Origin: Chloroflexota bacterium
Lineage (GTDB): Bacteria; Chloroflexota; Dehalococcoidia; Lucifugimonadales; GCA-002723415
Direction of reading: 5' to 3'
Length of the DNA stretch: 50,668 bases
Assembly (NCBI GenBank): GCA_002721445.1
Contig: PBKN01000002.1
Span: 2,629-53,296 of the forward strand
Below the pieces are notes generated by a model that was not told the DNA's origin, searched no databases, and was given only the letters and a program-made list of their open reading frames with translations. This document shows, piece by piece, positions 1 through 50,668 of this stretch (positions are counted from its first letter, which is position 1; every line of letters starts with the position of its first letter). The position numbers and the translations under genes were made by a program.

Positions 1-423
1 GAACAAGCAACTCCTGGTGGAAATTATGTGCCAACTGTTTTAATTTCACAAGCTAATTTAATTTATACCTCTGGTACAATTTCTAAAGCAGCAGATGGCA
101 GCTTGCTTACAGGAAAACTTGGGAAAGATCTAGAAATAGAAGATGGCTATGCAGCAGCTAAACAGACTGGATTAAATCTTTTAGGTTCTTTAAAAGCATC
201 AATAGGTGATTTAGACAAAGTTAAAAGAATCGTAAAATTACTTTGTTTAGTAAACTCCACTGATTCTTTTGAAAGCCATCCATTAGTTGCAAACGGCTGT
301 TCAGATTTACTTGTTGAAATATTTGGAGATAAAGGAAAACATGCAAGGTCTGCAATAGGAGTTGCTTCTCTACCAAATAATGTATGTGTAGAAATTGAAA
401 TGATAGTTGAAATTACTGAATAA
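1..423 (+). CDS. RidA/YjgF/UK114-family protein, 5'-truncated by window start
   Basis: This is the C-terminal part of a RidA-family protein. The family hydrolyses reactive enamine/imine intermediates from PLP enzymes, or acts in related deaminase steps, as a soluble trimer. The reading frame is open from base 1, and the residues before the first possible start (EQATPGGNY, then VPTVLISQANLIYTSGTIS) match the usual N-terminal part of the family, so the GTG at 28 is an internal valine and the true start lies upstream. The C-terminal part has the expected pattern: an AAxQxxLNLL helix, then LPNNVCVEIEMIVE, where the family usually has an Arg or Cys before the acidic residue. The stop is followed by a 31-nt gap to queA. 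The natural substrate cannot be read from this part. Confidence 0.85.
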   Translation, partial: EQATPGGNYVPTVLISQANLIYTSGTISKAADGSLLTGKLGKDLEIEDGYAAAKQTGLNLLGSLKASIGDLDKVKRIVKLLCLVNSTDSFESHPLVANGCSDLLVEIFGDKGKHARSAIGVASLPNNVCVEIEMIVEITE

Positions 424-454
424 TAGTATTAAAAAGATTCTTTAAATATAAAAA

Positions 455-1501
455 ATGAATAAATTTAATACTGATGATTTTGATTACATACTGCCAAAAA
501 AATTTATAGCTCAAAAACCAGTAGAACCTAGAGATCATTCAAAGTTAATGATTTTAGACAGGCAAAGTAAAGAAATTGATCATTCATATTTTTATAATTT
601 ACCAAATTATCTAAATAAAGGGGATCTTCTAATACTCAATAATACACGAGTAATACCTGCAAAATTAACTGGAAAAATTGAAGGTAAAAAATCAAATATT
701 GAAATTCTTTTATTAGAAAAGATAAATAAAAATTACTGGAAGGTTTTAGCTAAACCAGGTAAAAAACTTAAACCTGGAACTAAGCTATCAATATACAAAG
801 AATCCGAATTAAATCAAATAAATGCTAAAGTTGATTCAATTGAAGAAGATGGTTCAAGAATCCTATTTTTCAGTGAACCAGAATTGTTATCAAAAATTGG
901 AGACATGCCCTTACCTCCATATATAAAAAATAAACTTGAAAATCAAGAACGATATCAAACTGTTTATTCAAAAATAAATGGGAGCATAGCTGCTCCTACT
1001 GCGGGATTGCATTTTACGCCAACATTAATTTCTAATTTAATTTCAATGGGTATTGAAATTGTTTATATAACTCTACATGTTGGATGGGGAACATTTAACC
1101 CAGTCAAAGAAACCAACGCCTCAAACCATTTAATGCATGAAGAATACTGGAATCTAACAAATGATTCATCTTCAAAAATTAATGAAGCAATAAAAAATAA
1201 AAGGCGTATAATTGCCGTAGGAACAACATGCACACGACTTTTAGAACATGTTGCTTCAAAATCTAAATCGTCACCAGTTTTATTTCAGCCAGGAAGTGGT
1301 AAGACTAGTTTATTTATATTGCCAGGGTACAAATTTTTAATCACTGATTCTCTTATAACTAATTTTCATTTACCAAAATCTACATTGTTAATGTTGACTG
1401 AAGCTTTTACTGGTAAAACCTTAATAAATAAAGCTTATGAACAAGCCAAAATCAATAACTACCGATTCTATAGTTTAGGAGACAGCATGTTAATAATATA
1501 A
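455..1501 (+). CDS. queA: S-adenosylmethionine:tRNA ribosyltransferase-isomerase
   Basis: QueA moves the ribosyl group of SAM onto 7-aminomethyl-7-deazaguanine in tRNA to make epoxyqueuosine, a cytoplasmic step of queuosine synthesis. At 348 aa it is full length. Family motifs run through it: the N-terminal DFDYILPKKFIAQKP followed by PRDHSKLMIL, LLILNNTRVIPAKL, AAPTAGLHFT, HVGWGTFNPV, IAVGTTCTRLLE and, near the C-terminus, TDSLITNFHLPKSTLLML. The ATG at 455 lies at the expected N-terminus; the sequence before it (attctttaaatataaaaa) has no clear Shine-Dalgarno. No other queuosine gene (tgt, queC, queD, queE, queF, queG) is in the window, so the pathway is dispersed. It follows the RidA gene closely and could be co-transcribed. 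Identification is firm. Confidence 0.97.
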   Translation: MNKFNTDDFDYILPKKFIAQKPVEPRDHSKLMILDRQSKEIDHSYFYNLPNYLNKGDLLILNNTRVIPAKLTGKIEGKKSNIEILLLEKINKNYWKVLAKPGKKLKPGTKLSIYKESELNQINAKVDSIEEDGSRILFFSEPELLSKIGDMPLPPYIKNKLENQERYQTVYSKINGSIAAPTAGLHFTPTLISNLISMGIEIVYITLHVGWGTFNPVKETNASNHLMHEEYWNLTNDSSSKINEAIKNKRRIIAVGTTCTRLLEHVASKSKSSPVLFQPGSGKTSLFILPGYKFLITDSLITNFHLPKSTLLMLTEAFTGKTLINKAYEQAKINNYRFYSLGDSMLII

Positions 1502-1502
1502 A

Positions 1503-1530
1503 TTGAAATGACATGATATACTTTTAATAC
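1503..1530 (+). promoter_or_regulatory. Candidate sigma70 promoter for the SelA-like/Ldh2-like pair
   Basis: TTGAAA at 1503-1508 and TAATAC at 1525-1530 are separated by 16 nt and lie 28 nt before the start at 1558. A Shine-Dalgarno AAGGAG (1546-1551) follows. Pattern match only; in such AT-rich DNA this is suggestive. Confidence 0.4.
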
Positions 1531-1557
1531 ATTTTGGGAATCATTAAGGAGATATAA

Positions 1558-2691
1558 ATGAGTTTAGGTGAAAACATATACAAAGATATTGGAGTAGAAC
1601 CCATTATTGTTGCTTCTGGAAACACATCTGCTTATGGGGGAAGCAAGCTAAGACCTGAAGTCTTTGAAGCTATGCAAAAAGCTTCAAATGTGATGGTCAA
1701 TATGGACCAGCTAAATAAAGCCGCAGGTGAAATTATCGCAGAAATCACTGGAGCTGAAGCTGGATTAGTAACAAGTGGAGCAGCAGGAGGACTGATTTTA
1801 CAAGCGGCTGCTTGCATAGCTGGATCTGATCCAGAAAAAATGGTACAGCTTCCAAATACTGATGGATTAAATAATGAAATTATAATTCATAGAAGTCATA
1901 GATTTGCTTACGATCAGTGTTATAGATCTGCTGGTGCAAAATTTATAGAGATTGGTGACGGACGACGATGTCAACCTTGGCAATTAGAAGCTGCTTTTTC
2001 CGAACGCACTGCTGCAGTAGCATATTTATTTACTCCATTTGTTTCTAGAAGAGCATTACCTTTAAAAGAAGTATCTAAAATAGCTCACTCTAAAAATGTT
2101 CCTGTTATTGTTGACGCAGCATCCTTTACGCCTCCTAGAGCAAACCTACGGAGATTTATAAATGAAGGTGCTGATTTAGTAATATTTAGCGGCGGCAAGG
2201 CTGTGAGAGGCCCTCAAGGAACAGGGATCCTTTGCGGAAGGAAAGACTTAATTGAAGCGGCATTTGCAAATGCCAGTCCACATCAATTTCTAGGAAGAGG
2301 ACTAAAGGTTGCAAAAGAAGAGATTATTGGCTTAATCGAGGCACTAAACATATTTATAAATGAAGATGAAGAATTTGAAACAAAAAAATATACACAAATG
2401 TGTCAAAAGGTTGTAGATGCATTAATTGAAATACCTGGATTAGAAATTAGCGTTGAATATGATGAATTTAGCTACTTAGTTCCCACAGCTTTAATAAAAT
2501 TTACTAATAACTGGAACGGCCCTTCTAGAGACACAGTATTAGATAATATGGCAAATGGAAGCCCCCAAATATATTTGCATTCTTTAGGAAATCCTGATGA
2601 ACTAGCTGTAGACCCTAATAATTTAGATGAAGAAGAGATACCTATAATTATAGAAAGATTAAGAAAAGAATTGCTTTCCAACAATAAATAA
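1558..2691 (+). CDS. SelA-fold PLP-dependent enzyme (D-glucosaminate-6-phosphate ammonia-lyase/SelA-related)
   Basis: A 377-aa fold-type I PLP enzyme of the selenocysteine synthase-related group. It keeps the aspartate that pairs with the pyridine nitrogen (D186 in VIVDAASF) and the Schiff-base lysine (K214 in SGGKAVRGPQGTG, typical of SelA and its paralogues). The glycine-rich VTSGAAGGL (about 71-79) would cup the phosphate. It is shorter than true bacterial SelA and there is no selB or tRNA-Sec nearby, so selenocysteine synthesis is unlikely. Relatives act as ammonia-lyases or aldolases on amino-sugar acids or on branched hydroxy-amino acids. A strong AAGGAG sits 6 nt before the ATG. The next gene, an Ldh2-type oxidoreductase, starts 31 nt downstream, suggesting one small-molecule catabolic pathway. 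The substrate is unknown. Confidence 0.8.
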   Translation: MSLGENIYKDIGVEPIIVASGNTSAYGGSKLRPEVFEAMQKASNVMVNMDQLNKAAGEIIAEITGAEAGLVTSGAAGGLILQAAACIAGSDPEKMVQLPNTDGLNNEIIIHRSHRFAYDQCYRSAGAKFIEIGDGRRCQPWQLEAAFSERTAAVAYLFTPFVSRRALPLKEVSKIAHSKNVPVIVDAASFTPPRANLRRFINEGADLVIFSGGKAVRGPQGTGILCGRKDLIEAAFANASPHQFLGRGLKVAKEEIIGLIEALNIFINEDEEFETKKYTQMCQKVVDALIEIPGLEISVEYDEFSYLVPTALIKFTNNWNGPSRDTVLDNMANGSPQIYLHSLGNPDELAVDPNNLDEEEIPIIIERLRKELLSNNK

Positions 2692-2722
2692 TTTTAACAA
2701 CTTATATAATGAGAGGCTATTA

Positions 2723-3814
2723 ATGCTAGAAAGATTTAAAGTACCTCAGGTTGATCAAGTCAAAGTATCAAGCGAATCTCTAAAAATAACTGTTACTCAA
2801 ATTTTTGAGAAAATGGGAGTTAACCATGAAGATTCTTTATTAGGTGCCGATGTTTTAGTTACAACTGACCTTCGTGGAGTTGAGACTCATGGCGTATCTA
2901 ACATGATGCGTAAATACACAGAAATGTATAATAAAAAAGAATTAAACCCTAAACCAAGTTGGAAAATCACGAGAGAAGCTCCAGCTACAGCAAATATAGA
3001 TGCAGATAAAGGATTAGCTGTAATATTGGGACCAAAGGCAATGAAAATTGCTATTGAAAAAGCTAAAAAAGTTGGAGTTGGAATTGTAACAATGCATAAC
3101 TCAGGACATTCTGGTGCTATTGGATATCACGCTATGTTAGCAGCTGAAGAAAATATGATAGGTATGTGTATGACTGCAGGAGGAAGAGCAGTATTGCCAA
3201 CATTTGGATCTGAACCACTTCTGGGAACAAATCCTATTGCTTTTGCTGCTCCAGCAAAAAAAGAGCCTTTTTTATTATTTGATGCTGCTACTTCTGCTAT
3301 AGCTGGAAACAAAGTTGAACTTGCTTCTAGAGTAAATGCAAAATTATTACCTGGTTGGATTTCAGATGCTAAAGGTGCTCCTATAAACACAGAAGAAGAT
3401 GTTCCTAATAAAGGAGATTATTTTTTACTTCCAGTTGGTGGCACTAGAGAATTAGGATCTCATAAAGGCTTTGGTTTTTCAATGATATCAGAAACTATGA
3501 CTGCTCTCTTATCCGGAGTAATGTCAAGCATGCTGGACCCTGAGAGCAAGGCAGGCAATCATTGCTTTATTGCTTATGATATTTCAGCATTTACAGATCT
3601 TGAAACATTTAAAAACAATATGGACAAAATGTTAAAAACTTTAAGGGATTCTAAGCCTGCACCTGGTCACAAGCAAGTCTATTATCCTGGATTATTAGAA
3701 CACCAAGAAATAATTAAAAGGCTGTCTGAAGGAATACCTTTGCATAAAAAGGTTGTAGAGTGGTTTGATAACATTACAACTGAATTAAATATTCCCAATC
3801 TAAAAAAGGTCTAA
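2723..3814 (+). CDS. Ldh2/MdhII/YlbC-family NAD(P)-dependent 2-hydroxyacid dehydrogenase
   Basis: A 363-aa member of the Ldh2 (malate/L-lactate/ureidoglycolate) dehydrogenase family, which has a non-Rossmann NAD(P) fold. Signatures seen are LRGVETHGVS near residue 52 with the conserved His, the NSGHSGAIGYH stretch around residue 130, GTNPIAFAAP and the C-terminal GSHKGFGFSM. Members oxidise 2-hydroxyacids to 2-oxoacids; the specific substrate cannot be read. A GAGAGG-like ribosome site precedes the ATG. The gene shares a likely operon with the upstream SelA-like enzyme. Its stop codon abuts the stop codon of mgtE on the other strand with no base between. The family is often expanded in SAR202-like genomes, which agrees with the lineage guess but does not prove it. 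Confidence 0.88.
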   Translation: MLERFKVPQVDQVKVSSESLKITVTQIFEKMGVNHEDSLLGADVLVTTDLRGVETHGVSNMMRKYTEMYNKKELNPKPSWKITREAPATANIDADKGLAVILGPKAMKIAIEKAKKVGVGIVTMHNSGHSGAIGYHAMLAAEENMIGMCMTAGGRAVLPTFGSEPLLGTNPIAFAAPAKKEPFLLFDAATSAIAGNKVELASRVNAKLLPGWISDAKGAPINTEEDVPNKGDYFLLPVGGTRELGSHKGFGFSMISETMTALLSGVMSSMLDPESKAGNHCFIAYDISAFTDLETFKNNMDKMLKTLRDSKPAPGHKQVYYPGLLEHQEIIKRLSEGIPLHKKVVEWFDNITTELNIPNLKKV

Positions 3815-5206
3815 TTACACGAGTCCCTTCTCAATCAAATTAATCAAATACCAAGCTAGACTAAGATAAATAAAAAATCCAATTACTTCTGTTAAAGTAG
3901 TTACCGCAACTGCTGAGCCTAGAGCTGGATCTATTCTTAATATCTTCAAACTGATAGGAATTAAAACTCCACTTATCGCTGCAACAATTAAAGCAAACAT
4001 CATTGCAATTGATACTGCCAAAGCTAGATAAAAACTATCTTTCCAAAACCAAGCAATAACACCAATAGCTAATGACATTATTAATCCATGAACTAACCCT
4101 AAATTAATTTCTTTTATTAATAATTTTTTATAATCTCTTGAATTAATATTTCCTAATGCAATTTCTCTAACAATTAGTATTAAAGTCTGGCTTCCTGCGA
4201 TACCACCTTGCCCTGAAATAATAGGTAAAAATATAGCTAAGACTACTGCTCTACTTATAGTGCCCTCAAACATAGTTACAATCATACCTGCTAAAATTGT
4301 AGTTATAAGATTGACACTCAACCATGGTAATCGGTGGCGTACTGAAGACCAAAATGGGCCTAATACATGCTCTTTACCAGCAATTCCTATCATTTTGTAC
4401 ATATCTTCTGTAGCTTCATTTTGAACAATATTTATTATATCTGTAAGATTAATCACTCCTACTAATTTACCCTTATGATCAGTTACTGGAAGAACATTAA
4501 GGTTGTACCTTTTCATGAGTTTAATGCACTTATCTTTAGTTGTTGAAACCTTTACAGAAATAAAATCCTTTTTCATGACAAAAGATATATATGTGTTTGG
4601 ATTACTAACAACTAAAATTTTACTATCAACTATTCCTTTCAAAACACCTTGACGATCAATTACGAATAAATATGAAAAATCATCATTGTTAATCAAATAA
4701 TCTTGATTTTTTATAACTGATAAAATCTGCCCTATATTAAAATCATCTCTAACAGCCAATAATTCTGTAGCCATTAATCCCCCAGCTATATCTTCATCAA
4801 ATCCAAGTAAAGGCTCTACATCTTCCTTTTTCACCATTAAAGAAACTATATCTTTTATATCTCTGTGATTAATTGCTTGTAATATGTCAGCAGATATATT
4901 TGAATTAGTATTATCTAGAATCTTAGCTAATCTTAAATCATCTATATTATTTATAACCTTAATGATTTCATTAACTTGCAGCTGGCTATTTAATTTGCCA
5001 ATAATTTTTAAGTCTAAATTTTCATACAAAAGCACTTGCGATTTATGGTCAAGTCTTAAAAACACATCTACTTGATCAATTACGTGTAATTCATGAAACC
5101 TATTATAGGCTATAGATAAAGGAAGTAATTTTTTAATTAATCTTACTGTTTGATCTAAATCAAAATATGATTTATCTTCAGTATATGAATACCCTTCTAA
5201 TTTCAT
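3815..5206 (-). CDS. mgtE: MgtE-family magnesium transporter
   Basis: A 463-aa inner-membrane Mg2+ channel/transporter. From the N-terminus it has the helical MgtE_N superhelix (about 20-130, ending in the characteristic EDIAGGLMATE), two CBS domains (about 135-255) and five membrane helices (about 285-455). The pore signature is PIISGQGGIAGSQTLILIV, with GGxAGSQ in the usual place after TM2, and the family TLTxxxGF motif occurs in TM5. The TM5 residue that is commonly Asp (VTTLTD; the pore Asp of Thermus MgtE) is Glu here (E440). The CBS and N domains in this family sense intracellular Mg2+ and gate the pore. It lies 89 nt downstream of ilvE on the same strand and converges with the Ldh2-like gene. 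No Mg2+ riboswitch is evident in that short gap. Confidence 0.95.
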   Translation of the reverse strand: MKLEGYSYTEDKSYFDLDQTVRLIKKLLPLSIAYNRFHELHVIDQVDVFLRLDHKSQVLLYENLDLKIIGKLNSQLQVNEIIKVINNIDDLRLAKILDNTNSNISADILQAINHRDIKDIVSLMVKKEDVEPLLGFDEDIAGGLMATELLAVRDDFNIGQILSVIKNQDYLINNDDFSYLFVIDRQGVLKGIVDSKILVVSNPNTYISFVMKKDFISVKVSTTKDKCIKLMKRYNLNVLPVTDHKGKLVGVINLTDIINIVQNEATEDMYKMIGIAGKEHVLGPFWSSVRHRLPWLSVNLITTILAGMIVTMFEGTISRAVVLAIFLPIISGQGGIAGSQTLILIVREIALGNINSRDYKKLLIKEINLGLVHGLIMSLAIGVIAWFWKDSFYLALAVSIAMMFALIVAAISGVLIPISLKILRIDPALGSAVAVTTLTEVIGFFIYLSLAWYLINLIEKGLV

Positions 5207-5295
5207 TTAAAAACCTGAAAAATATTAATATAAACAAAATATATCAAGCTAAAATATTTATTGCAAAAAATACCAGATGAATTATTAGCCAATAA

Positions 5296-6219
5296 TCAAA
5301 CCTTAACTTCAGTTAACCATTCCTGATAATCTTCATTGTCGCCTCTAATACTCTTCAAATATATTTCTCTAATATTTTTAGTTATTGAGCCTACATTTCC
5401 ATTTCCAATAAGTCTATTATCTAATGAACCTACTGGAGTTATATGCGCAGCAGTACCAGTTAAGAAAACTTCATCTGCTAAATATAATTCACTACGCCTA
5501 ATACTTCTTTCAACAACTTTCAGTCCAAATTCATTTTGAGCAATTTTAATTGCACAATCTCTAGTAATTCCAGTTAAATTATTGTCTGATACAAGTGGAG
5601 TATTTAAAACACCATTATATATTAAAAATAAATTCTCCCCTGAACCTTCAGATACATTTCCATCTTGATTCAACAAGATTGCTTCATCAAATCCACTTAA
5701 TACAGCTTCAGTTTTTGCTAAAATACTGTTCACATAATGACCTGATATTTTTACTCTAGGCGGAATAATAGTGTCATCCATTCTTCTCCATGATGAAGTA
5801 CAGCACTCGATAGCCCCATCCGTATCAATATAAGCACCAAATGGCACTATTATCAAGGTAAAATCACTACTTAACTTATGTAACACTAAATTCGCTACCA
5901 TTTCCTCACTCTTATAAACTAATGGCCGAATATAAACATCTTCCTTAATTCCTGATTGTTTAATCAAATCAATAGTTATATCACATAATTCGTCAACACC
6001 ATATGGAATATCCATCATCATCATCTTACACCCTTGAATTAAGCGTTCATAATGTTCTTTCATGCGAAATATATACATGCTATTTTTCTTTTTATTCCAA
6101 TTACCTCTAATTCCTTCAAACACAGCTGAACCATAATGTAAAGCATGTGTCATAACACTAACTTTAGCTTGATCAATTGGAACAACCTTGCCTTGAAAAA
6201 AAGCTAAAGACTTAACCAT
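5296..6219 (-). CDS. ilvE: Branched-chain amino acid aminotransferase
   Basis: A 307-aa fold-type IV PLP aminotransferase that moves the amino group between glutamate and the 2-oxoacids of leucine, isoleucine and valine. Seen are the N-terminal THALHYGSAVFEGIRGN, the Schiff-base lysine K157 in PPRVKISGHYVNSILAKTEA, and the phosphate-binding VSEGSGENLFLI and TGITRD motifs. Length and motif order match bacterial IlvE of the BCAT type. The ATG at 6219 is preceded by AAGGAGAT on the coding strand. The gene stands apart from other ilv/leu genes. The 127-nt upstream gap carries a perfect 19-bp inverted repeat (6254-6297). A D-amino acid aminotransferase is the nearest alternative, but the FEGIRG motif favours BCAT. 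Confidence 0.93.
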   Translation of the reverse strand: MVKSLAFFQGKVVPIDQAKVSVMTHALHYGSAVFEGIRGNWNKKKNSMYIFRMKEHYERLIQGCKMMMMDIPYGVDELCDITIDLIKQSGIKEDVYIRPLVYKSEEMVANLVLHKLSSDFTLIIVPFGAYIDTDGAIECCTSSWRRMDDTIIPPRVKISGHYVNSILAKTEAVLSGFDEAILLNQDGNVSEGSGENLFLIYNGVLNTPLVSDNNLTGITRDCAIKIAQNEFGLKVVERSIRRSELYLADEVFLTGTAAHITPVGSLDNRLIGNGNVGSITKNIREIYLKSIRGDNEDYQEWLTEVKV

Positions 6220-6253
6220 ATTTCATCTCCTTATATTAATAACTTAAAAACCC

Positions 6254-6297
6254 AACATATAATGTATGATACAAGTTAGTATCATACATTATATGTT
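6254..6297. repeat. Perfect 19-bp inverted repeat between ilvE and the moeA-linked gene
   Basis: AACATATAATGTATGATAC (6254-6272) and its exact reverse complement (6279-6297) are separated by six bases, AAGTTA. On the minus strand the hairpin lies after the stop of the Cys-rich gene and before ilvE, and is followed by GGG and five T, so it could end the pheST-moeA transcript. Its stem is long and AT-rich for a terminator, and an operator or RNA leader element for ilvE is also possible. Confidence 0.6.
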
Positions 6298-6346
6298 AAT
6301 TAAACTCATCTAAATACTTTATTTAATTTAACAAAATTTGAATAAA

Positions 6347-6781
6347 TTAATTATTCTTTACAATAATCCCGTATTCATCAGCATTATCTATTAAATTTTT
6401 CAAAAGTTTAATAGATATATCTCTAGGATATGGTGCTAATGCCCACTTATCAGATAGTATTCCATGAATTTCCTCTAAAGTTATTGGATTATTGCCATTC
6501 ATTAAAATAACTCTAAATAATGATTCCTTTATGGGCCTATCAGATAATAAATAATCGTCCTTATCGCAACAGCATGATGTGATCGAATTTAGTACAGAAT
6601 CAATATCAAAATGTGAACCTTCATCTTCTGTAGATTTACAACACATGTAGCATCTCCTATCGCTAACCATTAAAGCCATATCTTTATCATGTATATTTAA
6701 ATCTATTGAATAACGCTCTTGAATATTTTTTTCACTTCTGCTTTTTGTCTTTTTCGTCCTAGGTTTTTTTGTTTTTACCAT
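6347..6781 (-). CDS. Small Cys-rich basic protein of unknown function, C-terminal winged-helix-like region
   Basis: I do not recognise this 144-aa protein. Residues 1-20 are very basic (KTKKPRTKKTKSRSEK). The middle holds two cysteine clusters, CYMCC and SCCC, about 30 residues apart, a layout that could bind zinc or a metal cluster. The last 60 residues (ITLEEIHGILSDKW through LLKNLIDNADEYGIIVK) read like a helix-turn-helix or winged-helix unit. A GGAG ribosome site lies 9 nt before the ATG. It is the last gene of the likely pheS-pheT-moeA operon, only 14 nt after moeA. A nucleic-acid-binding role is inferred from basic charge and cysteines alone; a link to molybdenum cofactor is possible by position but not shown. 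Confidence 0.7.
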   Translation of the reverse strand: MVKTKKPRTKKTKSRSEKNIQERYSIDLNIHDKDMALMVSDRRCYMCCKSTEDEGSHFDIDSVLNSITSCCCDKDDYLLSDRPIKESLFRVILMNGNNPITLEEIHGILSDKWALAPYPRDISIKLLKNLIDNADEYGIIVKNN

Positions 6782-6795
6782 AAAATCTCCTATAT

Positions 6796-8070
6796 CTAAT
6801 ATAGCATTTGTACTTCAATTATATCTCCGATTTCTTTTTTTTCTGTTTCTTCAGGACAAATTGCTAATCCATTTGCACGAACAACAGATGTAAGCAAATT
6901 TGAACTTTGATCACCAGACAATTTTGCTCTATAAACTCCTCCATTATTTTCTACAACTACCCTAGCAAAAATCCTTTTTTTATCAGGATTGTAAATTGGC
7001 TCATCTAATACTGCATTTATTATATTATTTGATATTTTTTTCCCTAACATTTTCATAATAATGCTTTTACCAAATTGTTCAAAAGTTACTAAAGCACTTA
7101 CAGGATTACCAGGTAATCCTAAATGAGGAATTAATATTCCATTCCCCAAATCTAATTTCCCAAACGCTAAAGGTTTACCTGGCTTCATATTGACAGACCA
7201 AAAATCAATACTGCCTTTTTGATCTAGTACATCCTTTACAATATCATAATCTCCTTTAGAAACCCCTGCAGTTGTTATTAATAAATCAGAACCATAAGCT
7301 AATTTTAATTTTTCATTTACTGATTTAATGCTATCATTAGCAACTCCTAATATTTTAGGAATTCCTCCATATTTAAGCACAGATGCTGCAATAAGAGATG
7401 TATTACTGTCATATACCATATGCTTACTATATTCATCACCAGGAGCAATCAATTCATCACCAGTGGATAAAATTGATACAATTGGTTTTCGAAAAACACT
7501 AATTTCATTTATTCCAATTGATGCAATTAATCCAATTTCTGCCGGCCCTAGAACAACTCCTTTATTTAATATTTTTTCTCCCTCTTTAACATCTTTTCCT
7601 GATAATCGTATATAATCTCCTGGCGATACATTTTGTATAGCAGTAACATGAGAATTATTCCCCCCAATTTCAAGAGTCTTCTCTTTTGTATATTCAAAAG
7701 GAAGTATGGCATCAGCGTCTTTAGGTATAGATCCACCTGTCATTATCCTTATTGCTGTGAAATCTTTTAATTTAATACTAGGAGTATCACCAGCCTTAAT
7801 TGAATCTATAACTTTTAATTTTACTGGAGAAAACTCTGAGGCTAATTTTAAATTATCCGCTATAACAGCATATCCATCCATAGCAGAGTTATCAGCATTG
7901 GGAACATTAATTTTTGAAAAAATATCCTCGGCTAAAACACAATCAAGACTGCCTGCCAAAGAAACTAGTTCAGTTTCTAAAACTTTTATTTGTTTTAAAA
8001 CCCGATCTAATGCCTCGTCAACACTTAACATAGCCTCATCAAATTTATTTTTTTCTTTTTGTTTATACAT
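6796..8070 (-). CDS. moeA: Molybdopterin molybdenumtransferase MoeA
   Basis: MoeA inserts molybdate into adenylated molybdopterin to complete the molybdenum cofactor in the cytoplasm. At 424 aa it is a normal full-length member. Motifs in order: NADNSAMDGYAV near residue 65, MTGGSIPKDADAILPFE (about 110-127), STGDELIAPG (about 200), TTAGVSKGDYD (about 267) in the MoCF-binding domain, and LPGNPVSALVTFEQF (about 320). A C-terminal domain IV follows. The gene is 16 nt downstream of pheT and 14 nt upstream of the Cys-rich gene, so it is probably transcribed with pheST, a grouping with no obvious functional logic. No other mo* genes or molybdoenzymes are in the window. Confidence 0.96.
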   Translation of the reverse strand: MYKQKEKNKFDEAMLSVDEALDRVLKQIKVLETELVSLAGSLDCVLAEDIFSKINVPNADNSAMDGYAVIADNLKLASEFSPVKLKVIDSIKAGDTPSIKLKDFTAIRIMTGGSIPKDADAILPFEYTKEKTLEIGGNNSHVTAIQNVSPGDYIRLSGKDVKEGEKILNKGVVLGPAEIGLIASIGINEISVFRKPIVSILSTGDELIAPGDEYSKHMVYDSNTSLIAASVLKYGGIPKILGVANDSIKSVNEKLKLAYGSDLLITTAGVSKGDYDIVKDVLDQKGSIDFWSVNMKPGKPLAFGKLDLGNGILIPHLGLPGNPVSALVTFEQFGKSIIMKMLGKKISNNIINAVLDEPIYNPDKKRIFARVVVENNGGVYRAKLSGDQSSNLLTSVVRANGLAICPEETEKKEIGDIIEVQMLY

Positions 8071-8086
8071 TTAATAATACTAATCC

Positions 8087-10537
8087 TCAATTTGAGCTAG
8101 TTCTTAAATAAGCACCAAAATTTCTTTCTAATTTTTTTACAATTTGGTTCAATGATCTTTCAATTTGATTTGAAGTTAAAGTTCCTTTACTTGATTCAAA
8201 GACTAAAGAAAACATAACTGACTTTTTATTAGCAGGAATGCCTTCTCCAAAATATAGGTCGATTAATGAAGTTTCTGATATAAGATTATTTTCCAATATC
8301 AAACTATTTAAGTCTCCAACTTGCACATCCTTATCAACAACAAGCGAAATATCTCTGTATGCACCAGGATATATATTAAATGGAACATATTTTTTAAATT
8401 GCAATTGTCTTAATTTAATTAATTTATCTAAATCAATTTCAAAATATAATAACGAACCAGTTTGTAGCCCATAATTATTTTTGATTGACTTAGATACTTC
8501 TCCTATAACCCCAACTGTTTGACTATTGCAAACAATAATAGCAGACAATTCATCTTGAAACATATTATCGCTACCTGTCTCGAAATTTAAATCTAAATTT
8601 AATTTCAAGAAAAGTTGTTCAATAACTCCTTTAGCATCAAAAAAATCTATTTCTTCTTTATTAACATTCCAAGAATCAGGACCCTTGCTACCTTGAAATA
8701 GTCCGGCTAAAAACTCTTTTTCATTTGGTAAATAAGATGATTCTTCTTTATTAAATTCCAAGAAAACTTTTCCAATTTCAAAAATCTTTACTCCTTCTTT
8801 TTCTATTAATAGACGATTATTTGCCAAAGTATTTAATATAGATGAACGTAAAGAAGGTCTAAAATATTCCTGATCCAAACTCATAGGATTAAGAACTTTA
8901 AATGATGGAATATATTTATCGGAAAACCCAGATTTCCTTAAATCGTCAATATTAGTCAAATTATAAGAAATCGTCTCATTCATACCAAAAGATATTAATA
9001 AATCTCTTAAATCTTCTTTAAAGTTATACATATTATATCCAGTAGATGAAGGAATTGGAGAAGATATCATTTTAGTTGGTATATTATCATAGCCCATAAT
9101 CCTCGCCACTTCTTCAACTAAATCCTCTGGAATAGAGATATCAGATCTCCAATAGGGAGGTATAATAGAAAAATTATATACTTTTGTTTGATCCTCAATA
9201 TTCTTATTAACTACATCAAATCCTAAAGAAATTAATATAGATTCAACTTTTGAAGAATCTATTTCTACACCTAAGACTTTACTTATATGCTTAGATGTTA
9301 ATACTAAAGGCTCATAATTAAATTTTTCAAAATTAATATCTATTTTCCCTTTAGAAACCTGACCTCCACAAATTTCATTAATCAAACTAGTAGCTCTCAA
9401 TAAACCTGGTTCAGTTAATTCAGGCCGTAAACCTCGTTCAAATCTATAAGAAGCTTCAGTTCTTAACTTTAAAGCAGACGAGGTTTTTCTGATGACCGTC
9501 TGGTTAAAATTTGCAGATTCAAGAATTATTGACTTAGTATTACCATCAACCTCACATTTTGTACCCCCCATTATTCCTGCTAAGGCTATTGGTGATTGAG
9601 AATCTGCAATAACCAACATAGAAGAATCTAAAAGTCTTTCCTGGTTATCTAATGTTGTAAAACGTTCTTTTGAATTTGCACTTCTAACTATTATTTTATT
9701 GCCTTCAATTTTATCTAAATCAAATGCATGTAAAGGCTGACCATGTTCTAACATTACAAAATTAGTTATATCAACAAGATTATTTATTGGTCGAATATCA
9801 GATTTTATTAATAAATCTTTTAACCATCTTGGAGATTCACCAATAGTTATATCATCAATCAATGTTGCCATATAGCGAGTACATTTTTGAGGTTCATCTA
9901 TTTTAATATCTATAATTGATTCAATATCGATTTCATTTTCAATATAATTATTATTAGGTAATCTAACTATCTCTTGGGTCAACGCAGCTACTTCGTGGGC
10001 AACACCTAATACAGATAAACAATCTGGTCTGTTTGGCGTTATATCTATATCTAAAATGCTATCACCTAAATAATTTACCAAAGGAGTACCAATCGGAGCG
10101 TCGGATGGAAGCTCTAATATGCCATCACTTTCTTCAGATAAACCTAATTCAAATTCTGAACATACCATTCCTTTAGATTCAATGCCACGTATCTTAGCTT
10201 GTTTAAGAATTTCAATTTTTTTTGATCGATTACTTATTAAACTTGCCCCCTCATGTGCAAAAGCTATTTTTTGCCCTATATAAAGGTTGTCTGCCCCACA
10301 TACAACAGTTACATCGTTATTACCTAAAGAAACTGTTGGCAATCTTAATCTCTCTGCATTAGGATGAGGGTCAATAGATAAAATTTCACCCACTAAAACT
10401 TTATCCTTAGCCCAATTGGAGCCTAAATTATCAATTTTTTCAACTTCTAGCCCCACCATAGTTAAACGACGACCTAAATCCTCAGGATCTCCTTCGAATG
10501 TAATATATTTTTTTAACCAAGAAATAGGAATTTTCAC
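8087..10537 (-). CDS. pheT: Phenylalanine--tRNA ligase beta subunit
   Basis: The 816-aa beta chain of the (alpha-beta)2 PheRS tetramer. Order of domains: N-terminal B1; the tRNA-binding OB fold with VLVGEILSIDPHPNAERLRL (about 47-66); B3/B4 editing domain (about 205-400) with HAFDLDKI and LASxIMGGxxC-like text (LAGIMGGTKCEVD); B5 domain; a catalytic-like core with EEVARIMGYDNIP; and the FDX-ACB anticodon-binding domain (about 720-816, from FNIYPGAYRDISLVVD). It starts with GTG at 10537 and lies 16 nt after pheS. Length and domain set are normal for the bacterial enzyme. Confidence 0.97.
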   Translation of the reverse strand: MKIPISWLKKYITFEGDPEDLGRRLTMVGLEVEKIDNLGSNWAKDKVLVGEILSIDPHPNAERLRLPTVSLGNNDVTVVCGADNLYIGQKIAFAHEGASLISNRSKKIEILKQAKIRGIESKGMVCSEFELGLSEESDGILELPSDAPIGTPLVNYLGDSILDIDITPNRPDCLSVLGVAHEVAALTQEIVRLPNNNYIENEIDIESIIDIKIDEPQKCTRYMATLIDDITIGESPRWLKDLLIKSDIRPINNLVDITNFVMLEHGQPLHAFDLDKIEGNKIIVRSANSKERFTTLDNQERLLDSSMLVIADSQSPIALAGIMGGTKCEVDGNTKSIILESANFNQTVIRKTSSALKLRTEASYRFERGLRPELTEPGLLRATSLINEICGGQVSKGKIDINFEKFNYEPLVLTSKHISKVLGVEIDSSKVESILISLGFDVVNKNIEDQTKVYNFSIIPPYWRSDISIPEDLVEEVARIMGYDNIPTKMISSPIPSSTGYNMYNFKEDLRDLLISFGMNETISYNLTNIDDLRKSGFSDKYIPSFKVLNPMSLDQEYFRPSLRSSILNTLANNRLLIEKEGVKIFEIGKVFLEFNKEESSYLPNEKEFLAGLFQGSKGPDSWNVNKEEIDFFDAKGVIEQLFLKLNLDLNFETGSDNMFQDELSAIIVCNSQTVGVIGEVSKSIKNNYGLQTGSLLYFEIDLDKLIKLRQLQFKKYVPFNIYPGAYRDISLVVDKDVQVGDLNSLILENNLISETSLIDLYFGEGIPANKKSVMFSLVFESSKGTLTSNQIERSLNQIVKKLERNFGAYLRTSSN

Positions 10538-10553
10538 AATAAACCCTTATAAA

Positions 10554-11609
10554 TTAAAATTGCTTCAAAAATCGAAGATCATTAGAATAAAACAACCTAA
10601 TATCTTCTATGCCATATTTTAGCATTGCTATACGTTCTACGCCCATACCAAAAGCAAACCCTGAATATATTTCAGGATCATACCCAACAGATGACAAAAC
10701 TTTAGGATGAACCATTCCTGCACCCATTATTTCTATCCATCCAGTTTTACTACATACTCGACACCCACCACCTTCACAAATAAAACAATCAATTGAAACA
10801 TCAACTCCAGGTTCTACAAATGGAAAATAATCACATCTAAACCTTATCTTTCTCTCGCTCCCAAATATCGCTCGAGCAAATTCATAAACCGTACCTTTTA
10901 AATCAGCAAAAGTTATACCCTTATCAACAGCTAATCCTTCAACTTGAAAAAAATGCCATTCGTGTGAAGCATCTGTGGCTTCATATCTAAACACTTTACC
11001 AGGAACCAAAACTCTTATTGGAGGTATTGATCCTTCCATAACCCTTGCTTGCATTGGAGATGTATGAGTTCTCATTAACAAAGGATATTCATCTTTATCA
11101 TTTTTCCAATCTACCCAAAAAGTATCAAACATATCTCTAGAAGGGTGATCTTTAGGAATATTCAAAAGTTCAAAATTATATTTATCAAGCTCTATCTCAG
11201 GACCTTCAACAATTTGAAACCCCATTGGAGTAAAGGCTTTACATATTTCTCTAACAACTTTAGATGTTGGATGTAAGTTTCCTATTATTCCTTTACGTCC
11301 TGGTAATGAAATATCCTGTAAAGACTTCTCTTTGTTAAATTGATCAAATTCATTGAAACCTTCATTTGATTTTTCTTCAAATAATAATTCTAATTCTTCT
11401 TTAAGAATATTTAATTTTTGTCCAAAAATTTTTCTTTGATCTATAGGAATTTCATGAATGCTTCTTAATAATTTAGAGACGATCCCTTTTCTACCCAAAT
11501 ATTTAATCCGTAGGTTTGAAATTTCATCTTTAGATCTCAATTTAGAAATTTCTGAGATAACATTGCCTCTGATTTGACCTATTTTTTCTATATTTAATAC
11601 TTCACTCAT
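10554..11609 (-). CDS. pheS: Phenylalanine--tRNA ligase alpha subunit
   Basis: The 351-aa catalytic alpha chain of PheRS, which charges tRNA-Phe together with PheT. The N-terminal coiled coil (about 1-85) precedes the class II core. Motifs visible: LGRKGIVSKLLR, MRTHTSPMQAR (about 180-190), motif 2 with FRYEATDASHEWHFFQVEG (about 209-227), and motif 3 GMGVERIAMLKYGI near the C-terminus, ending with the typical DLRFLKQF. It is the first gene of the minus-strand operon pheS-pheT-moeA-Cys-rich gene and has a well-formed candidate promoter 44-73 nt upstream. No tRNA-Phe leader attenuator is evident in the short leader. Confidence 0.97.
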   Translation of the reverse strand: MSEVLNIEKIGQIRGNVISEISKLRSKDEISNLRIKYLGRKGIVSKLLRSIHEIPIDQRKIFGQKLNILKEELELLFEEKSNEGFNEFDQFNKEKSLQDISLPGRKGIIGNLHPTSKVVREICKAFTPMGFQIVEGPEIELDKYNFELLNIPKDHPSRDMFDTFWVDWKNDKDEYPLLMRTHTSPMQARVMEGSIPPIRVLVPGKVFRYEATDASHEWHFFQVEGLAVDKGITFADLKGTVYEFARAIFGSERKIRFRCDYFPFVEPGVDVSIDCFICEGGGCRVCSKTGWIEIMGAGMVHPKVLSSVGYDPEIYSGFAFGMGVERIAMLKYGIEDIRLFYSNDLRFLKQF

Positions 11610-11652
11610 AGTTTAATCCAGTTTATAATTAGTCAAAGTCTGATAGGGTTTA

Positions 11653-11682
11653 ATTATAGTTTTACTACAATAACATGGTCAA
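11653..11682 (-). promoter_or_regulatory. Candidate sigma70 promoter for pheS operon
   Basis: On the minus strand TTGACC (11682-11677) and a perfect TATAAT (11658-11653) are spaced by 18 nt, giving a predicted transcript start about 35-40 nt before the pheS ATG. It lies in the 119-nt divergent gap shared with mscS. Confidence 0.6.
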
Positions 11683-11728
11683 GAACGTAATATTATTATC
11701 CAGTTAATTAAATTAATATAATTATAAA

Positions 11729-12844
11729 ATGCTACCTGAAATAATTAAAACATCTGAATTATGGGGCCCATTATTTGCATTAACTATTTTTATATTAGTG
11801 TTGATTTTGGCTATAACCACTCAAGTTATTCTTCAATTACTTATTAGAAAAAGAAGAAAAATATCTGAAAACTCCATAGACTTAGAAATATTAGAGGCAA
11901 TAAAAGGACCATTAGTATTATTTTTCATAATATTAGCTCCAATATTAGGATTTATAGTCCTAACAAGAATTGAAGCTGAATTATGGATTAATTTAGCTGG
12001 TTTAGATATTTGGGCAAAAAAGCTTTGGACATTAATTATAATATTTGAAATATCTTATGTTGCATCAAAAATAAGCCAAGTGTTAATGCAGTGGTATGTA
12101 AAAAAATTATCCACATCAGAAACAACTAAGCTAGAAACAAAGCTTCTACCGCCAATCAAAAGAATATTACCTATAACTATTTATGCTGTAGCAACATTAA
12201 TAGCGCTAGACCAATTAAATATAGCAATAAGTCCTCTATTAGCTGGATTTGGAATTGGAGGTTTAGCAGTTGCTCTAGCAGTTCAGCCTACATTAAGTAA
12301 TTTCTTCGCAGGCACATATTTAGTCTCTGAAGGCCAATTAAAAGAAGGAGACTTCATAGAATTAGAAGGTGGGCCTTCTGGCTATATAGAAGAAGTTGGA
12401 TGGAGAAGCACAAAGATAAAAAACAGGTTTAATAATTTAGTAATTATTCCTAACTCAAAGATGATTGATTCGATTTTAACTAATTACTACAGTCCTACAC
12501 CAGCTACAAATGTTATAGTAACTTGCGGTATAAGCTATGAATCAGATTTAAATCATGTAGAAAAAATAGTCAATAATGTTGCCAAAGAAATTATAAATTC
12601 TTCAGATGAAGCAGTAAAAGATGCAGATCCATTTGTTGGATTTTCAGAATTTGGTGATTCAAATATTGAATTCTTTGTATTTTTACAAGCAAAAGATCGA
12701 ATAGGTAGCTTCAAATTAAAGAGTGAATTGATAAAATCAATTTATGAAGAATTTGCTAATGAAAATATAGAAATTAATTATCCAGTAAGAAAAATCAAAT
12801 ATGATATTCAGGATAAAATAACTAAACACAATGATAAATCTTGA
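11729..12844 (+). CDS. MscS-family mechanosensitive channel
   Basis: A 371-aa inner-membrane protein of the small-conductance mechanosensitive channel family, which releases solutes on hypo-osmotic shock. Hydrophobic helices lie at about 14-37, 60-85, 97-120 and 150-172; the pore helix follows as LLAGFGIGGLAVALAVQPTL (about 168-187), matching the Gly/Ala-rich TM3 of MscS, then the beta domain GDFIELEGGPSGYIEEVGWRST (about 206-227) with the family's IPNSKMID. A cytoplasmic alpha/beta domain ends near 355. It has an extra N-terminal helix relative to E. coli MscS. It is divergent from pheS. The specific paralogue (MscS, YnaI or YbdG type) cannot be decided. Confidence 0.93.
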   Translation: MLPEIIKTSELWGPLFALTIFILVLILAITTQVILQLLIRKRRKISENSIDLEILEAIKGPLVLFFIILAPILGFIVLTRIEAELWINLAGLDIWAKKLWTLIIIFEISYVASKISQVLMQWYVKKLSTSETTKLETKLLPPIKRILPITIYAVATLIALDQLNIAISPLLAGFGIGGLAVALAVQPTLSNFFAGTYLVSEGQLKEGDFIELEGGPSGYIEEVGWRSTKIKNRFNNLVIIPNSKMIDSILTNYYSPTPATNVIVTCGISYESDLNHVEKIVNNVAKEIINSSDEAVKDADPFVGFSEFGDSNIEFFVFLQAKDRIGSFKLKSELIKSIYEEFANENIEINYPVRKIKYDIQDKITKHNDKS

Positions 12845-12866
12845 AATTATAATAACTTCAGATCAA

Positions 12867-12895
12867 TTGACCCAGAATTAAGAAGTTAGTATAAT
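12867..12895 (+). promoter_or_regulatory. Strong sigma70 promoter for rpmH-rnpA-yidC operon
   Basis: TTGACC (12867-12872), a 17-nt spacer and a perfect TATAAT (12890-12895) precede rpmH. The predicted leader is about 28 nt. This is one of the best-formed promoters in the window, as expected for a ribosomal protein gene. Confidence 0.7.
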
Positions 12896-12929
12896 TATGT
12901 AATCATTTTATATTTTAGGTATTATAATT

Positions 12930-13067
12930 ATGTCAAAAAGAACCTACCAACCACGAAAAAGGCGCAGAAGCCGCGTACATGGATTTCGATCTCGAATGAG
13001 TACACGCGGAGGAAGAAACGTGCTTAAAAGAAGGATGTATAAAGGCCGTCACAAACTTACTGTTTAG
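12930..13067 (+). CDS. rpmH: Large ribosomal subunit protein bL34
   Basis: A 45-residue, extremely Arg/Lys-rich protein, the normal length for bL34. It begins [19 protein letters not shown] and continues [26 protein letters not shown], which is the standard L34 pattern (KRTYQPs...HGFrxRM.T..GR.vl..RR.KGR..L). L34 sits in 23S rRNA domain I and III near the exit tunnel. It heads the conserved rpmH-rnpA-yidD-yidC-jag order. In many bacteria dnaA is divergent next to rpmH; here mscS occupies that position, so this is not an obvious replication origin. The rnpA start follows 15 nt downstream. Confidence 0.97.
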
Positions 13068-13082
13068 AGTATTTAATCATTA

Positions 13083-13427
13083 ATGCATAAAGATAATAGA
13101 TTAAAAACAAAATCAGATTTTAGTAATCTTTATATAAACTCTAAAAGGCTAATTAATAATGAATTAATTCTTATTTTGAAACCTAATAATTGCACACTGT
13201 CAAGATTTGGATTTTCGATTAAGAAAAAATTTGGAACTGCTGTAAAACGCAATAAAATTAAACGAAGGTTAAAAGAATCTATTAGGCGTACAAATATAAT
13301 AGGTGGCTGGGATATTGTATTTATACCAAGAAAAAATATAAAAACAAAGAACTATCAACAAATTGAATTATCTATAAAGAACCTATTAATACGTGCAGGA
13401 TTATTAAATAAAAAAGTTGAAATTTAA
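13083..13427 (+). CDS. rnpA: Ribonuclease P protein component
   Basis: The 114-aa protein subunit that helps RNase P RNA trim the 5' leader of pre-tRNAs. It starts with the usual LKTKSDFSNLY, carries FGFSIKKKFGTAVKRNKIKRRLKE (about 44-67) which contains the RNR-type RNA-binding helix of the family, and ends with GWDIVFIPRKN and a basic C-terminal helix. Length is normal. It lies between rpmH and yidD; its stop codon ends one base before the yidD ATG, giving tight translational coupling. Confidence 0.95.
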   Translation: MHKDNRLKTKSDFSNLYINSKRLINNELILILKPNNCTLSRFGFSIKKKFGTAVKRNKIKRRLKESIRRTNIIGGWDIVFIPRKNIKTKNYQQIELSIKNLLIRAGLLNKKVEI

Positions 13428-13640
13428 ATGTTAGAAAAATTTATAATAAAAATAATAAATATATATCAAATTTCAATTTCACCTTATATTAGAGGCTATT
13501 GCAGACATGACCCTTCATGTTCAGAATATACAAAAAATTCAATTATTAAATATGGGACTTTTCGAGGCATTATATTTGGAATTAAAAGACTAACTCGATG
13601 TCGTCCCTTTGGCTCAAGTGGATATGACCCTATACCTTAA
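13428..13640 (+). CDS. yidD: Membrane protein insertion efficiency factor YidD
   Basis: A 70-aa amphipathic protein of the YidD family, thought to assist YidC-dependent insertion at the inner membrane. The conserved sequence is ISPYIRGYCRHDPSCSEYT (about 16-34) with the paired cysteines, then GTFRGIIFGIKRLTRCRPFG, typical of the family's R-l-xRCnPf. It starts immediately after the rnpA stop, and its 3' end overlaps the start of the next gene by 17 nt or more. Confidence 0.95.
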   Translation: MLEKFIIKIINIYQISISPYIRGYCRHDPSCSEYTKNSIIKYGTFRGIIFGIKRLTRCRPFGSSGYDPIP

Positions 13641-14823
13641 TCAAATAAATTTAAAAATAACAAAATTTAAAATAGTCTTATTTATTAGCCTATTTTTTCT
13701 TTTTCATGCTTCGTGTACAACAGTCGCCCAGCCTAAGGGAGGTTCAGTAGGAATAATTAACGAAGATACTTTGTATACAAATACTTCTACGGGCCAAATA
13801 AGGGCATTAGATATTATATCTGGGGAAGAAAAATATAAACCACATTGGCCATCAGATCAAGAAATAAGCATTGATAAAAAACTTGATAAAGAAGATCAAA
13901 AATATCGTTCATTAGCTATATATGGAGCACCAGCAATTTGGAAAGAAAGTTTATATTTAGTAACTTATGATGGATACCTATTTAAGCTTACTCTAGATTT
14001 AATTGAAGAATGGAGAGAGCCTATAGGTCAAATTATCAGTTCAGATAATAAATTTGTTGCTACGCCTACAATAGAAAATGGAATTTTAATTATTGGATCT
14101 TCTGAAAACAGCCTAATTGCATTTGACGTAGAAAATAGAACAAAAAAATGGACATTCCAGACTGATGGCCCAATCTGGTCTTCTGCATACATATATGAAA
14201 ACCAAGTATATTTTACTTCTTTAGATAAATATATTTATTCTATTAACCTCGAAGACGGATCTTTGGCATGGAAATTTAAGACTGAAGGAGCAATATCGTC
14301 TAGCCCTATCGTGCATAAAAATAAACTATATGTTGGATCTTTTGACAGAATATTATATGCCCTCAACTCCAAATCAGGAGATGAACTATGGAGGTTTGAA
14401 AATTCAAAAAGCTGGTACTGGGGTACTCCTGTAATACACGAGGATTACTTATTTGCTCCATCATTAGATGGCAATCTTTATGCTTTAGACATCAATTCTG
14501 GAAAACTATTATGGTCTTCAAGTACTGAAGGAAAAGTAGTTGGAACTCCTGCCGTCATTAATAATTTCATTGTAATTTCTTCTACAGATAAAAAAATCAG
14601 ATTACTTAAATTAAATGACGGACAACAAATCGATATATGCAATATAGGAGATAAAATCGAGTCTGATATTATCACGGATAATGATCTGATTTTTTTTAGT
14701 ACTGAAGACTCTATTAGGTCCATAAAAATCAAACAAAATGGTAATATGGATGAAGAATGGGATGGAGGGCATTTCTTTAAAGAAGAACAGCCTATTTCTA
14801 GTAACAGGATTAGATCATGTTAA
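13624..14823 (+). CDS. Secreted/lipoprotein PQQ-type beta-propeller protein
   Basis: A 399-aa extracytoplasmic protein. A basic stretch is followed by a hydrophobic segment (IVLFISLFFLF, about 18-28) and HASC, which could be a poor lipobox (His at -3), so it may be a lipoprotein. The rest is a run of PQQ/BamB-type blades with the YALD/W motif, for example LIAFDVENRTKKWTF, IYSINLEDGSLAWKF, LYALNSKSGDELWRF and LYALDINSGKLLWSS. I chose the ATG at 13624; a TTG at 13609 would add five residues. Either start overlaps yidD. Sitting between yidD and yidC, it may help envelope protein assembly like BamB, but that is inference from position and fold. No PQQ-binding quinoprotein catalytic residues are evident. 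Confidence 0.85.
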   Translation: MTLYLNQINLKITKFKIVLFISLFFLFHASCTTVAQPKGGSVGIINEDTLYTNTSTGQIRALDIISGEEKYKPHWPSDQEISIDKKLDKEDQKYRSLAIYGAPAIWKESLYLVTYDGYLFKLTLDLIEEWREPIGQIISSDNKFVATPTIENGILIIGSSENSLIAFDVENRTKKWTFQTDGPIWSSAYIYENQVYFTSLDKYIYSINLEDGSLAWKFKTEGAISSSPIVHKNKLYVGSFDRILYALNSKSGDELWRFENSKSWYWGTPVIHEDYLFAPSLDGNLYALDINSGKLLWSSSTEGKVVGTPAVINNFIVISSTDKKIRLLKLNDGQQIDICNIGDKIESDIITDNDLIFFSTEDSIRSIKIKQNGNMDEEWDGGHFFKEEQPISSNRIRSC

Positions 14824-14845
14824 TAACAAATAATAAGGTTGACAA

Positions 14846-15775
14846 TTGCAATTAATATCTGAAATATGGAATACAGTAATTATTGAGCCAATGATTAATA
14901 GCTTAGTGATTTTGTATAGTTTATTCTTCAATAATTTTGGATTAAGCATTATTATATTTACTATTATTATTAGAGGCATAATGATTCCTTTGACTGTGAA
15001 GCAAAGTCGTCAAATTAGAGAAATGACTTTACTCCAGCCAAAGCTTAAAGAACTTCAACAAAAATATGGAAAAGACCGTCAAAAAATATCTCAAGAAACT
15101 ATGCGGCTTTATAAAGAACACGGAGTTAATCCTTTAGGATGTCTAGGCCCTATGTTTATACAATTTCCAATATGGATTGGTCTATATCAAGCACTAATTA
15201 AAACTCTACCATCAACTCCAGAAAAACTGATAGACTTATCTGGATACCTTTACTACTGGATGCCTAAAGTAAATGAAATCATCCCAATTAACAGTGGCTT
15301 TTTCTGGCTAGACCTTGCTCAACCTGATAGAACCCCTTTATTACCGATACTAGTTGGAGTTTCAATGTGGATGATGCAGAAAATGACTACTATACCTTCA
15401 GCTGACCCCAAGCAACAATCAACTAATCAAATGATGTTATGGATGATGCCTGTTATGTTTGGATTTTTCACAATAAGTTTCCCTAGTGGACTAGCACTAT
15501 ATTGGATAATATCTAATATAGCTGGAATAGTTATTCAAGGATTTGTTACTGGGTGGGCACCTTTATCAAGTATCAGAACGAAACCCGTACAGCCGCAAAC
15601 TACAGATAATAATGAAAATATATTGAAAGAAGATCAGAGTATTACTGATTCAACTGGAGAAGAAAATAATGGTGAAAAAGATAGAAACGAAAGCAAAAAC
15701 AAAAGAAGAAGCAATAGAAATAGCACTGATCGAACTAGACGCAAATCGAGACGAAGTAACAATAGAAATAATTAA
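14846..15775 (+). CDS. yidC: Membrane protein insertase YidC/Oxa1
   Basis: A 309-aa insertase for inner-membrane proteins, of the short Gram-positive/Chloroflexi type without a large periplasmic domain. The core (about 1-235) has NNFGLSIIIFTIIIRGIMIPLTVKQSRQ with the conserved Arg in TM1 of the core, LGCLGPMFIQFPIWIGLYQAL, and the last helices MMPVMFGFFTISFPSGLALYW. The tail from about 245 is strongly charged and ends in a run rich in Arg, Asn, Ser and Lys, a feature of ribosome-binding YidC tails. The start is TTG at 14846, supported by AAGG 7 nt upstream. The last 107 nt also encode the start of Jag in another frame. Confidence 0.94.
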   Translation: MQLISEIWNTVIIEPMINSLVILYSLFFNNFGLSIIIFTIIIRGIMIPLTVKQSRQIREMTLLQPKLKELQQKYGKDRQKISQETMRLYKEHGVNPLGCLGPMFIQFPIWIGLYQALIKTLPSTPEKLIDLSGYLYYWMPKVNEIIPINSGFFWLDLAQPDRTPLLPILVGVSMWMMQKMTTIPSADPKQQSTNQMMLWMMPVMFGFFTISFPSGLALYWIISNIAGIVIQGFVTGWAPLSSIRTKPVQPQTTDNNENILKEDQSITDSTGEENNGEKDRNESKNKRRSNRNSTDRTRRKSRRSNNRNN

Positions 15776-16310
15776 CCCTGGTAAAGAAGGTGGAATGCTA
15801 GGTATAGGTAGTGAACCAGCAGTTGTAGAAGTTTCATTACTAGAATCAAAATCAGATATAACAAAAGCGACTACAGAAACAATCAATAAAATTCTAGCTT
15901 TATTACAAGTGTCTTGTGTATTAAATATGAATATCGACGATAATGCAAATATAGAATCTCCAAATTTTGAAATAGAAGGAGAAGATGGAGGCCTGTTAAT
16001 TGGTCGGAAGGGCGAAACTTTACGTAGTTTACAGATTTTAGTAAAAGCAATAGTTAATCATAAAATTGATTCCTATGTTAACCTAAATATAGATGTTGAA
16101 GGGTATCAAAAAAGACGTTATAATTCTTTAAAAAGTTTAGCCTCACATTCTGCAATGCAAGTAACTAAAACTGGTAGGCCTATAACATTGAATCCAATGC
16201 CACCCAATGAACGACGAATAATTCATTTATCTTTGCAAGACAATCCTGATGTCTCTTCAGAAAGCTATGGTTACGGCAGTGACCGAAAAGTCAAAATAAA
16301 TCCAAAATAA
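15669..16310 (+). CDS. jag: Jag/KhpB-type RNA-binding protein
   Basis: A 213-aa cytoplasmic RNA-binding protein. It has an N-terminal Jag_N domain (about 3-52, with IEIINPGKEGGMLGIGSEPAVVEV), a KH domain (about 75-145, with the LLIGRKGETLRSLQ signature) and a C-terminal R3H domain (about 148-210, with NERRIIHLSL). KhpB/Jag partners with KhpA on small RNAs and influences cell wall and division in Gram-positives. The ATG at 15669 has GGAGA 8 nt upstream and is inside yidC, overlapping its coding region by 107 nt in a different frame. The usual next gene, mnmE, is absent. Confidence 0.93.
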   Translation: MVKKIETKAKTKEEAIEIALIELDANRDEVTIEIINPGKEGGMLGIGSEPAVVEVSLLESKSDITKATTETINKILALLQVSCVLNMNIDDNANIESPNFEIEGEDGGLLIGRKGETLRSLQILVKAIVNHKIDSYVNLNIDVEGYQKRRYNSLKSLASHSAMQVTKTGRPITLNPMPPNERRIIHLSLQDNPDVSSESYGYGSDRKVKINPK

Positions 16311-16346
16311 TCTATTAAGATTTTCTAAATAAATATAAATTGAGTG

Positions 16347-17093
16347 ATGATTTTAAAACATATTGAATTATATGAAAATAAAGGAATTGCAAAAATAATT
16401 TTAAAATTGCAAAATTTTGATTATATAATCAATGAGCAAATAATTAGAGAATTAGAAAAACTTTGTGAAATATTATCTTACGATGACAAGACTAAAGTAA
16501 TAGTAATTACCGGTGAAGAAGAACATTTTTGCATAGGCTCTAATTTACAAAATTCTTCATATTCTAATATGCGAATTTCTAATTCGATCGCTAAAATTAC
16601 AAAACCTGTTATAGCTTCAATAAATGGAGACGCGATAGACCAAGGACTAGAAATAGCACTAGCATGTGATATTAGAATTGCTTCAAAAAATGCAAGGTTT
16701 GGATTCGAATCTTTAAAAAATGATATCGCGCCTTGGGATGGAGGTACTCAACGTTTACCAAGAATAATTGGACTAGGTAGAGCTATGGATATGATTTTAA
16801 CATCTAATATTATTAATAGTAAAACTGCTATCAAATATGGACTTATAACAGAAAGTATTGAATTTAATGAATTAAATTCTTTTGTGTTTGATATCGCAAA
16901 TAACATCGCACAACTTGGTCCTATAGCTTGCAAATATGCTAAAGAAGCAATAATTTCTGGCTTGGATATGACAATTGATCAAGGGTTAAAATTAGAAGGA
17001 GATTTAAATTTTATCTTACAAACTTCTGCAGACAGATCTGAAGGCATTAGTAGCTTTATAAATAAAACTACACCTAATTACTACGGAAAATAA
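16347..17093 (+). CDS. Enoyl-CoA hydratase/isomerase-family protein, atypical active site
   Basis: A 248-aa crotonase-fold protein. The two oxyanion-hole stretches are seen as HFCIGSNL (about 69-76) and ASINGDAIDQGLEIALACDIRIAS (about 91-114), the latter supplying the Glu equivalent to rat hydratase E144. In the ungapped alignment around FGFESLKNDIAPWDGGTQRLPR the second catalytic Glu (rat E164) is Ser, with Glu one place earlier, so hydratase activity is uncertain. An isomerase, lyase or thioesterase role is possible. GTG at 16344 is an alternative start one codon earlier. It lies 33-36 nt after jag and 7 nt before a second crotonase gene. Confidence 0.83.
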   Translation: MILKHIELYENKGIAKIILKLQNFDYIINEQIIRELEKLCEILSYDDKTKVIVITGEEEHFCIGSNLQNSSYSNMRISNSIAKITKPVIASINGDAIDQGLEIALACDIRIASKNARFGFESLKNDIAPWDGGTQRLPRIIGLGRAMDMILTSNIINSKTAIKYGLITESIEFNELNSFVFDIANNIAQLGPIACKYAKEAIISGLDMTIDQGLKLEGDLNFILQTSADRSEGISSFINKTTPNYYGK

Positions 17094-17100
17094 ACTTAAA

Positions 17101-17811
17101 ATGACGATTATATATTCAAAATCAAACTTTGTTGCGCATATAAAATTAAACCGACCAGAAGTTATAAATGCATACAACACTCAAATGAGGGATGAATTAT
17201 ATGAAGCCTTATCTGCGGTAAAAGATGATGAAGAAATTAGAGTATTAATAATATCTGGGAATGGAGATAAAGGGTTTTGTGCAGGAGCAGACTTAACAGA
17301 ATTTGGTTCAACTCCTTCGCAAATAATTGCAAGATCTGTAAAATACGAAAGAGATATTTGGACACTAATGAATGAAATCAAACAACCTATAATTGCTGCA
17401 CTTCATGGATATGTTATAGGTTCTGGCTTAGAAATAGCATGCTTTAGCGACATTAGAATTGCTGCCAATGATACAATTTTCAAAATGCCTGAATTGAGTT
17501 TATCATTGATTCCTGCAGCCGGAGGAACCCAAACGTTAAGTAGAATATTGAATTATTCTCAATCTTTAAATATTATCTTATCTAACAAAAGTATTTCAGC
17601 AACAAAAGCTAAAGATATTGGCCTAGTAAAAACAATAGTTCAAAAGAAAAATTTAACTAGTTATGTAGACAAACTTGCAAAACAATTATCAAAAATAAAT
17701 CCAAATTCTATACATATAGCTAAAAACCTAATTAAATCTAGCAAAGATTATTCTTCACACTATCTAACGCAAATAGAAAAAAATCTTTTAAAAAACTCTA
17801 AAGTCTCATAA
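17101..17811 (+). CDS. Enoyl-CoA hydratase/isomerase-family protein
   Basis: A 236-aa crotonase-fold enzyme. It has GFCAGADLTEFG (about 60-71) for the first part of the oxyanion hole and HGYVIGSGLEIACFSDIRIA (about 101-120) for the second, and keeps both catalytic glutamates (LEIACFSD and KMPELSLSLIPAAGGTQTL). This is what a true enoyl-CoA hydratase needs, although 2-oxo or dienoyl substrates cannot be excluded. The C-terminal helix is short. It pairs with the preceding atypical crotonase (7-nt gap) and is followed 66 nt later by an acyl-CoA synthetase, suggesting a fatty or aromatic acid degradation module. Confidence 0.9.
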   Translation: MTIIYSKSNFVAHIKLNRPEVINAYNTQMRDELYEALSAVKDDEEIRVLIISGNGDKGFCAGADLTEFGSTPSQIIARSVKYERDIWTLMNEIKQPIIAALHGYVIGSGLEIACFSDIRIAANDTIFKMPELSLSLIPAAGGTQTLSRILNYSQSLNIILSNKSISATKAKDIGLVKTIVQKKNLTSYVDKLAKQLSKINPNSIHIAKNLIKSSKDYSSHYLTQIEKNLLKNSKVS

Positions 17812-17824
17812 TTACAAATACACC

Positions 17825-17852
17825 TTGCAAATACATGATACAATCATATTTT
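17825..17852 (+). promoter_or_regulatory. Candidate promoter for the acyl-CoA synthetase gene
   Basis: TTGCAA (17825-17830) and TATTTT (17847-17852) with a 16-nt spacer lie in the 66-nt gap before the gene. Moderate match only. Confidence 0.3.
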
Positions 17853-17877
17853 TTAAATTAATAACCAATCAAATTAA

Positions 17878-19440
17878 ATGAATACTACAGAATTTTTATT
17901 ATTACCAAAGGAAATCACTCCTGACAGAACTGCAATTATATATAACGATATAAGATTAAGTTTTAATGAATTAAACATAAAATCAAATAAATTAGCAAAC
18001 TTTTTTTTAAAATCAAAAGTTGCACCTGGAGATCGAATTGCTATACTACAAGTAAATTGTAATGAAATAATTGAGTCCTATTTTGCAACTTCAAAAGTAG
18101 ATGCTATATATGTCCCATTAAACTTCAGATCGAAAAAACAAGAAATACTTCATTTAATCAATGACTCATCTCCAAAAATACTACTAGTAGGGAAAAGATA
18201 TATTGGCTTAATTAATTCTTTAAAAAAAGAATTAAAGTCAGTAACTCATTTTATTTCACTAGAATCTGAAGAGGACGGCTGGTTAAATTATAATTCAATA
18301 CTAAAAAATTCTGAATCGCAAACTATAAATCCAAAACATGACGAATCTGATACTAATTTGTTAATTTATACAGCTGGAACGACTGGTAAATCTAAAGGCG
18401 TAATGTTAAGCCATAATAGTTTTTCTTCGTTCATATTAAATCAAGTTGACCCAGTAGACCCTGAAATAAATGAAAGTAATATACTAACTGTTCCATTATT
18501 CCATATTGCGGGAATACAAAGTATGCTTTCTGCAATATATGCAGGAAGAACATTAATAATACAATCTCAATTTGATGCCAAAGAATGGCTGGTATTAGCA
18601 GAAAAAGAAAATGCAAACAGAGCAATGATGGTACCAACCATGTTAAAAATGATATTAGATCACCCTGATTTTAAAAAACACAACTTACAAAATCTTAAAA
18701 TTATTACTTATGGTGCGGCACCCATGCCTAAAACAATAATTCAAGATGCTATTAAAAAACTACCTTGGATGAAATTTATTAATGCATTTGGACAGACAGA
18801 AACAGCTGCAACAATTACTATGCTACCCCCTGATGATCATATCTTAGAATCTGACTCTGCAGAAGAATTAAAAATAAAACAAAAAAGACTTACATCTATT
18901 GGGAAACCATTAAATGATATTGAAGTAAAAATAGTTGATGCATTTGGGGAAAATGTACAAATTGGTGAAGTCGGCGAAATTGTAGCAAAAGGTGAAAGAT
19001 TGATGAAAGGCTATTGGAATAGAGATAAAGAAAGTAGCCAAGTATTAAAAAATGGATGGCTCTATACTGGAGATTTAGGTTATTTCGATAAAGATGGATA
19101 CATTTTCTTATCTGGAAGAAGTAAGGACATAATTAAAAGAGGTGGCGAAATGATTGCCCCTAGCGAAGTTGAAGAAATAATAAGATCTATTCCAGGTGTT
19201 GAAGATGTGGCAGTAATTGGCATTCCTGACACAGTTTGGGGAGAAAAAATTATTGCCATAGTAGTTCCAAAAAATACTTCTTCTGTTAATGATGAAAAAA
19301 TAATCGAATATTGCCATGACCATTTATCAAGCTTTAAAAAACCTGAAAAAGTAATTTTTGAAAATAATTTACCAACTAATCCGCTAGGTAAAGTTTTGAA
19401 AAATCTTTTGCGAGATAAATATAGTAAATTTAAATCATGA
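17878..19440 (+). CDS. AMP-forming acyl-CoA synthetase (ANL superfamily)
   Basis: A 520-aa adenylate-forming ligase that activates a carboxylic acid with ATP and CoA. Core motifs: A3 LLIYTAGTTGKSKGVMLSH (about 162-180, with Ser in place of the usual Pro in TGxPKG), A5 NAFGQTETA (about 302-310), A7 YTGDLGYFD (about 396-404), A8 GRSKDIIKRGGEMIAPSEVE (about 412-431), and A10 PTNPLGKVLKN with the catalytic Lys near residue 509. Medium- or long-chain fatty or aryl acids are all possible. It converges with serS, and their coding ends overlap by 6 nt. It probably acts with the two crotonase genes just upstream. Confidence 0.92.
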   Translation: MNTTEFLLLPKEITPDRTAIIYNDIRLSFNELNIKSNKLANFFLKSKVAPGDRIAILQVNCNEIIESYFATSKVDAIYVPLNFRSKKQEILHLINDSSPKILLVGKRYIGLINSLKKELKSVTHFISLESEEDGWLNYNSILKNSESQTINPKHDESDTNLLIYTAGTTGKSKGVMLSHNSFSSFILNQVDPVDPEINESNILTVPLFHIAGIQSMLSAIYAGRTLIIQSQFDAKEWLVLAEKENANRAMMVPTMLKMILDHPDFKKHNLQNLKIITYGAAPMPKTIIQDAIKKLPWMKFINAFGQTETAATITMLPPDDHILESDSAEELKIKQKRLTSIGKPLNDIEVKIVDAFGENVQIGEVGEIVAKGERLMKGYWNRDKESSQVLKNGWLYTGDLGYFDKDGYIFLSGRSKDIIKRGGEMIAPSEVEEIIRSIPGVEDVAVIGIPDTVWGEKIIAIVVPKNTSSVNDEKIIEYCHDHLSSFKKPEKVIFENNLPTNPLGKVLKNLLRDKYSKFKS

Positions 19441-20694
19441 AATCTGATTAAATCCTGTATATGGCTTAAGAACTTCTGGTATTTCTATTGAACCATCTTC
19501 TTTTTGGTAATTTTCTAAAATTGCTATCATTACACGTGGTAAAGCAAGCCCTGAGCCATTTAATGTATGAACAAAATCAGATGTTTTTTTCCTTGCACTA
19601 CGATATTTTATTGAACTACGCCTTGATTGAAAATCAGTACAATTTGAACAAGAACTAACCTCTAACCATTCTTCACTACCTGGTGCCCACATTTCAATAT
19701 CATAAGACCTTGAAGAACCAAATCCTAAATCTCCAGTGCAAATCTCAATAACTCTATAAGGTATTCCTAATCTTAAACATACTTCTGTCGCATGTTTTAA
19801 TAATAAGTCTAGTTCAAAGTCAGAATTTTCTTGTTGAACTAATTTATACATTTCAATTTTATCAAATTGGTGTACTCTTTTTATGCCTCTGGAATCTCTG
19901 CCAGCTGCTACTTTTTCTCTTCTAAAACATAAACTATGTGCTACATAGTTTATGGGTAAATCTTCTTCTTTTAGAATCTCATTTTTATGCATGCTAGTTA
20001 AAGGAACTTCAGCTGTAGGTATTAACCAAAAATCATCTTCTTCATCAAAATACATGTTATTAGAAAATTTTGGCAATTGACCACTTCCAATGGCTGTTTC
20101 AGTATTAACAATATTGGGTACATATATTTCTTCATAACCATGTTCCTTGATATGTAAATCTAACATCCAAGAAATTAATGCTCTCTGCAACATAGCCCCT
20201 TGGCCTTTTAAAACAAAAAACCTTGTACCAGAAATTTTCACAGCTCTTTTAAAATCAATAATCCCTAATTCTTCTCCAATTTCCCAATGTGGCTTAATTG
20301 AAAAAGAAGGTTCAAGTATATCTCCATATTGACGAAGTATTACATTTTCTGAATCATCGATACCTAATGGAACTTTATCTTGAGGGATATTAGGAATTTT
20401 AAGCATAATTTTATTTATTTTATTATTTATATCTTTAATTGCATCTTCTAATTTTTTAATATCTTGACCTAAGCTTCTCATAGAATCAATTAATTGTTGA
20501 GGTTTATCTTTTAAAACAGACAATTCTTTGCTGCCTTTATTTCTCTTATTACGTAAATCATCAGCCTCAACAATCATAGATCGCCTCTCTTGATCTAGTT
20601 TTATAACCTGATCAAGGTCTAAAGACTCACCTCTTTTAGAAAGAGCCTCGCGAATAATTTCGGGCTTATTCCTTAATAAATCTATATCAATCAA
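19435..20694 (-). CDS. serS: Serine--tRNA ligase
   Basis: A 419-aa class II synthetase that charges tRNA-Ser (and tRNA-Sec if present). The N-terminal antiparallel coiled coil (about 30-100) binds the long variable arm. Then come TAEVPLTSMHKNEIL (about 224-238), motif 2 in CFRREKVAAGRDSRGIKRVHQF (about 257-278), the LEVSSCSNCTDFQSRRS stretch, and motif 3 in LNGSGLALPRVMIAILENYQ. The start is TTG at 20694, supported by AGGTGA 5-6 nt upstream on the coding strand. It overlaps the end of the acyl-CoA synthetase by 6 nt. Confidence 0.97.
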   Translation of the reverse strand: MIDIDLLRNKPEIIREALSKRGESLDLDQVIKLDQERRSMIVEADDLRNKRNKGSKELSVLKDKPQQLIDSMRSLGQDIKKLEDAIKDINNKINKIMLKIPNIPQDKVPLGIDDSENVILRQYGDILEPSFSIKPHWEIGEELGIIDFKRAVKISGTRFFVLKGQGAMLQRALISWMLDLHIKEHGYEEIYVPNIVNTETAIGSGQLPKFSNNMYFDEEDDFWLIPTAEVPLTSMHKNEILKEEDLPINYVAHSLCFRREKVAAGRDSRGIKRVHQFDKIEMYKLVQQENSDFELDLLLKHATEVCLRLGIPYRVIEICTGDLGFGSSRSYDIEMWAPGSEEWLEVSSCSNCTDFQSRRSSIKYRSARKKTSDFVHTLNGSGLALPRVMIAILENYQKEDGSIEIPEVLKPYTGFNQIS

Positions 20695-20758
20695 TTATTT
20701 CACCTAAATAAAATTTGTATTTATATGATAACTCATATTTCAAAAAAATATTATCCTC

Positions 20759-20787
20759 TTGACCTTATTCATAATACTGCTTATTCT
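20759..20787 (+). promoter_or_regulatory. Candidate sigma70 promoter for the fatty-acid operon
   Basis: TTGACC (20759-20764), a 17-nt spacer and TATTCT (20782-20787) lie 45 nt before the first gene. It is the only well-formed promoter seen before the six same-strand genes that include plsX and fabG. Confidence 0.5.
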
Positions 20788-20831
20788 AATCCACATATTA
20801 ATCAATAACAAATCATTAAAATAATTTAAAA

Positions 20832-21197
20832 ATGCCTCAAACTGATGTAATTGTATATAAATACTCTGAAGACTTAGTGAATATACCAAGAGCACATTTA
20901 GCTCTAGAATTAAAACAAGATTATAATAGTGTTAAATTATTACATAATGAGAATTTATTAATTGAATGTCCAATTAATTTAAACGGTATGACTGCAGCTA
21001 CATTTATGGCTCAGGCTTTAGGAATAGATGTCCCGCCACTGAATAAATCTAATAAGGCTAGAGTATCAACCGGTGTTTTGTTTCGCGTAATGGCAATATC
21101 AAATCTAGATTATTCTAATAAAGAATCTTTTATAATCCTTGAAAGGCTTTTATCTGAGGCTAAAGACCAGCTTGGCGGCAGCAGTGATTTAACATAA
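20832..21197 (+). CDS. Protein of unknown function, first gene of the plsX-fabG operon
   Basis: A 121-aa, probably soluble protein that I do not recognise. It begins MPQTDVIVYKYSEDLVN and has a mixed alpha/beta look: LLHNENLLIECPINLNGMT, then GVLFRVMAIS and a C-terminal helix LERLLSEAKDQLGG. There are no cysteine clusters, signal peptide or membrane segment (the one Cys is in IECPI). No clear ribosome site precedes the ATG, as expected for a short leader after the promoter at 20759-20787. It is 16 nt before the first hotdog gene and in the position where many Firmicutes carry rpmF or fapR next to plsX, but it resembles neither. Its context suggests a role in lipid synthesis or its control. 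Confidence 0.65.
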   Translation: MPQTDVIVYKYSEDLVNIPRAHLALELKQDYNSVKLLHNENLLIECPINLNGMTAATFMAQALGIDVPPLNKSNKARVSTGVLFRVMAISNLDYSNKESFIILERLLSEAKDQLGGSSDLT

Positions 21198-21213
21198 CAT
21201 TAAATAAGAAAAG

Positions 21214-21648
21214 TTGAACGAAATTAAATTTATGACTGATAGATATTCAAATATAAAAACTGGAACTGAAATTTCAAAAGAATCTTTAATAATAGATTCA
21301 AATATAATTAATAATTACCTGAATGCTATAAACGATTCTAGTAGAGTTGAATTAAATGAATTAGAAAAAAATTTCATTCCGCCAATGTGTATTGCAGCAT
21401 TGAGCTTACGCGGCGTAATAAATAAGCTAAAAATTCCTGGAGGAACTATTCATACCACTCAAGAACTTGAATTTACGAATAGTGCTAAAACAGGAGAAAA
21501 ATTAGAATGCATAGCAAAGTTAATTCTCAATTCAATACGAGGAGATTGGCGTTTTCTAACAATTGGTATAAATGTAACTAATAAAGAAGGCAAAAATATT
21601 ATGTATGGCAAAAGTAATATAATGCTGCCGCATAATGATAAAGAGTAA
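21214..21648 (+). CDS. Hotdog-fold dehydratase subunit (FAS1-like/MaoC N-domain type)
   Basis: A 144-aa protein resembling the non-catalytic hotdog half of two-part MaoC/HadA-type dehydratases. Features are KTGTEISKESLIIDSNIINNYLNAIND at the start and IPPMCIAALSLRGVINKLKIPGGTIHTTQELEFTNSAKTGEKLEC in the middle, which match the substrate-tunnel helix and first long strand of such proteins; the GDxNPxH catalytic motif is missing. TTG at 21214 is used here; ATG at 21232 is an equally possible start. The next gene has the catalytic motif and adjoins this one, so the two probably form a heterodimer. Confidence in the fold is moderate. Confidence 0.7.
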   Translation: MNEIKFMTDRYSNIKTGTEISKESLIIDSNIINNYLNAINDSSRVELNELEKNFIPPMCIAALSLRGVINKLKIPGGTIHTTQELEFTNSAKTGEKLECIAKLILNSIRGDWRFLTIGINVTNKEGKNIMYGKSNIMLPHNDKE

Positions 21649-21652
21649 ATAT

Positions 21653-22057
21653 ATGAAAGAAAATGATCAACTTATCAAAGTGATAAAATATATCACTAAA
21701 GAAAAAATAATCGAATATGCTAATGCTTCAGGGGATTTTAACCCGATTCACATCGACAAAGATTTTGCTAAAAATTCTCAATTTGGACAAATTATTGCAC
21801 ACGGAATGATGATTGCAGCATCAATATCTGAAATGATGACACTAAATTTCAAAAATGACTGGATAGAATCTGGAAAATTAAAATTAAAATTCAAATCTCC
21901 TGTTTTCGATAAAGAAAAAATAATCACATCTGGAGAAATAAATAAAATAAAAATTTTAGGGACAAAAAAAGAAATAACAAGTTCCGTATTTGTAAAAAAA
22001 GAATCTGGGGAAGTTGTAATCTCTGGAACTGCATCAGTAATACAAAATATCAATTAA
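21653..22057 (+). CDS. MaoC-type (R)-specific enoyl-thioester dehydratase, catalytic subunit
   Basis: A 134-aa single-hotdog dehydratase. The catalytic Asp and His occur in the classic ASGDFNPIHIDKDFA (about 25-39), followed by FGQIIAHGMM, the hotdog helix signature of MaoC and HadB proteins. Such enzymes interconvert (R)-3-hydroxyacyl and trans-2-enoyl thioesters. The ATG at 21653 has AAAGAG upstream; an ATG at 21635 would overlap the previous gene by 14 nt. With its partner it sits right before plsX and fabG and no fabZ is present, so it may dehydrate 3-hydroxyacyl-ACP in fatty acid synthesis, as HadAB/HadBC do in mycobacteria. That role is inferred. Confidence 0.85.
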   Translation: MKENDQLIKVIKYITKEKIIEYANASGDFNPIHIDKDFAKNSQFGQIIAHGMMIAASISEMMTLNFKNDWIESGKLKLKFKSPVFDKEKIITSGEINKIKILGTKKEITSSVFVKKESGEVVISGTASVIQNIN

Positions 22058-22095
22058 ATATTTATATATATAAAAAATAAGTGTATACTAATTTC

Positions 22096-23115
22096 ATGAA
22101 TACAAGTAATAAAAAACAAGCCACAAACCAAGTAACCATTGCTCTAGATGCAATGGGCGGGGATCATGGGCCTTCAGAAACTGTAAAAGCAGCTATAGAA
22201 TCTATAGGAAATGACTCAAGTCTAAATATAGCTTTAGTAGGGGACATTGAAGAAATTAGTGATGAATTAAAAAAATACCCTACCAATAGTCAAATACAGA
22301 TTATTCCTTCTAAAGGATACATAAAAGAATCAGAATCTCCAATTTTAGCATTGAAAAAAAACCCAGAAGCCTCCATTGCTATTGCAACAATGCTTGTAAA
22401 ATCACAAAAAGCTGATGCACTAGTATCAATGGGCTCAACAGGAGCATCTATGGCTACTGCAGCTCATATATTGGGATTAGTCGATGGATTTGAGCGACCT
22501 GCTCTTGGGGGACCAATACTAGGCATAGCGCCACAAACAATATTTATCGATCTAGGAGCTAATGTGGACTGCAGGCCTATGCAATTGTTTACTTTTGGAA
22601 TAATCGGAAGCGTATTTGCTCAACAATTTTGGAAAATTAAAAACCCTAAAGTTGGATTACTGAGTGTAGGGACTGAAAATAGTAAAGGTAATAGACAAAT
22701 TAAAGAAACTGCGGAATTATTAAAAAATTCTAAATTAAATTTTATAGGAAATGTTGAACCAACTGATTTGCCAAAAAACGTTGCCGAAGTAGTAATATGT
22801 GATGGATTTGTTGGTAATATATTAATGAAATTAGTTGAATCTCTAGGACATTCTATACCTACACATTTAGAACCACTTTTAAAATCTAAGCTTCCTAATG
22901 ATGATGTAATTGAAATACAAAATAAAATTTACTCTTTAAATACTCCTGCTGAGACTTTCGGAGGAGGACCGCTTTTTGGAGTTAACGGGTTAAGCATTGT
23001 GGGACATGGAAGAGCGCAGGCTTCAGCCATTGCGAGGGCAATAAACACAGCAAAAACATTGGCAAATGAGAAATTCATAGATAATCTAAATAAAACACTT
23101 AAAGAGATTAAATAA
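22096..23115 (+). CDS. plsX: Phosphate acyltransferase PlsX
   Basis: PlsX converts acyl-ACP to acyl-phosphate for the PlsY step of phospholipid synthesis at the membrane surface. The protein is 339 aa from the ATG at 22096; a GTG at 22081 would add five residues and neither has a clear ribosome site. Motifs: IALDAMGGDHGPSETVKAA at the N-terminus, ALVSMGSTGASMATAA (about 101-116), FIDLGANVDCRP, and GGGPLFGVNGLSIVGHG at the C-terminus. It is followed by fabG after one base, a common plsX-fab arrangement. fabD and acpP, usually next, are not here. Confidence 0.95.
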   Translation: MNTSNKKQATNQVTIALDAMGGDHGPSETVKAAIESIGNDSSLNIALVGDIEEISDELKKYPTNSQIQIIPSKGYIKESESPILALKKNPEASIAIATMLVKSQKADALVSMGSTGASMATAAHILGLVDGFERPALGGPILGIAPQTIFIDLGANVDCRPMQLFTFGIIGSVFAQQFWKIKNPKVGLLSVGTENSKGNRQIKETAELLKNSKLNFIGNVEPTDLPKNVAEVVICDGFVGNILMKLVESLGHSIPTHLEPLLKSKLPNDDVIEIQNKIYSLNTPAETFGGGPLFGVNGLSIVGHGRAQASAIARAINTAKTLANEKFIDNLNKTLKEIK

Positions 23116-23116
23116 T

Positions 23117-23869
23117 ATGAAAGAAAATGCACAAAAAGAAAAAATTGCTTTGGTTACAGGAGCTTCAAAAGGTATAGGTAAAGCAATAACTTTAAAATTA
23201 GCATCTATGGGAATAAAGGTAGCAATAAATTATAATTCTTCAAAAGATGATGCAAAAGAAACTGCTGATAAAATTATTGCTAATGGAGGATCTGCAATCA
23301 TACTTAAAGCTGATGTGTCTAATTATGATGAAGTGCAAGAAATAATTAAAGAAGTAGATTCTACTTGGGGTCCCATTGACATACTGGTAAATAATGCAGG
23401 AATAATAAGCGACAATTTATTAGTTAGAATGTCTATTGAAGAATGGACCAAAGTTATTAACACTAATCTCAATGGAACATTTTACTGTACTAGATCAGTA
23501 TTAAGAAACATGTTGAAAAATCGTTGGGGAAGAATAATAAATATTGGTTCAGTAGTAGGTTTGCGAGGAAACATAGGCCAGACAAATTATGCTGCTTCAA
23601 AAGCAGCAATTATAGGATTTACTAAAGCTTTGGCAAAAGAAGTTGCTGCACGTAATATTACTGTAAATACTGTGACACCTGGATATATTAATACTGAAAC
23701 AGTAGATATCCTGCCTCAAAAATTAAAAGATCATATACTCACTCATATTCCTCAACAACAATTTGGCGAGAAAGAAGACATAGCTCACATTGTAGGATTT
23801 CTAGCAAGTCAAGAATCAAACTATATAACTGGTCAAACTATTAGTGTAGATGGAGGACTAGCTATCTAA
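23117..23869 (+). CDS. fabG: 3-oxoacyl-[acyl-carrier-protein] reductase
   Basis: A 250-aa short-chain dehydrogenase that reduces 3-oxoacyl-ACP with NADPH. It has the cofactor motif LVTGASKGIGKAI (about 12-24), NNAG (about 91-94), catalytic Ser in NIGSVVG, and YAASK (Tyr about 157, Lys about 161), then the FabG-like PGYINTET and SQESNYITGQTISVDGGLAI. FabG rather than another SDR is supported by direct linkage to plsX (1-nt gap) and the 250-residue length. Its last codons are part of a 24-nt perfect palindrome that runs into the gap before the next gene. Confidence 0.92.
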   Translation: MKENAQKEKIALVTGASKGIGKAITLKLASMGIKVAINYNSSKDDAKETADKIIANGGSAIILKADVSNYDEVQEIIKEVDSTWGPIDILVNNAGIISDNLLVRMSIEEWTKVINTNLNGTFYCTRSVLRNMLKNRWGRIINIGSVVGLRGNIGQTNYAASKAAIIGFTKALAKEVAARNITVNTVTPGYINTETVDILPQKLKDHILTHIPQQQFGEKEDIAHIVGFLASQESNYITGQTISVDGGLAI

Positions 23870-23882
23870 ATTTAGATAGCTA
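23859..23882. repeat. 24-nt perfect palindrome at the fabG stop codon
   Basis: TAGCTATCTAAA followed by its exact reverse complement TTTAGATAGCTA covers the last fabG codons and stop and part of the 20-nt gap before the FabL-like gene. It can form a hairpin without a set loop, or bind a dimeric protein. It has only a weak T-rich tail (TTAATTTA), so partial termination, mRNA protection or an operator are all possible. Confidence 0.6.
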
Positions 23883-23889
23883 TTAATTT

Positions 23890-24636
23890 ATGTCTTTTAA
23901 AAACAAAGTAGTATTAATTACTGGGGGCAGCCGGGGAATAGGCAAGCAAATTGCATTAAATTTCGCACAACAAGGTTCCAATATTGCATTCAGCTATTTA
24001 AAGGACCACAAAGCAGCAAGAGATACTGAACAAGAAATACTTGAACTAGGAGTAGACTGTTTAAAAATTAAAGCTCATTTAGGAAATATAGAGAAAATTA
24101 ACTCTATGTTTAAAGATATAAAATCCAAATTTGGCAAACTTGATATTTTAATAAATAATGCTGCTTCAGGTATTCATAAAAAAGCAGAAGAACTTTCAGA
24201 AAAACACTGGGACTGGACTATGAATATTAATGCTAGAGCCCCTTGGCTATGTGCCATAGAAGCTTCTAAAATAATGCCAAAAGGAAGTAAAATAATTAAC
24301 ATTACAAGTCAGGGTTCTCAAAAAGTCTTGCCTTATTATTTCTCAGTAGGAACTTCAAAAGCTGCCTTAGAAGCTATGACAAGATACCTCGCTGTAGAAT
24401 TAAGCTATAAGGATATTTCTGTTAATGCTGTTTCTGGAGGTTATGTTTATACTGGAGCATTAGAACACTTCCCAAATAAAGATGAAATGATTTCAGCTTC
24501 AAAAAATAATTTATCTGACAGGCCTATCGAAGGAACTGATATTGCAAAAGTAGTAAGTTTTTTATGTACCAAAGATGCAGAAATGATAAGAGGCCAAGTG
24601 ATTATAGTTGATGGGGGCTATTCTCTAAATGTGTGA
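23890..24636 (+). CDS. fabL: FabL-like NADPH-dependent enoyl-ACP reductase
   Basis: A 248-aa SDR protein with strong likeness to Bacillus subtilis FabL. Shared stretches are INNAASGIHKKAEELSEKHWDWTMNINA (FabL: NNAASG...THWDWTMNINA), SVGTSKAALEAMTRYLAVELS, VNAVSGG, ALEHFPN and MIRGQVIIVDGGYSL at the end. The FabL/FabI-type active site Y-x6-K is present (Y150, K157) rather than the FabG Y-x3-K. It would perform the last reduction of each fatty acid elongation round. It follows fabG by 20 nt. Its 3' end overlaps the ygfZ-like gene on the other strand by 35 nt. A second enoyl reductase (FabI-like) lies at 26111. Confidence 0.85.
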   Translation: MSFKNKVVLITGGSRGIGKQIALNFAQQGSNIAFSYLKDHKAARDTEQEILELGVDCLKIKAHLGNIEKINSMFKDIKSKFGKLDILINNAASGIHKKAEELSEKHWDWTMNINARAPWLCAIEASKIMPKGSKIINITSQGSQKVLPYYFSVGTSKAALEAMTRYLAVELSYKDISVNAVSGGYVYTGALEHFPNKDEMISASKNNLSDRPIEGTDIAKVVSFLCTKDAEMIRGQVIIVDGGYSLNV

Positions 24637-25561
24637 TTAAAAGTTTAATATTTTTTTCAACACCAATATTCACAATGAATTCTTGTAATTTAAAAGCTTT
24701 ATTAATATAAGCAAGTCCTATATATTTACCTAAACCAGGATTATATACATAAGATGTAATGATCCCTACATCTTTATGATCAAATACTATTTTGTCACCT
24801 GTATTAATTATTATTTCTGAATTCCATTCTATATTTACTAAAACTCTTTTTACTTTCTTATAAGTATTTAACCTAGCAATTACTTCTTGACCAATATAGC
24901 AACCTTTATTAAAGCTAATGTATTTTTCTAATTTAGCCTCTAGAGGATTAAATTTTTGCGTTATTTCTTTTTGAAACATTGGGACAGCTTCTTTAATCCT
25001 AATAATATTAAATATTTGATTACTAATATTAGATATCTTTAAATTTTGTAAATATTCAAATAATTTATTTTTTTCTTCTATATTAATTAGTATATCTACA
25101 GAGTCATGAGAAATAAATTTTGATTGAATTATATTCAATGTTTCAATTCTATCTGATAAGGAATTTAACAAAATGTTATTTGAATTTGGCCCAATTAGAG
25201 TTATATACAGAATTTCAGAAGTAACATTTTTTATACTTATATCTTCAATAATAGTATAAAAATTTATCCATTCTATAATTTCTTCTAATGCCCCCAAAGA
25301 ACAAGTTATAAAATAACCTTGAAAGCTTTTAGATATGGTTAAAACATCAATCATTCTACCTTTGTTTGTCGTAAGGACAGTGGTTATGCTCCCATTAGAA
25401 TAATCAAAATTAATCAAATCATTTGTAGATAAACGATTTAGAAGATCTAAAGCATCTTCGCCTGATATTTCTAAACATCCAACATCATCTCTTTCAATAA
25501 TGCCTATATTCTTATGAACATAATCATACTGGTCTTGTATACTTAGATCTGATAGTTTCAT
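24602..25561 (-). CDS. YgfZ/CAF17-like folate-binding Fe-S assembly factor
   Basis: A 319-aa GcvT-related protein. The YgfZ family signature K-G-C-Y-x-G-Q-E is seen as NKGCYIGQEVIARLNTYKKVKR, with Cys221. The N-terminal DVGCLEISGEDALDLLNRLSTND matches the start of the GcvT-like fold. YgfZ/IBA57-type proteins use folate and help assembly or repair of certain [4Fe-4S] enzymes. It is immediately followed on the same strand, 21 nt upstream in the coding order, by an A-type Fe-S carrier gene, and in other organisms IBA57 works with A-type carriers, so the pairing supports the call. The 3' end overlaps fabL by 35 nt. Confidence 0.88.
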   Translation of the reverse strand: MKLSDLSIQDQYDYVHKNIGIIERDDVGCLEISGEDALDLLNRLSTNDLINFDYSNGSITTVLTTNKGRMIDVLTISKSFQGYFITCSLGALEEIIEWINFYTIIEDISIKNVTSEILYITLIGPNSNNILLNSLSDRIETLNIIQSKFISHDSVDILINIEEKNKLFEYLQNLKISNISNQIFNIIRIKEAVPMFQKEITQKFNPLEAKLEKYISFNKGCYIGQEVIARLNTYKKVKRVLVNIEWNSEIIINTGDKIVFDHKDVGIITSYVYNPGLGKYIGLAYINKAFKLQEFIVNIGVEKNIKLLITHLENSPHQL

Positions 25562-25582
25562 TGAAAATCACAAATTAACTAT

Positions 25583-25933
25583 TTATACACTAAATGAAGT
25601 ACCGCAACCACATGATGTTTTAGCATTAGGATTATCGAAAACGAAACCTTTTCCATTAAGCCCTCCAGAATAATCTAATATTGTTCCAGCTAAAAATATA
25701 TAGGATTTTTTATCTATATATAATTCCATTCCTTGATCCTTAATTACTTTATCATTTTCTTTAGGGCCATCAACTATATCAAGAACGTAAGTTAAACCTG
25801 AGCAACCCCCTCCTTTAACTCCAACTCTAAGATTTGGAGTCTCTTTACCTTCCTTGCTCGCAAATTCTTTAACATGCTTAGCAGCATTTTCGGAAATTGA
25901 TATGGTTAAAGGTTTAAATTCGGAATTAGCCAT
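25583..25933 (-). CDS. A-type iron-sulfur carrier (IscA/ErpA/HesB family)
   Basis: A 116-aa protein with the three invariant cysteines of A-type carriers: C44 in VGVKGGGCSGLTYVLD and C108 and C110 in NAKTSCGCGTSF. It takes up a cluster from a scaffold and delivers it to target enzymes. Residues 1-10 are extra compared with the shortest members. It is transcribed just ahead of the YgfZ-like gene (21-nt gap), forming a small Fe-S maturation operon. Whether it is the IscA, SufA or ErpA subtype cannot be settled from sequence, so no symbol is given. Confidence 0.92.
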   Translation of the reverse strand: MANSEFKPLTISISENAAKHVKEFASKEGKETPNLRVGVKGGGCSGLTYVLDIVDGPKENDKVIKDQGMELYIDKKSYIFLAGTILDYSGGLNGKGFVFDNPNAKTSCGCGTSFSV

Positions 25934-26110
25934 TTATCACCAAATATTATTTATAGATAGTATTTACATATTAAATTAAAAACCTAATTATAGTCAATAA
26001 AATTGAATTATAGTAATCCTTAAATTTATTGACTTACTTTTAAGTAAACGAATTTACCTGTAATATATTATTAAAATCTAATTTTTTAATTAATTATTTA
26101 GGAGTAAAAA

Positions 26111-26887
26111 ATGTACCCCTTAGATTTATCAAAAAAAGTAGCCTTGGTTTTTGGAGTTGCCAATAGTAGAAGCATAGCATGGAGTATAGCTAATATATTA
26201 CATGAAGCTGGGGCACAAATAATTTTAGCTTATCAAAATGAAAGAGTAAAAAAATCTGTAGAAAAGCTTGTTTCTGAATGGGATAATTCTTTCTTGGTAG
26301 AATGTGATGTGAGTAAAGAAGAAAATGTAGTTAAAACCATAGATGAAGTTTCAAAAATAACCAAAAGCATAGACATAGTTGTTCATAGTATAGCATTTGC
26401 GAATAGAGATAATTTAGGTGGACAATTTTTAAAAACTTCTCAGGAAGATTTTAAAACTGCACTAGACATAAGTGCATTCTCTTTAATTTCTATTGCAAAA
26501 CACAGCTCTAAATTAATGACTAATAATGGAGGAAGTATACTAACTTTAACTTTCCAAGCATCAAACAGAGTATTCCCCGGATACAACGTAATGGGTACAG
26601 CAAAAGCTGCACTAGAAAATGAAGTAAGACAATTAGCATACGATCTTGGAGAATCAAATATTAGAGTAAATGCAATATCTGCTGGCCCTTTAGACACATT
26701 GTCATCAAGGGTAATTAGTCATTACCACGACATGAAAAATGCTGCCTCTAACAGATCCCCGTTAAAAAGAAACATAACTCATGATGAAGTTGCTAAAACA
26801 GCACTTTATTTAGCAAGTGAAATGTCTAGTGGTGTCACTGGTGAAATTCTTCACGTAGATGCTGGTTATAATATAATGGGTATATAA
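26111..26887 (+). CDS. fabI: FabI-like NADH-dependent enoyl-ACP reductase
   Basis: A 258-aa SDR of the FabI type. It has the variant cofactor loop VFGVANSRSIAWSIA (about 13-27), VVHSIAFANRDNLGG (about 90-104), the Y-x6-K site GYNVMGTAK (Y158, K165) and the typical NAISAGPLDTL. The residue aligned with E. coli FabI Tyr146 is Phe148 (TLTFQASNR against LSYLGAERA), and the flexible substrate loop is FabI-like. RBS TAGGAG lies 7 nt before the ATG. It is alone before tRNA-Pro. With the FabL-like gene 1.5 kb away this gives two enoyl reductases. An altered chain length or role is possible because of the Phe. Confidence 0.85.
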   Translation: MYPLDLSKKVALVFGVANSRSIAWSIANILHEAGAQIILAYQNERVKKSVEKLVSEWDNSFLVECDVSKEENVVKTIDEVSKITKSIDIVVHSIAFANRDNLGGQFLKTSQEDFKTALDISAFSLISIAKHSSKLMTNNGGSILTLTFQASNRVFPGYNVMGTAKAALENEVRQLAYDLGESNIRVNAISAGPLDTLSSRVISHYHDMKNAASNRSPLKRNITHDEVAKTALYLASEMSSGVTGEILHVDAGYNIMGI

Positions 26888-26903
26888 TTTTAATATAACC
26901 TAT

Positions 26904-26933
26904 TTAGCATCTGATTTAATATCATGGTATAGT
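26904..26933 (+). promoter_or_regulatory. Candidate promoter for tRNA-Pro
   Basis: TTAGCA (26904-26909) and TATAGT (26928-26933) with an 18-nt spacer end 15 nt before the mature tRNA 5' end. The match is moderate. Confidence 0.35.
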
Positions 26934-26947
26934 TAATAGATTGTCAA

Positions 26948-27020
26948 CGGGGCGTGGCGCAGTTGGTAGCGCGCAGCGTTTGGGACGCTGAGGTCGCTGG
27001 TTCGAGCCCAGTCGCCCCGA
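26948..27020 (+). tRNA. tRNA-Pro (anticodon UGG)
   Basis: A 73-nt cloverleaf. The acceptor stem pairs CGGGGCG (26948-26954) with CGCCCCG (27013-27019), followed by discriminator A27020. The anticodon stem is CAGCG/CGCTG around loop TTTGGGA, with anticodon TGG at 26981-26983, reading CCA and, by wobble, other Pro codons. The T loop is TTCGAGC. The next bases are TACTTTC, so CCA is not encoded and must be added. It lies between the FabI-like gene and a 90-aa protein gene. Confidence 0.96.
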
Positions 27021-27044
27021 TACTTTCTTTTATATATTAAAAAA

Positions 27045-27068
27045 ATAATAAAATTTAAATTTTATTAT
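27045..27068. repeat. 24-nt A/T-only perfect palindrome
   Basis: ATAATAAAATTT joined to its exact reverse complement lies between tRNA-Pro and the next gene, just ahead of its AGGAG ribosome site. It may be a weak terminator of the tRNA transcript or simply a product of extreme AT content. Confidence 0.45.
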
Positions 27069-27081
27069 AGGAGATGCTTAT

Positions 27082-27354
27082 ATGAGTATAAAAGTTATTG
27101 TTTCACTGAATGTAAAAGATTTCGAAAGCTTTGGTAATGTATTCAACAGCGAGGGAGCAAAAAATGCTCGAAAAAAAGCAGGATTAATAGCGGAAGCACA
27201 CAAGAATTTAGATAATCCTACTAATGCAGTTGTACTCGGCACAGTAACCTCCAAGGAAGATTTCCTTAGTTTTATTTCTACTCCAGAACAGGGAGAAAGA
27301 ATGAAATCAGCTGGAGTGATATCAGAGCCTACCGTGACATTTTTGGAAAATTAA
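27082..27354 (+). CDS. Small protein of likely dimeric alpha/beta-barrel type, unknown function
   Basis: A 90-aa soluble protein I cannot name. The layout is strand (SIKVIVSLNV), helix (KDFESFGNVFN), a loop and helix (AKNARKKAGLIAEA), strand (AVVLGTVTS), helix (KEDFLSFISTPEQGERMKSAG) and strand (PTVTFLE), which fits a ferredoxin-like half barrel as in ABM or EthD-like proteins. The ATG has GGAGATGC close upstream (spacing 8 nt from AGGAG). It is monocistronic between tRNA-Pro and a convergent exoribonuclease gene. Proteins of similar size and layout recur at 41503 and 43842, but I see no convincing sequence identity between them. Confidence 0.75.
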   Translation: MSIKVIVSLNVKDFESFGNVFNSEGAKNARKKAGLIAEAHKNLDNPTNAVVLGTVTSKEDFLSFISTPEQGERMKSAGVISEPTVTFLEN

Positions 27355-27444
27355 TTCCTCAATGAAAAAACATGCAAAAGTCATAATAAATAGCATTAGG
27401 GACCCTAAATGGACTGAATTATTTAGTCACACTGCTACTTAATT

Positions 27445-28800
27445 TTAAATTTTGTTTTTAAATATAAAATTTACTGATCTATTCATTAAGTCTACATTTT
27501 TAATATTAAAATTTACACGGTCCCCTTGAAAGCAAACCTCAGGAATATAACACTTGAATCTAAAAGGAATTTCTTGAAGCTCTAAAAGAGCAAGTCCATT
27601 AAGATTGCTTTCAAGAACTATGCCTACAAAACATTTGCTAAGGTTCTTTTGAATTAGGTCATCCAAAATATGATCAAAATATCTAACAATCCAGAACTTT
27701 TCTCTTTCCCTTTCAAATTTGGATATAGACTTTAATTTTATGACTGACTTTTCAATAATCAATTTCAAATCATCAGCAGTATAAGTAATCTTATTATAGA
27801 ATTTATAATTAATAATTTGTCTTTGCATAATTAGATCAAAATACCTTCTTAAAGGAGAAGTAGATTGTATATATTTGTCTACTCCCATAAAAAAATGAGG
27901 AGAAGGATTAGTGCTAAAAGCTGCAGGTTTCATTTTTTTATAAACTATATACCTTTTAACTATACTTGATAAATCTTGAAGATCTAAATCATCAATTTCA
28001 ATCTTTTCCTGAGTTCTATAAATCACAGGCAATTCTGAATCATAACAAAATTCAGCTAAAATTCTATTGTAAAGAATCATTAATTCACTAACTATCAATT
28101 TTGACTTCGCAATTTGATCAGCAACTCTAACATCAATTTCTCCATTATCCAACAAATTTATTTCCATATTAGGCTTGTCTAATATTAAAGCTTCCTTTGT
28201 AATCCTTTTATTATTCAATATAGAACTGACAGAATATAATTGTTCAAATAAAGAGAATAATTTATGATTTTTATCTTTTAAAATTAATTCAACATCTTCA
28301 TATTTTAAGGCTAATTTATTCTCAACTTTCGATACTATAATCTCTGAATCCAATATGTTAGCATCAGCATCTATTTTAATTAAAACGGACAAAGATTTTC
28401 TTAATTTAAAAGGATCTAAACTACCAAATTTTTCAATAAAATATTGAGGCAACATTGAAATGTTTGCATTCAAAGAATAAATAGATGAACTACGATTACT
28501 TGCCTCTATATCAATCAAACTTTTGTAAGGTATAAAAGAAGCAACATTACTAATATGTATACCTAAAGAATATGTATCTTCACCAATATTTTTTTCAAAT
28601 GAAATAATATCATCTCTGTCGTTAGTAGATTTGCCATCTATTGAAAAACAAAATAATGAAGATAGATCTTGCAAATGAGCTTCTTCTTTATAATTAATCT
28701 TGCTAAATTCCTCATATAATTCTTTTTTAAAAGGTTTATTATTATGAGAAATACCTGATTTCAATAAATCATCTTGAAGAAATTTTATATCTTTATCCAT
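27445..28800 (-). CDS. Compact RNB-domain exoribonuclease (RNase II/R family)
   Basis: A 451-aa 3'-5' exoribonuclease of the RNB family. The catalytic aspartates occur in FSIDGKSTNDRDDIISFE (D55, D61, D63, D64). HISNVASFIPYKSLIDIEA is the usual next block, and the RNB end motif is YIQSTSPLRRYFDLIMQRQI (about 308-327). It lacks the N-terminal cold-shock domains of RNase R and RNase II; only about 50 residues precede the catalytic block. The last 70 residues (CFVGIVLESNLNGLALLEL onward) look like a degenerate S1 domain. Short RNB proteins of this sort are known in Deinococcus and cyanobacteria. It is divergent from the CoA-transferase operon. Confidence 0.88.
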   Translation of the reverse strand: MDKDIKFLQDDLLKSGISHNNKPFKKELYEEFSKINYKEEAHLQDLSSLFCFSIDGKSTNDRDDIISFEKNIGEDTYSLGIHISNVASFIPYKSLIDIEASNRSSSIYSLNANISMLPQYFIEKFGSLDPFKLRKSLSVLIKIDADANILDSEIIVSKVENKLALKYEDVELILKDKNHKLFSLFEQLYSVSSILNNKRITKEALILDKPNMEINLLDNGEIDVRVADQIAKSKLIVSELMILYNRILAEFCYDSELPVIYRTQEKIEIDDLDLQDLSSIVKRYIVYKKMKPAAFSTNPSPHFFMGVDKYIQSTSPLRRYFDLIMQRQIINYKFYNKITYTADDLKLIIEKSVIKLKSISKFEREREKFWIVRYFDHILDDLIQKNLSKCFVGIVLESNLNGLALLELQEIPFRFKCYIPEVCFQGDRVNFNIKNVDLMNRSVNFIFKNKI

Positions 28801-28937
28801 AATATATTTATTATATTAAAAAACTAATTTAATGTGTAATCATTTTATCTGTTGAGAAGAAGTAAAACAAAGACTATAATAATGCCTATAGTATAATTTA
28901 AATTTACTAAAACAAGAAAGAAATACTCCTATCTTTT

Positions 28938-30116
28938 ATGGCTTCTTTAAGTGGAATAAAAGTATTAGATATGACTAATGAATCTGGTGCATTTGCTTCA
29001 AGAATACTTGCAGATTTAGGTGCAGATGTAATACTTATAGAACCTCCTCAAGGAGGAAGAATAAGAAATTTAGCACCATTTCTAGATAATAAAAAAGGAA
29101 TCGAAAGAAGCCTATATCACCTTCATCATAATGCAAATAAAAGATCATTAATATTAGATATATCTAATGATAATGACCTAAAAGTTTTAAAAAAATTAGC
29201 CTCTGAAATAGATATTATAATAGAAACATTCGCACCTGGGGAAATGGCTAAATTTAGTTTAGACTATAATACATTAAAAAAAATTAACCCTAAATTAATT
29301 TACGTTTCAATAACTCCTTACGGACAACATGGAGATTGGAAAAACAGGACAGGAAATGACTTAACTGCTGCTGCGTCTAGCGGTTTAGTTTTCGTAGCAG
29401 GGCAATCAAAAGACCCTCCTACACAAGCAGCAGGAGACCAGTCATATAAAATGGCTTCCCTTGCTGCAACATCAGGAGTACTAATAGCACTTATCGGAAG
29501 ACAATCAAACCAAAAGAATACTGGAACATATATAGATATATCCATACAAGAATCAACTTCTATGGCAGCATTACAAACTTCCAACGCAAATCATTTCACA
29601 AGAGATGGAAATATACCTCAACGACCAGGAATGACTCGAGGCGTATTTAAATGTGCTGATGGGAAATGGACAACTCTGAATGTTTCTAGTGATAGATATA
29701 AAATTTTTCTAAATTGGGTAAAAGATTCAGGAATAAATGTAAATATAGATTATGAAATGAGCAAAATTAATACTGAAGGTCCTATGTTAGTACCAAAAGT
29801 ATTAAATTTTACCAAAACTCTTGCTTCGACCCTTAATAGAACAGACTTCCTCGAAAAAGCTTGGAGCCTTGATCTAATGGCTTTACCTGTTAACGATTTT
29901 CATGATCTCAAAGAAAATAACCATCTTATAGAAACTAAACAATTTTCAGATGTATGGCATGAACATCTTAACCAGACTTTAGGTTTCAGCAAAAGTATTG
30001 TAGATGTATTTGAAAAAAAAATACGATTAAATAGAGCCCCTCTTTTAGGCGAACATACAAATGATATCTTAGAAGAATTTAAAATTAAATTGAAGAAAAA
30101 TGGAAATAAGGAATGA
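28938..30116 (+). CDS. Family III CoA-transferase (CaiB/BaiF type)
   Basis: A 392-aa CoA-transferase of the formyl-CoA transferase fold, which moves CoA between carboxylic acids through an aspartyl-CoA intermediate. The likely catalytic Asp is D167 in TQAAGDQSYKMASLAATSG, in the position of FRC D169. Other family parts: ASRILADLGADVILIEPP (about 20-37), FAPGEMAKFSLDYNTLKKINPKLIYVSITPYGQHG, and the C-terminal NRAPLLGEHTNDIL. The usual N-terminal GP before the Leu-rich helix is replaced (NESGAF). The downstream CoA-transferase overlaps by 4 nt (ATGA), suggesting a heterodimer or two related steps. The acid used is unknown. Confidence 0.92.
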   Translation: MASLSGIKVLDMTNESGAFASRILADLGADVILIEPPQGGRIRNLAPFLDNKKGIERSLYHLHHNANKRSLILDISNDNDLKVLKKLASEIDIIIETFAPGEMAKFSLDYNTLKKINPKLIYVSITPYGQHGDWKNRTGNDLTAAASSGLVFVAGQSKDPPTQAAGDQSYKMASLAATSGVLIALIGRQSNQKNTGTYIDISIQESTSMAALQTSNANHFTRDGNIPQRPGMTRGVFKCADGKWTTLNVSSDRYKIFLNWVKDSGINVNIDYEMSKINTEGPMLVPKVLNFTKTLASTLNRTDFLEKAWSLDLMALPVNDFHDLKENNHLIETKQFSDVWHEHLNQTLGFSKSIVDVFEKKIRLNRAPLLGEHTNDILEEFKIKLKKNGNKE

Positions 30117-31327
30117 ACACAAGCTTACCTTTAAAAGGTATTAGAATTTTAGACTTTTGTTGGGTATTAGCAGGCCCTCTTGGAACTAGAATTCTCGCAA
30201 ATTATGGAGCGGAAATAATCAAAATTGAGACTGATACACATCAGAGCAGTAAACGTACAGGAATAAGACCTGATGGTACGCCTGGGCCAAATATAGACCC
30301 CTTATATAACAATGCAAATACTGGTAAAAAATCATTTACTGTTAATCTAAAAACTAAAGAAGGAAAAAATATTATTAAACAACTAATCTCTATATCTGAT
30401 GTTACAACTAATAACTTTAGGCCATCAGTTATGGGGAAATTGGGCTTTGACTATGAGTCATTAAAAAAAATTAACCCTAAAATTATAATGGTAAATATTC
30501 CAGGCTGCTCAGTAAAAGGCCCATGGTCCAATATTAGAACCTTAGGTAATATGATAATGGGTTCTTCAGGATTAAATTCAATAACAGGCTTTCCTGAAAG
30601 GCCTCCAAGTGGGATGGGAGTGGCTTACCCTGATTTCACTACTCCATACATTATTGCGACATCAATTTTGGCTGCCTTATTAGAAAGATCGACTACAGGA
30701 AAAGGGCAAGAACTTAATATTGGTCAATTGGCAACTGCAATTCCTCTACTTGGAGTAGAGTGGATGCAATTTAAATCAACAGGAATTCAACCTGAAAAAA
30801 ACCAAAATAGAGACCTTAATTTTTGTCCACATGGCTTATATCCATCTAAAGGTAAAGACCAATGGTGCGCAATAGCTGTTAAAACTGATCGAGAATGGAA
30901 AAATTTATGTAAAATTATAGATCGCCCTGAACTTATTAACAATAATAAATTTCAATCTCACTCAAATAGAAAAACTAATGAAAATGAAATTGATGCTGAA
31001 TTAAGTAAATGGACTATAAATATTAACAAATGGGAAATAGCAAATATTTTACAAGATCATGGTATTGCTTCTGCTGCGGTTGAAGATTTACAAGAAACGC
31101 TATTAATAGACCCTCATATGCAAAACCATTATCAACATGTAGTTCAGCCAAGTGATAAAGATCTCGATATAGTTATTGATAAAGATCCAATCAAGTTTAA
31201 TAGCAAGCAAAATGATTTGACTAGATCACCAATGATGGGAGAACATAATAATTATGTGTTAAATGATCTTCTCAATATCTCAAAAAAAGAAATTGACAAA
31301 CTAATCTCAAATGGCATTATAAAGTAA
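30113..31327 (+). CDS. Family III CoA-transferase (CaiB/BaiF type), second copy
   Basis: A 404-aa relative of the preceding gene. It has the full N-terminal motif VLAGPLGTRILANYGAEIIKIE (about 18-39), NFRPSVMGKLGFDYESLKKINPKIIMVNIPG, the likely catalytic D174 in GMGVAYPDFTTPY and the ending RSPMMGEHNNYVL. It differs enough from the first copy to be an old duplication rather than a recent one. The ATG overlaps the preceding stop codon as ATGA. The next gene is a 270-aa hotdog-like protein, so the three probably act on one acyl-CoA substrate, such as activation of a dicarboxylic or hydroxy acid followed by (de)hydration. That pathway is inference. Confidence 0.92.
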   Translation: MNTSLPLKGIRILDFCWVLAGPLGTRILANYGAEIIKIETDTHQSSKRTGIRPDGTPGPNIDPLYNNANTGKKSFTVNLKTKEGKNIIKQLISISDVTTNNFRPSVMGKLGFDYESLKKINPKIIMVNIPGCSVKGPWSNIRTLGNMIMGSSGLNSITGFPERPPSGMGVAYPDFTTPYIIATSILAALLERSTTGKGQELNIGQLATAIPLLGVEWMQFKSTGIQPEKNQNRDLNFCPHGLYPSKGKDQWCAIAVKTDREWKNLCKIIDRPELINNNKFQSHSNRKTNENEIDAELSKWTININKWEIANILQDHGIASAAVEDLQETLLIDPHMQNHYQHVVQPSDKDLDIVIDKDPIKFNSKQNDLTRSPMMGEHNNYVLNDLLNISKKEIDKLISNGIIK

Positions 31328-31350
31328 TTATTATTAAATAAAGGAAATAA

Positions 31351-32163
31351 ATGTCGATGCGCACAAACATTATTAATGGAAACTGGAGATTATTACCTAA
31401 TCATGCAGAAGATGAAAAAGGTACTATACATGATAATTTCAAAGCTATAAAACGAGGGTTTAGGAGAGGCATTGTTGGCGGTCCTACTGTAGCTCAAGCA
31501 ATTTTCCCAACTTTAAGAAAAATCTTTGGAGGAAAATGGCTAGAAAATGGATGGCTATCAGTAAAATTTATTAGCCCTGTTTATGACGACGAAGAAATAC
31601 AAGAAATTGCTGAAATAACAAATAAAAACTCAATAAAACTTCAAATTTTAACAAAAGGAAATCGTCTCGCTTTAATTGGAAATGCCGGTATAGGAAATTC
31701 TCCCCCCTGGAACATAAATAAAGACCTTCAAAAGGGAGCTGATAAAGCTTTTCCAGATATAAAAATAGGATTTAGATTTGATGATGTTAAATTTACTATA
31801 AGTGAAGAGGATGTTGTATTGATTTGCGAAGGAGCTGATGATAGTGAAATTTGGTTAAAAAATTTAAACACACTATCAAAAGCTTATGCACCTCCAATAA
31901 CAGTCTTTAATCCAGCTACTAAACCTGTACAAAATTTAGTCCTTAGCCACCCAGTTGACCATGCAGGAATGAACGCTGAATTCGAATTATTAATACATAA
32001 GCCATTTATTATCGACAGAAAATATACGATAAAAATGAAAATTGTTGATAAAGGAATAGGTTTAAAAACATGGTTTTGGACTACTCAATTTGGTGTTTTA
32101 GATAACCAAAATAATCTTATAATCACAGCTCGCCAAAAGTGCAAATGGTTTTATGATAATTAA
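31351..32163 (+). CDS. Putative double-hotdog acyl-CoA dehydratase/thioesterase-like protein
   Basis: A 270-aa soluble protein whose family I recognise only loosely. The first half has a long helix followed by strands (FRRGIVGGPTVAQAIFPTLRKIFGGKWLENGWLSVKFISPVYDDEEI, about 37-80), much like the FG(x)GTVxxA-helix and strands of MaoC-type hotdogs. The second half repeats the plan (SHPVDHAGMNAEFELLIHKPFIIDRKYTIKMKIVDKG, about 205-241). No clear D/H catalytic pair of the GDxNPxH type is present, although H205 and D208 in SHPVDHAG are candidates. It has an AAAGGAAAT ribosome site. It lies 23 nt after the second CoA-transferase. A hydratase, thioesterase or acyl-CoA binding role is possible. Confidence 0.6.
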   Translation: MSMRTNIINGNWRLLPNHAEDEKGTIHDNFKAIKRGFRRGIVGGPTVAQAIFPTLRKIFGGKWLENGWLSVKFISPVYDDEEIQEIAEITNKNSIKLQILTKGNRLALIGNAGIGNSPPWNINKDLQKGADKAFPDIKIGFRFDDVKFTISEEDVVLICEGADDSEIWLKNLNTLSKAYAPPITVFNPATKPVQNLVLSHPVDHAGMNAEFELLIHKPFIIDRKYTIKMKIVDKGIGLKTWFWTTQFGVLDNQNNLIITARQKCKWFYDN

Positions 32164-32206
32164 GTAACAACATATTACTATTAAAAATTAACCCGAAAGT
32201 TGAAAT

Positions 32207-33328
32207 TTGAAATCTGATATATATAGCCCTATAAAAATTCTCGAAATCTTAAGTTCCGTTAATTCTGCTCCATATTATGAAAGTCAGACGAGTAAATTGA
32301 TAATTAATTTACTAGCAAAATTTAATATACCTTTTTTTAAGGATGATTTTGGAAATATAATTGCTCATTATAAACCTGATAAATTAAATAAAAATATTAA
32401 CCCTATTGCATTCGTTGCCCATATGGATCATCCAGGATTTGAAGCTATTTCTTATAATCAAAATAATGAATTAGAAGCAAAACCCTTAGGTGGAGTCCCT
32501 CTTTCATCATTAAAATCACAAAATGCTATATTGATTAAATCTGCAAAAGGCGACTGGGTTAAAGGTATTATAAAACCAGCAAATAATAATACAGAAAATA
32601 AAATTGTATATGTTGATTTAAATAATGAAACCCCTATAAAACTACCAGCACCAATAGTTTTTGATTTAAAAAAGTTTTTTATCAAAGATAACATTATATA
32701 TATGAGAGCGATAGATGATTTAGCAGGATGCAGTAGTATTCTTTCAGCTTTATGCCAAATTGCTGAAAATAAAATAAAAGCTAATTTATATGCAGTTTTC
32801 ACTAGAGCAGAAGAAGTTGGGCTAATAGGTGCAAGATTAATATGTGAAAACAAAATTCTACCTATAAATACAACTATAGTATCTGTAGAATCTAGCCCTC
32901 TAATTTATGGGGTATTACAAGGTGAAGGGCCTATAATACGAACAGGAGACAAGCAAACTACTTTTAATTATGAAGCTGAACAAATACTAATTGAATCCTT
33001 AAAAAATCTGCAATCAATAAACCCTGGTTTTAAAGGGCAGCGCAAACTTATGGATGGAGGAACTTGTGAAGGGACAGCATTTAATATAGAAGGCTATAAA
33101 ACTACTGGAATAGCTTTTCCTTTGAAGAATTACCATAATGCATCAGATGGAATATACAATAAAACAAGTAAAATTGTTGAAGAATCAATTTTTATCGATG
33201 ACTATTTAGGCGGAGTTGAACTAATTAAAGAATCTGTTATTGTAAACAATAAAATTAATAAAAAATCCCCAAAATTAGAATCCATTCCTAACAATATAAG
33301 AAAAAAATTAACTGAATCAAATATTTAA
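32207..33328 (+). CDS. M42/M20-like metallopeptidase (glutamyl aminopeptidase-like)
   Basis: A 373-aa di-metal peptidase of the MH clan. Ligand motifs are in order: VAHMDHPGF (H72), RAIDDLAGC with the bridging Asp (about 166-167), the catalytic pair in TRAEEVGLIGA (E about 202-203), VSVESSP (acidic ligand about 226) and NYHNASDG with the last His near 325. The HxDxPG start and EEVG block fit M42 tetrahedral aminopeptidases. The start codon is TTG at 32207 with GAAAG upstream. It is the fourth gene of the + strand run from 28938 and precedes mutL by 18 nt. A cytoplasmic peptidase is likely; a deacylase is possible. Confidence 0.82.
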   Translation: MKSDIYSPIKILEILSSVNSAPYYESQTSKLIINLLAKFNIPFFKDDFGNIIAHYKPDKLNKNINPIAFVAHMDHPGFEAISYNQNNELEAKPLGGVPLSSLKSQNAILIKSAKGDWVKGIIKPANNNTENKIVYVDLNNETPIKLPAPIVFDLKKFFIKDNIIYMRAIDDLAGCSSILSALCQIAENKIKANLYAVFTRAEEVGLIGARLICENKILPINTTIVSVESSPLIYGVLQGEGPIIRTGDKQTTFNYEAEQILIESLKNLQSINPGFKGQRKLMDGGTCEGTAFNIEGYKTTGIAFPLKNYHNASDGIYNKTSKIVEESIFIDDYLGGVELIKESVIVNNKINKKSPKLESIPNNIRKKLTESNI

Positions 33329-33346
33329 AAACTGACTTAAAAAAAC

Positions 33347-35092
33347 ATGCCAATACAAATATTAAATAAAGAATTATCCACAAGAATTGCTGCTGGCGAA
33401 ATTATAGAGAGGCCTTCTTCAATAATTAAAGAACTCTTAGATAATTCAATTGATGCCTCATCTAATAAAATAAATGTAGTTATCCAAAATGGAGGCTTAG
33501 ATAGTATATTAGTATCTGATAACGGTAATGGAATACCACATAATGAAATTCAATTGGCAATACAAAGGCACGCAACTAGTAAAATTTCAACTATTGAAGA
33601 TTTAGACAATATTTCTACACTCGGATTTAGGGGAGAAGCTTTGCCAAGTATAGCGGCAATTTCTAACTTTCAAATTGTTACTAAAACAAAATCAGACAAA
33701 ACTGGTTCAAAGCTAGAAATAAATCATGGAAAACTAATATCTCAAAAAACCCATGCTTCAGACTTAGGAACAACCATAAGGGTAGAAGAAATATTTAAAA
33801 ATTATCCTGCGCGACGTAAATTTCTAAGGTCTGCTCAAACAGAAAAACTACACATAAAAACCTTAATACATCGATATGCTTTATCATATCCAAATATTAA
33901 ATTCCAACTACAAAATGATAACAAAACAATATTTTCTAGCCCTGGAAATAATAATATCCGTGAATCAATTGCCTCAATATATAATTTCAAAATTGCAGAA
34001 TCTATGCTTGAAATTATAAATAATGACAATAGAAGTAATATTAAAATTGAAGGATATATAAGCCCTATATCATTACATAGAACTAATAATAGAGAAATAA
34101 TTTTTTATGTAAACAACAGATGGATACAAGGTTCAATATTGAAATCTTCCATTGAAAAAGCATATCACGGATTTTTGAGACAAGGGCTTTACCCAATATG
34201 CATAATTAAAATTTATATACCATCAACAGATGTTGATGTAAATGTTCATCCAGCAAAAACAGAAGTAAAATTTAGGGAACCAAGACAAATATTCGAACAA
34301 ATCCAAGCTTCTGTTAGAGAAACTCTAATTGAAACATCCCCTTTACCCGAATTCGGAATGAATCAATGGTTTAATATAGAAAAACCAATAATAGATACTA
34401 AACGATATAGTCTAAACTCAGAAGTCGATTTTAATCTACACAGTAAAGTAGCAAAAACATACCCTGAGCCTTTAGCAAAAACATACCCTGAGCCTTCAAC
34501 CTCTATAATTCCAAAAAATATATTGCCAATATTAAGAGTCTTAGGGCAAATTGAAAATAAATATATAATTACTGAAGGACCTAATGGAATACATGTCTTA
34601 GACCAACATGGAGCACATGAAAGAATCATATTTGAAAAAGTAAAAAAATCTATTGAAATAAATTCAATTGAAATACAAAAACTTTTAGAACCCATAACAT
34701 TAGAATTTGATTCAAGCCAGCAAGATATTATTGAAGCTCAAAATGAATTAATCCTTAAGACTGGATTCCAATTAGAAAATATAGGCAATGGAATATATTT
34801 ACTTACAGCTGTTCCCTCTATATTAAATAAAAAAAATCCTAAAAATGCACTCTTAGAAATATTAGATGAATTAGTTGAAAAAACTTCATATAATACCTGG
34901 ATCGAAAAATTATCTGCATCAATTGCATGTCATTCCTCAATAAAAGCAGGCGATAAGCTAACCATAGATGAAATGAAAAAGTTAATAAAAGACCTTGAAA
35001 TGTGTCATCAGCCCAATAACTGTGCACATGGTAGACCAACAGTAATAAGTATTCCATCAAAATTACTTGAACAAGAATTTCAAAGGACATAA
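33347..35092 (+). CDS. mutL: DNA mismatch repair protein MutL, endonuclease type
   Basis: A 581-aa MutL. The GHKL ATPase part (about 1-330) has ELSTRIAAGEIIERP, KELLDNSIDA, VSDNGNGI and GFRGEALPSIAAIS. The C-terminal dimerisation domain carries the metal-dependent endonuclease motif DQHGAHERIIFE (D419 on), with ACHSSIKAG (C528) and CAHGRPT (C559) as the zinc-site motifs, so it nicks DNA itself and does not need MutH. The linker (about 368-383) contains an 8-residue tandem duplication, AKTYPEP(L/S), from two perfect 24-bp copies. mutS is not in the window. Gene order: M42 peptidase, mutL, apt. Confidence 0.96.
   Translation: MPIQILNKELSTRIAAGEIIERPSSIIKELLDNSIDASSNKINVVIQNGGLDSILVSDNGNGIPHNEIQLAIQRHATSKISTIEDLDNISTLGFRGEALPSIAAISNFQIVTKTKSDKTGSKLEINHGKLISQKTHASDLGTTIRVEEIFKNYPARRKFLRSAQTEKLHIKTLIHRYALSYPNIKFQLQNDNKTIFSSPGNNNIRESIASIYNFKIAESMLEIINNDNRSNIKIEGYISPISLHRTNNREIIFYVNNRWIQGSILKSSIEKAYHGFLRQGLYPICIIKIYIPSTDVDVNVHPAKTEVKFREPRQIFEQIQASVRETLIETSPLPEFGMNQWFNIEKPIIDTKRYSLNSEVDFNLHSKVAKTYPEPLAKTYPEPSTSIIPKNILPILRVLGQIENKYIITEGPNGIHVLDQHGAHERIIFEKVKKSIEINSIEIQKLLEPITLEFDSSQQDIIEAQNELILKTGFQLENIGNGIYLLTAVPSILNKKNPKNALLEILDELVEKTSYNTWIEKLSASIACHSSIKAGDKLTIDEMKKLIKDLEMCHQPNNCAHGRPTVISIPSKLLEQEFQRT
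34449..34496 (+). repeat. Two perfect 24-bp tandem copies inside mutL
   Basis: A 24-nt unit starting TAGCAAAAAC and ending TGAGCCTT occurs at 34449-34472 and again, without change, at 34473-34496. It preserves the frame and duplicates AKTYPEP in the flexible linker, pointing to a recent slippage event. Confidence 0.9.
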
Positions 35093-35104
35093 TATAAAAT
35101 CATT

Positions 35105-35626
35105 ATGAATTTAAAAGAATATATTAGAGATGTTCCTGATTTTCCAAAACCAGGAATAATATTTAAGGATATATCTCCTTTACTAAAGAACCCTAAAGCC
35201 CTTTCTTATTCAATAGATAAGTTAATAGAACCATTTTCAAAAAATAATATTGATATTGTTGCAGGTGTTGAAGCAAGAGGATTCCTTCTATCAACTCCTA
35301 TATCATTAAAATTAAATAAACCTATGATACCGATCAGAAAAATTGGTAAATTACCCTATAAAACTTTTGATGTATCATATGATTTAGAATATGGTAAAGA
35401 CACTATAGAAATACATAAAGATGCTATTCGCCCTGGCGACAAAGTATTAATTGTAGACGATTTACTGGCTACTGGGGGAACAATTAACGCTTGCATAAAG
35501 TTAATTAATACAGCAGGAGGGGTTGTTAAAGGGTTGTCATTTATAATAGAATTGACTCAACTAAATGGTAGAGAAATTCTTTCAAATGCAACCACCGACA
35601 AGATACATTCAATAATAAAATATTAA
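35105..35626 (+). CDS. apt: Adenine phosphoribosyltransferase
   Basis: A 173-aa type I phosphoribosyltransferase that salvages adenine to AMP with PRPP in the cytoplasm. Signatures: the N-terminal VPDFPKPGIIFKDISPLLKN (about 10-29), GVEARGFLLSTPIS with the purine loop, RKIGKLPYKT, and the PRPP site VLIVDDLLATGGTINA (about 116-131). Length is normal. It follows mutL by 12 nt and precedes a kinase gene by 18 nt, inside the same + strand run. Confidence 0.96.
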   Translation: MNLKEYIRDVPDFPKPGIIFKDISPLLKNPKALSYSIDKLIEPFSKNNIDIVAGVEARGFLLSTPISLKLNKPMIPIRKIGKLPYKTFDVSYDLEYGKDTIEIHKDAIRPGDKVLIVDDLLATGGTINACIKLINTAGGVVKGLSFIIELTQLNGREILSNATTDKIHSIIKY

Positions 35627-35644
35627 ACTTTTCGGAGATATAAC

Positions 35645-36352
35645 ATGAGCGTGATAACTATTGGAGGACTGTCTGGAGGAGGAGGAAGAAAGATAGGGCC
35701 CTTATTAGCTAAAGACTTAAACTTTGACTATGTAGACAGGCTAATATTAACTAATGCCTCTAAGTCAATTAATGCATCTGTAAATGCTGTGACACAAATA
35801 GAAGAACGCCCGAAGACTTTTGGAGAAAGATTTAGTGCTAAGCTACAAAAGATCTTAGATACAGCTGCTATTACTAGCTCAAATATTGATCCTTACTTTG
35901 GCCCATATTTAACTTCTTATCTAACTGAAGAATTTGAAAATGTAAATTCTAAAACTTTTTTAGAAAACCCTCACGAAATAGATGAACATATGCTTTTTGA
36001 ATCCATAAATAAGACAATTCATGAATTATCTGAGTCCGGAGATATAATTTTAGTGGGTAGAGGTGCTCATATTCTTTTAAAAGACAACCCAAAAGCTCTT
36101 AGAGTTGGGATTATATCAAATTGGGAAGACCGAATAAATAATATTATGGAAAGGGAAAAAGTAGATAAGAAGACTGCTGAAGAAAAGATCTTAAATAGAG
36201 ATCAATCACGCAGAGATTATTTTAAACGTTTTTTTGAAATAGATAATCCAGATGATCCAAAGCATTATCATATAGTAATTAATGCAAGTGATATGTCGAA
36301 CCAAAGAGCAATAGATACTATAAAATTTATGTATAATCAATTACAAAATTAA
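35645..36352 (+). CDS. Cytidylate kinase-like P-loop protein
   Basis: A 235-aa P-loop kinase of the cytidylate kinase-like (Cytidylate_kin2) family. The nucleotide loop is TIGGLSGGGGRKIGPLLAKDL (about 5-25, Gly-rich with Lys or Arg), then FDYVDRLIL, VGRGAHILLKD (about 138-148), RVGIISNWEDRINNIMEREKVDKKTAEEKILNRDQSRRDYFKRFF (lid region with arginines), and DPKHYHIVINASDMS. A long insert of charged and Ser/Ala residues (about 40-110) separates the P-loop part from the core. Good GGAGATAT ribosome site. True CMP kinases are normally linked to rpsA; this paralogue is not, and its substrate is unknown. Confidence 0.82.
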   Translation: MSVITIGGLSGGGGRKIGPLLAKDLNFDYVDRLILTNASKSINASVNAVTQIEERPKTFGERFSAKLQKILDTAAITSSNIDPYFGPYLTSYLTEEFENVNSKTFLENPHEIDEHMLFESINKTIHELSESGDIILVGRGAHILLKDNPKALRVGIISNWEDRINNIMEREKVDKKTAEEKILNRDQSRRDYFKRFFEIDNPDDPKHYHIVINASDMSNQRAIDTIKFMYNQLQN

Positions 36353-36379
36353 ATATTTATTTAAAAATAAATTATTAAC

Positions 36380-36408
36380 TTGCACTTACTCTATCAATTT
36401 AATAGAAT
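36380..36408 (+). promoter_or_regulatory. Candidate sigma70 promoter for the oppD/oppF-like pair
   Basis: TTGCAC (36380-36385), a 17-nt spacer and TAGAAT (36403-36408), followed by a leader of about 50 nt and AAGGGGAACCC before the ATG. Confidence 0.45.
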
Positions 36409-36466
36409 ATAACGTCTAAGAACAAGATCATATAAAATGAAATAATTAAATAAATAAGGGGAACCC

Positions 36467-37459
36467 ATGCCTAAACTCTTAGAAATACAAGATTTAAAAA
36501 CGTATTTTTTCACCCATGACGGCATAGTTAAAGCAGTCGACGGAATATCCTATGAACTAGCCGAGGGAGAAACCCTAGGTATTGTAGGAGAAAGTGGATG
36601 CGGAAAAAGCGTTAGTGCACTTTCTATTATGGGATTAGTTGCTAGCCCTCCCGGAAGAATTGTAGATGGAAGCATCACTTTTGAGGGAGAAGATTTAGTT
36701 AATATGGACATTAAACGTCTAAGAGATATTAGAGGAAACAGAATATCTATGGTATTCCAAGAACCTATGACATCTCTAAACCCTGTTTTAACTGTAGAAA
36801 GACAGCTAACTGAATCTTTAGAGCTTCATCAAGATATGAGCAAAGATGAAGCACGAGAGCATGCTGCAGAATTGCTAGAAAAAGTTGGAATTCCAGATTC
36901 AGAAAGAAGGCTTAAAGACTATCCCCATCAATTTAGTGGAGGGATGAGACAAAGAGTAATGATTGCAATGGCTTTAAGCTGTAATCCAAAACTAATTATT
37001 GCTGATGAGCCTACTACAGCATTGGATGTAACTATCCAAGCTCAAATTTTAGACTTAATGTCTTCTCTTTCAGAAGAATTTGGTACTTCTATGATAATCA
37101 TAACTCATAACTTAGGTGTTGTAGCAAGATATGCCAAAAGAGTTATTGTAATGTATGCAGGGAAAATAGTTGAATCAGGTACATCGGAAGAAATTTTTCA
37201 TAACCCTCAACATCCATACACTGTAGGTCTATTAAAATCAGTACCTAGACTTGATGAAAAGGCTGGAACTAAACTTGATCCTATTCAGGGGCTACCTCCA
37301 GATTTAAGTAGAGAACTTCCTTGCCAATTCTGCGGATCCCTAGAACCTGTATTAACAGAAGTATCTCCTGGACATTTATCAGCAAAATGCAGTAATGATA
37401 AAAATTGTGCAGGATGGTTCCCTAGAGAAGCAACTTCTGAATCAACTGGTAGTGAATAA
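36467..37459 (+). CDS. Oligopeptide/dipeptide ABC transporter ATP-binding protein (OppD/DppD type)
   Basis: A 330-aa ABC ATPase for peptide or similar small solutes. Walker A is GESGCGKS (41-48), Q-loop VFQEPMTSLNP, signature FSGGMRQRVMIAMAL, Walker B LIIADEPTTALDV, and the H-loop ITHNLGVV. The family-specific C-terminal region follows NPQHPYTVGLLKSVPRLD. The tail has C-x2-C then C-x5-C cysteines (PCQFCGSLEPV and AKCSNDKNCAGWF), a pattern like the Cys-rich tail of DppD-type ATPases, some of which bind an iron-sulfur cluster. The companion OppF-type gene starts 49 nt downstream. No permease or binding protein gene is adjacent within the window. Confidence 0.92.
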   Translation: MPKLLEIQDLKTYFFTHDGIVKAVDGISYELAEGETLGIVGESGCGKSVSALSIMGLVASPPGRIVDGSITFEGEDLVNMDIKRLRDIRGNRISMVFQEPMTSLNPVLTVERQLTESLELHQDMSKDEAREHAAELLEKVGIPDSERRLKDYPHQFSGGMRQRVMIAMALSCNPKLIIADEPTTALDVTIQAQILDLMSSLSEEFGTSMIIITHNLGVVARYAKRVIVMYAGKIVESGTSEEIFHNPQHPYTVGLLKSVPRLDEKAGTKLDPIQGLPPDLSRELPCQFCGSLEPVLTEVSPGHLSAKCSNDKNCAGWFPREATSESTGSE

Positions 37460-37508
37460 TAAATTTAGATGTTTAAACAAATAATACCTAATTAATAAAG
37501 GAAAAATA

Positions 37509-38516
37509 ATGGTTCAAACAAAAACCACAGAAAACCTAATTGAAGTAAACAATTTAGAAATGTATTTTCCTGTAACTTCAGGAATTATATTGCAAAAGAA
37601 AATTGCTGAAATAAAAGCTGTAGATAATGTTTCATTTAATATTAAAAAAGGTGAAACACTAGGACTTGTAGGAGAAAGTGGTTGTGGAAAAACTACTACT
37701 GGTAGATGCATACTTAGACTTAATGAACCAACTGGAGGAGCAGTAACTTATGACGGGAATGATGTATTAAATCTTGACAATAAGGAAATGCGTAACATGA
37801 GACGCCAGATGCAGATTATATTTCAGGACCCTTATGGGTCTTTAAATCCAAGAATGACCTGTGGAGATATTGTTGGAGAACCTCTAAAAATTCATAAACT
37901 TTATAATGGTAGATCAGAGTATAAAGAAAAAGTATCAAATCTTCTTGAAACCGTTGGTTTACATCCTTATATGGCCGAACGTTATCCTCATGAATTTAGT
38001 GGAGGACAAAGACAAAGAATTGGTATAGCTAGAGCTTTGGCAGTTAATCCATCTTTTATAGTTTGCGATGAACCTGTATCAGCATTAGATGTATCTATTC
38101 AAGCTCAAGTAATTAACCTATTAGAAGACCTCCAAGAACAATTTGGATTAACTTATTTATTTATTGCTCATGATTTATCTGTTGTTAAACACATCAGTGA
38201 CAGAATAGCTGTAATGTACCTTGGACATATAGTAGAAATTGCAGAAAGAGAAGAACTTTATAATAACCCAGTACATCCTTATACGAAAGCTCTTTTATCA
38301 GCAATTCCTATTCCTGACCCAGTTATTGAAGCAACTAGAAGCCGAACTGTTCTAGAAGGAGATGTCCCTAGTCCTCTAAACCCTCCTGTAGGATGTGTAT
38401 TTAAAACACGCTGCCCTGAACCAGCACAATCATGTATTGATTCAACTGAACCAATGGAATTAAAGGAAGTCTCTCCTGGACATTTTGTAGATTCTTGCTG
38501 CATAAACTGCGGATAA
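37509..38516 (+). CDS. Oligopeptide/dipeptide ABC transporter ATP-binding protein (OppF/DppF type)
   Basis: A 335-aa ABC ATPase that pairs with the OppD-type protein upstream. Walker A GESGCGKT (55-62), Q-loop [14 protein letters not shown], signature [17 protein letters not shown], Walker [16 protein letters not shown]-loop [13 protein letters not shown], then the family tail [15 protein letters not shown] and the Cys motif [17 protein letters not shown]. The starting AAAGGAAAAATA gives a ribosome site. Transport of peptides is the family default; in marine bacteria such systems also move glycine betaine-like compounds, sugars or opines. The 193-nt gap after this gene marks the start of the accessory stretch. 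Confidence 0.92.
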
Positions 38517-38596
38517 AATAAGCCATTATTCTAGATACTAATCTTAGTTAGATAAGTTAAGTTTTGGTAACGGATTTTTGTGCAAGTGTTACAATA

Positions 38597-38642
38597 AGTG
38601 TTACAATTTCACACTACTTGTTTTAAATGCGTCTTTTTTGAT
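38597..38642 (+). repeat. 46-bp dispersed direct repeat, copy A
   Basis: This 46-bp stretch differs from 39947-39992 at three positions (43 of 46 match). Its core CACTACTTGTTTTAAATGCG is inside the shared part. It lies in the 193-nt gap before the first lipoprotein gene. A 12-bp tandem repeat, AAGTGTTACAAT (38584-38595 and 38596-38607), overlaps its start. Confidence 0.9.
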
Positions 38643-38684
38643 AGAGTTTTAAAAATGCTTGCCACTCCCTGACAATTTACTCTG

Positions 38685-38693
38685 TGCTATAAT
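38685..38693 (+). promoter_or_regulatory. Extended -10 promoter element for the first lipoprotein paralogue
   Basis: TGC directly before a perfect TATAAT (38688-38693) forms an extended -10 site. No proper -35 is seen at 16-18 nt. The predicted leader is only about 10 nt and starts near the AGAGG ribosome site. Confidence 0.45.
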
Positions 38694-38709
38694 CTAGCAG
38701 AGGTAAAAT

Positions 38710-39330
38710 ATGCAAAAGTTAATTGTTCCACTAATAATATTAATGACACTGACTCTGACTGCATGCAACAGTTCAGACGAAACTAATTCTCAAACATCAA
38801 GTGCAGCTCCAGAAGCTAAAGAAGAACCTAAAATGTCAGACAAGTCTAAATCTGTTGATGCAAAAGACGTTGAAAAAGCAATGGATAAAGCTGCAGATAA
38901 AGCATCAGAGAGTGCAGCTGGTAATGTTACTGTGGCAGGTAGTGCTGGTGGAAGCAACTTCATTAAATCTTCTGTAAAAAATCTTAATATGGCTAAATCA
39001 GAACAAACCAATAAGCTATTAGAAGCTTACTGGACATCTCATATTGAATACTCTCCTGAAATAGCAAAAGAGCTTCTACACCCTGAATATCTTGAAAAAG
39101 GTTCAATGACAATTGATGAACAAATCGATTCATTAAAATCAGAAGGAGCCAAAATAACATTTGAGACTGATGGTACTGCTGCTAGAACAGGCTCTACAAC
39201 TTTAGGGATGATTGTTTTTGTCACTCACCCTACGGAAGGTGAATTAAAATATAACATGACATTTAAAGAAACTGAAAAGAAAAATAACGAATGGAGAATA
39301 AGTAACGTAAAAGAAATGGAGGACGAGTAA
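38710..39330 (+). CDS. Secreted lipoprotein of unknown function, paralogue 1
   Basis: A 206-aa predicted lipoprotein. The signal peptide ends in LTLTACNSS with the lipid-modified Cys at 19. Residues 20-80 are low-complexity, rich in Ser, Ala, Lys and Glu, with a heptad-like helix (DVEKAMDKAADKASESAAGN). The folded C-terminal part (about 93-206) is a small alpha/beta domain starting NMAKSEQTNKLLEAYWTSH, perhaps NTF2-like (inference). It matches paralogue 2 at 40755 at 101 of the last 114 residues. Surface or periplasmic location is expected; the role is unknown. Confidence 0.8.
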   Translation: MQKLIVPLIILMTLTLTACNSSDETNSQTSSAAPEAKEEPKMSDKSKSVDAKDVEKAMDKAADKASESAAGNVTVAGSAGGSNFIKSSVKNLNMAKSEQTNKLLEAYWTSHIEYSPEIAKELLHPEYLEKGSMTIDEQIDSLKSEGAKITFETDGTAARTGSTTLGMIVFVTHPTEGELKYNMTFKETEKKNNEWRISNVKEMEDE

Positions 39331-39375
39331 AAATACTTAAATTTATTGATAAATTATATCCTTAAAGGACTTAAT

Positions 39376-39822
39376 ATGTTTGTTAAAATTAATTATATAT
39401 TAGCAATTGCTTTACTCTTTCTTATCTCCGCTTGTGGTAATTCTGAAAAGACTTTTAAAGATATGGATTCAGTCATTAAAGCTCTTGAAAAGCACAATGT
39501 TACAGATTGCAATGAGATTGGCGTTACAGTTGCACAACTTGGTGCTGGTGCAGTAAATGTGGTGGTGTGTGATGTAACGAGTTCAGGCAGTGTAGACACT
39601 AAGGTTGAGTTCAGTTTTTGGGAAGAGGATAATGCAAAAAACGCATGTGTTCCGACAATTATACTTGATGTATGTTTAGAGGGAGATTTTGAGGATTGGG
39701 CCAGCCTTAGATTTTATGGAAATATACATGTATTTGTCTACGATGAAGAAAATGGGGTAACAATTGACAGTATTATCTCAGACTTAGATGATGGGTTGGG
39801 AGGCGTGACCCAAGTAGAGTAA
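39376..39822 (+). CDS. Secreted lipoprotein of unknown function
   Basis: A 148-aa predicted lipoprotein. I start it at the ATG at 39376, which has AAAGGA upstream and gives a clean signal peptide ending LFLISACGNS (Cys20); a TTG at 39346 would prefix ten unneeded residues. The mature part has a short helix (KTFKDMDSVIKALEKHN) and four further Cys (VTDCNE, VVVCDV, NACVP, LDVCLEG), which could form two disulfides, followed by acidic beta-type sequence. It is 45 nt downstream of paralogue 1 and shares no sequence with it. Not recognised as any family. Confidence 0.75.
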   Translation: MFVKINYILAIALLFLISACGNSEKTFKDMDSVIKALEKHNVTDCNEIGVTVAQLGAGAVNVVVCDVTSSGSVDTKVEFSFWEEDNAKNACVPTIILDVCLEGDFEDWASLRFYGNIHVFVYDEENGVTIDSIISDLDDGLGGVTQVE

Positions 39823-39827
39823 AAATC

Positions 39828-39923
39828 CTATTCTTTCTTAGTATCTTTAATATCACTAGTAACAAAAACTTCTCTTCCTTTAGAATCTAGTCCTACTACA
39901 TCTTGACCATTGTAATCAACCAT
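39828..39923 (-). pseudogene. Possible gene remnant or small ORF between the two repeat-bearing lipoprotein regions
   Basis: On the minus strand a frame reads MVDYNGQDVVGLDSKGREVFVTSDIKDTKKE, ending in TAG, and stays open a little further upstream (preceded by SFKTYVEC) into the 46-bp repeat. The 31 codons look protein-like in composition, with Gly/Asp/Lys at turn positions, but there is no clear ribosome site or full-length gene. It may be the 3' end of a gene otherwise lost when the repeat-bounded segment was inserted or rearranged. Confidence 0.3.
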
Positions 39924-39946
39924 ACATTCTACATATGTTTTAAAAG

Positions 39947-39992
39947 AGTGTGACAATTTTACACTACTTGTTTTAAATGCGTCTTTTCTGAT
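39947..39992 (+). repeat. 46-bp dispersed direct repeat, copy B
   Basis: Same orientation as copy A (38597-38642) with three differences. The two copies bracket a 1.3-kb block holding lipoprotein paralogue 1, the second lipoprotein and the gene remnant. It ends 29 nt before the 3' end of the next minus-strand gene. Confidence 0.9.
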
Positions 39993-40021
39993 TAAGGAAT
40001 TTCTATACCTAAATTATCAGT

Positions 40022-40570
40022 TCACTCTGATCTTCTCATAGTGAATATTCCCAAGATAACCAAAACTAGACTATTGATCATCCATAAAGGTGGAACAATG
40101 TTGCCGCCATGCTTTTCTAACTGCTCACCATTCAAGACAGCAAGAAAAGCAAACATTGCAAAGGATGTAAGTGCTAACAAACCTGATAACCAATTAGGGA
40201 AAAGCTTGGTTCGCAAATACCCTATTGCAGTTATGAATACCCCAAGATACATAATAGACCAACCTGTCCACGCAATTGCTTCTCCAATTGATTTAGATTC
40301 AGCACCCAATTCAGCACTATTTATAGCATCTGAAACAAGCCCGATACTCAAACCAACAACTATTATTATTAACCCTGCATCAATATAAGTATTCCTTACA
40401 ACATTCCTTGTCATCATAAAAGCTAGCGGGAACGTAAGTAATGCATAAGCTGCAAATTTTTCTGTATGCCCTTTATCTAGAAGTCCTGTTTCGCCTAGAG
40501 CTATATAAGCAACAATTGAACCAATCCCAGCAATTATAAACAATATACCGTTCGCCATTTTATCTGTCAT
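40022..40570 (-). CDS. Multi-pass membrane protein of unknown function
   Basis: A 182-aa inner-membrane protein with about six hydrophobic helices, starting MTDKMANGILFIIAGIGS and ending with a WMINSLVLVILGIFTMRRS helix. I choose the ATG at 40570 because GGAG lies 6 nt upstream; a longer reading to 40690 would run through the TTGACA promoter of the neighbouring lipoprotein gene. The protein has a short charged loop with GETGLLDKGHTEK. I do not recognise a family. It is transcribed away from lipoprotein paralogue 2. A second membrane protein of similar size and helix number (42761) lies in the same stretch, with no obvious sequence match. Confidence 0.75.
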   Translation of the reverse strand: MTDKMANGILFIIAGIGSIVAYIALGETGLLDKGHTEKFAAYALLTFPLAFMMTRNVVRNTYIDAGLIIIVVGLSIGLVSDAINSAELGAESKSIGEAIAWTGWSIMYLGVFITAIGYLRTKLFPNWLSGLLALTSFAMFAFLAVLNGEQLEKHGGNIVPPLWMINSLVLVILGIFTMRRSE

Positions 40571-40682
40571 AGTTAACTCCATAATATTTTTGGTATCATT
40601 TGCAATATACATTAACAATATAATTATAATATGTCTATTAAGCTGAAAATCCCTCTTAAAGTGAACTCCTAGTTTTATGTAA

Positions 40683-40712
40683 ATTGACATTCATTTAAGC
40701 ATATTGTTATAT
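40683..40712 (+). promoter_or_regulatory. Candidate sigma70 promoter for lipoprotein paralogue 2
   Basis: A perfect TTGACA (40683-40688), an 18-nt spacer and TATATA (40707-40712). The leader of about 35 nt carries AGGAGA 5 nt before the ATG. It is unrelated to the promoter of paralogue 1. Confidence 0.6.
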
Positions 40713-40754
40713 ATAGAGACTTATTAATAAATAATATCCTTTTAGGAGATATTA

Positions 40755-41414
40755 ATGTTAAAGAAAATCACAATAATATATATATCAATATTAATAATGT
40801 CATTAATAACTGCATGCAGCAGTTCAAACGATTCTAATTCTCAAACATCAAGGTCTGCCCCAGCAGCTACAGCAGCTACAGTACCTCCAGCAGCTACAGC
40901 AGCCCCTGCAGCCACAGAAGAAACTCAAATGTCAGATAAATCCAAATCTATTGACGCAAAAGACACGGCAAAAGCTCAAGGTAAAGCAGCAGGCAAAGCA
41001 GCAGAGAGTGCAGCTGGCAATGTTACTGTGGCAGGTAATGCTGGCGGATGGACATCGGAATTATCTCTTAATATGGCTAAAGCAGAGCAAACAAATAAGC
41101 TATTAGAAATTTACTGGACATCTCATATTGAATATACTCCTGAAATAGCAAAAGATCTACTACACCCTGAATATCTTGAAAAAGGTTCAATGAAAATTGA
41201 TGAACAAATCAATTCATTAAAATCAGAAGGAGCCAAAATAACATTTGAGACTGATGGTACTGCGGCTAGAACAGGATCAACAACTTTAGGAATGACAGTT
41301 TTTATCACTCACCCTACTGAAGGTGAATTAAAATATTATATGACATTTAAAGAAACTGAAAAGAGAAATAACGAATGGCGAATAATTAATGTAGAAGAAA
41401 TGGAAGCCGAGTAA
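40755..41414 (+). CDS. Secreted lipoprotein of unknown function, paralogue 2
   Basis: A 219-aa predicted lipoprotein, signal peptide ending in SLITACSSSN (Cys21). The region after it is longer than in paralogue 1 and holds a low-complexity Ala/Pro/Thr run (about residues 33-56, built on PAATAA-like units). From residue 106 it matches paralogue 1 at 101 of 114 positions, and DNA identity in this part is visibly high, so the duplication is recent or homogenised. AGGAGA lies 5 nt before the ATG. Unknown role; envelope location is likely. It is followed by a 98-aa cytoplasmic-type protein after 88 nt. Confidence 0.8.
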   Translation: MLKKITIIYISILIMSLITACSSSNDSNSQTSRSAPAATAATVPPAATAAPAATEETQMSDKSKSIDAKDTAKAQGKAAGKAAESAAGNVTVAGNAGGWTSELSLNMAKAEQTNKLLEIYWTSHIEYTPEIAKDLLHPEYLEKGSMKIDEQINSLKSEGAKITFETDGTAARTGSTTLGMTVFITHPTEGELKYYMTFKETEKRNNEWRIINVEEMEAE

Positions 41415-41502
41415 AGATACTTTGGGATAACTGTGCTCGCTAATATGGCCAAGCATAGAAACAGTTCATAACTTTTTAAAATTACAAAGAAAGGATCAAA
41501 AT

Positions 41503-41799
41503 ATGGAAAAAGAAAACCTTGTATTGGCAAAATTTAAATCTGGAGATGGTATCTTCGAGAAATTCATGGGATGGATGCAATCAGATGAAGGAATGGGCGT
41601 ACGAAAAAGTATGGCTTATCCTGAAAAGACAGTTCCCGCAATAGCACCAGACAAAAGTTATATTATGTTTAAAATCTCCGTGCATAACGAAGAAGCTTTG
41701 AAAGAATTGGCTTCAGGTAAGAACGCGATAGCAAAACCCATTTTCGATGAATGTATTGAAAGCATTCAAGTGTGGGAATGCAATCCAATGGAACTATAA
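41503..41799 (+). CDS. Small cytoplasmic protein of unknown function
   Basis: A 98-aa protein with strand (ENLVLAKFKSG), helix (DGIFEKFMGWMQSDEGM), strand (DKSYIMFKISVH), helix (NEEALKELASGKNAIAKPIFDECI) and strand (ESIQVWECN), which suggests a ferredoxin-like alpha/beta fold as in dimeric alpha/beta-barrel proteins. I do not recognise it further. AAAGGAT lies upstream of the ATG. It has no signal peptide. The next gene is panB, 33 nt downstream, on the same strand; whether they are co-transcribed is uncertain. Base composition here is somewhat closer to panB than to the lipoproteins. Confidence 0.7.
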   Translation: MEKENLVLAKFKSGDGIFEKFMGWMQSDEGMGVRKSMAYPEKTVPAIAPDKSYIMFKISVHNEEALKELASGKNAIAKPIFDECIESIQVWECNPMEL

Positions 41800-41832
41800 T
41801 TTCAGTTATCTAGCTGAAAGCGAGACGATAAA

Positions 41833-42705
41833 TTGACTGAGAAAAAGGAAAAACGAAGTAAGATCACAGTTCTTGATTTGCAGGAGATGAAAGAAAACGG
41901 TCGTAAGATCACAATGTTGAGTATCCCTGATTATCCCCTGGCGCTTCTCGCTGACAGGGCAGGTCTGGATACTATTCTAGTAGGTGATTCCCTTGCAATG
42001 ACTGTTCTAGGCTATGAGACTACTGTTCCAATTACATTGGACGAAATGCTACATCACGCCAAAGCAGTTACCAGAGGAACCAAATATGCCTTTGTAGTAG
42101 GTGATATGCCATTCATGTCGAACAACACTTCAGAAAGAGATGCAATTATAAATGCAGGACGGTTTATGCAAGAAGCGGGTACCGATGCAGTCAAAGTAGA
42201 AGGTGGAGTAAACGCAGCACACATAGTAAGTGCAATTGTTCGTGCCGGTATACCTGTGGTTGGACACATCGGGCTTACTCCTCAACACATCTCTCAATTA
42301 GGTGGTTACAAAGCACAGGGGACCGACCTTGAAACAGGTTCCCGAGTTATAGAAGATGCGATTGCTGTCGAAAAAGCTGGAGCATTTGCTATCATACTCG
42401 AGTGTGTTCCAGACCAAATATCCAGGATAGTGACAGAACGCCTTAAGATTCCGACCATCAGCTATGGTGCGGGTATTCACTGTGATGGACAAGGCTTGGT
42501 TGCTCATGACATACTCGGTATATTTGACCGATTCACACCTAAATTTGTCAAAAAATATTCGAACCTAGGACAGCAGATACAGGGTACATTCAAAGAATAT
42601 GTAAACGATGTAGTAAGTCAACAATTCCCAGGGGATGAACACACATTTCATATTAAGAAAGATCAACTGGATGCTGTTATTAAAAGAAATTCCCAGATCG
42701 ACTGA
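41833..42705 (+). CDS. panB: 3-methyl-2-oxobutanoate hydroxymethyltransferase
   Basis: A 290-aa TIM-barrel enzyme that makes ketopantoate from 2-oxoisovalerate and methylene-tetrahydrofolate for pantothenate and CoA synthesis. Metal and catalytic residues are all kept: D52 in LVGDSLAM, D91 in VGDMPFM, E123 in VKVEGG and E190 in ILECVP. GHIGLTPQHISQLGGYKAQG is the typical second half. The start is TTG at 41833. It stands alone without panC or panE, and its DNA is richer in G+C than neighbouring genes (30 of 60 bases at 42241-42300), which fits horizontal gain or a different codon selection. Confidence 0.95.
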   Translation: MTEKKEKRSKITVLDLQEMKENGRKITMLSIPDYPLALLADRAGLDTILVGDSLAMTVLGYETTVPITLDEMLHHAKAVTRGTKYAFVVGDMPFMSNNTSERDAIINAGRFMQEAGTDAVKVEGGVNAAHIVSAIVRAGIPVVGHIGLTPQHISQLGGYKAQGTDLETGSRVIEDAIAVEKAGAFAIILECVPDQISRIVTERLKIPTISYGAGIHCDGQGLVAHDILGIFDRFTPKFVKKYSNLGQQIQGTFKEYVNDVVSQQFPGDEHTFHIKKDQLDAVIKRNSQID

Positions 42706-42760
42706 CCAAAGATTTAGGTTATATTAGTTTTATTAAAAAAAATTTAAGCAATCTAATTAG

Positions 42761-43399
42761 TTATTTTTTTAAAAATAATATTCCTGTCCAAATAGTCCAA
42801 ATTAAAGTTGACAATATTCCAGGTATCCATATAAAAGCAAGTATTACTGTATCAAATGGAAGAATATTTTCTCCTGCTTCTCCTACAACTGTTGCAATTT
42901 CTCTTCCTTCAGTTGATAGCGGTATCAAAATCCCTAATACTACGAAGCCTAAGCTTCCAATTATAAATATAGCTGTAACTATTTTATAAATTATATTAGA
43001 ATTAAATTGAGATTTTCTAAAGATATAATACCCTAGTAATGCATTTGAAAGAAAACCACCGAAACCAGCTGAAAACCCAGTAGCACCTGCCATTGATGCT
43101 AATGCATTAACGGACTCTATGTTTGTTGTACTTTGAACCAAACCCATTCCTAATCCTATGGTATTAGCAGTCCAACCCATTAATGCTAATACAGGAATTA
43201 AATATAATAATCCGTTATCTTTGTCATCTTGTATAAAATAATAACAAAAAGCGAACACTCCAAAAGTGAATCCCGAATTTGACCAAATTGCAATTAGTCC
43301 ACTGGCTTGTGCACTTACAATTCCGTCAAACATTTGACTAATTAACAACCCTATAGCTGAGAAAATTACTAAATAACCACCAAGTTTTGTTATTGGCAT
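42761..43399 (-). CDS. Multi-pass membrane protein of unknown function
   Basis: A 212-aa inner-membrane protein with about six hydrophobic helices (about 6-24, 36-55, 65-84, 102-125, 141-161, 185-208) separated by short loops, one of them acidic (QDDKDNG). The start MPITKLGGYLVIFSAIG has GGAG 8 nt upstream on the coding strand (AAGGAGCTGGC). No transporter signature is recognised. It resembles the 40022 protein in size and helix number but I see no clear sequence match. It stands alone between panB and a small membrane ORF. Confidence 0.75.
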   Translation of the reverse strand: MPITKLGGYLVIFSAIGLLISQMFDGIVSAQASGLIAIWSNSGFTFGVFAFCYYFIQDDKDNGLLYLIPVLALMGWTANTIGLGMGLVQSTTNIESVNALASMAGATGFSAGFGGFLSNALLGYYIFRKSQFNSNIIYKIVTAIFIIGSLGFVVLGILIPLSTEGREIATVVGEAGENILPFDTVILAFIWIPGILSTLIWTIWTGILFLKK

Positions 43400-43580
43400 G
43401 CCAGCTCCTTTGATATCAACTAATAAATAAAAATTACATAAATATATAACAATAAGGCTAGATGAATGTCAATTTAAATCATCTATTCTTAAGCAATAAT
43501 AACTTATTATTCCTTAGTTGGCTTTAATTTTCCTTTAATAGCAAGTCGTTGTAATATAGATACAATCGAAATGGATATAT

Positions 43581-43706
43581 ATGGTAACAACTGAAAAGAA
43601 AGAAATGAGACTGTGGGTTACAATACTTCTAGGTGCAATGCTGTCTTCAGGAGTATTTTTAGGGATACTTACATTGTGTGAATTAAATCTATTGCCCTTT
43701 AAATAA
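43581..43706 (+). CDS. Possible 41-residue single-span membrane protein
   Basis: ATG at 43581 opens a short frame, MVTTEKKEMRL then WVTILLGAMLSSGVFLGILTLC and ELNLLPFK, ending at TAA 43704-43706. A charged N-terminus followed by one hydrophobic helix is typical of small membrane proteins. The ribosome site is weak (TGGA). A hairpin with a T-rich tail lies 36 nt after the stop and could end its transcript. With no relatives available, whether it is made is uncertain. Confidence 0.4.
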   Translation: MVTTEKKEMRLWVTILLGAMLSSGVFLGILTLCELNLLPFK

Positions 43707-43741
43707 AATATACGAATATTATCCCTTATTTCTCCTAATTC

Positions 43742-43775
43742 AAACATAGTCTAAGAGATAGTAGCGACTATGTTT
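43742..43775 (+). terminator. Hairpin with T-rich tail after the small membrane ORF
   Basis: AAACATAGTC (43742-43751) pairs with GACTATGTTT (43766-43775) across a 14-nt loop, and the sequence continues TATATTTG. The stem is modest in G+C. It lies just before a strong promoter at 43781, so it could insulate the next gene. Confidence 0.45.
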
Positions 43776-43780
43776 TATAT

Positions 43781-43809
43781 TTGACAACGTTATATATACT
43801 AAATATAAG
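43781..43809 (+). promoter_or_regulatory. Strong sigma70 promoter for the 93-aa gene
   Basis: Perfect TTGACA (43781-43786), a 17-nt spacer and TATAAG (43804-43809), followed by GAGGAGA before the ATG at 43842. Predicted leader about 26 nt. Confidence 0.65.
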
Positions 43810-43841
43810 TATCTAAATAACATCTATAGAGGAGAGCTTAA

Positions 43842-44123
43842 ATGAATATCTGTTTTACTTCCACATTCGAAGGGACTTTCGAAGATTTTAATAATATGAT
43901 GGAAAAAATCCGGGCAGAATTTCCAGGAATTACAGACCCTAGTGAACCTACAGAAAGTGCTGAACTGTCTTATGACAAAGAAGGATGGTGTAAAGTCATT
44001 ACACTTGCAAACGTCATAGATTTTGACAAAATGGAGAAAGCGATGACTGACTCTTCTATGCTTGAATGGGATAAAAAACATAACAATACAGATGTTGTTT
44101 ACAAAATAGAAAGAATCAATTAA
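43842..44123 (+). CDS. Small cytoplasmic protein of unknown function
   Basis: A 93-aa protein not recognised. It begins MNICFTSTFEGTFEDF and ends DVVYKIERIN, with an alternation of strands and helices (FEDFNNMMEKIRAEFPG; GWCKVITLANV; FDKMEKAMTDSSMLEWDKKH) that suggests a ferredoxin-like fold, similar in plan but not in sequence to the 27082 and 41503 proteins. A strong promoter and a GAGGAGA ribosome site show it is likely well expressed on its own. Two cysteines (positions 4 and 50) are not in a metal-site pattern. Confidence 0.75.
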   Translation: MNICFTSTFEGTFEDFNNMMEKIRAEFPGITDPSEPTESAELSYDKEGWCKVITLANVIDFDKMEKAMTDSSMLEWDKKHNNTDVVYKIERIN

Positions 44124-44532
44124 TACTAACAAAATAAACAATAAAGAACCTAAGGTAAACTATGGAATATTGTATAAAATTCTGATATAATAGTATGTAC
44201 AGTTACTTTATCTCAAGTAACATTCAGAGTTGTTACCAGATTTATCTCCAATAAAATTCCCTTGATGCAAAAGTTGATTTTGGTGAAATGCGGTTCTTTA
44301 TTTTTTGGTAACATCTCGCCACCTTGAAATGTTAACTTTACGCTTAATTTAATATCGCTACATATTTATTTTAATAAATAGCAGGTATCAATATTATTAG
44401 GTGAAACAAAACTTATAACTATATATTTTATAAACATGTTTAAGGTATTAATTTAACAATTTGTTATAAAATGAATACATTATCATATATAACTATTTAA
44501 TATATTAAATTAATAAAGATTTGGAATTAATC
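44124..44532. other. 409-nt gene-free region
   Basis: No convincing frame runs through this stretch on either strand. It holds a small hairpin (GTTACTT 44202-44208 with AAGTAAC 44215-44221), AT-rich TATAAT-like sequence near 44186 without a matching -35, and a 19-nt stretch (44265-44283) identical to part of the phosphotriesterase-like gene at 50510-50528, in a frame that stops soon on both sides. A leader for the next gene is possible; no riboswitch pattern is recognised. Confidence 0.5.
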
Positions 44533-45279
44533 ATGACTTCAACAACACCTAAATTTAAAAAACCTCTAGTATGGCTTGGAATTTTTGCACATCCAGATGA
44601 TGAAACAACTAGTAGTTCAGGAACAATGATTAAATGGGTTAAAAGTAATAATCAAGCATACATCATAACTTGTACTAGAGGAGAAGAAGGAAGTTTAGGA
44701 ACAGGTAACATGAAAATTAAAAGAGAAGATTTAGGAAAAGTTAGAGAGGCAGAACTACGTAGGAATCTAAATTTATTTGGAGTAAACCCCCCTTATATTT
44801 TTGATTATAGAGATCAAGATTTAAATAAAGAAAACCCAGACATTTTAGCAAAAAAAATACTCCAAATACTTAAAAAATTAGCACCCGATCTAATAATTAC
44901 ATTTGGTCCTTCTGGTATATCTAATCATTCTGATCATATTGCAACACACAAGGCAACATTACTGGCATATAAATATTACAAATCCAACACCTCTATGAAC
45001 CCTATACTTATATATCCCTCAATTCCAGAAGACAGAGCTAAACAATTTGACCTCGAATTAAGTGAAGATGAAAAAAAATCAGATATAGTTGTTGATATTC
45101 AAGATACTTTTGAAACAAAAATACTAGGTTTAAAAAATTACAAAAGTCAAAAAGATGCACAAGAAATTGCAAAAAGGTTTTTAGAGCATCAATTTAACTA
45201 CGAAACATTTGCATTAAGCCCAATTAATACACTAGATAACCATTCTCTAAATATAATAGAATATTTGAAATCTCTTTGA
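44533..45279 (+). CDS. LmbE/PIG-L family N-deacetylase
   Basis: A 248-aa zinc-dependent deacetylase of the LmbE family (GlcNAc-PI, mycothiol and bacillithiol deacetylases). The first zinc motif AHPDDE is at 19-24 with the general base Asp22 or 23, and the second is NHSDHIATH (about 134-142). TRGEEGSLGTGNM is the usual loop after the first strand. I place the start at the ATG at 44533 (GGAAT 5-9 nt before); a TTG at 44521 would add four residues. No partner glycosyltransferase or ligase (MshA/MshC or BshA/BshC-like) is near, so the substrate may be an amide or N-acetyl sugar of another kind. Confidence 0.88.
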   Translation: MTSTTPKFKKPLVWLGIFAHPDDETTSSSGTMIKWVKSNNQAYIITCTRGEEGSLGTGNMKIKREDLGKVREAELRRNLNLFGVNPPYIFDYRDQDLNKENPDILAKKILQILKKLAPDLIITFGPSGISNHSDHIATHKATLLAYKYYKSNTSMNPILIYPSIPEDRAKQFDLELSEDEKKSDIVVDIQDTFETKILGLKNYKSQKDAQEIAKRFLEHQFNYETFALSPINTLDNHSLNIIEYLKSL

Positions 45280-45350
45280 CATATTTATATGATCATATAT
45301 CCAAAGTAAACATCTATTCAAATGATACTCTTAAACATCTGAAATAATAA

Positions 45351-45674
45351 TTACAATAAATCCTCAAGATTATCTGGCATTTCCTTTTCCCATATATTAA
45401 CTAGTATTGATTTATATATGAGTTTTTTACTAATTCTATGCCCTAATTGTTCAGGCTCTATAGGATTAACTAATTCATTTATTTTAATACATGAATTCTC
45501 TATATTAACCCTATTCAAACCAATAGCATCAAATGCATTATTAACAGATTTTTCGTTAATCCCGTCAATTAAATCCATAAAAAATTTGTCAACAATATAG
45601 CTAGCAACACCAAATCTATCACTTGTAATAATCATATCTTGGAATTTCTGTTCATCTATATCTTCAAAGCCCAT
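45351..45674 (-). CDS. Small acidic protein of unknown function
   Basis: A 107-aa acidic protein, MGFEDIDEQKFQDMI at the start, mostly helical (FGVASYIVDKFFMDLIDGINEKSVNNAFDAIG; LGHRISKKLIYKSILVNIWEKE). It is not recognised. AAGGA lies 7 nt before the ATG on the coding strand. It is the last gene of the minus-strand operon that starts with the creatininase-like gene, 52 nt after the DDN-like gene. A regulatory or accessory role is possible but not shown. Confidence 0.7.
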   Translation of the reverse strand: MGFEDIDEQKFQDMIITSDRFGVASYIVDKFFMDLIDGINEKSVNNAFDAIGLNRVNIENSCIKINELVNPIEPEQLGHRISKKLIYKSILVNIWEKEMPDNLEDLL

Positions 45675-45726
45675 ATTTAAATCCTTAAAATTTATCCAGT
45701 AGGAAATCTATCTTAGATTTAACCAT

Positions 45727-46167
45727 TCAATTTTTTTTATGTTCAGTAATAAATAAAGGAATAATTCTCTTTGTTTTATTTTGATAATCTTCATACGGAG
45801 GATAGGCTTTAACAGCTATATCCCATAGCCTTGCTCTCTCCTCTTGGTTACATATTTCTCTCGCTTTCATATAAAATATACTTTGCTTATCTTGTATTTT
45901 AATATCAGGATTATTTTTTAGATTATAATACCAAAGAGGATTTTTTGGAGCACCTCCTTGGGATGCAACAAGCACATACTTATTACCATCTAAAACTGTC
46001 ATTAGCGGAGTCTTTCTTATTGCACCAGTTTTAATACCTATATGCGTAACTATTATTACTGGCAAGCCAGACATTGTAATCCCTTTAGTACCTCCACTAT
46101 TTTCATATAAATCAACTTGATCAGCAACATATTTTTTTGGACTTGGAATATACTTTTCAATATTCAT
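45727..46167 (-). CDS. DDN-like deazaflavin (F420)-type nitroreductase-family protein
   Basis: A 146-aa split-barrel protein of the deazaflavin-dependent nitroreductase family. The defining run THIGIKTGAIRKTPLMTVLDGNKYVLVASQGGAPKNPLWYYNLKNNP is present at about 41-88 (GxxTGxxRxTPL, then VASQGGAPxNPxWxxNL). Members in Actinobacteria and Chloroflexota use reduced F420 to reduce quinones, nitro compounds or lactone-type enoates. There is no F420 synthesis gene in the window. It is downstream of the lactonase-like gene by 19 nt. GGAG precedes the ATG. Confidence 0.9.
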   Translation of the reverse strand: MNIEKYIPSPKKYVADQVDLYENSGGTKGITMSGLPVIIVTHIGIKTGAIRKTPLMTVLDGNKYVLVASQGGAPKNPLWYYNLKNNPDIKIQDKQSIFYMKAREICNQEERARLWDIAVKAYPPYEDYQNKTKRIIPLFITEHKKN

Positions 46168-46186
46168 ATTTTAACTCCAATAATAT

Positions 46187-47212
46187 CTAAATAAATTTTA
46201 TGTGTTGTGGAACAGGAACACTTAAGTTGAAACCAGTATATATTAGTTTTCCAGTTGTATAATCTCTAATAAAACAAGTAATATTATTTGATAATTCATT
46301 TGCAATTAAAATATATTTACCTGTCGGATCTATAGCAAAGCTACGTGGAATCTCACCATGAACATCGGTGTTTTCTATATAAATAAGTTTCCCATTTTCC
46401 TCATGAATTCTAAATACAGCTATAGAATTATGACCTCTGTTTGAAGCATAAATAAATTGCCCTTTAGTATGAATATCTGCTGCCCAATTAGTTCCAGAAT
46501 AATTGCTTGGAACTGTAGAGATTATTTGATTTTCTGTTATATTTCCCGACCTATTATCAACACTTAAAGATGAAATAGTTGAATTTAATTCATTGATAAC
46601 ATATGCATAATATTTATTATAAAAAATTAAATGCCTAGGCCCTGATCCTGGTTTTAATTTTTTATAATATGGACTAGCTGGTGAAATACTTTTTTCATCA
46701 GAATTAATTGAATATATCATAATCTTATCTGTTCCTAGATCAGCAACATAAACAAATTTAGAATATTTATCAGGCACAATGGAATGAGGATGAGAAGATT
46801 CTTGACGAACTTTATTCTGACTAGACCCTTCATAAACAAAAGAATCCGCAATATTCATAATTCCATCTTTTATCTGGATTACTAAACAATTAGAACTATT
46901 ATAATTAGCTACAAATAATAAATTATTATTTGTAGTAATACTTATATAACAAGGTATTAACCCATTCAACGGCTTACTATCTACCAATGAAATACTCTTA
47001 TCATCTTGATTAATAAAATATGAATAAATTTTATTATTAGATGTACTAACTGCATACAAATATTCATCTTTAGAATCAGTTGTAATAAATGAAATATATT
47101 CTTTATTGTCGACGTTTTTTAATAAAGAGAGTTCCCCGGATGACATATCTAAGTCAGCTAAATATATACCTCCTTTAAATCTATCAGTAGTTGAAGCTAT
47201 ATAAAATTTCAA
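46187..47212 (-). CDS. Lactonase-family seven-bladed beta-propeller (YbhE/6-phosphogluconolactonase type)
   Basis: A 341-aa propeller of the lactonase (Lactonase_7-bladed) family. It begins MKFYIASTTDRFKGGIYLADLD and carries repeated family phrases, such as SHPHSIVPDKYSKFVYVADLGTDKIMIY, SGPRHLIFYNKYYAYVINELNSTI and IDPTGKYILIANELSNNITCFI. Family enzymes hydrolyse sugar lactones such as 6-phosphogluconolactone. The start codon is TTG at 47212, one base after the SDR stop, so translation is coupled. No signal peptide, so cytoplasmic. It may open a lactone made by the SDR encoded just before; that link is inferred from position. Confidence 0.88.
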   Translation of the reverse strand: MKFYIASTTDRFKGGIYLADLDMSSGELSLLKNVDNKEYISFITTDSKDEYLYAVSTSNNKIYSYFINQDDKSISLVDSKPLNGLIPCYISITTNNNLLFVANYNSSNCLVIQIKDGIMNIADSFVYEGSSQNKVRQESSHPHSIVPDKYSKFVYVADLGTDKIMIYSINSDEKSISPASPYYKKLKPGSGPRHLIFYNKYYAYVINELNSTISSLSVDNRSGNITENQIISTVPSNYSGTNWAADIHTKGQFIYASNRGHNSIAVFRIHEENGKLIYIENTDVHGEIPRSFAIDPTGKYILIANELSNNITCFIRDYTTGKLIYTGFNLSVPVPQHIKFI

Positions 47213-47213
47213 A

Positions 47214-48005
47214 TCAAATTTGCTCCATATCGGGTACAGGAAAACGAGTTAATAAACCACCATCAACAGTAATCGTTTGACCATTTATATAATTCCCAAC
47301 TGAAGAACATAATGCTGCAGTAAGATCAGAAATATTATCAGGTATTCCACCAATACCGATAGGTATATATGCTTTAGCTTCATCTGCATAACCTTCACCA
47401 GCCCTTAAATACTCTTCATCTTCTCTCAGAGGCCTTGAATCTATATAACCTGGAGCAATAGCATTGCAAATAATATTATATTTCCCTAATTCTTTTGCCA
47501 TGCTCATAGTCATACGGTTAATTCCTGCTTTACAAATACCATATACAGTATTATTGTCTGCAGCAACTAATGAATGAATACTTGAAATACTAATTATTCT
47601 GCCATTAGTTTTTCTCTTAATCATTTCATGGGCTACTTTCTGACTGCAAAACAAATAGCCTTTAAGTGCATTTCCAACTTCAAATTCCCAATCTTTTTCA
47701 GTAATATCTAGAAAAGGTTTTTTGATAGATGAAACTGCGTTATTAATTAATATATCTATATGACCATGTTCAACTAAAAAATTATCAATCATTCTGTCTG
47801 TCTCAGATTTAGAAGAGATATCTGCTTTATGCCATGAAACATTAACACCATATTTTTCTAATATATCCATCGTCTCATTTGCAAACTTATCTTTAATAAT
47901 GTCATTAACTCCAATATTACATCCCTGAGAAGCTAATTTGATTGCTATAGACCTTCCAATTCCTTGCTTTGAACCTGTAATCAATGCATTCTTACCTTTT
48001 AACAA
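47214..48005 (-). CDS. Short-chain dehydrogenase/reductase
   Basis: A 263-aa classical SDR. The NAD(P) loop is LITGSKQGIGRSI (about 8-20), NNAVSS replaces NNAG, the catalytic Ser is in ISISSIHSLVAADNN and the Tyr/Lys pair is YGICK (about 161-165). The C-terminal NGQTITVDGGLLTRFPVPDMEQI is fully formed. The start is TTG at 48005 with a very strong AAGGAGGA ribosome site. It lies between the creatininase-like gene (11-nt gap) and the lactonase gene (1-nt gap), as expected for oxidation of a sugar or polyol to a lactone. The substrate is not defined by sequence. Confidence 0.9.
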   Translation of the reverse strand: MLKGKNALITGSKQGIGRSIAIKLASQGCNIGVNDIIKDKFANETMDILEKYGVNVSWHKADISSKSETDRMIDNFLVEHGHIDILINNAVSSIKKPFLDITEKDWEFEVGNALKGYLFCSQKVAHEMIKRKTNGRIISISSIHSLVAADNNTVYGICKAGINRMTMSMAKELGKYNIICNAIAPGYIDSRPLREDEEYLRAGEGYADEAKAYIPIGIGGIPDNISDLTAALCSSVGNYINGQTITVDGGLLTRFPVPDMEQI

Positions 48006-48016
48006 TAATTTCCTCC

Positions 48017-48811
48017 TTATAAATTTTGATTTTTATTTGAAAAAAGCATCTCATTAATAGAATTCACAACCCCATTTATTGACTTGATTGCTAATTTTTT
48101 CCCTTTATCCGAAGATGATTTCTGTATACCAATTTCATTTGAAGATTGTAGTTTGTCTAGCCTCACAATATTAGGTAATGCATACAATGCTAAAGAAGTT
48201 TCAAATTCACCTGCATGACCAGGATATTCTTTTGTTTCAAGAATTGAATTAATCATTTGTTCAGGGATAAAATCCCAATAACTATTAAATCTAATATCTA
48301 TTTCATTTTTTTCATTATCTAAAACTGCGTCAATGTATTCAGAATGATTATTTATAACTTTTTTATTAAATAATTCTATTGATGAATTTTGAGTAGCAAT
48401 TAAATTCAATTTCCATTGTTCAAAAATACCATTAATTGGAGAAATGTTGCCTCCGTGCCCATTTAACAATAATATTTTTTTAACACCATGCCGCAATAAA
48501 CTTTCAAGAACGTCGAATATTGATGAAAGAAAACTACCTGGCTTAGCACTAACTGTGCCAGGAAAATACATATGATGTTCAGCTATACCAAATGTCACGG
48601 GTGAAGTTATTAAAACATTAGGATATAACTCTTCTGCAGCTTTCTCAGCTATAAACCTACTCATATCTATATCCATACTCATTGATAAATGATTTAAATG
48701 TTGCTCAATACTTCCTATAGGAACAATAGCGCTTTTAAAATGACCCAAATTTTGTTGATCTAAAAATTCTTCTCTTGTTAATGATTGCAGTTGGAATAAT
48801 TTTATATCCAT
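48017..48811 (-). CDS. Creatininase-family amidohydrolase
   Basis: A 264-aa amidohydrolase of the creatininase/MftE/FAPy-deformylase family. Metal motifs are PIGSIEQHLNHLSMSMDID (about 31-49, usual form PxGSxEQHGPHLPxxTD), the glycine-rich NGHGGNIS (about 117-124) and the HAGEFETSLAL motif (about 199-209) carrying the acidic ligand. Relatives open creatinine, remove formyl groups, or act on mycofactocin peptides. It is the first gene of the minus-strand operon and faces the aminotransferase gene across 114 nt. No mycofactocin genes are seen, so an amide or cyclic-amide substrate is more likely. Confidence 0.88.
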   Translation of the reverse strand: MDIKLFQLQSLTREEFLDQQNLGHFKSAIVPIGSIEQHLNHLSMSMDIDMSRFIAEKAAEELYPNVLITSPVTFGIAEHHMYFPGTVSAKPGSFLSSIFDVLESLLRHGVKKILLLNGHGGNISPINGIFEQWKLNLIATQNSSIELFNKKVINNHSEYIDAVLDNEKNEIDIRFNSYWDFIPEQMINSILETKEYPGHAGEFETSLALYALPNIVRLDKLQSSNEIGIQKSSSDKGKKLAIKSINGVVNSINEMLFSNKNQNL

Positions 48812-48858
48812 GATTACACCTTTACAAAGATTCTTAACATATTAAAATAATTTCTTGT

Positions 48859-48887
48859 TTGACAATTACTTAGTTCCTATGTATCTT
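48859..48887 (+). promoter_or_regulatory. Candidate sigma70 promoter for the GSAM-like gene
   Basis: Perfect TTGACA (48859-48864), 17-nt spacer and TATCTT (48882-48887), 39 nt before the ATG at 48926, in the divergent gap shared with the creatininase-like operon. Confidence 0.55.
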
Positions 48888-48925
48888 ATGCCAAACAAGA
48901 ACAAATTTAAAGAAAAGATATTCTA

Positions 48926-50245
48926 ATGAGTGAAATAATAAAAAAATACAGTCAAAAATATAAAAAATCTGAAGAGTTTTTCACCAAAGGTGGAGGAATA
49001 ATAGCTGGCAGCGGTCATGAATCTAGACCTCAAAAACCTTTTCCCATTTTTGTAGAAAATGCAAAAGGTTCGATTAAATTCGACGTAGACGGTAACAGAA
49101 TTATTGACTATCAAATGGGTTTTGGATCTTTACTCTTAGGCCATTCCCACCCTGCAGTGATGGAAAAAGTAGCTAAAAGACTAGAACAAGGCACACATTT
49201 AGGTGCATTAAGTGAATTAGAATTGATTTGGGGCACTAAAGTAAAAAACTTGATACCAAGTGCTGAGTTAGTCAGATTCACAGCATCAGGATCAGAGTCT
49301 ACTCTTTTAGCAATGAGACTTGCTAGAGCTTTTACTGGGAAAAAAAAGATTATAAAATTTAAACAACATTATCATGGATGGCATGATTATGTTGTACCAG
49401 AATCAGGATTAAATACAGATTTTGGGGTTCCAGAAGAGACAACCGGGACAATTACTGTTCTTGAACCTGAAATAAAAATTTTTAAAAAATATCTAGAAGA
49501 CAACACAGATGTAGCAGGTGTGATTTTTGAAGCTACTGGCGCTCATTGGGGACAGCTTCCTCTAAAAAATCCTGAATTTATGCAAAATTTAAGAGATTTA
49601 ACAACTAAGCACAATATAGTTATGATTATGGATGAAGTTATATGTGGATTTAGGGTATCTGAAGGAGGTGCACAAAAAAAATATGGAGTATTGCCTGATT
49701 TAACTACTATGGCAAAAATTGTTGCAGGAGGATTACCTGGAGGTGCTGTTGCAGGAAAAGAAGAAATAATGTCTTTATTAAACGAAGGAACTCATTATAA
49801 AAATATGTATCATCCTGGTACATTTAACGGAAATCCAGTTTCAGCAACTGCAGGCATTGAAGCATTAAATATAATATCAAATGAACCAATCAATGAAAAA
49901 GCTGATGCCAACGCAAATAAATTGAGAATAGGCTTAAAGGAAGTATTAGATAAAATGGAAGTTAAAGGACATGTACATGGAATTTCATCTATTGTACATA
50001 TAGCTTTAGGTGTGGAAGGAGAATATTTAAATGAAATATCACAAGTACCACATTCAGAACTAGAGGAAGCTACTTCGGGTAATTTACCAAGGATGATAAA
50101 ATTAGCATTTTTAAATGAAGGGATAGATATAATGGGAGGTATAGGGTTTATGCTGTCTTCAGAGCATACTGATGATGATATAAATCAAACTTTATACGGA
50201 TTCCAAAATGTATTATCTGCATTACGCTCAGATAGAATAATTTAA
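48926..50245 (+). CDS. Class III aminotransferase, glutamate-1-semialdehyde aminomutase-like
   Basis: A 439-aa fold-type I class III PLP enzyme. It has the GSAM-like GGGIIAGSGHESRPQKPFPIFV start, GFGSLLLGHSHPAV, VRFTASGSESTLLAMRLARAF (about 116-136), YHGWHDYV, the PLP aspartate in IMDEVICGFR (D236) and the lysine in TMAKIVAGGLPGGAVAG (K264). True HemL is usually part of a haem cluster; here the gene stands next to a phosphotriesterase-like gene and opposite a catabolic operon, so a GSAM-type transaminase or racemase acting on an amine substrate is as likely as haem synthesis. It is followed 20 nt later by the truncated gene. Confidence 0.85.
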   Translation: MSEIIKKYSQKYKKSEEFFTKGGGIIAGSGHESRPQKPFPIFVENAKGSIKFDVDGNRIIDYQMGFGSLLLGHSHPAVMEKVAKRLEQGTHLGALSELELIWGTKVKNLIPSAELVRFTASGSESTLLAMRLARAFTGKKKIIKFKQHYHGWHDYVVPESGLNTDFGVPEETTGTITVLEPEIKIFKKYLEDNTDVAGVIFEATGAHWGQLPLKNPEFMQNLRDLTTKHNIVMIMDEVICGFRVSEGGAQKKYGVLPDLTTMAKIVAGGLPGGAVAGKEEIMSLLNEGTHYKNMYHPGTFNGNPVSATAGIEALNIISNEPINEKADANANKLRIGLKEVLDKMEVKGHVHGISSIVHIALGVEGEYLNEISQVPHSELEEATSGNLPRMIKLAFLNEGIDIMGGIGFMLSSEHTDDDINQTLYGFQNVLSALRSDRII

Positions 50246-50265
50246 AAATACATGAGAGTAAAAAA

Positions 50266-50668
50266 ATGAATATTTCAGGTAAAGTAATGACTGTTAAAGG
50301 GGCAATAGATCCTTCTGATTTGAAAAAGACTATTACTCATGAACATTTTTTTATAGATTTAAGAAAAAGTCACCTACCACATCAACCTTCAGTCTATACA
50401 AAAAACATATTAAACCTAGCTGATGAAGATGTTTTATTTCCAAAAATAACTAGTTTTCCTTCAGAGTCAACAGAAGTAGATTTTCCTGCTACAGAGTTAA
50501 ATTTGTGGAATGCAAAAGTTGATTTTGGAAATTTGCACTTAGCTAAAGACAGAGCTTCCATAGCAGATAATTATATTCTTTCAGATGTGAATTTAGCAAT
50601 AAAAGAAGCTTTAGAGTTTAAAAATAATGGTGGAAGCACTGTTGTAGATGTAACGAATAGAGGACTTA
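50266..50668 (+). CDS. Phosphotriesterase-family protein, 3'-truncated by window end
   Basis: The first 134 codons of an amidohydrolase-superfamily enzyme. VMTVKGAIDPSDLKKTITHEHFFID (about 7-31) is the phosphotriesterase-family start, with the metal-binding His pair of the HxH motif in THEHF, and NNGGSTVVDVTNRG (about 120-133) is the typical second strand. The ATG has GAGAG upstream. Family members hydrolyse lactones, esters or phosphotriesters; in bacteria most are lactonases. It lies 20 nt after the GSAM-like gene in the same direction. The remaining His, carboxylated Lys and Asp ligands lie beyond the window. Confidence 0.85.
   Translation, partial: MNISGKVMTVKGAIDPSDLKKTITHEHFFIDLRKSHLPHQPSVYTKNILNLADEDVLFPKITSFPSESTEVDFPATELNLWNAKVDFGNLHLAKDRASIADNYILSDVNLAIKEALEFKNNGGSTVVDVTNRGL

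Follow-up and report, generated by a model that had tools for sequence, protein, structure and literature searches.

Do the last codons of yidC, which lie within the start of jag, encode a genuine part of the YidC protein, or does the yidC frame stand open there by accident? The question is raised by the junction of both genes in a window of 50,668 nt (i.e., the whole stretch of DNA analyzed in this work), in which the initial annotation, made from the sequence alone, had placed an out-of-frame overlap of 107 nt. The ORF check returned exactly the same coordinates (Table 1), and in the shared stretch position 2 of the yidC codons is position 1 of the jag codons. Bacterial genes on the same strand overlap frequently, but by mostly 1 or 4 nt, with overlaps above 60 bp being apparently selected against (PMC3887535), and long overlaps on the same strand are reported to favor phase 1 (PMC2542354). 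In the literature searched, which covers few subscription papers, we found no description of a yidC/jag overlap.

The yidC/jag junction and its two products

Table 1. Coordinates of the features of the yidC/jag locus within the window.
Feature	Position	Strand	Remarks	Basis
rnpA	13083-13427	+		
yidD	13428-13640	+		
PQQ/BamB-like gene	13609-14823	+	between yidD and yidC	
yidC	14846..15775	+	309 aa, TTG start, stop TAA 15773-15775	ORF
GGAG Shine-Dalgarno core of jag	15656..15659	+	9 nt upstream of ATG, within yidC	
jag (khpB)	15669..16310	+	213 aa, ATG start	ORF, Pfam, AlphaFold2
Dual-coding overlap yidC/jag (putative)	15669..15775	+	107 nt	
Overlap-encoded YidC tail	15671..15772	+	34 aa, net charge +10, predicted disordered	
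Jag_N domain	15690..15836	+	jag residues 8-56	Pfam, AlphaFold2

Both features by which an insertase of the YidC/Oxa1/Alb3 type is recognized were found in the yidC product, i.e., the 60KD_IMP domain (Pfam, E-value 3.8e-56, residues 31-234) and a multi-helix membrane core, which AlphaFold2 predicts confidently and with long helices (pLDDT about 95). Residues 258-279 fall below a pLDDT of 50 and the tail reaches 42-54; the protein thus ends in a positively charged C-terminal extension (+10) that is predicted to be disordered.

The Jag protein carries the Jag_N (3.2e-15, residues 8-56), KH_KhpA-B (2.3e-10) and R3H (1.3e-14) domains in the order known for Jag/KhpB/EloR, all above the Pfam cut-offs, and the normal Jag_N domain claimed for it was thereby recovered. 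Its predicted fold is confident (mean pLDDT 92; 34 of the 45 representatives introduced below were used in the prediction). The part of Jag encoded under the overlap is predicted to form a strand (residues 4-9), a helix (12-23) and a second strand (30-36), i.e., a beta-alpha-beta unit. The annotation had seen here the start of an RNA-binding domain, which has to be corrected, as the overlap encodes this Jag_N unit and the KH and R3H domains follow downstream; the function of Jag_N is given as unknown (PMC6403258). Judging from the models, a structured unit is encoded in one frame and a disordered basic stretch in the other, which is an easy combination for dual coding. In families f28, f30 and f41 (e.g., loci L113, L112, and L116) the Jag matches were split or lacked the N-terminal part of the query and the open frames were longer, which suggests that additional sequence separates Jag_N from the KH domain.

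The good ribosome site claimed for the jag ATG corresponds to the GGAG core listed in Table 1, which straddles the codons of Gly271 and of the conserved Glu272 of YidC. The genes rnpA and rpmH share a conserved neighborhood with yidD-yidC-jag. In the window, the PQQ/BamB-like gene encodes a beta-propeller protein with a hydrophobic, signal-like N-terminus, and, read from its TTG start, it would share up to 32 nt with yidD. Downstream of jag, on the same strand, the region 16344-19440 holds two consecutive enoyl-CoA-hydratase-like ORFs (the first one confirmed by Pfam) and an acyl-CoA-synthetase-like ORF, the latter and the second hydratase-like ORF being named by eye.

Occurrence of the overlap in the order, class and phylum

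The order of the window was searched in 147 genomes, 142 of which had a jag match, the window's own genome being the only one from its family and genus. Junctions were taken from 130 of these 142 genomes, and 127 distinct ones remained after the removal of three duplicates recognized by the last 60 Jag residues (G051, G094, and G124, with overlaps of 95, 95, and 104 nt). A stop of the yidC frame near position 15669 in the relatives, which the initial annotation had named as evidence against the overlap, was absent: in 126 of the 127 junctions the genes overlap in the same frame by 74-122 nt, most often by 104 nt (52 loci), followed by 107 (17 loci), 110 (17 loci), and 113 nt (16 loci). The jag gene starts with ATG in 125/127 loci and has a Shine-Dalgarno core of at least 4 nt within 16 nt upstream in 123/127, although both counts are biased upward, since the picking of starts favored ATG and such a core. 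The lone exception is locus L084 of genome G021 (L145 is a second copy of it in the same genome), where the genes are separated by a gap of 14 nt and lie in a different frame. The YidC tail of G021 is less basic alongside the loss of the overlap, which makes this genome a natural experiment.

In the class outside this order, 92 loci from 50 families were surveyed; 38 of them (18 families) overlap by 74-179 nt, 33 have a same-frame overlap of 17-53 nt, and the remaining 21 show no or almost no overlap. Among 40 loci of other classes of the phylum (30 families), no overlap longer than 38 nt was found. Two loci were left out of this survey, i.e., L217, whose contig lacked yidC, and L273, in which a start was missing. 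Longer overlaps of yidC and jag occur in other families of the class, e.g., 140 nt at L140, 179 nt at L210, and 140 nt at L215. Seven genomes of family f52, which look like those of organohalide respirers, have overlaps of 89 or 113 nt and 19-30 reductive-dehalogenase matches each, so that, judging from gene content, they would resemble Dehalococcoides/Dehalogenimonas and the class would be Dehalococcoidia. Because one member of the order (G021) and 21 of the 92 class loci do without it, the overlap is not indispensable.

In a FastTree phylogeny of the YidC core and Jag, with the overlap removed and 24 order rows representing the 127, a branch with support 95 set the order apart, and class and order were united at a fork (support 98), these values being local support. 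This tree requires 13 or more switches between the long and not-long states of the overlap, and therefore the history of its gain and loss is ambiguous.

Selection on the yidC frame within jag

In the overlap, each yidC codon consists of the wobble base of one jag codon and of positions 1 and 2 of the codon after it. In the wobble-only null model, the amino acids of Jag and the first two bases of its codons were held fixed, and the wobble bases were redrawn from the genome's own yidC codon usage. The starting set comprised 110 loci in which jag was complete and overlapped yidC by 70 nt or more; in 103 of these, jag was unambiguous and yidC had no fewer than 200 codons, and they were reduced to 45 representatives sharing less than 65% Jag identity (GC3 0.22-0.95). 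As the representatives were chosen for having the overlap, the deficit of stops given below is inflated and the other results hardly so, because 126 of the 127 order loci qualify.

Over jag codons 2-30, the yidC frame of the 45 representatives contains 6 stops vs 104 expected, and 505 of its 1240 residues are Arg or Lys vs 309 expected (z 16.3), i.e., 41% vs 25% under the null. The pairwise identity of the yidC-frame residues is 0.385 vs 0.241 expected (z 32.7). With stops excluded from the null, the z values are still 11.6 for R+K and 22.8 for identity. In windows sliding along jag, the effect declines past the overlap and is near zero beyond about codon 37. The last window (jag codons 181-210 in the 45 representatives) shows a small rise in identity (z 3.8), for which we have no explanation.

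Members of the class without overlap, used as a control, gave z 1.0 and 1.7; for short overlaps (17-53 nt) the values in the class were 10.2 and 4.9, for long ones 8.9 and 6.6. In the other classes, z was 3.3 for R+K (5.2 with stops excluded) and -0.1 for identity (1.4), and this excess of R+K, which has no counterpart in identity, indicates that the composition signal owes a part to short overlaps or to a generic effect at the 5' end. For the window alone, where a stop could have arisen at 12 codon boundaries, the chance of the yidC frame staying open across the overlap is 2e-4. Moreover, a stop stands at column 35 in 28 of the 45 representatives vs 11 expected.

These results bear on the simplest alternative, according to which the yidC frame is open by chance, composition, or sequencing error and the tail is a meaningless read-through into jag. 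The frame one base off Jag_N is indeed somewhat basic without any selection (the 25% of R+K under the null), and composition can produce long phase-1 overlaps (PMC2542354). However, an accident would hardly be kept in nearly every junction of the order, nor would it account for the deficit of stops, the excess of identity, and the low probability obtained for the window alone. We regard chance and sequencing error as extremely improbable, being contradicted by the conservation together with the wobble null. Both frames are thus, as judged from the wobble null for yidC and from domain and residue conservation for jag, under purifying selection. It was proposed in the initial annotation to check whether the yidC tail frame is kept open and under such selection, and the survey of junctions and the wobble null uphold this; the comparative tests likewise support its view that both products are real coding sequences.

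The tail differs sharply from what precedes it. The linker after the last membrane helix of YidC has an identity of 0.12-0.14 among the 45 genomes, and the 40 residues before the overlap carry a mean charge of -3.2, whereas the overlap-encoded tail reaches an identity of 0.42-0.46 in its main part and a mean charge of +9.9 (range 5-14), so that the basic YidC tail noticed in the window is a property of the whole set. Glu272, Arg291 (15716-15718), and Arg299 (15740-15742) are conserved, each of them in 90% or more of the 45 YidC proteins. The description of the tail as rich in Arg, Lys, Asn, and Ser stood as far as the excess of R+K over the null is concerned; the richness in Arg, Ser, and Asn is partly automatic, because it results from reading the E/A/K-rich helix of Jag_N one base off. 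The last 35 residues carry a charge of at least +5 in 122 of the 126 tails of the order, in 12 of the 21 class tails without overlap, and in 37 of the 40 YidC proteins of the other classes, in which jag is barely or not overlapped. Since the tails are basic also where jag is not or barely overlapped, selection appears to act on the basic tail itself, with the overlap being the means by which particular lineages encode it; the 25% of R+K that Jag_N yields anyway when read one base off would have helped.

It may also be supposed that the wobble constraint serves the RNA (its structure, initiation signals, or an A-rich start) rather than the YidC protein, as the region is a translation start and a small R+K excess is present at the jag starts of other classes, which have little or no overlap. 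The choice of wobble bases bears on these possibilities. Before GC or GT, T was found at 0 of 175 wobble sites vs 51.8 expected (three box types summed), although it would yield Cys there and no stop; at two-fold pyrimidine sites in this context all bases were the Arg-making C (C:T 45:0 vs 23.5:21.5 expected). Before GA or GG, A and C (both giving Arg) were increased at fourfold sites and G (giving Gly) fell to 35 vs 66.6 expected, whereas before GC or GT it was nearly unchanged (27 vs 30.6). The pattern was absent from a control stretch (jag codons 61-150), except that purine two-fold codons followed by GA or GG preferred A there as well; these codons alone are therefore misleading. In Fisher tests against the control, G before GC or GT was still slightly low (p 0.04). 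The preferred base switches with the next dinucleotide, and on this comparative evidence the wobble pattern tracks the amino acid of the yidC frame. This context dependence makes a constraint acting at the RNA level very unlikely.

Translation, function and significance of the overlap

Considered together, the junction is very probably a genuine dual-coding overlap, with a basic YidC tail overprinted on jag, which would tether the ribosome by analogy with known tails, and with an independent start of jag. The last ~35 yidC codons sit in the start of jag, one base off; read as yidC, they give a conserved, predicted-disordered Arg-rich tail after a variable acidic linker, and read as jag, the opening part of Jag_N with its two strands and the helix between them. 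As to its origin, yidC may have grown into the neighboring jag, whose E/A/K-rich beginning, one base off, would already have spelled Arg, Gly, and Ser, and the wobble choices may later have been tuned towards Arg.

Basic tails of YidC/Oxa1 proteins are reported to bind ribosomes (PMC8733628, PMC8595059, PMC8546722), e.g., in yeast Oxa1, YidC1 and YidC2 of S. mutans, and the YidC proteins of Rhodopirellula baltica and Oceanicaulis alexandrii. The tail described here resembles those of YidC/Oxa1/Alb3 proteins in its location after the last membrane helix, its strong positive charge, and its predicted disorder; unlike them, it is encoded inside the next gene and has a conserved pattern of Arg. 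By this analogy it probably tethers YidC to the ribosome.

Stop-start coupling of both genes does not fit the locus. It is measured by an upstream stop and a downstream start lying within about 10 nt (PMC3711429), and in the window 104 nt separate the jag start from the beginning of the yidC stop codon; the lengths of the overlap in 126 of the 127 order loci misfit it as well. Because the yidC stop, ~100 nt past the jag start, is too far away for simple coupling, ribosomes would initiate on jag independently, at the Shine-Dalgarno sequence that it has inside yidC.

The independent start also rules against a programmed frameshift fusing YidC and Jag into one protein. Such a fusion would agree with two frames overlapping by ~100 nt in constant phase; however, jag retains its own start, nearly always ATG and with a Shine-Dalgarno core, the stop of the yidC frame is commoner than expected, and the shift would have to be +1 or -2, all of which renders a fusion extremely improbable.

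The overlap could also be mainly regulatory, i.e., ribosomes ending yidC would cross the jag start and couple or damp the synthesis of Jag, the tail being a by-product. The position of the jag start and its Shine-Dalgarno core inside yidC in 126/127 order loci is in line with this proposal. Selection, however, follows the Arg residues of the tail and the conserved stop, which regulation alone does not demand, and the tails of other classes are basic where jag is not or barely overlapped. A mainly regulatory overlap is therefore unlikely, though a regulatory role and a function of the tail could both hold. A feedback device, in which the polybasic tail would slow or anchor the ribosome on the jag start at the membrane and so tune Jag to the output of YidC, is a similarly doubtful option; if true, it would place jag mRNA at the insertase and tie both products by shared bases.

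Among known overlaps, the junction may be compared with rnpA/rpmH of Thermus (PMC9841429), which is also an out-of-frame overlap of housekeeping genes and, according to that 2022 paper, has no other described counterpart of its type in bacteria; in Thermus, rnpA contains the whole of rpmH and the two genes use a common initiation site, whereas yidC and jag overlap end-to-start and jag has its own Shine-Dalgarno sequence. With the usual phase-1 pairs it has the common strand in common, and it differs from them by its length (~105 nt), its order-wide occurrence, and the selection shown for the second frame.

A long overlap of two conserved housekeeping genes, maintained across an order and with selection on the second frame, is unusual in bacteria. 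It exemplifies the overprinting of a short basic motif within the gene of a folded domain, and the wide range of GC3 (0.22-0.95), the dozens of families, and the natural loss within the order make it a clean system for study, for which cultured relatives apparently exist, as judged from gene content. Recoding the first jag codons freely would harm YidC. The locus allows asking whether YidC and Jag, neighbors of unclear relation, are linked in their expression.

What the first reader, a model, noticed from the sequence alone, without database searches (positions are those of the whole stretch)
45351..50668. Divergent catabolic cluster: creatininase-like, SDR, lactonase, DDN-like / aminotransferase, phosphotriesterase-like
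Minus-strand genes from 48811 are tightly packed (gaps 11, 1, 19 and 52 nt), and the plus-strand pair faces them over 114 nt. Amide opening, dehydrogenation, lactone hydrolysis, transamination and a second lactonase/esterase form a logical route for an amide- or lactone-bearing compound, with an F420-type reductase in addition. I do not know this combination as a described pathway.
Basis: inference. Interest (0 to 1): 0.6.

Follow-up and report, generated by a model that had tools for sequence, protein, structure and literature searches.

The report
Unconserved SAR202-type sugar catabolism gene cluster
Seven tightly packed metabolic genes at the end of a contig from an ocean SAR202-type bacterium are correctly identified, but relatives scatter them around their genomes, so they are a local set of ordinary breakdown genes and not a new conserved pathway.

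Summary
The gene calls and spacing in the finding are correct. The minus-strand unit is creatininase-family, SDR, 7-bladed lactonase, DDN-type F420 reductase and a 107-aa orphan. Facing it is a class-III aminotransferase followed by a phosphotriesterase-family gene cut off by the contig end. The single-pathway reading is not supported. In the 250 held genomes of the order, the closest homologues of the creatininase, lactonase, aminotransferase and PTE-like genes lie on different contigs or far apart on one chromosome. No two gene families of the set recur together around them. SDR and DDN were checked only inside fetched neighbourhoods. The aminotransferase is not HemL: it lacks the HemL loop and C-terminal motif, falls in a separate supported clade, and the genome has neither HemA nor a HemL above cut-off. 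The PTE-like protein is judged from a full-length paralogue: it has the bridging-Glu metal site of PTER/PHP but not PTER's substrate residues. The creatininase-like protein lacks one creatininase metal ligand. Best reading: an SDR plus lactonase step for a sugar or sugar acid, assembled in this lineage from expanded SAR202-type families, beside a separately transcribed aminotransferase/hydrolase pair. Interest is low. Side finding: a recently duplicated, mosaic PTE gene family breaks the assembly.

The parts
48017..48811 (-). creatininase-family metal-dependent amidohydrolase, not creatininase proper; first gene of the minus-strand unit
   Evidence: PF02633 141 bits; TIGR04448 creatininase 88 bits against cut-off 235; HYEN motif of creatininase replaced by HGGN
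47214..48005 (-). classical SDR oxidoreductase, sugar/gluconate dehydrogenase-like; TGxxxGIG, NNA and YxxxK motifs present
   Evidence: PF13561 162 bits; similar to KduD, gluconate 5-DH, glucose 1-DH and FabG models but below every cut-off shown; motifs read from the translation
46187..47212 (-). 7-bladed beta-propeller lactonase (YbhE/6-phosphogluconolactonase type)
   Evidence: PF10282 322 bits; nearest solved chains are uncharacterised or putative 6-phosphogluconolactonases; 54% relative in G042
45727..46167 (-). DDN-type F420H2-dependent quinone/nitro reductase
   Evidence: PF04075 140 bits; TIGR00026 101 bits over its cut-off; nearest solved chains are DDN relatives
45351..45674 (-). 107-aa ORF of unknown family, last gene of the unit
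   Evidence: no Pfam or NCBIfam match; no homologue among the ORFs of the loci compared
48812..48925 (.). 114-nt divergent promoter region; TTGACA-17-TATCTT on the + strand, with an 11-nt inverted repeat (CTTGTTTGACA / TGCCAAACAAG) overlapping the -35 box and lying just after the -10 box
   Evidence: consensus matches only
48926..50245 (+). class-III aminotransferase of a GSAM-like, non-HemL clade; nearest solved relative is D-phenylglycine aminotransferase
50266..50668 (+). phosphotriesterase-family metal hydrolase, 5' part only (134 aa), cut by the contig end; mosaic with the copy on contig C11
   Evidence: PF02126; mosaic alignment

Best explanation
Two divergently transcribed catabolic units put together in this lineage from expanded SAR202-type enzyme families. 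In the minus unit the SDR oxidises a sugar or sugar acid to a lactone or keto acid, and the adjacent 7-bladed lactonase hydrolyses the lactone. The creatininase-family protein removes an amide or ring-nitrogen group from a related substrate, and the DDN-type protein is an accessory F420H2 reductase. In the plus unit the GSAM-like aminotransferase transaminates an amino acid or aldehyde/keto acid and is not the haem enzyme. The PTE-family protein is a two-metal hydrolase of an amide or lactone. Shown here: families, most metal ligands, the non-HemL identity and the lack of conserved neighbourhood. Inferred: co-transcription, substrates and reaction order.
For: Tight packing. SDR motifs intact and similarity to sugar dehydrogenases. 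The 54% lactonase relative in G042 sits among same-strand genes for a second gluconolactonase (SGL), a DHDPS-family aldolase and a SelA-like PLP enzyme, i.e. sugar-acid catabolism. The aminotransferase orthologue in G041 (67%) lies 28 nt downstream of an enolase-superfamily gene, and G040 (65%) has the same arrangement. Six PTER metal ligands are conserved in the full-length C11 PTE paralogue. CofD is present for F420. SAR202 group I cells respond to sugar lactones and acids, with SDR paralogues in the proposed pathway (PMC10444878).
Against: None of the neighbouring families recurs beside these genes in relatives, so nothing independent of packing ties the SDR to the lactonase. No expression data. 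The SDR is below every specific NCBIfam cut-off shown.
Confidence: 0.5

Rival explanations
1. A single linear pathway: amide opening, dehydrogenation, lactone hydrolysis, transamination and a second hydrolysis of one amide- or lactone-bearing compound, with the F420 reductase added.
For: Packing and divergent promoter region; a second island on C5 (about 306.7-315.4 kb) also carries a DDN-type gene overlapping an SDR, a GSAM-like gene and a PTE gene within about 9 kb.
Against: Best homologues of creatininase, lactonase, aminotransferase and PTE are dispersed in other genomes: in the 3.0-Mb contig of G018 they lie at 2.57, 0.77, 1.47 and 0.51 Mb. No shared neighbour families. The C5 DDN is only 33% identical.
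Confidence: 0.13
2. Mere neighbourhood: individually acquired catabolic genes packed in a gene-dense genome, with no shared substrate at all.
For: No conserved linkage of any pair tested. Creatininase-family orthologues sit beside luciferase-like monooxygenases, a CMD-family gene or an arginase-family gene in different relatives. PTE and GSAM-like genes are many in this genome.
Against: Intergenic gaps of 1-19 nt among four same-strand genes make co-transcription likely.
Confidence: 0.35
3. The aminotransferase is the haem enzyme HemL (GSAM).
For: Best NCBIfam model is the GSAM subfamily PRK00062, 306 bits against cut-off 398.
Against: 293 bits against the hemL cut-off of 527, while 135 of 250 genomes in the order carry a HemL above cut-off. 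The HemL gating-loop and PSxFE motifs are absent, and it falls in a separate clade with support 0.999. No HemA in the genome.
Confidence: 0.01

Closest known systems
SAR202 parallel non-phosphorylative sugar/lactone/sugar-acid pathways (PMC10444878)
   Same: SDR dehydrogenase paralogues and lactone hydrolysis in marine Chloroflexota
   Different: The lactonase here is PF10282, whereas the paper lists COG3618; no enolase-superfamily dehydratase lies in the block; the GSAM-like and PTE families are not named in that paper's main text
D-phenylglycine aminotransferase (PDB 2cy8, 6g1f)
   Same: Nearest solved relative of the aminotransferase over residues 28-437, 250 bits; same short region after the YHG motif and an FLS..H-type C-terminus in place of the HemL PSxFE motif
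   Different: Substrate pocket not tested; sequence divergence too large to transfer substrate
PTER, N-acetyltaurine / N-acetyl-beta-alanine hydrolase (PDB 9efa; PMC11374699, PMC13311154)
   Same: In the C11 full-length paralogue: HxH, bridging Glu, two His and Asp metal ligands all kept
   Different: Substrate residues R204, R233 and H300 become G, W and C, so not an N-acetyltaurine hydrolase by this test
Creatininase of Pseudomonas putida (PDB 1q3k, 1j2t)
   Same: EQH and D of the metal site, the following His, and the HGGxFETS-type motif
   Different: HYEN becomes HGGN, the Trp before the HGG motif is missing, and it is far below the creatininase model cut-off
DDN, deazaflavin-dependent nitroreductase (PDB 3r5z, 7kl8, 3r5l)
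   Same: Full-length match, up to 140 bits
   Different: Substrate unknown

Membership tests
HemL (glutamate-1-semialdehyde aminomutase) | score over TIGR00713 cut-off (527.3 bits) | tested here: not met
   293 bits
HemL (glutamate-1-semialdehyde aminomutase) | gating-loop GSGxxT/SxGxPxSxG segment and PSxFE C-terminal motif | tested here: not met
   absent in the window protein and its 11 orthologues, present in 8 of 8 HemL from the order, with variants at single positions
HemL (glutamate-1-semialdehyde aminomutase) | C5 pathway partner HemA in the genome | tested here: not met
   only short hits of at most 30 bits against cut-off 209.6 in a 99% complete genome
class-III PLP aminotransferase | fold-family match and PLP lysine motif | tested here: met
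   PF00202 191 bits; AKIVAGG lysine motif
creatininase (EC 3.5.2.10) | equivalog cut-off 235 bits | tested here: not met
   87.9 bits
creatininase (EC 3.5.2.10) | full metal-ligand set including the Glu of HYEN (ligand assignment from established knowledge) | tested here: not met
   Glu replaced by Gly in HGGN
creatininase superfamily PF02633 | Pfam gathering score | tested here: met
   141 bits against 31.3
PTE superfamily PF02126 | Pfam gathering score and metal ligands | tested here: inconclusive
   26.1 bits against 22.4 on a 134-aa fragment that includes only the HxH ligands; all six ligands present in the C11 paralogue, which is 77% identical over the shared part
PTER-type N-acetyl amino acid hydrolase | substrate residues R204, R233, H300 | tested here: not met
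   G, W and C in the C11 paralogue
F420H2-dependent quinone reductase family | family match and F420 biosynthesis in the genome | tested here: met
   PF04075 140 bits; CofD hits of 346 and 145 bits. CofD alone is not complete proof of F420 synthesis: the family also matched control genomes not known as F420 users, such as E. coli
conserved catabolic operon | gene order kept in related genomes | tested here: not met
   only 1 genome (its own) is held for its GTDB family, so very close relatives could not be checked; SDR and DDN were not searched across the order

The most novel reading that the evidence does not exclude
A lineage-specific route, not described before, in which an SDR, a propeller lactonase, a creatininase-family amidohydrolase and an F420 reductase degrade an amide-bearing sugar acid, with the amino product handled by the divergent non-haem GSAM-like aminotransferase and a rapidly recombining PTE-family hydrolase.
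Probability: 0.08. Interest if true: 0.5.

Novelty: new member of a known kind. Interest (0 to 1): 0.2.

Why it matters
It removes a candidate pathway from the list of new systems and corrects two labels (HemL, creatininase) that automatic annotation could copy. The more useful by-products are that this small Chloroflexota genome carries ten GSAM-like aminotransferases without a recognisable haem C5 pathway, and about 18 PTE-family hits with recent duplications that break the assembly. Both expansions could be tested for substrate range in dissolved organic matter use; neither is named in the main text of the three SAR202 papers searched.

Tried and rejected
HemL identity: rejected by score, motifs, tree and absence of HemA. 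PTER-like N-acetyltaurine hydrolysis by the PTE protein: rejected at substrate residues in its paralogue (the first attempt at residue numbering, used a wrong offset for the second block). Aminotransferase-PTE as a recurring pair: the two are adjacent only here; within 7 kb, 4 of 10 GSAM-like genes have a PTE against 1.2 expected, p about 0.03 without correction, too weak to claim. Inverted repeat in the divergent promoter as a shared operator: among 178 loci found only in the loci covering this same place; half-sites in the window no more frequent than chance. A paper search for the creatininase ligands gave nothing, so that assignment rests on established knowledge. A SAR202 and GSAM paper search gave nothing.

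Full report
Observation. The ORFs and gaps in the finding are exact and the families are confirmed by Pfam. The window ends at the end of contig C2, so the PTE gene is cut and no further plus-strand genes can be read from this genome. The genome is a 1.71-Mb, 18-contig, 99% complete assembly in the same order as SAR202 MAGs: contig lengths of G040, G041 and G143 equal those of PBID01000007, VFGW01000009 and VFGY01000030. It is the only genome held in its own family.

Conservation. I searched the 250 held genomes of the order with the creatininase, lactonase, PTE and aminotransferase proteins, fetched neighbourhoods of the best homologues and compared every neighbouring ORF. Creatininase-family orthologues (62-64%) in TB39, TB36 and SP301 have none of the other genes beside them. 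In the near-closed genome G018 the four best homologues lie about 0.26 to 2.1 Mb apart on one contig. The only good lactonase relative (54%, G042) sits in a sugar-acid neighbourhood with a second gluconolactonase, a DHDPS-family aldolase and a SelA-like gene. No set of neighbours recurs. A partly similar island on C5 (DDN overlapping SDR, near a GSAM-like and a PTE gene) exists in the same genome, but its DDN is only 33% identical.

Aminotransferase. Ten GSAM-like genes are present. None reaches the HemL cut-off; the best is 381 against 527 bits, although 135 of 250 genomes in the order have a clear HemL. HemA is missing. In a tree with eight HemL of the order, the window protein groups with orthologues from 11 genomes in its own clade (support 0.999) and lacks the HemL loop and PSxFE motif. 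The nearest solved structure is D-phenylglycine aminotransferase. It is therefore a non-haem aminotransferase; its substrate is unknown. In G041 and G040 its closest orthologues follow an enolase-superfamily gene (annotated in G041, same layout in G040).

Hydrolases. The creatininase-family protein is far below the creatininase model, and the second His-motif is HGGN instead of HYEN. The full-length PTE paralogue on C11 (77% to the window fragment) keeps all six metal ligands of PTER, including the bridging Glu, but not PTER's substrate residues. The PTE name therefore predicts a two-metal hydrolase and does not decide between amide and lactone. Part of this is inferred across from the paralogue, because the window copy is truncated.

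Mechanism. The best-supported step is SDR plus lactonase: their genes are 1 nt apart, the SDR resembles sugar dehydrogenases, and SAR202 cells grow better on sugar lactones and acids with SDR paralogues in the proposed route (PMC10444878). Everything beyond that is inference. F420 use is plausible since CofD is present, although CofD hits also occur in control genomes such as E. coli.

Side finding. The genome has 18 PTE-family hits. Six contig ends lie in PTE genes and several share long identical tracts with other copies; a 2.1-kb stretch at the start of C2, with a PTE gene, is 97% identical to a place on C14. The window PTE and the C11 PTE are mosaic: about 80 nt identical, a diverged middle, then 108 nt identical up to the contig end. 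The longest run exceeds all 500 codon shuffles, mean 35 nt. Recent duplication with gene conversion is the simplest reading, but a chimeric or strain-mixed assembly is not excluded.

Noticed in passing
G000 contig ends: C1 start, C2 end (window 50266-50668), C10 end, C11 end, C12 start, C18 start: About 18 PTE-family hits in 1.71 Mb; contig breaks fall inside PTE genes that share identical tracts (180, 80 and 108 nt) with other copies, suggesting recent duplication or gene conversion, or assembly mixing.
   Followed up: partly
G000 whole genome: Ten GSAM-like aminotransferases but no HemA and no HemL above cut-off; near relatives such as G040, G041, G025 and G143 also have no HemL over cut-off.
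   Followed up: partly
L132 4743-17236 (G000:C5:306742-319235): A second catabolic island with a DDN gene overlapping an SDR, a tRNA-editing-domain gene, a GSAM-like gene, an MFS transporter, a zinc dehydrogenase, PTE, an HpcH aldolase, an amidohydrolase and another class-III aminotransferase.
   Followed up: partly
window 48854-48899: Inverted repeat CTTGTTTGACA / TGCCAAACAAG spanning a TTGACA-17-TATCTT match in the divergent promoter region; possible operator.
   Followed up: partly
L002 685-1755; L146 10870-12063; L147 8547-9704; L003 10795-11346: Creatininase-family orthologues sit beside an arginase-family gene, luciferase-like monooxygenases or a CMD-family gene in different SAR202-type genomes.
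   Followed up: no
G000:C2:1-2074 and C14 (L166:7475-9549): Recent 2.1-kb duplication, 97% identical, holding a 216-aa ORF and a PTE gene.
   Followed up: no
G000 C8, last 1.5 kb (L167): Imperfect internal repeats with 68-79% identity at the contig end.
   Followed up: no
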